13,043 nt of DNA from Prevotella sp. UBA4341 (GTDB lineage Bacteria; Bacteroidota; Bacteroidia; Bacteroidales; Bacteroidaceae): the NCBI GenBank assembly GCA_002393705.1, contig DGTH01000091.1:1-13043 (forward strand), given 5' to 3'. Of this stretch, positions 1 through 13,043 are shown one piece after another. Positions within the stretch are counted from its first letter, which is position 1. Each line of letters opens with the position of its first letter. The notes beneath the pieces are model-generated. The model was not told where the DNA came from, did not search any database, and was given only the letters and a program-made list of their open reading frames with translations. The position numbers and the translations under genes were made by a program.

Positions 1-34
1 GAAACTTATCCGTTTGAAGAATAAATTGTGTGTA

Positions 35-316
35 ATGGAGATTAAGCCAAAGACAAAGAAGGAATGTTTTGCCCAGTTGGACGAAATGCTGAGTGAGGCA
101 GACAAAAAGGCTATTGTAGAAGCGGAAGACCTTTTTGAGTTTCATTTTACCATCGGTTTATGGATTCGCAACAATTGGCTATACGACCGCAGTGAAGAAG
201 AACAGGAATCACTCAGCAAGGCATTCGGCGTAGATATGCCATTTTTTGAGGCCGATGATTTGTCATCGGAGATGTTGGAAGCATATCAAAAGCATTTGAA
301 AAGTAAGAAGCAATAG
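35..316 (+). CDS. DUF6794-like small protein
   Basis: A 93-residue protein if started at the ATG at 35. An upstream in-frame TTG at 14 would add seven residues, but the ATG gives the more natural start (MEIKPKTKKECFAQLDEML). The visible pattern is an N-terminal helical stretch (roughly residues 5-30, 'ECFAQLDEMLSEADKKAI') and then 'FHFTIGLWIRNNWLY' (about residues 37-51). That resembles DUF6794, a family of small Bacteroidetes proteins with a conserved 'lG.wIRnnW' core and no known biochemical function. There is no signal peptide, so it is presumably cytosolic. The gap to the next gene is 27 bp, so it is probably cotranscribed with the DUF2971-like gene. The window edge hides its promoter. 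The family call is from memory of the motif. Confidence 0.7.
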   Translation: MEIKPKTKKECFAQLDEMLSEADKKAIVEAEDLFEFHFTIGLWIRNNWLYDRSEEEQESLSKAFGVDMPFFEADDLSSEMLEAYQKHLKSKKQ

Positions 317-343
317 CACTAAATTTTTCAGGAGTTTATACAA

Positions 344-1135
344 ATGAGAATAGACAGCGATATTTATGCCAATAGTAGGAAATTAGTTGGTGACGAACGC
401 TTCAAAAAGTTGTACCACTATACTTCTTTTGATTCTTTTGTCAAGATATGGTTGAATCAGAATCTATTGTTTTCGCCTCTCTCAAAAGTTAACGATATAC
501 AGGAAGTTGATTTTAAGACTGGTGTTATTAACTCAGACAGACTGGATTTGTGTCGAAAGCTAAATGAATATAGGCTATCATACAAACAGGTTAGTTTCAC
601 AATGGATTATGATTCTGCTTTGAAAGGATGTATGTCACCTATGATGTGGGGATTATATGCAGACAAAAGAAAAGGAGTATGCATAGAACTTGAATATGAC
701 AAAATCAACTTTTCAGAAAGTACGCTTAAAGATGTGGTAAGCTATAAGAAGTATCTTAGATGGCAGAATATTGTTGATGAAAGAATAGAAACCCAGGAAG
801 GACTTAATGATTATGTTACAAAGCATCAAAAGCAATTGTTCTTTACCAAACAAAAAAGTTGGGAAGGTGAAAATGAATATAGGGTTTTAAGCAATGTAGA
901 TGACTACTTGAGCATACAAGGAGCTATAAATGCCGTTTATCTTACATCTTGTTGGAGCCAAGAATGTCTATTCGTTGAGAAATTGGTTGGCGACAAAGTG
1001 CCCGTGATGTATTTGTCTTATATTGGGACTTTTCATAATTGGGCGGTTCCGACCTTAAAAGATACTAAAGAACAAAGAGAATACGAGTATAAAATGAAAG
1101 AAATACAAGATAGTAGAAATGGTAACAAGGAATAA
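344..1135 (+). CDS. DUF2971-like protein
   Basis: A 263-residue soluble protein. The start is supported by an AGGAG at 330-334, nine bases before the ATG. Motifs in order match the DUF2971 pattern: 'LYHYTS' (residues 23-28), 'LLFSPLSKVND' (41-51, equivalent to the usual 'fNDP' turn), 'SPMMWGLYADKRKGVCIELE' (98-117) and 'KSWEGENEYRVLS' (171-183). DUF2971 is widespread in accessory regions of bacterial genomes. Its biochemical role is not established to my knowledge. The opening 'HYTS' followed by a late conserved glutamate-rich motif is loosely like ADP-ribosyltransferase folds, but that is speculation. There is no membrane segment or signal peptide. The gene is AT-richer than the hydrolase genes (22 of 60 bases G+C at 601-660 by hand count, against 33 of 60 at 8341-8400), fitting acquired DNA. 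Confidence 0.75.
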   Translation: MRIDSDIYANSRKLVGDERFKKLYHYTSFDSFVKIWLNQNLLFSPLSKVNDIQEVDFKTGVINSDRLDLCRKLNEYRLSYKQVSFTMDYDSALKGCMSPMMWGLYADKRKGVCIELEYDKINFSESTLKDVVSYKKYLRWQNIVDERIETQEGLNDYVTKHQKQLFFTKQKSWEGENEYRVLSNVDDYLSIQGAINAVYLTSCWSQECLFVEKLVGDKVPVMYLSYIGTFHNWAVPTLKDTKEQREYEYKMKEIQDSRNGNKE

Positions 1136-1163
1136 CAAACCTCAATTGTGTTCGTAGAATAAA

Positions 1164-1478
1164 ATGGATTGGAAACTAAGAAGCGAAATAGCACAAGTGT
1201 TTGCGAGTGAGTCCGTGCGCTATCATTATGAGGTGATGAACGAGGTTTGGCTGACTGCTGCAAAGTTGTCAGAGCAAATCCAGTTTTTCAGCAAGTCGTG
1301 GTTAGAGGAGTACGGGCATTTGCTTCCGAGAGAGCATATGATGTATGAGGACGAAGACGGTGTAGTACATAAAACAAGTTGGTGCTATCCGCTGCACAGA
1401 ATCCAAAGGATGATACATGAGAACAAGTTATACTTTCATGTAGATAGCCTCAAAAATGAAAAGAAAGAAACAACATAA
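1164..1478 (+). CDS. Tandem paralogue 1, unknown small protein with HTH-like core
   Basis: A 104-residue protein not recognised as a named family. Its core, 'WLTAAKLSEQIQFFSKSWL' (residues 29-47) followed by 'EYGHLLPRE' (49-57), is clearly homologous to the two genes that follow. After an acidic segment ('YEDEDG', 61-66) comes 'SWCYPLHRIQRMI' (72-84), again shared. The 'LT..eLs......sKsWL...G.LPR' pattern resembles the helix-turn-helix of excisionase/MerR-like proteins ('lt..elae.lgvskstvy..i..G.lp'), so DNA binding is possible but unproven. There are no signal peptide or membrane segments. The start ATG lies 28 bp after the DUF2971 stop and the stop 17 bp before the next paralogue, so one transcript is likely. 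Confidence 0.65.
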   Translation: MDWKLRSEIAQVFASESVRYHYEVMNEVWLTAAKLSEQIQFFSKSWLEEYGHLLPREHMMYEDEDGVVHKTSWCYPLHRIQRMIHENKLYFHVDSLKNEKKETT

Positions 1479-1495
1479 TACATTATTATATCGGT

Positions 1496-1822
1496 ATGTA
1501 TATCACGAAGGCAGATAGAGAAGTAATTACGAAGACTCTCAGGGTTGCAGTGGAAGAGTTGTACCAAACCCCCAAGAATTACGAGGCGAACAATGTGATT
1601 CTTACCCCTGCACAGGTGTCAGAGGAATTTCCGTTCATTACCAAGAATTTCCTGAGTCGATATGGCTGGTATCTTCCTCGTGTGAAGGTTGACAAGTGGG
1701 ACGACGAGACATGCAAGCATAAGTTTGGCTACTCTCGAAATCAAATAATAAATTGGCTAAATTCGGGAGTATTCAGACAGTTAAAACCATTTATATATAC
1801 GTCGCATGGCAAAGAGGTTTGA
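1496..1822 (+). CDS. Tandem paralogue 2, unknown small protein with HTH-like core
   Basis: A 108-residue protein, second of three adjacent paralogues. The shared core is 'LTPAQVSEEFPFITKNFLS' (residues 36-54), then 'RYGWYLPR' (55-62), a 'WDDE' acidic patch (68-71) and 'FGYSRNQIINWLNSG' (77-91). Its N-terminus ('ADREVITKTLRVAVEELYQ', 6-24) is a predicted amphipathic helix, like the corresponding region of paralogue 3. Function is unknown. A role as a small DNA-binding or adaptor protein is inferred only from the HTH-like pattern. The 3' end overlaps the start of paralogue 3 by 17 bp in another frame, which implies translational coupling and a real operon rather than chance ORFs. Confidence 0.65.
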   Translation: MYITKADREVITKTLRVAVEELYQTPKNYEANNVILTPAQVSEEFPFITKNFLSRYGWYLPRVKVDKWDDETCKHKFGYSRNQIINWLNSGVFRQLKPFIYTSHGKEV

Positions 1823-2153
1823 TGGAATGTTGAGGGCGGAGATAATTGCAGCAAGAAGACAACTGATGGAGGAGGCAGAGAAATACTACTCTGACAAGTT
1901 TGTTACAGGCAAAGAGCTTACGAAACTGTATCCCTGCTTCACGAAATCGTGGCTCAGTTCTAATGGATGCTTTCTTCCCAGAACCCGTGCGACTATATAT
2001 GATGATGACGAGAATGAACAAAACTCCAAATGGGGGTATTCGCTGAACCGCATCACGCAGTATATTGAAAGGGGCTACGTAGAAATCAATTATAAGCGGT
2101 ATTACTTCAATGAGGATAAGACGGAATTTAGGGCGGTAGTTGCGCTATGGTAG
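1806..2153 (+). CDS. Tandem paralogue 3, unknown small protein with HTH-like core
   Basis: A 115-residue protein, third of the paralogue series. The core reads 'FVTGKELTKLYPCFTKSWLS' (residues 32-51), 'NGCFLPR' (53-59), an acidic 'YDDDENE' (65-71) and 'WGYSLNRITQYIERGYV' (76-92). The 'TKSWLS' and 'GYS.NRI' segments are nearly identical to those of its neighbours while the ends diverge, as expected after tandem duplication. The ATG lies inside the previous gene (17-bp overlap). The C-terminal tail (93-115) is longer than in the other two. Function is unknown. The gene ends 22 bp before a strong hairpin that closes this plus-strand block. Confidence 0.65.
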   Translation: MAKRFDGMLRAEIIAARRQLMEEAEKYYSDKFVTGKELTKLYPCFTKSWLSSNGCFLPRTRATIYDDDENEQNSKWGYSLNRITQYIERGYVEINYKRYYFNEDKTEFRAVVALW

Positions 2154-2175
2154 TGCTTTTTCGGCAAAAAGTGAA

Positions 2176-2216
2176 AGAAGACCCGAAATTATTATCAGAA
2201 TAGTTTCGGGTCTTCT
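2176..2216. terminator. Bidirectional hairpin terminator between convergent units
   Basis: A perfect 13-bp inverted repeat (AGAAGACCCGAAA at 2176-2188 against 2204-2216) extends inward by one G-T and four A-T pairs to an 18-bp stem with a 5-base loop. It lies between the stop of the plus-strand block (2153) and the stop of the minus-strand GH42 gene (2273). Read on the minus strand the stem is followed by T-rich sequence (complement of 2157-2175), so it should terminate the GH42 transcript best. On the plus strand the following bases are not a T-run. A second short hairpin (CTTTTT/AAAAAG, 2156-2171) lies next to it. Confidence 0.8.
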
Positions 2217-2272
2217 GTGTGACATAAATGCTTGACGCGGCTCGGTTTGATGTCGGCAGGCATGGAGTCGGG

Positions 2273-4351
2273 TTATCGCTCTTCGCCGATGACTACGCCC
2301 CACGGCTCGATGGTGATGTTCTGGCCCCTGGCGAGGGACTGTTTGTCGAGCAGCGACTGGCTGGCGGGATAGGGCCAGGTGACGGTCTTGGGCTCGTAGG
2401 TGTAATTGAAGAGGTAGTGTATCTGACGACCTTTGGAGTTGGTGCCGGAGCGGAGGATGACGGGGAACTGGTACTGGCGCTCGACGGTGGCGATGCCTTT
2501 GCGGTCGGCAGCACGGGCGATGAGTTTATATAGGAGGTCGGTAGATGGCACGGTGCCGATGTAGATGAGGTGGCCCTTGCCGTACTGGTTCTCCGTGATG
2601 CAGGGCCACTGGCCGAAGAACTGGTGCTCGACGGTGGCTAAGGGCTGGGCCGTGGTCAGTTGCAGGAACTCCATCCAGGTATTGGCGGTATTGTCTGCGG
2701 CTCCGATGCCGTTGGGCTTCAACGGCAGTTTGTTGATGCTCGAATACTCCTGATAGGTGAACCCACAGGCTTCGGCCAGCGGACCGGGAGCCAGCACGGG
2801 GCGCACGGCATTGTCGTAGTCGGTGTAGCCGCTCTTGAAGAGCATCACCACTTCGCCGCCCTCGCGAACGAAGTCACTGATTTTCCGCAGCAGTTCGTCG
2901 GTGGCCACATAGAGCGAGGGCACCACGAGCAGGTCGTACTGCGAGAAGTCCTGCATCTCGGGCTTATCGACGGACAGGATGTCGCACTCGATGTTCTGAC
3001 GGTAGAGCGCGTCGTACATCATGTTCACCTTGTATTGGTCGCGGTCGGTGTAGGGCATGAAGTCGAGGGCGTGCTTCGAGTCGTGACTGAACAGTAGGGC
3101 TACGCGGTTCCGCTTCTTCAGGTTCACCAGTCGGTCGCCAATCTTCTCCAACTCCTTGGCACCCTTTTGGAATTCCCGATAGACGCGGTTGGGCTTACCG
3201 TCGTGACCGAGGATGCCGCGCCAGTAGGTCTCCTGACCGTAGTGCAGCGTGCTCCAGTGCCAGTATTCCACCATGTTCGCACCGCCCGAGAGGAAGGCGT
3301 ACATGTTCTGACGCAACTGCCCGTCGTAGGGGGGCCACTGGTTGCGGCTCGACCAGCCCGTGCCTTGGGCGTTGGTCTCGGTGATGAGGAAGTTGTGGCT
3401 GCGGCTGACGGTGCGCATGAAGTCGCACGAGTAACTGATCCATTGTCCGTCCTGTCCGTTCTGCATCGTGTAATAGACGTTGATGGCGGGGTACTCCATC
3501 TGCCGGAATGCCTCCACCTGGTCGATGTCGTAGAAACTGGGCATGAAGCAGTGCATGATGAACTGGTCCGGGCGCTTGTACTCGCTCACGATGTCGGCCT
3601 GCCAGTTCAGGAAGTCGGCCGTCACCTTGCGGTTCCAGCGCTCCCACCACACCTTATACGAGGGGTTCGTCACGCCCTTGCGGTCGTAGAAGTCCTCCCA
3701 GCGGTTGATGTTCATGCCCCAGTAGTTCAGTCCCCAGCGGCGGTTCAGTTCCTTCAGGTCGCCACCGAACTCCTGCCTGATATACTCGCGGAAGCCCTCG
3801 AAGTAGTCGGGGTTGTCAATCTTGCGCGCCTCCACCTCGTTATCCACCTGATAGCCGATGATGGCGGGGTGCTGTGCGTAGTGCTCCATCATCTTGCGGA
3901 TGATGCGCTCCGAGTAGCGGCGGTAGGTGGCGTTCAGCAGGTCCATGTTCTGTCGGATGCCGTAGTGGCTCTGCTTGCCGTCCCATGTCTGCGACAGCAC
4001 CTCGGGGTGCTCTGCTGCCAGCCACGACGGGATACTGTAGGTCGGCGTGCCGAGGATGACCTTGATGCCCGCCTTGTGCAGCGCGTCGATGATGCGGTCC
4101 ATCCAGGCGAACTCAAACTGCCCGTCCTGTGGCTCGAAGAGCGACCATGTCGATTCGCCCACGCGCACCACCGTCAGTCCCGCCTCCTTCATCAGCCGGA
4201 TGTCCTCGTCGAGCCGGTCCGTCGGCGTGTATTCCGCATAGTACGCAGCACCATACAGCGGTTTGTCAAACTGGTACACCTTGTTCTCTCCCTGAGCAGA
4301 GGCCGTCATCGTGAGCAGCCATCCTGCCATCATCAGCAATACTTTTTTCAT
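2273..4351 (-). CDS. Secreted GH42-family beta-galactosidase
   Basis: A 692-residue enzyme that should hydrolyse terminal beta-galactosides from oligo- or polysaccharides outside the cytoplasm. A cleavable signal peptide is seen at residues 1-19 (MKKVLLMMAGWLLTMTASA). The GH42 layout is clear: a TIM barrel at about 28-400 starting 'PLYGAAYYAEYTP', with 'EAGLTVVRVGESTWSLFEP' (56-74), the acid/base glutamate in 'YQVDNE' (E172) and the nucleophile in 'LITETNAQG' (E325). Then 'EYWHWSTLHYG' is a conserved late barrel strand, followed by a flavodoxin-like trimerisation domain (about 412-620, 'VALLFSHDS...DLLVVPSLYV') and a small beta C-domain ending at 'EPWGVVIGEE'. Length and order are normal for GH42. 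It is a single-gene unit on the minus strand with its own promoter just upstream and a terminator downstream. The exact galactoside substrate cannot be told from sequence. Confidence 0.92.
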   Translation of the reverse strand: MKKVLLMMAGWLLTMTASAQGENKVYQFDKPLYGAAYYAEYTPTDRLDEDIRLMKEAGLTVVRVGESTWSLFEPQDGQFEFAWMDRIIDALHKAGIKVILGTPTYSIPSWLAAEHPEVLSQTWDGKQSHYGIRQNMDLLNATYRRYSERIIRKMMEHYAQHPAIIGYQVDNEVEARKIDNPDYFEGFREYIRQEFGGDLKELNRRWGLNYWGMNINRWEDFYDRKGVTNPSYKVWWERWNRKVTADFLNWQADIVSEYKRPDQFIMHCFMPSFYDIDQVEAFRQMEYPAINVYYTMQNGQDGQWISYSCDFMRTVSRSHNFLITETNAQGTGWSSRNQWPPYDGQLRQNMYAFLSGGANMVEYWHWSTLHYGQETYWRGILGHDGKPNRVYREFQKGAKELEKIGDRLVNLKKRNRVALLFSHDSKHALDFMPYTDRDQYKVNMMYDALYRQNIECDILSVDKPEMQDFSQYDLLVVPSLYVATDELLRKISDFVREGGEVVMLFKSGYTDYDNAVRPVLAPGPLAEACGFTYQEYSSINKLPLKPNGIGAADNTANTWMEFLQLTTAQPLATVEHQFFGQWPCITENQYGKGHLIYIGTVPSTDLLYKLIARAADRKGIATVERQYQFPVILRSGTNSKGRQIHYLFNYTYEPKTVTWPYPASQSLLDKQSLARGQNITIEPWGVVIGEER

Positions 4352-4373
4352 TGTCCTAATAGATTCTATGGCG

Positions 4374-4405
4374 CAAAGATACTACATTATTATTATATTG
4401 CCAAA
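4374..4405 (-). promoter_or_regulatory. Bacteroidetes-type promoter of the GH42 gene
   Basis: On the minus strand the -7 element TATCTTTG (complement of 4374-4381) matches TAnnTTTG exactly. A TTTG (complement of 4402-4405) lies 20 bases upstream, as expected for the -33 element of the Bacteroidetes primary sigma factor. Transcription would start near 4368, giving a leader of about 17 bases before the ATG at 4351. Confidence 0.75.
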
Positions 4406-4431
4406 TGCTTTTATGGCTTTTCGTCCCCGCT

Positions 4432-4463
4432 TGTTACAAATGAATAGCCATGCGTTACAGATG
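4432..4463 (+). promoter_or_regulatory. Operator copy 1 (21-bp-spaced direct repeat)
   Basis: Two direct repeats, GTTACAAATG (4433-4442) and GTTACAGATG (4454-4463), start exactly 21 bp apart and are joined by AATAGCCATGC. The whole 32-bp element is identical to 7971-8002 and recurs diverged at 9427-9463. It lies 50 bp upstream of the GH42 -7 element but in the opposite orientation to that gene, and about 90 bp upstream of the -7 element of the toxin-antitoxin-like module. A 21-bp direct repeat is the geometry of AraC-family binding sites. Confidence 0.7.
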
Positions 4464-4552
4464 GAGAGCAGGCTTTGGTCGGAAACATACAATTCCACCC
4501 GCCTTTTTGCACTTTTAACGCCCCGATTGCATCAAGTTTCCGAAAAAAGTTG

Positions 4553-4560
4553 TACCTTTG
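4553..4560 (+). promoter_or_regulatory. -7 element of the 56-aa protein/GNAT module
   Basis: TACCTTTG matches the TAnnTTTG consensus, 31 bases before the ATG at 4592. A weak TTG (4527-4529) upstream could serve as the -33 element, though the spacing is slightly long. Transcription would start near 4567. Confidence 0.65.
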
Positions 4561-4591
4561 CAGCCGTTATAACATTAAATACGTATTTATC

Positions 4592-4762
4592 ATGGCAAGA
4601 CCAATCAGAGAAACCCCCGTGTTGAAGGGTGAGGATGCCTTCAACTTCGAGATGCGAAGGCTGGAGGTGGAGAACAGGACACCTGAGGAGCGTGCCGAGG
4701 CTCGCAGGAAGTTTCAGGAGCAAGTTGCCGAGGCAAGTAAACATATTCAATGGTGCTGGTAG
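4592..4762 (+). CDS. Putative antitoxin, 56 residues, upstream of GNAT toxin
   Basis: A short charged cytosolic protein beginning 'MARPIRETPVLKGEDAFNF' with a helical, Glu/Arg-rich middle ('RRLEVENRTPEERAEARRK', residues 22-40) and ending 'HIQWCW'. It has its own promoter 31 bases upstream and its stop is three bases before the start of the GNAT gene, a typical antitoxin-toxin arrangement. The expected antitoxin for GNAT toxins is a ribbon-helix-helix DUF1778 protein of about 90 residues. This one is shorter and I see no RHH motif, so it would be a different antitoxin type. The 'MARPI.ETP.L.G.DA' opening looks like a recurrent Bacteroidales family. The antitoxin role is inferred from context only. 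Confidence 0.7.
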   Translation: MARPIRETPVLKGEDAFNFEMRRLEVENRTPEERAEARRKFQEQVAEASKHIQWCW

Positions 4763-4765
4763 GCT

Positions 4766-5278
4766 ATGCAACTCGTTCCCCTTACGCCCGACTATCCGCT
4801 CGCCGCCTTTGACTGTGGCGACGATGACCTCAACAGGTTCCTGCTCGACGATGCCAAGCACGCGCAGGAACTTCGCATTGCCAATACGTTCATTCTTGAA
4901 GACGAAGGACGTATTGCCGCTTATTTCTGTCTGCTGAACGACCGAATCAGTCGCAGCGAGATTACTGGCAGCCGATGGAAGAAGATTCGGGCGAAGTTCC
5001 CCGTCAGCAAGCAGTTCCGCAGTTATCCCTGCATCAAGGTCGGGCGCTTTGCCGTTTCCGTGGACTATCGCGGGCAGAGCGTTGGAACTTGGCTGATGAA
5101 CAAGTTGAAGGAGCGGCTCAATGTCGGCCAGAATCAATCTGCTTTCCGATACATTACCGTCGATGCATATTTGTCGGCCATAGAGTTTTACCGCAAGAAC
5201 GGTTTCCAAGAACTCACCAAGAAAGAAGAAGACGAACATACTCGGCTTATGTTCTTCGATATGATGGATGTAGAATAA
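4766..5278 (+). CDS. GNAT-family N-acetyltransferase, toxin-like
   Basis: A 170-residue acetyl-CoA-dependent acetyltransferase of the GNAT fold. The N-terminal 'FDCGDDDLNRFLLDDA' (residues 15-30) is the hallmark of the TacT/AtaT-like toxin branch, whose characterised members acetylate aminoacyl-tRNA and stop translation. The acetyl-CoA-binding motif A is 'VGRFAVSVDYRGQSVGTWLM' (92-111), with the R/Q-x-x-G-x-G/A-type loop at R102-G107. The C-terminal 'AIEFYRKNGFQEL' (138-150) carries the tyrosine (Y142) used as general acid in this branch. Length is normal. It lies three bases behind a small antitoxin-like gene. It could instead be a non-toxic GNAT acting on another amine, but size, signature and context favour a toxin. 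Confidence 0.85.
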   Translation: MQLVPLTPDYPLAAFDCGDDDLNRFLLDDAKHAQELRIANTFILEDEGRIAAYFCLLNDRISRSEITGSRWKKIRAKFPVSKQFRSYPCIKVGRFAVSVDYRGQSVGTWLMNKLKERLNVGQNQSAFRYITVDAYLSAIEFYRKNGFQELTKKEEDEHTRLMFFDMMDVE

Positions 5279-5595
5279 TCCCTTTCCCCCATGCCCCACA
5301 GAGAGTTAAATAATCATAACACAGCGAAAAAGAATGGCTATTTTCTTGGTCATTCCGATAATTTGATTACTCTCTCCTCTCTCTCTCAGGCGCTCGCCTA
5401 TAAGAGGTAACAACACCTATTATTTTACGCGCGGGTTGCCCGCGTCAATATACGGCTTTTCTTGTATTCACGCAAGAGAAGCCGGCTTGTTTTTTGTCCC
5501 CGTCGGACGACGGCGGCGGAGACGGCGACAGCGAGAAGGAATAACAATTTTCTAAACTCACATTTATAAATCATTCAAACAAAACATTCAAGAAC
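5279..5595. other. Gene-free stretch with hairpins and an orphan coding tail
   Basis: No complete gene is seen in these 317 bases. The stretch contains a pyrimidine-rich run (about 5371-5390), a perfect 6-bp hairpin CGCGGG/CCCGCG with a 3-base loop (5430-5444), the rho-independent terminator at 5453-5495, and a GC-rich open tail (5500-5544) reading 'PSDDGGGDGDSEKE' then stop with no start codon. No TAnnTTTG element with correct spacing was found between the terminator and the next gene, so the promoter of the lipoprotein unit is not identified. Confidence 0.6.
5453..5495 (+). terminator. Rho-independent terminator
   Basis: A 12-bp stem, CGGCTTTTCTTG (5453-5464) with CAAGAGAAGCCG (5473-5484), has one wobble pair and an 8-base loop. 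It is followed by a run of six T (5490-5495). It lies 175 bp after the GNAT gene and 100 bp before the next start. It may end the toxin-antitoxin transcript, or act as an attenuator for the lipoprotein unit. Confidence 0.8.
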
Positions 5596-5730
5596 ATGAA
5601 AAGAAAAGACTATCAGAAACCGACGATGAATGTCGTCCAGTTGCAACATCAGACGCACCTGCTGGCTGGCAGCGGCGTACAGTCCATGCGCTCGGGCTAT
5701 GGTGAGGCGCAAGAAGAAGATTGGGAATAA
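5596..5730 (+). CDS. YQKPTM-type micro-protein, 44 residues
   Basis: A 44-codon ORF starting MKRKDYQKPTMNVVQLQ, with 'THLLAGSGVQ' (residues 20-29) and an acidic C-terminus 'GEAQEEDWE'. From memory, the 'Y.KPTM.vv.lq...lLaGS' pattern recurs as short hypothetical proteins throughout Prevotella and Bacteroides, often beside surface-protein genes. The function is unknown to me. There is no hydrophobic signal peptide or membrane segment. The conserved core followed by a variable glycine/acidic tail resembles a leader-plus-core peptide precursor, but no modification gene is nearby. The stop is immediately followed by the ribosome-binding site of the lipoprotein gene, 13 bp before its ATG, so the two are probably cotranscribed and perhaps translationally coupled. 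Confidence 0.7.
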   Translation: MKRKDYQKPTMNVVQLQHQTHLLAGSGVQSMRSGYGEAQEEDWE

Positions 5731-5735
5731 GGAGG
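5731..5735 (+). promoter_or_regulatory. Strong Shine-Dalgarno of the lipoprotein gene
   Basis: GGAGG directly follows the micro-protein stop codon (5728-5730) and lies eight bases before the ATG at 5744. Such a perfect site is unusual in Bacteroidetes and decides the start at 5744 over the frame-open codons further upstream. Confidence 0.75.
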
Positions 5736-5743
5736 ACTCGACA

Positions 5744-7357
5744 ATGAAGAAGAACATCCTTACTATGGCCGCCCTGCTGATGGCATCGGCCGCAGTGTTT
5801 ACCGCCTGCTCAAGCGACGACAACATTATAGAAGAAAAGCCCGTGAACCCTACGGAGCCGAAAACGTACACCATGACCATCCAGGCATCGAAGTCCACTG
5901 GCGACGATTCGCAAACCCGCGGCCTCTCCTGGAATGATCCCAACACGTACGATAAGATAAATGTGTACTGGCACGAGGGCGAAGAAGTAAGAGTGGTGCA
6001 GAACGGATCGGTGGTCGGCACGCTGACCTCTAAAGAAAGCGACAACGGTTCGACCACCCTCAGCGGCACGCTGACCGGCGTAACACAGGATGCCGACCTG
6101 CAGTTCTTCCTCCATGCCGACGAAAACTGCAAGATGGACTACACCGGACAGCATGGAGGCGTGGTGAAGACGAACGATGATGACGGCAACATCGAGTATA
6201 ACTACGACTTCGCCGAGGCTACGCTCACGAAAACTCAATTCCGCCTGAACACAGACGGCACCATCACCAATATGGACAATTCCGTGGTCACCTTCACAAG
6301 TTGCCAGGCCATCGTCCGCTTCGAACTATTCAACAGCGATGGCTCCGCGAATGTCTATGCCAAGAAACTGATTATCTCGGATGCCAATACGGGCAAGATT
6401 GTCAAGAGCATCGACGGACTCACAGGAGAGAAGACCTACGGTCCTCTGACCTACTCGCCGTATGCTGTTACTACGGGTGGCCAGTCGTGCATCTTCACCA
6501 TGGCCCTGAATGTCGGCGCAGATGCCACCATCGTGCTCGATGCCATCGATAACGAGGGCAACGTCTTTGCTTACAACCGCTCCCATGTGACATTCACTCC
6601 CGGCAAATACTACAAGGTGAAGGTGAAAATGACCGAACGCACGCTGAAGTTCATAGATCAGATCACGCCCGAGGATACGTATCTCAAGGGATGGTATGTG
6701 GATCAATACGCTCATGTCACGAAGACGTATGATGCCAGCAGCTGCTATGCCGTCGTCGCCTACGTGGGCAAGGTGGACCACTACTTCGACAGATTCATAG
6801 CCATAGGTCTGACCAATGCCAAGGAGGATGGTACGAGCGGCAGTGAACAGATGAAATGGAGTAAGGCTCTGACGGCAGCTTACAACTACGACGATAAGCA
6901 CCATGTCTATCAAATCTCCAGCACTCAAAGCACCAATGCCTACGATGTAGTGAGCAATGACAAAGACGTATCCTCTCTTACTGCCACAGGCGATGCCCAG
7001 AAGGGTTGGCGACTGCCCAGCGTCACCGACTGGAGATACATCATCGAAGGACTGGCCGGTGTCAGTGCTACCAATCCCGTCGGTATTAAAGCTCCCATGT
7101 CTGATTCTGATATTCAATTTCCAGAGACGTTGTTAGGAACCCTTAACACATACAATTTAAATCTGCAGAATGTATATTATTGGAGTAGTTCGGACATTAA
7201 TACAAACACCAATTATGCATGGTACTTCCTGCCCCATAATAGACAGACAAGTGACGATCCCGTTGTGATTGAACGCCGAGGATTCCATTATACTGATGGT
7301 GTCAGTACAAAGGAAAGCAAGGCCAATCGCTACGTTCGTCCCGTGTTCGCCTACTGA
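5744..7357 (+). CDS. Fimbrillin-like lipoprotein with C-type-lectin-like C-terminus
   Basis: A 537-residue surface lipoprotein, probably a pilus tip or adhesin component. The signal peptide ends in the lipobox 'VFTAC' with the lipidated cysteine at residue 22, followed by 'SSDD'. Residues about 40-300 are a beta-rich fimbrillin-like region: 'KTYTMTIQASKSTGDDSQTRGLSW' is the usual opening, and 'FTPGKYYKVKVKM' (284-296) its usual closing strand. Residues about 312-537 form a second domain with 'YVDQYAHVTKTYDASSCYAVVAYVG' (318-342), 'GWRLPSVTDW' (421-430), 'YYWSSSD' (478-484) and 'RYVRPVFAY' (529-537). This is the FISUMP/DUF1566-like pattern of C-type-lectin-fold proteins. The last third is strikingly AT-rich (18 of 60 G+C at 7141-7200 against 31 of 60 at 6541-6600), suggesting domain exchange. 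Ligand unknown. Confidence 0.82.
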   Translation: MKKNILTMAALLMASAAVFTACSSDDNIIEEKPVNPTEPKTYTMTIQASKSTGDDSQTRGLSWNDPNTYDKINVYWHEGEEVRVVQNGSVVGTLTSKESDNGSTTLSGTLTGVTQDADLQFFLHADENCKMDYTGQHGGVVKTNDDDGNIEYNYDFAEATLTKTQFRLNTDGTITNMDNSVVTFTSCQAIVRFELFNSDGSANVYAKKLIISDANTGKIVKSIDGLTGEKTYGPLTYSPYAVTTGGQSCIFTMALNVGADATIVLDAIDNEGNVFAYNRSHVTFTPGKYYKVKVKMTERTLKFIDQITPEDTYLKGWYVDQYAHVTKTYDASSCYAVVAYVGKVDHYFDRFIAIGLTNAKEDGTSGSEQMKWSKALTAAYNYDDKHHVYQISSTQSTNAYDVVSNDKDVSSLTATGDAQKGWRLPSVTDWRYIIEGLAGVSATNPVGIKAPMSDSDIQFPETLLGTLNTYNLNLQNVYYWSSSDINTNTNYAWYFLPHNRQTSDDPVVIERRGFHYTDGVSTKESKANRYVRPVFAY

Positions 7358-7370
7358 TTCTGATAATGTA

Positions 7371-7475
7371 CAGAGGGTAACCCTCTGAGCTCACAAGGTG
7401 TCTGACACTTTGTGAGGCCAGTGACAAACCACGGAGGGCGGCACCGGAAGCCACGGCGAACGGACGCCGCCCTCC
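7371..7475 (+). other. Three consecutive hairpins after the lipoprotein gene
   Basis: First hairpin: CAGAGGG/CCCTCTG with a 3-base loop (7371-7387). Second: CTCACAAGGTGT (7390-7401) with ACACTTTGTGAG (7405-7416), 12 bp with one wobble. Third: GGAGGGCGGC (7433-7442) with GCCGCCCTCC (7466-7475), a perfect 10 bp. None is followed by a good T-run, so they look like mRNA 3'-end stabilising or processing structures rather than simple terminators. They start 13 bases after the lipoprotein stop. Confidence 0.7.
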
Positions 7476-7489
7476 CTTTCTCTCTAAAG

Positions 7490-7699
7490 CCTCTCTGCCG
7501 CGAGCGGTGCTACTTGGAGGGCAGGACGATGCCTCTCCGCCGCGAGCGATGCTACTTGGAGGACAGGACGGTGCATCTCTGCCGCGAGCGGTGCTACCGG
7601 GAGGACAGGAACAAGCCTCTCCGCCGCGAGCGGTGCTACTTGGAGGACAGGAACATGCCTCTCCGCCGTGAGCGGTGCTACTATGAGATAAGGAAATGA
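7490..7699. repeat. Five 42-bp tandem repeats (minisatellite)
   Basis: Five consecutive 42-bp units begin at 7490, 7532, 7574, 7616 and 7658. The most conserved part of each is GCCGCGAGCGGTGCTAC followed by a GGAGGACAGGA segment. Units 2 and 4 differ at only a few positions, and unit 5 decays at its 3' side. Within a unit CCGC/GCGG and the outer CCTC/GAGG can pair. Both strands stay open across the array because 42 is a multiple of three, but neither open frame has an ATG start or recognisable protein features, so I treat it as non-coding. Confidence 0.85.
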
Positions 7700-7735
7700 C
7701 AACTTTTCGTATTGTATAACTAAAAACAGAAGATT

Positions 7736-7831
7736 ATGGCACAGAAAACACTGACGACGAGCTATCTGGCTCAACTGACTAACGCCAATCACGACGGCGT
7801 GACCCAGCAGATTCTTGCGTCCTTTCAGTAG
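7736..7831 (+). CDS. 31-residue ORF, possible gene remnant
   Basis: ATG at 7736 gives 'MAQKTLTTSYLAQLTNAN' through 'QQILASFQ' and a stop. It looks like the helical N-terminus of a longer cytosolic protein that has lost its body. No continuation was found in the other frames after the stop. It lies after the 42-bp repeats and 77 bp before a strong terminator. I do not recognise the family. It could be a genuine micro-protein or the stub of a deleted gene. Confidence 0.35.
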   Translation: MAQKTLTTSYLAQLTNANHDGVTQQILASFQ

Positions 7832-7907
7832 CAAGCGTCACCCTTCGGGATGCCGAGCGGACGACCGTGACGAGTAATCGTGGCTGAATAAATCAACTGC
7901 ATATTAT

Positions 7908-7955
7908 AACGCTGCCCGAATGTCGGTAAAACGATGTTCGGGCAGCGTTTCTTTT
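7908..7955 (+). terminator. Rho-independent terminator
   Basis: A perfect 13-bp stem, AACGCTGCCCGAA (7908-7920) with 7937-7949, extends by five inner pairs (7921-7925 with 7932-7936) to 18 bp with loop GTAAAA. It is followed by TTTCTTTTG. It closes the lipoprotein/repeat unit just before operator copy 2 and so insulates the hydrolase cluster. Confidence 0.88.
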
Positions 7956-7970
7956 GTCTGCCTGCCATCG

Positions 7971-8002
7971 TGTTACAAATGAATAGCCATGCGTTACAGA
8001 TG
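7971..8002 (+). promoter_or_regulatory. Operator copy 2 (21-bp-spaced direct repeat)
   Basis: Half-sites GTTACAAATG (7972-7981) and GTTACAGATG (7993-8002) start 21 bp apart. The full 32 bp is identical to 4432-4463. The second half-site starts 36 bp before the -7 element of the downstream hydrolase gene and the site ends where a -33 element would lie, the position of an activator touching RNA polymerase. Confidence 0.78.
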
Positions 8003-8028
8003 AAGATGCGGACGTGCGGGTAATACCT

Positions 8029-8036
8029 TACTTTTG
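8029..8036 (+). promoter_or_regulatory. -7 element of the trehalase-like hydrolase gene
   Basis: TACTTTTG matches TAnnTTTG. No TTTG-like -33 element is seen 19-21 bases upstream, in keeping with dependence on an activator bound at 7971-8002. The leader to the ATG at 8075 is about 33 bases. Confidence 0.72.
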
Positions 8037-8074
8037 CATCCGAGAATGAATAATAACTAAAACGATTAGAGACT

Positions 8075-9364
8075 ATGCAGAAAATGAAATTCAAGATTTG
8101 TTTGTTCGTGCTGCTGGCAGTGGCATCCGTAGCACAGGGACAGTCGTTCCGCGACATTGAGGGACTGAAAGAGATGCGTAAGGATTTGCAGACGGAGGAC
8201 TCGCTGATGCGCTTGGGCATCCTGAAGGACGAGGCCACGGGACTGCCTTACTTCACGGGCTATAGTTACAACGTGCTGTACGACTGGGACCAGTATTTCG
8301 AGGCCATCGTGCAGATTTACATGGGTTGGTCGTCGGAGTATATCAAGAACGGCGTGCTGCTGTTCCTGCAAAACCAGCGCGAGGACGGTTTTATTGCCCG
8401 GTCGGTGCCCTCCAACCCGTCGCACGACAACGAGCACGTCAAGCCCTTCCTCTCGCAGATAGCACTCCTTGCCGTGCAGGAGTATGGCGAGAAAGACTGG
8501 ATTCTGGAGAAGAACACCTTTGAGCGACTGAAGAAATACCTGGACTACTGGCTCGTGAACATGGACGAGGACGGCAACGGACTGAGCGAGTGGATGTCGG
8601 CGCCGCATACGGGCATGGACAACCAGCACGAGCGTGCCGGATGGTGGCTCGACCGCTGTTCGGAGGGTGTTGACCTGAACTGCTACTTAGTGCGCGAGAT
8701 GAAGGCGTTTGCCCGACTTGCCGAGATGGCAGGGAAAAAGAAGATGGCCGCTGACTACCGCAAGAAGAGTGCCGAACTGGCCGAGCGTATCCGCACGATG
8801 CTTTGGGACGAGGAGGACGGCTTTTACTATGACCGCCGTCATACACCCGACTACTGGTTTGCCAAGAGTGCCGCCGTCGTGGCCGACGTGAACATCCAGA
8901 AGTGGAAGAAGAAGGACCTGATACCCGTGCGCTCGGTGGGAGCGTTTGCCGTGCTGTGGTCGGAAGTCGCCACACCCGAGCAGGCTACCCGCATGGTACG
9001 CGACTATCTGTTCAACCCCAAGGAGTTCTGGACGGGAGCCCCCGTTGCCGCCCTGTCGCGGTCGTGCCCGTGGTACACCACCACCAAGTATTCGTCGGAC
9101 ATCGGCTGCGGCTGGCGTGCCAATGCCTGGATTCCCACCAACTACATGATTTATCACGGCCTGCGCTACTACGGCATGAAGGAGTACGCCTCACTGTTGG
9201 CCCACTACACCACCAAACTGGTCCGTGAGAACGGCAACCGTGAATACTACAACTCCGAGACGGGCGAGGGCTGCGGTCTCGACCCCTTCTGGGGCTGGAG
9301 CCTGCTGGGGCACTTCTGCGAGTTTGAAGACACTCAAGAGGAGGACATTACAATAATACATTAA
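8075..9364 (+). CDS. Secreted (alpha/alpha)6-barrel glycoside hydrolase, trehalase/GH63-like
   Basis: A 429-residue exported hydrolase. The start at 8075 adds three residues. An ATG at 8084 (MKFKICLFVLLAVASVAQGQ) gives a cleaner signal peptide, cleaved near residue 20-23, and is equally possible. The body is a helical-hairpin barrel resembling GH37/GH63 (MGH1-like) enzymes: 'YSYNVLYDWDQYFEAI' (63-78), 'FLQNQREDGFI' (97-107), 'GLSEWMSAPHTGMDN' (169-183, with D182 the likely catalytic acid), 'GFYYDRR' (249-255), 'GCGWRANAWIPTNYMIYHGL' (344-363) and 'NREYYNSETGEGCG' (388-401, with E390 the likely base), then 'DPFWGWSLLG'. It is shorter than true trehalases, so the domain is nearly alone. It should release a monosaccharide with inversion. 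Trehalose, alpha-glucoside or rhamnoside-type substrates cannot be separated by eye. It has its own operator and promoter. Confidence 0.75.
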   Translation: MQKMKFKICLFVLLAVASVAQGQSFRDIEGLKEMRKDLQTEDSLMRLGILKDEATGLPYFTGYSYNVLYDWDQYFEAIVQIYMGWSSEYIKNGVLLFLQNQREDGFIARSVPSNPSHDNEHVKPFLSQIALLAVQEYGEKDWILEKNTFERLKKYLDYWLVNMDEDGNGLSEWMSAPHTGMDNQHERAGWWLDRCSEGVDLNCYLVREMKAFARLAEMAGKKKMAADYRKKSAELAERIRTMLWDEEDGFYYDRRHTPDYWFAKSAAVVADVNIQKWKKKDLIPVRSVGAFAVLWSEVATPEQATRMVRDYLFNPKEFWTGAPVAALSRSCPWYTTTKYSSDIGCGWRANAWIPTNYMIYHGLRYYGMKEYASLLAHYTTKLVRENGNREYYNSETGEGCGLDPFWGWSLLGHFCEFEDTQEEDITIIH

Positions 9365-9426
9365 ATATTTATATAGAAGACTTTCATTCGGATATGGTAA
9401 GGAAGTCCTAGGCATTTGGTATAAAG

Positions 9427-9463
9427 GATTCAAATGAATAGCCTCGCGTTACAAATGAATATG
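9427..9463 (+). promoter_or_regulatory. Operator copy 3, diverged
   Basis: Half-sites GATTCAAATG (9427-9436) and GTTACAAATG (9448-9457) are again 21 bp apart with spacer AATAGCCTCGC, eight of whose eleven bases match copies 1 and 2. The second half-site continues as AATATG, matching the first half-site of copy 1 for 14 bases (GTTACAAATGAATA). It starts 36 bp before the -7 element, exactly as in copy 2. Confidence 0.75.
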
Positions 9464-9483
9464 TCTGTATAAAAAAGAATGCT

Positions 9484-9491
9484 TAACTTTG
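9484..9491 (+). promoter_or_regulatory. -7 element of the GH43-GH5 operon
   Basis: TAACTTTG matches TAnnTTTG. There is no recognisable -33 element at the expected distance and the operator half-site sits there instead. The leader to the ATG at 9520 is about 23 bases. Confidence 0.75.
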
Positions 9492-9519
9492 CAGGCGGAA
9501 ATCAAAAACTAACGAAAAT

Positions 9520-11475
9520 ATGAAACGAATTCTGAACCTTCTACTGCTTTTGATGGCAATGACCTCAAGCACCTTCGCAGCTACTGACGACATTGGATTG
9601 TATGTGAAGGACATCATCATCGGCTGGAACGGTGGCGGCGGCACAAAGGATGTGGAGCACAACGCTTTCTCCTACAACCAGTATGCCGAGAACTATTGGG
9701 ACATCCACGACCTGAGCACCAATGTCTATGACCGGGTGGAGTTCGCCTTTGCCCAGGCTGTGAACTACGACAACATCAACGTTGTGGCCACCTACAGCGA
9801 CGGCAGTGCTACCGAAACCAAGATTACCAAGGGTGCAACGAACCACACCGTGAACTTCGATGCCAACAAGACACTCGTCAAGATTGCCATCACCATCGGT
9901 TGGGACGGTCCCAGTGGTTCGACTACCATCTACTTCAACAGCATCGTTATCCGTGCCAAGGATTCTACTGGTGTTGTCGGTACGATGCCCGTTGGCTCGC
10001 CCAAGTTAGGTAAGGGTATGGCCAATCCGCTGCTCGATTTCCACTACATTGCCGACCCCACGGCCATTGAGTACGACGGTCGCCTCTATGTCTATGGTAC
10101 CAACGACCATCAGCAGTATGAGGCTGGTACACCCACTAACACCTACGAGGCCATCAAGTCGCTCGTCGTCATCTCTACCGACGACATGGTGAACTGGACC
10201 TACCACGGACTGATTGATGTGAAGAGCGTAGCCCCCTGGATCATGGCATCGTGGGCCCCCTCCATCATCAGCCAACCGCAGGCCGACGGCTCCACGCTCT
10301 TCTCGCTCTACTTCTCCAACAGCGGCACGGGTTCTGGCGTCATTCAGGCTACGTCGCCCTTAGGTCCGTGGACATCACCGCTCAACGCCAATCTGACCGA
10401 TGGTTTCGACCCGGGTGCTGTTGTCGATGATAATGGTGATGCATGGCTGGCTTATGGCAACGGAGAGGGCAAGATCGTCAAGCTGGGTGCCGACCTCCAC
10501 TCCATAGCTGCCGGTCCGGTGCTGCCGCCTACGCCCTACCACTTCGAGGCCAACGAGCTGAACTTCATCAACGGCACGTACGTCTATACATATAATAACG
10601 ACTGGAGCAACCACGAGCCGTGGAACTATGGCGGCGAGAAACCTACCGGTTGCAGCATGGTCTATTTCACCAGCAAGACCCCGCTTGATGCTAATTCATG
10701 GACCTACGGCGGCAACTACTTCAAGAACCCCGGTGAGAACGGCATGAACTACGGCAACAACCACACCCACCTGCACAAGTATCAGGGCAAGTGGTACCTG
10801 TTCTACCAGGCCAACAACCTCGAGGCATCCATTGGCACCAACGGCGGCTTTCGCAGCATCTATGTCGATGAGATTGAGGTCGATGAGACGAATGTAATCA
10901 TCAAGGAGTGCAAGCCCACCTTCACGGGCGTGAGTGCCATCAAGACCCTCAATCCCTACGCTGTGCAGTATGCCTCTACCGCTGCCGCCACGCTCGGCAT
11001 TGTTCATGAGCAGGCCGAAGGACAAGGCCATACTGTGGCAAAGGTAGGTACGCCAAACCTGACGGCTCCTGTCCCCACCGAGGGTATCATCGAGGTACGC
11101 AACGTGGAGTTCACTGGCACTGCCAACACACTGAAGTGCCTGCTGAAGGGCAATGGCAGCGTCACCCTGCGCCTTGATGACAAGGACGGCACGGACATCG
11201 CCACTGTCAGCAGCACTGGCGACAGTTGGCAGACTCTTCACTCTTCACTCTTCACTCTTAACTCTGGAACCCATACCGTCTATTTCGTTCTGAAGGGCGA
11301 CGTGCAGTTCGACAAGTGGGTGATGGGCGACGCTTCGCTGACCAGCATCAATGCTATGGTCGAAGGACAAAGGTCAAAGGTCGAAGGTCAATACTACGAC
11401 CTGCAGGGACACCGCGTCAGCAGCCCCACCAAGGGTCTTTACATCGTAAACGGTAAAAAATACATTGTGAAATGA
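9520..11475 (+). CDS. Secreted GH43-CBM6 enzyme (arabinofuranosidase/xylosidase type)
   Basis: A 651-residue modular hydrolase for arabinose- or xylose-containing polysaccharides. Signal peptide at 1-20 (ending TSSTFA). Residues about 22-148 are an unrecognised beta-rich module with repeated aromatic/glycine patches ('IIIGWNGGGGTKD', 'ITIGWDGPSG'), possibly carbohydrate-binding. The five-bladed GH43 propeller spans about 165-465: base D179 in 'YIADPTAIEYDG', pKa modulator D297 in 'GFDPGAVVDD', acid E343 in 'HFEANELNFING', and 'HTHLHKYQGKWYLFYQ' (415-430). A CBM6-like module follows (about 478-603, 'NPYAVQYAS...FDKWVM'). The tail 'YYDLQGHRVSSPTKGLYIVNGKKYIVK' (625-651) resembles a type IX secretion sorting segment. 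Two heptanucleotide repeat tracts lie within the gene. The stop overlaps the GH5 start (ATGA), so the two are coupled. Confidence 0.87.
   Translation: MKRILNLLLLLMAMTSSTFAATDDIGLYVKDIIIGWNGGGGTKDVEHNAFSYNQYAENYWDIHDLSTNVYDRVEFAFAQAVNYDNINVVATYSDGSATETKITKGATNHTVNFDANKTLVKIAITIGWDGPSGSTTIYFNSIVIRAKDSTGVVGTMPVGSPKLGKGMANPLLDFHYIADPTAIEYDGRLYVYGTNDHQQYEAGTPTNTYEAIKSLVVISTDDMVNWTYHGLIDVKSVAPWIMASWAPSIISQPQADGSTLFSLYFSNSGTGSGVIQATSPLGPWTSPLNANLTDGFDPGAVVDDNGDAWLAYGNGEGKIVKLGADLHSIAAGPVLPPTPYHFEANELNFINGTYVYTYNNDWSNHEPWNYGGEKPTGCSMVYFTSKTPLDANSWTYGGNYFKNPGENGMNYGNNHTHLHKYQGKWYLFYQANNLEASIGTNGGFRSIYVDEIEVDETNVIIKECKPTFTGVSAIKTLNPYAVQYASTAAATLGIVHEQAEGQGHTVAKVGTPNLTAPVPTEGIIEVRNVEFTGTANTLKCLLKGNGSVTLRLDDKDGTDIATVSSTGDSWQTLHSSLFTLNSGTHTVYFVLKGDVQFDKWVMGDASLTSINAMVEGQRSKVEGQYYDLQGHRVSSPTKGLYIVNGKKYIVK
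11233..11260 (+). repeat. Heptanucleotide tandem repeat in the CBM6 region
   Basis: ACTCTTC occurs three times in a row (11233-11253), then ACTCTTA (11254-11260) and a partial ACTCTGG. The unit of seven is not a multiple of three, so gain or loss of one copy would frameshift the GH43 gene. It encodes 'TLHSSLFTLNSG' within the CBM6 module. Confidence 0.85.
11359..11390 (+). repeat. Degenerate heptanucleotide repeat before the GH43 C-terminal tail
   Basis: Units of seven, GTCGAAG GACAAAG, then GTCAAAG GTCGAAG, then a partial GTCA, encode the linker 'VEGQRSKVEGQ' immediately before the 'YYDLQG' tail. The unit differs from the tract at 11233 but has the same period. Confidence 0.75.
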
Positions 11476-12836
11476 TGATTAGAGCTTTCTTTTCTGTATT
11501 TTGCCTGTTCCTTGCTCCTGCTGCATGGGCACAGAGCTTCGAGACAGCTACTGAGGCAGTTACCAACATGCGGCTGGGCTGGAACTTGGGCAATACGCTC
11601 GAAAGTAATTCGGGCGACGTTAACAACATGTGGATAGAGCGATACACCTCGCGCCGCCCCTCCGACTACGAGACGGCGTGGGGACAGCCCGTCACCCGGT
11701 CTGAACTTTTCGCTCTCTTCAAGGAGGCTGGTTTCAATGCCATCCGCGTACCCATCACGTGGTATCCCCACATGGAGGCAAAGTTCACGACCAGCCCTTG
11801 GAATCCCGAAACCGATCCCATCGGCACCCAGATACAGGCCGCGTGGATGCAGTGCGTCCATGAAGTAGTTGATTACGTCATCAGTAAGGGTATGTATTGC
11901 ATCATCAATGTCCATCACGACACAGGTACCAGCAACACCCACTGGCTCATTGCCGATGAGACCAACTATGCTCAGGAGCATGAACGCTTCGAGGCCGTGT
12001 GGACCCAGATAGCCAACGAGTTCCGCGACTACGACGAGCACCTGCTCTTTGAGGGCTACAACGAGATGCTCGATGCCAACAACTCCTGGTCGTATGCCTC
12101 GTCGGAGAATGCGGGTAAGTACAGTTCCACAGCAGCATCGGCAGCCTATAATGCCATCAACAGTTATGCCCAGAGCTTCGTCAATGCGGTACGTGCCACT
12201 GGCGGCAACAATGCCCAGCGCAACCTCATTGTCAACACTTACGCCGCCTGCTGCGGCATGGGTACGTGGAACAGCCACCTGCAAGATCCGCTGAAGCAGA
12301 TGCAGTTGCCGACCGACAATGCCAGCGGTCACCTCATCTTCGAGGTACACAGCTACCCCAGTCTCAACAATGGTCTTAACAGCGCCAAGAGCAGCATCGA
12401 CCAGATGATGGCTGCCGTGGAGGCCCACCTCGCCTCGAAGGGCGCACCCGTCATCTTCGGAGAGTGGGGCGTGCCCGATGATGAGAATGAAAACGACTAC
12501 ACCAACAAGAATGCCGACATGCAGGCTTTCGTGCGCTACTTCGTGGAGCAGGCCAAGGCCCGAGGGTTCGGCACCTTCTACTGGATGGGCCTCTCCGACG
12601 GCAATCACCGCAGCGTGCCTGAGTTCAACCAGCCAGACCTCGTTGAGGCAATGGCCAAGGGCTACTACGGCGAAGGCGGATACACCCATATCCCCTCAAT
12701 ACTCAATACTCAACCCACAACCCCCAACCATTATTACGACTTGCAGGGCCGCCAGTCCCAGCGGCCCATGCATGGTCTCAACGTCGTCCGCATGAGCGAC
12801 GGTCTCGTTAGGAAATACGTTAAACTTGAATATTGA
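11472..12836 (+). CDS. Secreted GH5 endoglucanase/xyloglucanase-like enzyme
   Basis: A 454-residue secreted beta-glycanase. Signal peptide at 1-20 (ending PAAWA). The GH5 TIM barrel spans about 22-400: 'LGWNLGNTLES' (35-45, the pattern of GH5_4-like endoglucanases), 'GFNAIRVPITWYPHM' (87-101), 'YCIINVHHDTG' (142-152), acid/base E198 in 'FEGYNEML' (193-200), 'EVHSYPS' (291-297), nucleophile E331 in 'VIFGEWGVP' (328-336), and W371 in 'FYWMGLSDG', the usual substrate-platform tryptophan region. The 'YNEML' in place of the common 'NEP' is a subfamily trait, so I leave the subfamily open. A heptad-encoded Pro/Thr/Asn linker (about 410-419) leads to 'YYDLQGRQSQRPMHGLNVVR', a tail like that of GH43. 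The start overlaps the GH43 stop by four bases, so stoichiometric coexpression is expected. Confidence 0.9.
   Translation: MMIRAFFSVFCLFLAPAAWAQSFETATEAVTNMRLGWNLGNTLESNSGDVNNMWIERYTSRRPSDYETAWGQPVTRSELFALFKEAGFNAIRVPITWYPHMEAKFTTSPWNPETDPIGTQIQAAWMQCVHEVVDYVISKGMYCIINVHHDTGTSNTHWLIADETNYAQEHERFEAVWTQIANEFRDYDEHLLFEGYNEMLDANNSWSYASSENAGKYSSTAASAAYNAINSYAQSFVNAVRATGGNNAQRNLIVNTYAACCGMGTWNSHLQDPLKQMQLPTDNASGHLIFEVHSYPSLNNGLNSAKSSIDQMMAAVEAHLASKGAPVIFGEWGVPDDENENDYTNKNADMQAFVRYFVEQAKARGFGTFYWMGLSDGNHRSVPEFNQPDLVEAMAKGYYGEGGYTHIPSILNTQPTTPNHYYDLQGRQSQRPMHGLNVVRMSDGLVRKYVKLEY
12695..12729 (+). repeat. Heptanucleotide repeat before the GH5 C-terminal tail
   Basis: Five consecutive seven-base units: CTCAATA, CTCAATA, CTCAACC, CACAACC, CCCAACC. 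They encode the linker 'PSILNTQPTTPNH' just before 'YYDLQGRQ'. The first two units are identical and the rest drift, as in a decaying slippage tract. Confidence 0.82.
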
Positions 12837-12861
12837 ACATTCATTTTAATACAAAACGATT

Positions 12862-13043
12862 ATGAAAAAGATTTTTACGCTTATTGCAGCAGCCTTCTTG
12901 GCACTCAGTGCGCAGGCTGCAAGTGACTTAACCCTCAATGCTTCTGAAACAGTTGCCTTCAGCGACTGGGGCTTCGACAACTCTGGCGCACCCACGCTTG
13001 TCTTCGGCAACTGGTCGGCTGGTGGCGGCTGGCAGTTTGCCAC
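12862..13043 (+). CDS. N-terminus of a secreted protein, cut by the window end
   Basis: Sixty codons from the ATG at 12862, open to the end of the window. Signal peptide 'MKKIFTLIAAAFLALSAQA' is cleaved near residue 19. The mature part starts 'ASDLTLNASETVAFSDWGFD' and is rich in Trp, Gly and Thr/Ser ('FGNWSAGGGWQF'), suggesting a beta-sandwich carbohydrate-binding or catalytic module. The 25-bp gap from the GH5 stop, with no promoter seen in between, puts it in the GH43-GH5 operon. It is most likely another polysaccharide-degrading enzyme, but the family cannot be assigned from this fragment. Confidence 0.75.
   Translation, partial: MKKIFTLIAAAFLALSAQAASDLTLNASETVAFSDWGFDNSGAPTLVFGNWSAGGGWQFA

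Follow-up and report, generated by a model that had tools for sequence, protein, structure and literature searches.

Tandem Copies of a Probable Operator in the Window

Which regulator governs the hydrolase genes of this Prevotella locus, and through which DNA element does it act? The window, i.e., the whole stretch of 13,043 nucleotides analyzed here, is the entire contig C12 of Prevotella sp. UBA4341, whose genome assembly (1.93 Mb in 194 contigs) is 62% complete. A tandem element repeated in the window very likely serves as the binding site through which a membrane sugar sensor turns on a plant-fibre-digesting gene set, and relatives seem to have exchanged some gene blocks at these sites, hereafter called operators. 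The elements and genes concerned are as follows.

2273..4351, minus strand: GH42 beta-galactosidase-like gene (an HTCS gene lies directly behind it in four relatives, not in the window)
4433..4463, plus strand: operator copy 1, in the gap upstream of GH42; its right flank is part of an insert
7972..8002, plus strand: operator copy 2, preceding the MGH1-like/GH63-type (trehalase-like) gene
8029..8036, plus strand: -7 element TACTTTTG, 57 bp past the start of operator copy 2
8075..9364, plus strand: MGH1-like/GH63-type hydrolase (trehalase-like), predicted operator target
9427..9457, plus strand: operator copy 3, with GATTCAAATG as first half-site, preceding the GH43-GH5 operon
9484..9491, plus strand: -7 element TAACTTTG, 57 bp past the start of operator copy 3
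9520..11475, plus strand: predicted operator target, a GH43 hydrolase that matches CBM6 weakly
11472..12836, plus strand: GH5 gene, overlapping the GH43 gene; its closest solved relatives are named cellulase/endoglucanase
12858..13043, plus strand: start of a gene like u332 of genome G105 (without Pfam family), probably continued on contig C143

A preliminary description of the window had proposed that a 21-bp direct repeat precedes each of two hydrolase promoters, with the second half-site starting 36 bp before TAnnTTTG. Both repeats were recovered, with half-sites at 7972/7993 and 9427/9448, and TAnnTTTG indeed begins at 8029 and 9484, 36 bp past the start of each second half-site. At 9427, the first half-site, GATTCAAATG, carries two mismatches to the proposed half-site sequence. 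The two elements described are thus real, and a third, at 4433–4463, had been overlooked; its sequence is the same as that of the copy at 7972 across 31 bp, and it lacks TAnnTTTG at 57 bp. When GTTACARATG-N11-GTTACARATG was searched with up to three mismatches, three matches were found in the window against a mean of 0.01 in shuffled windows, and none of 200 shuffled windows reached three.

Repeat Unit and Fixed Distance to the -7 Box

We compiled a curated table of 23 operator copies from nine genomes (eight with G handles plus the named contig L040), which consists of the 22 matches to a refined pattern minus that of G331, plus two L040 copies. The G331 match has three mismatches and no TAnnTTTG within 140 bp; it was left out, as was a C136 match to the originally proposed pattern, also with three mismatches.

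Across these 23 copies, positions 0–16 read GTTACAAATGAATAGCC with little variation, and positions 21–30 repeat GTTACARATG, often followed by A/G-A-T/G-A. Because most positions of the originally proposed N11 spacer are conserved, they belong to the half-site, and the repeat unit is about 17 bp (GTTACARATGAATAGCC) in every 21 bp rather than 10 bp plus N11. The 21-bp period itself stands, and the second copy fits less well past GTTACARATGAATA. With 17-bp sites the spacer shrinks to positions 17–20, of which 17 and 18 are variable (A12/T11 and T13/C10) and 19 and 20 are G and C in most copies (20/23 and 19/23, respectively).

The distance to the promoter is nearly constant. TAnnTTTG lies exactly 57 bp past the element start in 19 of the 23 copies, and GAACTTTG occupies the same offset in two further ones (G105, 15475, and G228). 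In the remaining two, which lie on the GH42 side in the window and in G333, other sequence follows. TTTG at -33 spacing (18–22 bp) before the -7 box was found for two of the 23 copies. Two direct-repeat sites about 21 bp apart and a place upstream of polysaccharide utilization or other glycan-locus operons are features by which operators of hybrid two-component systems (HTCSs) are recognized, and both are present here, with a few targets falling outside glycan families.

Distribution and Target Genes

Scanning the whole genome with the originally proposed pattern (up to three mismatches) gave five matches, one of them weak and located on contig C136. The refined pattern also gave five, three on C12 and two on C143, and TAnnTTTG at 57 bp with an ORF behind it accompanies four of these five copies. 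The opening 25 bp of C143 (L006 1–25) equal the closing 25 bp of the window (13019–13043), and C143 carries on the u332-like frame begun at the window end. On the basis of this overlap and the continued frame, C12 and C143 are probably neighbours and the five copies a single locus. Random scatter, which the preliminary description had named as an outcome contrary to its proposal, was not observed, the copies being confined to the locus or its likely continuation. A stricter pattern was found in 3 of 199 genomes in a first scan, and within the genus the refined pattern in 9 of 398, G331 among them with a poor match; the reversed control pattern had none among the matches listed for the 398 genomes. 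G105 carries six operator copies within about 15 kb.

The genes behind the operators are largely those of a glycan locus. In G105, they comprise MGH1-like, rhamnosidase-like, GH2, u332 and u449 (both without Pfam family), GH43/GH5, GH3, SusC/D, SGBP-B, GH5, GH43, and GH97 genes. On C143, the targets are a Flg_new_2 protein of 792 residues and an ORF of 1049 residues, part of which is GH43-like; a rhamnosidase-like gene comes next. The longer ORF has no Pfam match, yet is 67% identical to the GH43 of the window across 609 residues. The suggested glycan-degradation regulon therefore holds insofar as the element marks genes of glycan-locus type, but it is not exclusive: u332 and u449 of G105 and the Flg_new_2 protein of C143 match no glycan family.

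A Candidate HTCS Regulator Next to GH42

Behind GH42 of G105 lies the gene of an HTCS about 1331 residues long (the listed ORFs overlap by 31 bp); its domains are Reg_prop, Y_Y_Y, HisKA, HATPase_c, receiver, and AraC-type HTH_18. The order GH42 then HTCS was also found in L040, G333, and G408 (91.9, 92.4, and 85.5% identity, respectively), i.e., a cognate orthologue lies beside GH42 in four of the nine operator-bearing genomes. The HTCS copies of L040 and G408 run off the contig end, and the AraC-type HTH is present in both relatives whose HTCS C-terminus is available. The G333 HTCS (L138 4256–8048) is read in two frames, residues 1–577 and 597–1331, which reflects a frame break or an assembly error.

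In the three operator-bearing genomes G049, G461, and G228, no HTCS orthologue was found; GH42 is cut by the contig end in G049 and G461, and the G228 contig is 3 kb long. A search of the genus, in which two candidates were scored per genome, gave HTCS identity of at least 60% for G105 and G333, both operator-bearing, among the matches listed. The G408 fragment is not among these matches, so HTCS fragments may be missed by this search. By protein search, the nearest HTCS-bearing matches are mostly from Prevotella or Prevotellaceae.

The preliminary description had pointed to an HTCS or AraC-type regulator. For the class, this proposal agrees with four relatives, in which an HTCS gene adjoins GH42 and the element, but the cognate protein was not found in the incomplete genome of the window, in which no HTCS exceeds 52% identity (best match on contig C118). 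Behind GH42 in the window, the place is taken by other genes. The region past the GH42 end (344–2153) encodes a DUF2971 protein (PADLOC candidate PDC-S31) and three similar-looking ORFs of about 105 aa.

In G424, whose genome is a single contig and 99% complete, GH42 and its promoter persist together with one operator and its -7 box (L140 11548–13771), yet the operator precedes no clear gene and the best HTCS match reaches 32%. This operator looks like a relic of a decayed locus.

Sister HTCS Loci Share the Spacing

We further analyzed 30 loci of sister HTCS proteins that are 46–54% identical, using 371 TAnnTTTG sites, whether promoters or not. GTTAC occurred sixteen times at offset 57 and ten times at offset 36, compared with a mean of 0.92 per offset. 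In a distant HTCS set, GTTAC gave no clear peak (3 at 57, 0 at 36).

A scan independent of particular letters was also performed over 24–30 periods and about 70 offsets, with locus L092 (a non-Bacteroidota record) left out of the distant set. For 105 promoters of 24 sister loci, period 21 ranked first (5.47 of 14 vs. 4.12, standard deviation 0.29; largest value at other periods 4.93). Among 31 more distant loci (75 promoters), period 21 was again first (5.00 vs. 3.84, standard deviation 0.25; largest value at other periods 4.55). At the top cell for period 21, the second repeat copy lies about 34–45 bp upstream.

The absence of a -33 element had been noted at both window promoters, and neither indeed has TTTG at 18–22 bp, but this is no general rule in sister loci. 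In the nearer set, -33 boxes were found at 7 of 25 repeat-bearing and 27 of 80 other promoters; the distant set gave 1 of 13 and 4 of 62. A missing -33 box, as seen in 21 of the 23 operator copies, was thus rejected as a general mark, the nearer sister set giving it no clear support.

The sister loci also bear on whether a different HTCS of the same genome, for example the 52% identical protein on C118, binds the operators. This protein is the best match in the genome of the window, the sites of its clade likewise begin with GTTAC at offsets 57 and 36, and its first recognition helix is nearly identical to that of the candidate clade (SRVHLHRKMKELTG vs. SRVHLNRKMKDLTG), as is GTTACA in the sites. 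On the other hand, the second helix differs between the clades (such as NSASFST vs. SPTSFSA), in step with the promoter-proximal part of the sister half-sites, which by eye is often AAAGTTT-like and not GAATAGCC. In addition, HTCS matches at E ≤ 1e-300 were found in 169 of 398 genomes, but the operator pattern in 9 of 398. We therefore regard binding by such another HTCS as improbable. Since the first helix and GTTACA are conserved while the second helix and the promoter-proximal half both differ, the comparison would fit an arrangement with one recognition helix for each half of the site.

For this HTCS clade, a simple promoter rule emerges, in which the -7 box is preceded by half-sites at 57 and 36 bp. 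Such a rule could list the genes under related sensors from DNA alone.

Proposed Mode of Regulation

The tandem element is most probably the operator of one HTCS that activates the linked glycan genes. The repeat, its spacing, its restriction to the locus, the linkage to an HTCS in relatives, and the offsets in sister loci are computed results; we infer binding, dimer formation, activation, the ligand, and the identity of the HTCS acting in the genome of the window. In the proposed mechanism, one hybrid two-component system would sense a glycan fragment, possibly xyloglucan-like, in the periplasm. Its AraC-type output domain would dock as a head-to-tail dimer on half-sites repeated every 21 bp, or two helical turns. 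Starting 36 bp before TAnnTTTG, the proximal half-site would cover the place of the -33 element; the bound regulator may recruit RNA polymerase in place of this element, in a class-II-like activation. Counter to this reading are the low HTCS identity in the genome of the window and the other genes behind its GH42, the G424 locus, the operator-bearing genomes without an orthologue, the two copies with TTTG at -33 spacing together with the -33 counts of the nearer sister set, and the lack of a clear GTTAC peak in the distant set. For the plant-glycan locus of these uncultured Prevotella relatives, this provides a specific operator, a target set, and a candidate sensor.

The GH42 gene has a divergent promoter of its own, with the following elements in the window.

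4374..4381, minus strand: -7 element TATCTTTG of this promoter
4402..4405, minus strand: -33 element TTTG of the GH42 promoter, at 20 bp spacing

TTTG-N19/20-TAnnTTTG, directed away from the operator, was present in all eight contigs that include the GH42 side, compared with TTTG at 18–22 bp in two of the 23 operator copies. In these contigs, 50 bp (51 in the window) separate the operator edge from the position at which the GH42 -7 box starts. The GH42-HTCS operon would be read from this promoter, and because it has a normal -33/-7 pair, the sensor may be made before induction. A simple reading is that the regulator is constitutive and its targets inducible. Such a promoter fits the xyloglucan HTCS of Segatella copri, for which the accessible text reports no upregulation (PMC11784079).

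Operators might additionally control the divergent GH42-HTCS promoter, which is compatible with the main reading and would account for the retention of copy 1. The near-constant distance in the eight contigs agrees with such autoregulation, and copy 1 has been kept in the window and in G333 despite the lack of TAnnTTTG at 57 bp. However, the GH42 promoter has its own -33 box, the operator site points away from GH42, and the GH42 block shows 86–95% DNA identity; as the contigs are such close relatives, the retention of copy 1 has little power. Autoregulation appears rather unlikely.

An Insert and Possible Gene Exchange at Operator Edges

Between the first two operator copies, the window contains one further segment.

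4468..7970, no strand: insert between operator copies 1 and 2, with a 56-aa ORF plus GNAT gene, a weakly Lcl_C-like protein, and tandem units

The tandem units are five, of 42 bp each (7489–7698). In G105, L040, G461, and G408, the insert is missing between GH42 and the MGH1-like gene. Window 2280–4467 matches G105 7072–9258, and window 7971–9357 matches G105 9223–10609; the single G105 operator is the counterpart of both window copies, with the 3.5-kb insert between them. In the same place, G333 (L138, G333:C115) has at 10304–12838 a type II restriction enzyme and a methyltransferase (PADLOC models). The ends of the G333 insert match those of the window, at 95% over window 7903–8008, and the left block extends to window 4520. 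The cargo at this putative GH42 seam is the 56-aa ORF and GNAT pair in the window and a type II restriction-modification pair in G333.

Two side observations concern the insert. The 56-aa ORF and GNAT gene form a putative toxin-antitoxin pair, and the left end of the insert (window 4461–4552) is 85% identical over 93 bp to G424 L140 9980–10070, which precedes an ORF of 449 aa that matches no Pfam family.

Gene order also changes at operators elsewhere: G049 has GH43 behind the GH42-side operator instead, and G105 has GH2-operator-u332 compared with GH2-operator-GH43-type gene in L040 and G461. Among all pairs of 11 sequences, we counted the ends of homology blocks (at least 250 bp long) that lie no more than 15 bp from an operator edge in each of the two partners. 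Such ends made up 27 of 106, where about 0.5% of positions qualify. Many other block ends lie inside diverged genes, and some joints, such as those behind the MGH1-like gene, are without operator.

One tentative explanation, to which we give somewhat less than even weight, is that the operators, near-identical and up to six per locus, serve as recombination seams. Crossovers within the 31–36-bp operators could swap promoter-gene cassettes that are prewired to the local sensor, and the GH42 seam could be a landing site for defence-type cargo. The excess of block ends at operator edges is a lead and not proof, since the pairs are non-independent, blocks naturally end in gene gaps, common operators draw block ends to their edges, and many ends fall in diverged genes or at operator-free joints. 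Nothing on point about operators as recombination sites was found in the literature searched. If true, this would help to account for the rebuilding of polysaccharide loci one gene at a time with control kept.

The same data might be read as showing that the element belongs to a mobile or dispersed repeat, its promoter spacing being a by-product of copying. The copies at 4433 and 7972 are identical and stand on both sides of the insert, and many block ends coincide with operator copies. Against this, the genome of the window has no good copy beyond the locus and C143, viral contigs gave no exact matches, the flanks are unlike between most copies, and sister loci have a different sequence at the same offsets. 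This reading, which the preliminary description had itself listed as contrary to its proposal, is very improbable, and we rejected it given the viral-contig result and the confinement to the locus and C143. Control by one HTCS remains the preferred explanation of the element.

Comparison with Known Systems

At the Escherichia coli araBAD promoter, the araI1-I2 site likewise has direct half-sites with a 21-bp period, of which the proximal half-site lies beside the core promoter, and the operator described here is similar to it in this geometry. Unlike this operator, araI1-I2 is bound by a soluble one-component regulator that involves DNA looping, and it acts at a sigma-70 promoter.

With regard to the genes controlled, the XyGUL of Bacteroides ovatus is a xyloglucan utilization locus. 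G105 resembles such loci in having a SusC/D pair, GH5, GH2, GH3, and GH43, and its surface glycan-binding protein (SGBP-B) is closest to BACOVA_02650 (5e7g); in the window itself, SusC/D and SGBP-B were not seen. As no GH31 alpha-xylosidase was found in 20 scanned G105 ORFs (40 of 51.9 kb of the contig), we call the locus XyGUL-like, i.e., xyloglucan-like, only. Unlike XyGUL, G105 adds GH42, GH97, GH63-like, and rhamnosidase-like genes. The xyloglucan system of S. copri provided a second comparison locus (PMC11784079, accessible text).

The operator class is already known, as Ravcheev et al. (2013; PMC3878776) predicted HTCS motifs of this kind. For 16 of 36 Bacteroides thetaiotaomicron HTCSs, the motifs predicted there are direct repeats spaced 21 bp on average, understood as binding a dimer on the same face of the DNA at a distance of two turns. 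A fixed distance between operator and -7 box was not found in the literature passages searched. The element reported here is like the B. thetaiotaomicron operators, as far as these are described there, in placing two direct repeats, spaced about 21 bp, in front of glycan operons, and its 17-bp sites with a 4-bp spacer are similar to their 16-bp sites with a 5-bp spacer. It differs from them in its new sequence, genus, and target set, and in the fixed -7-box offset measured here.
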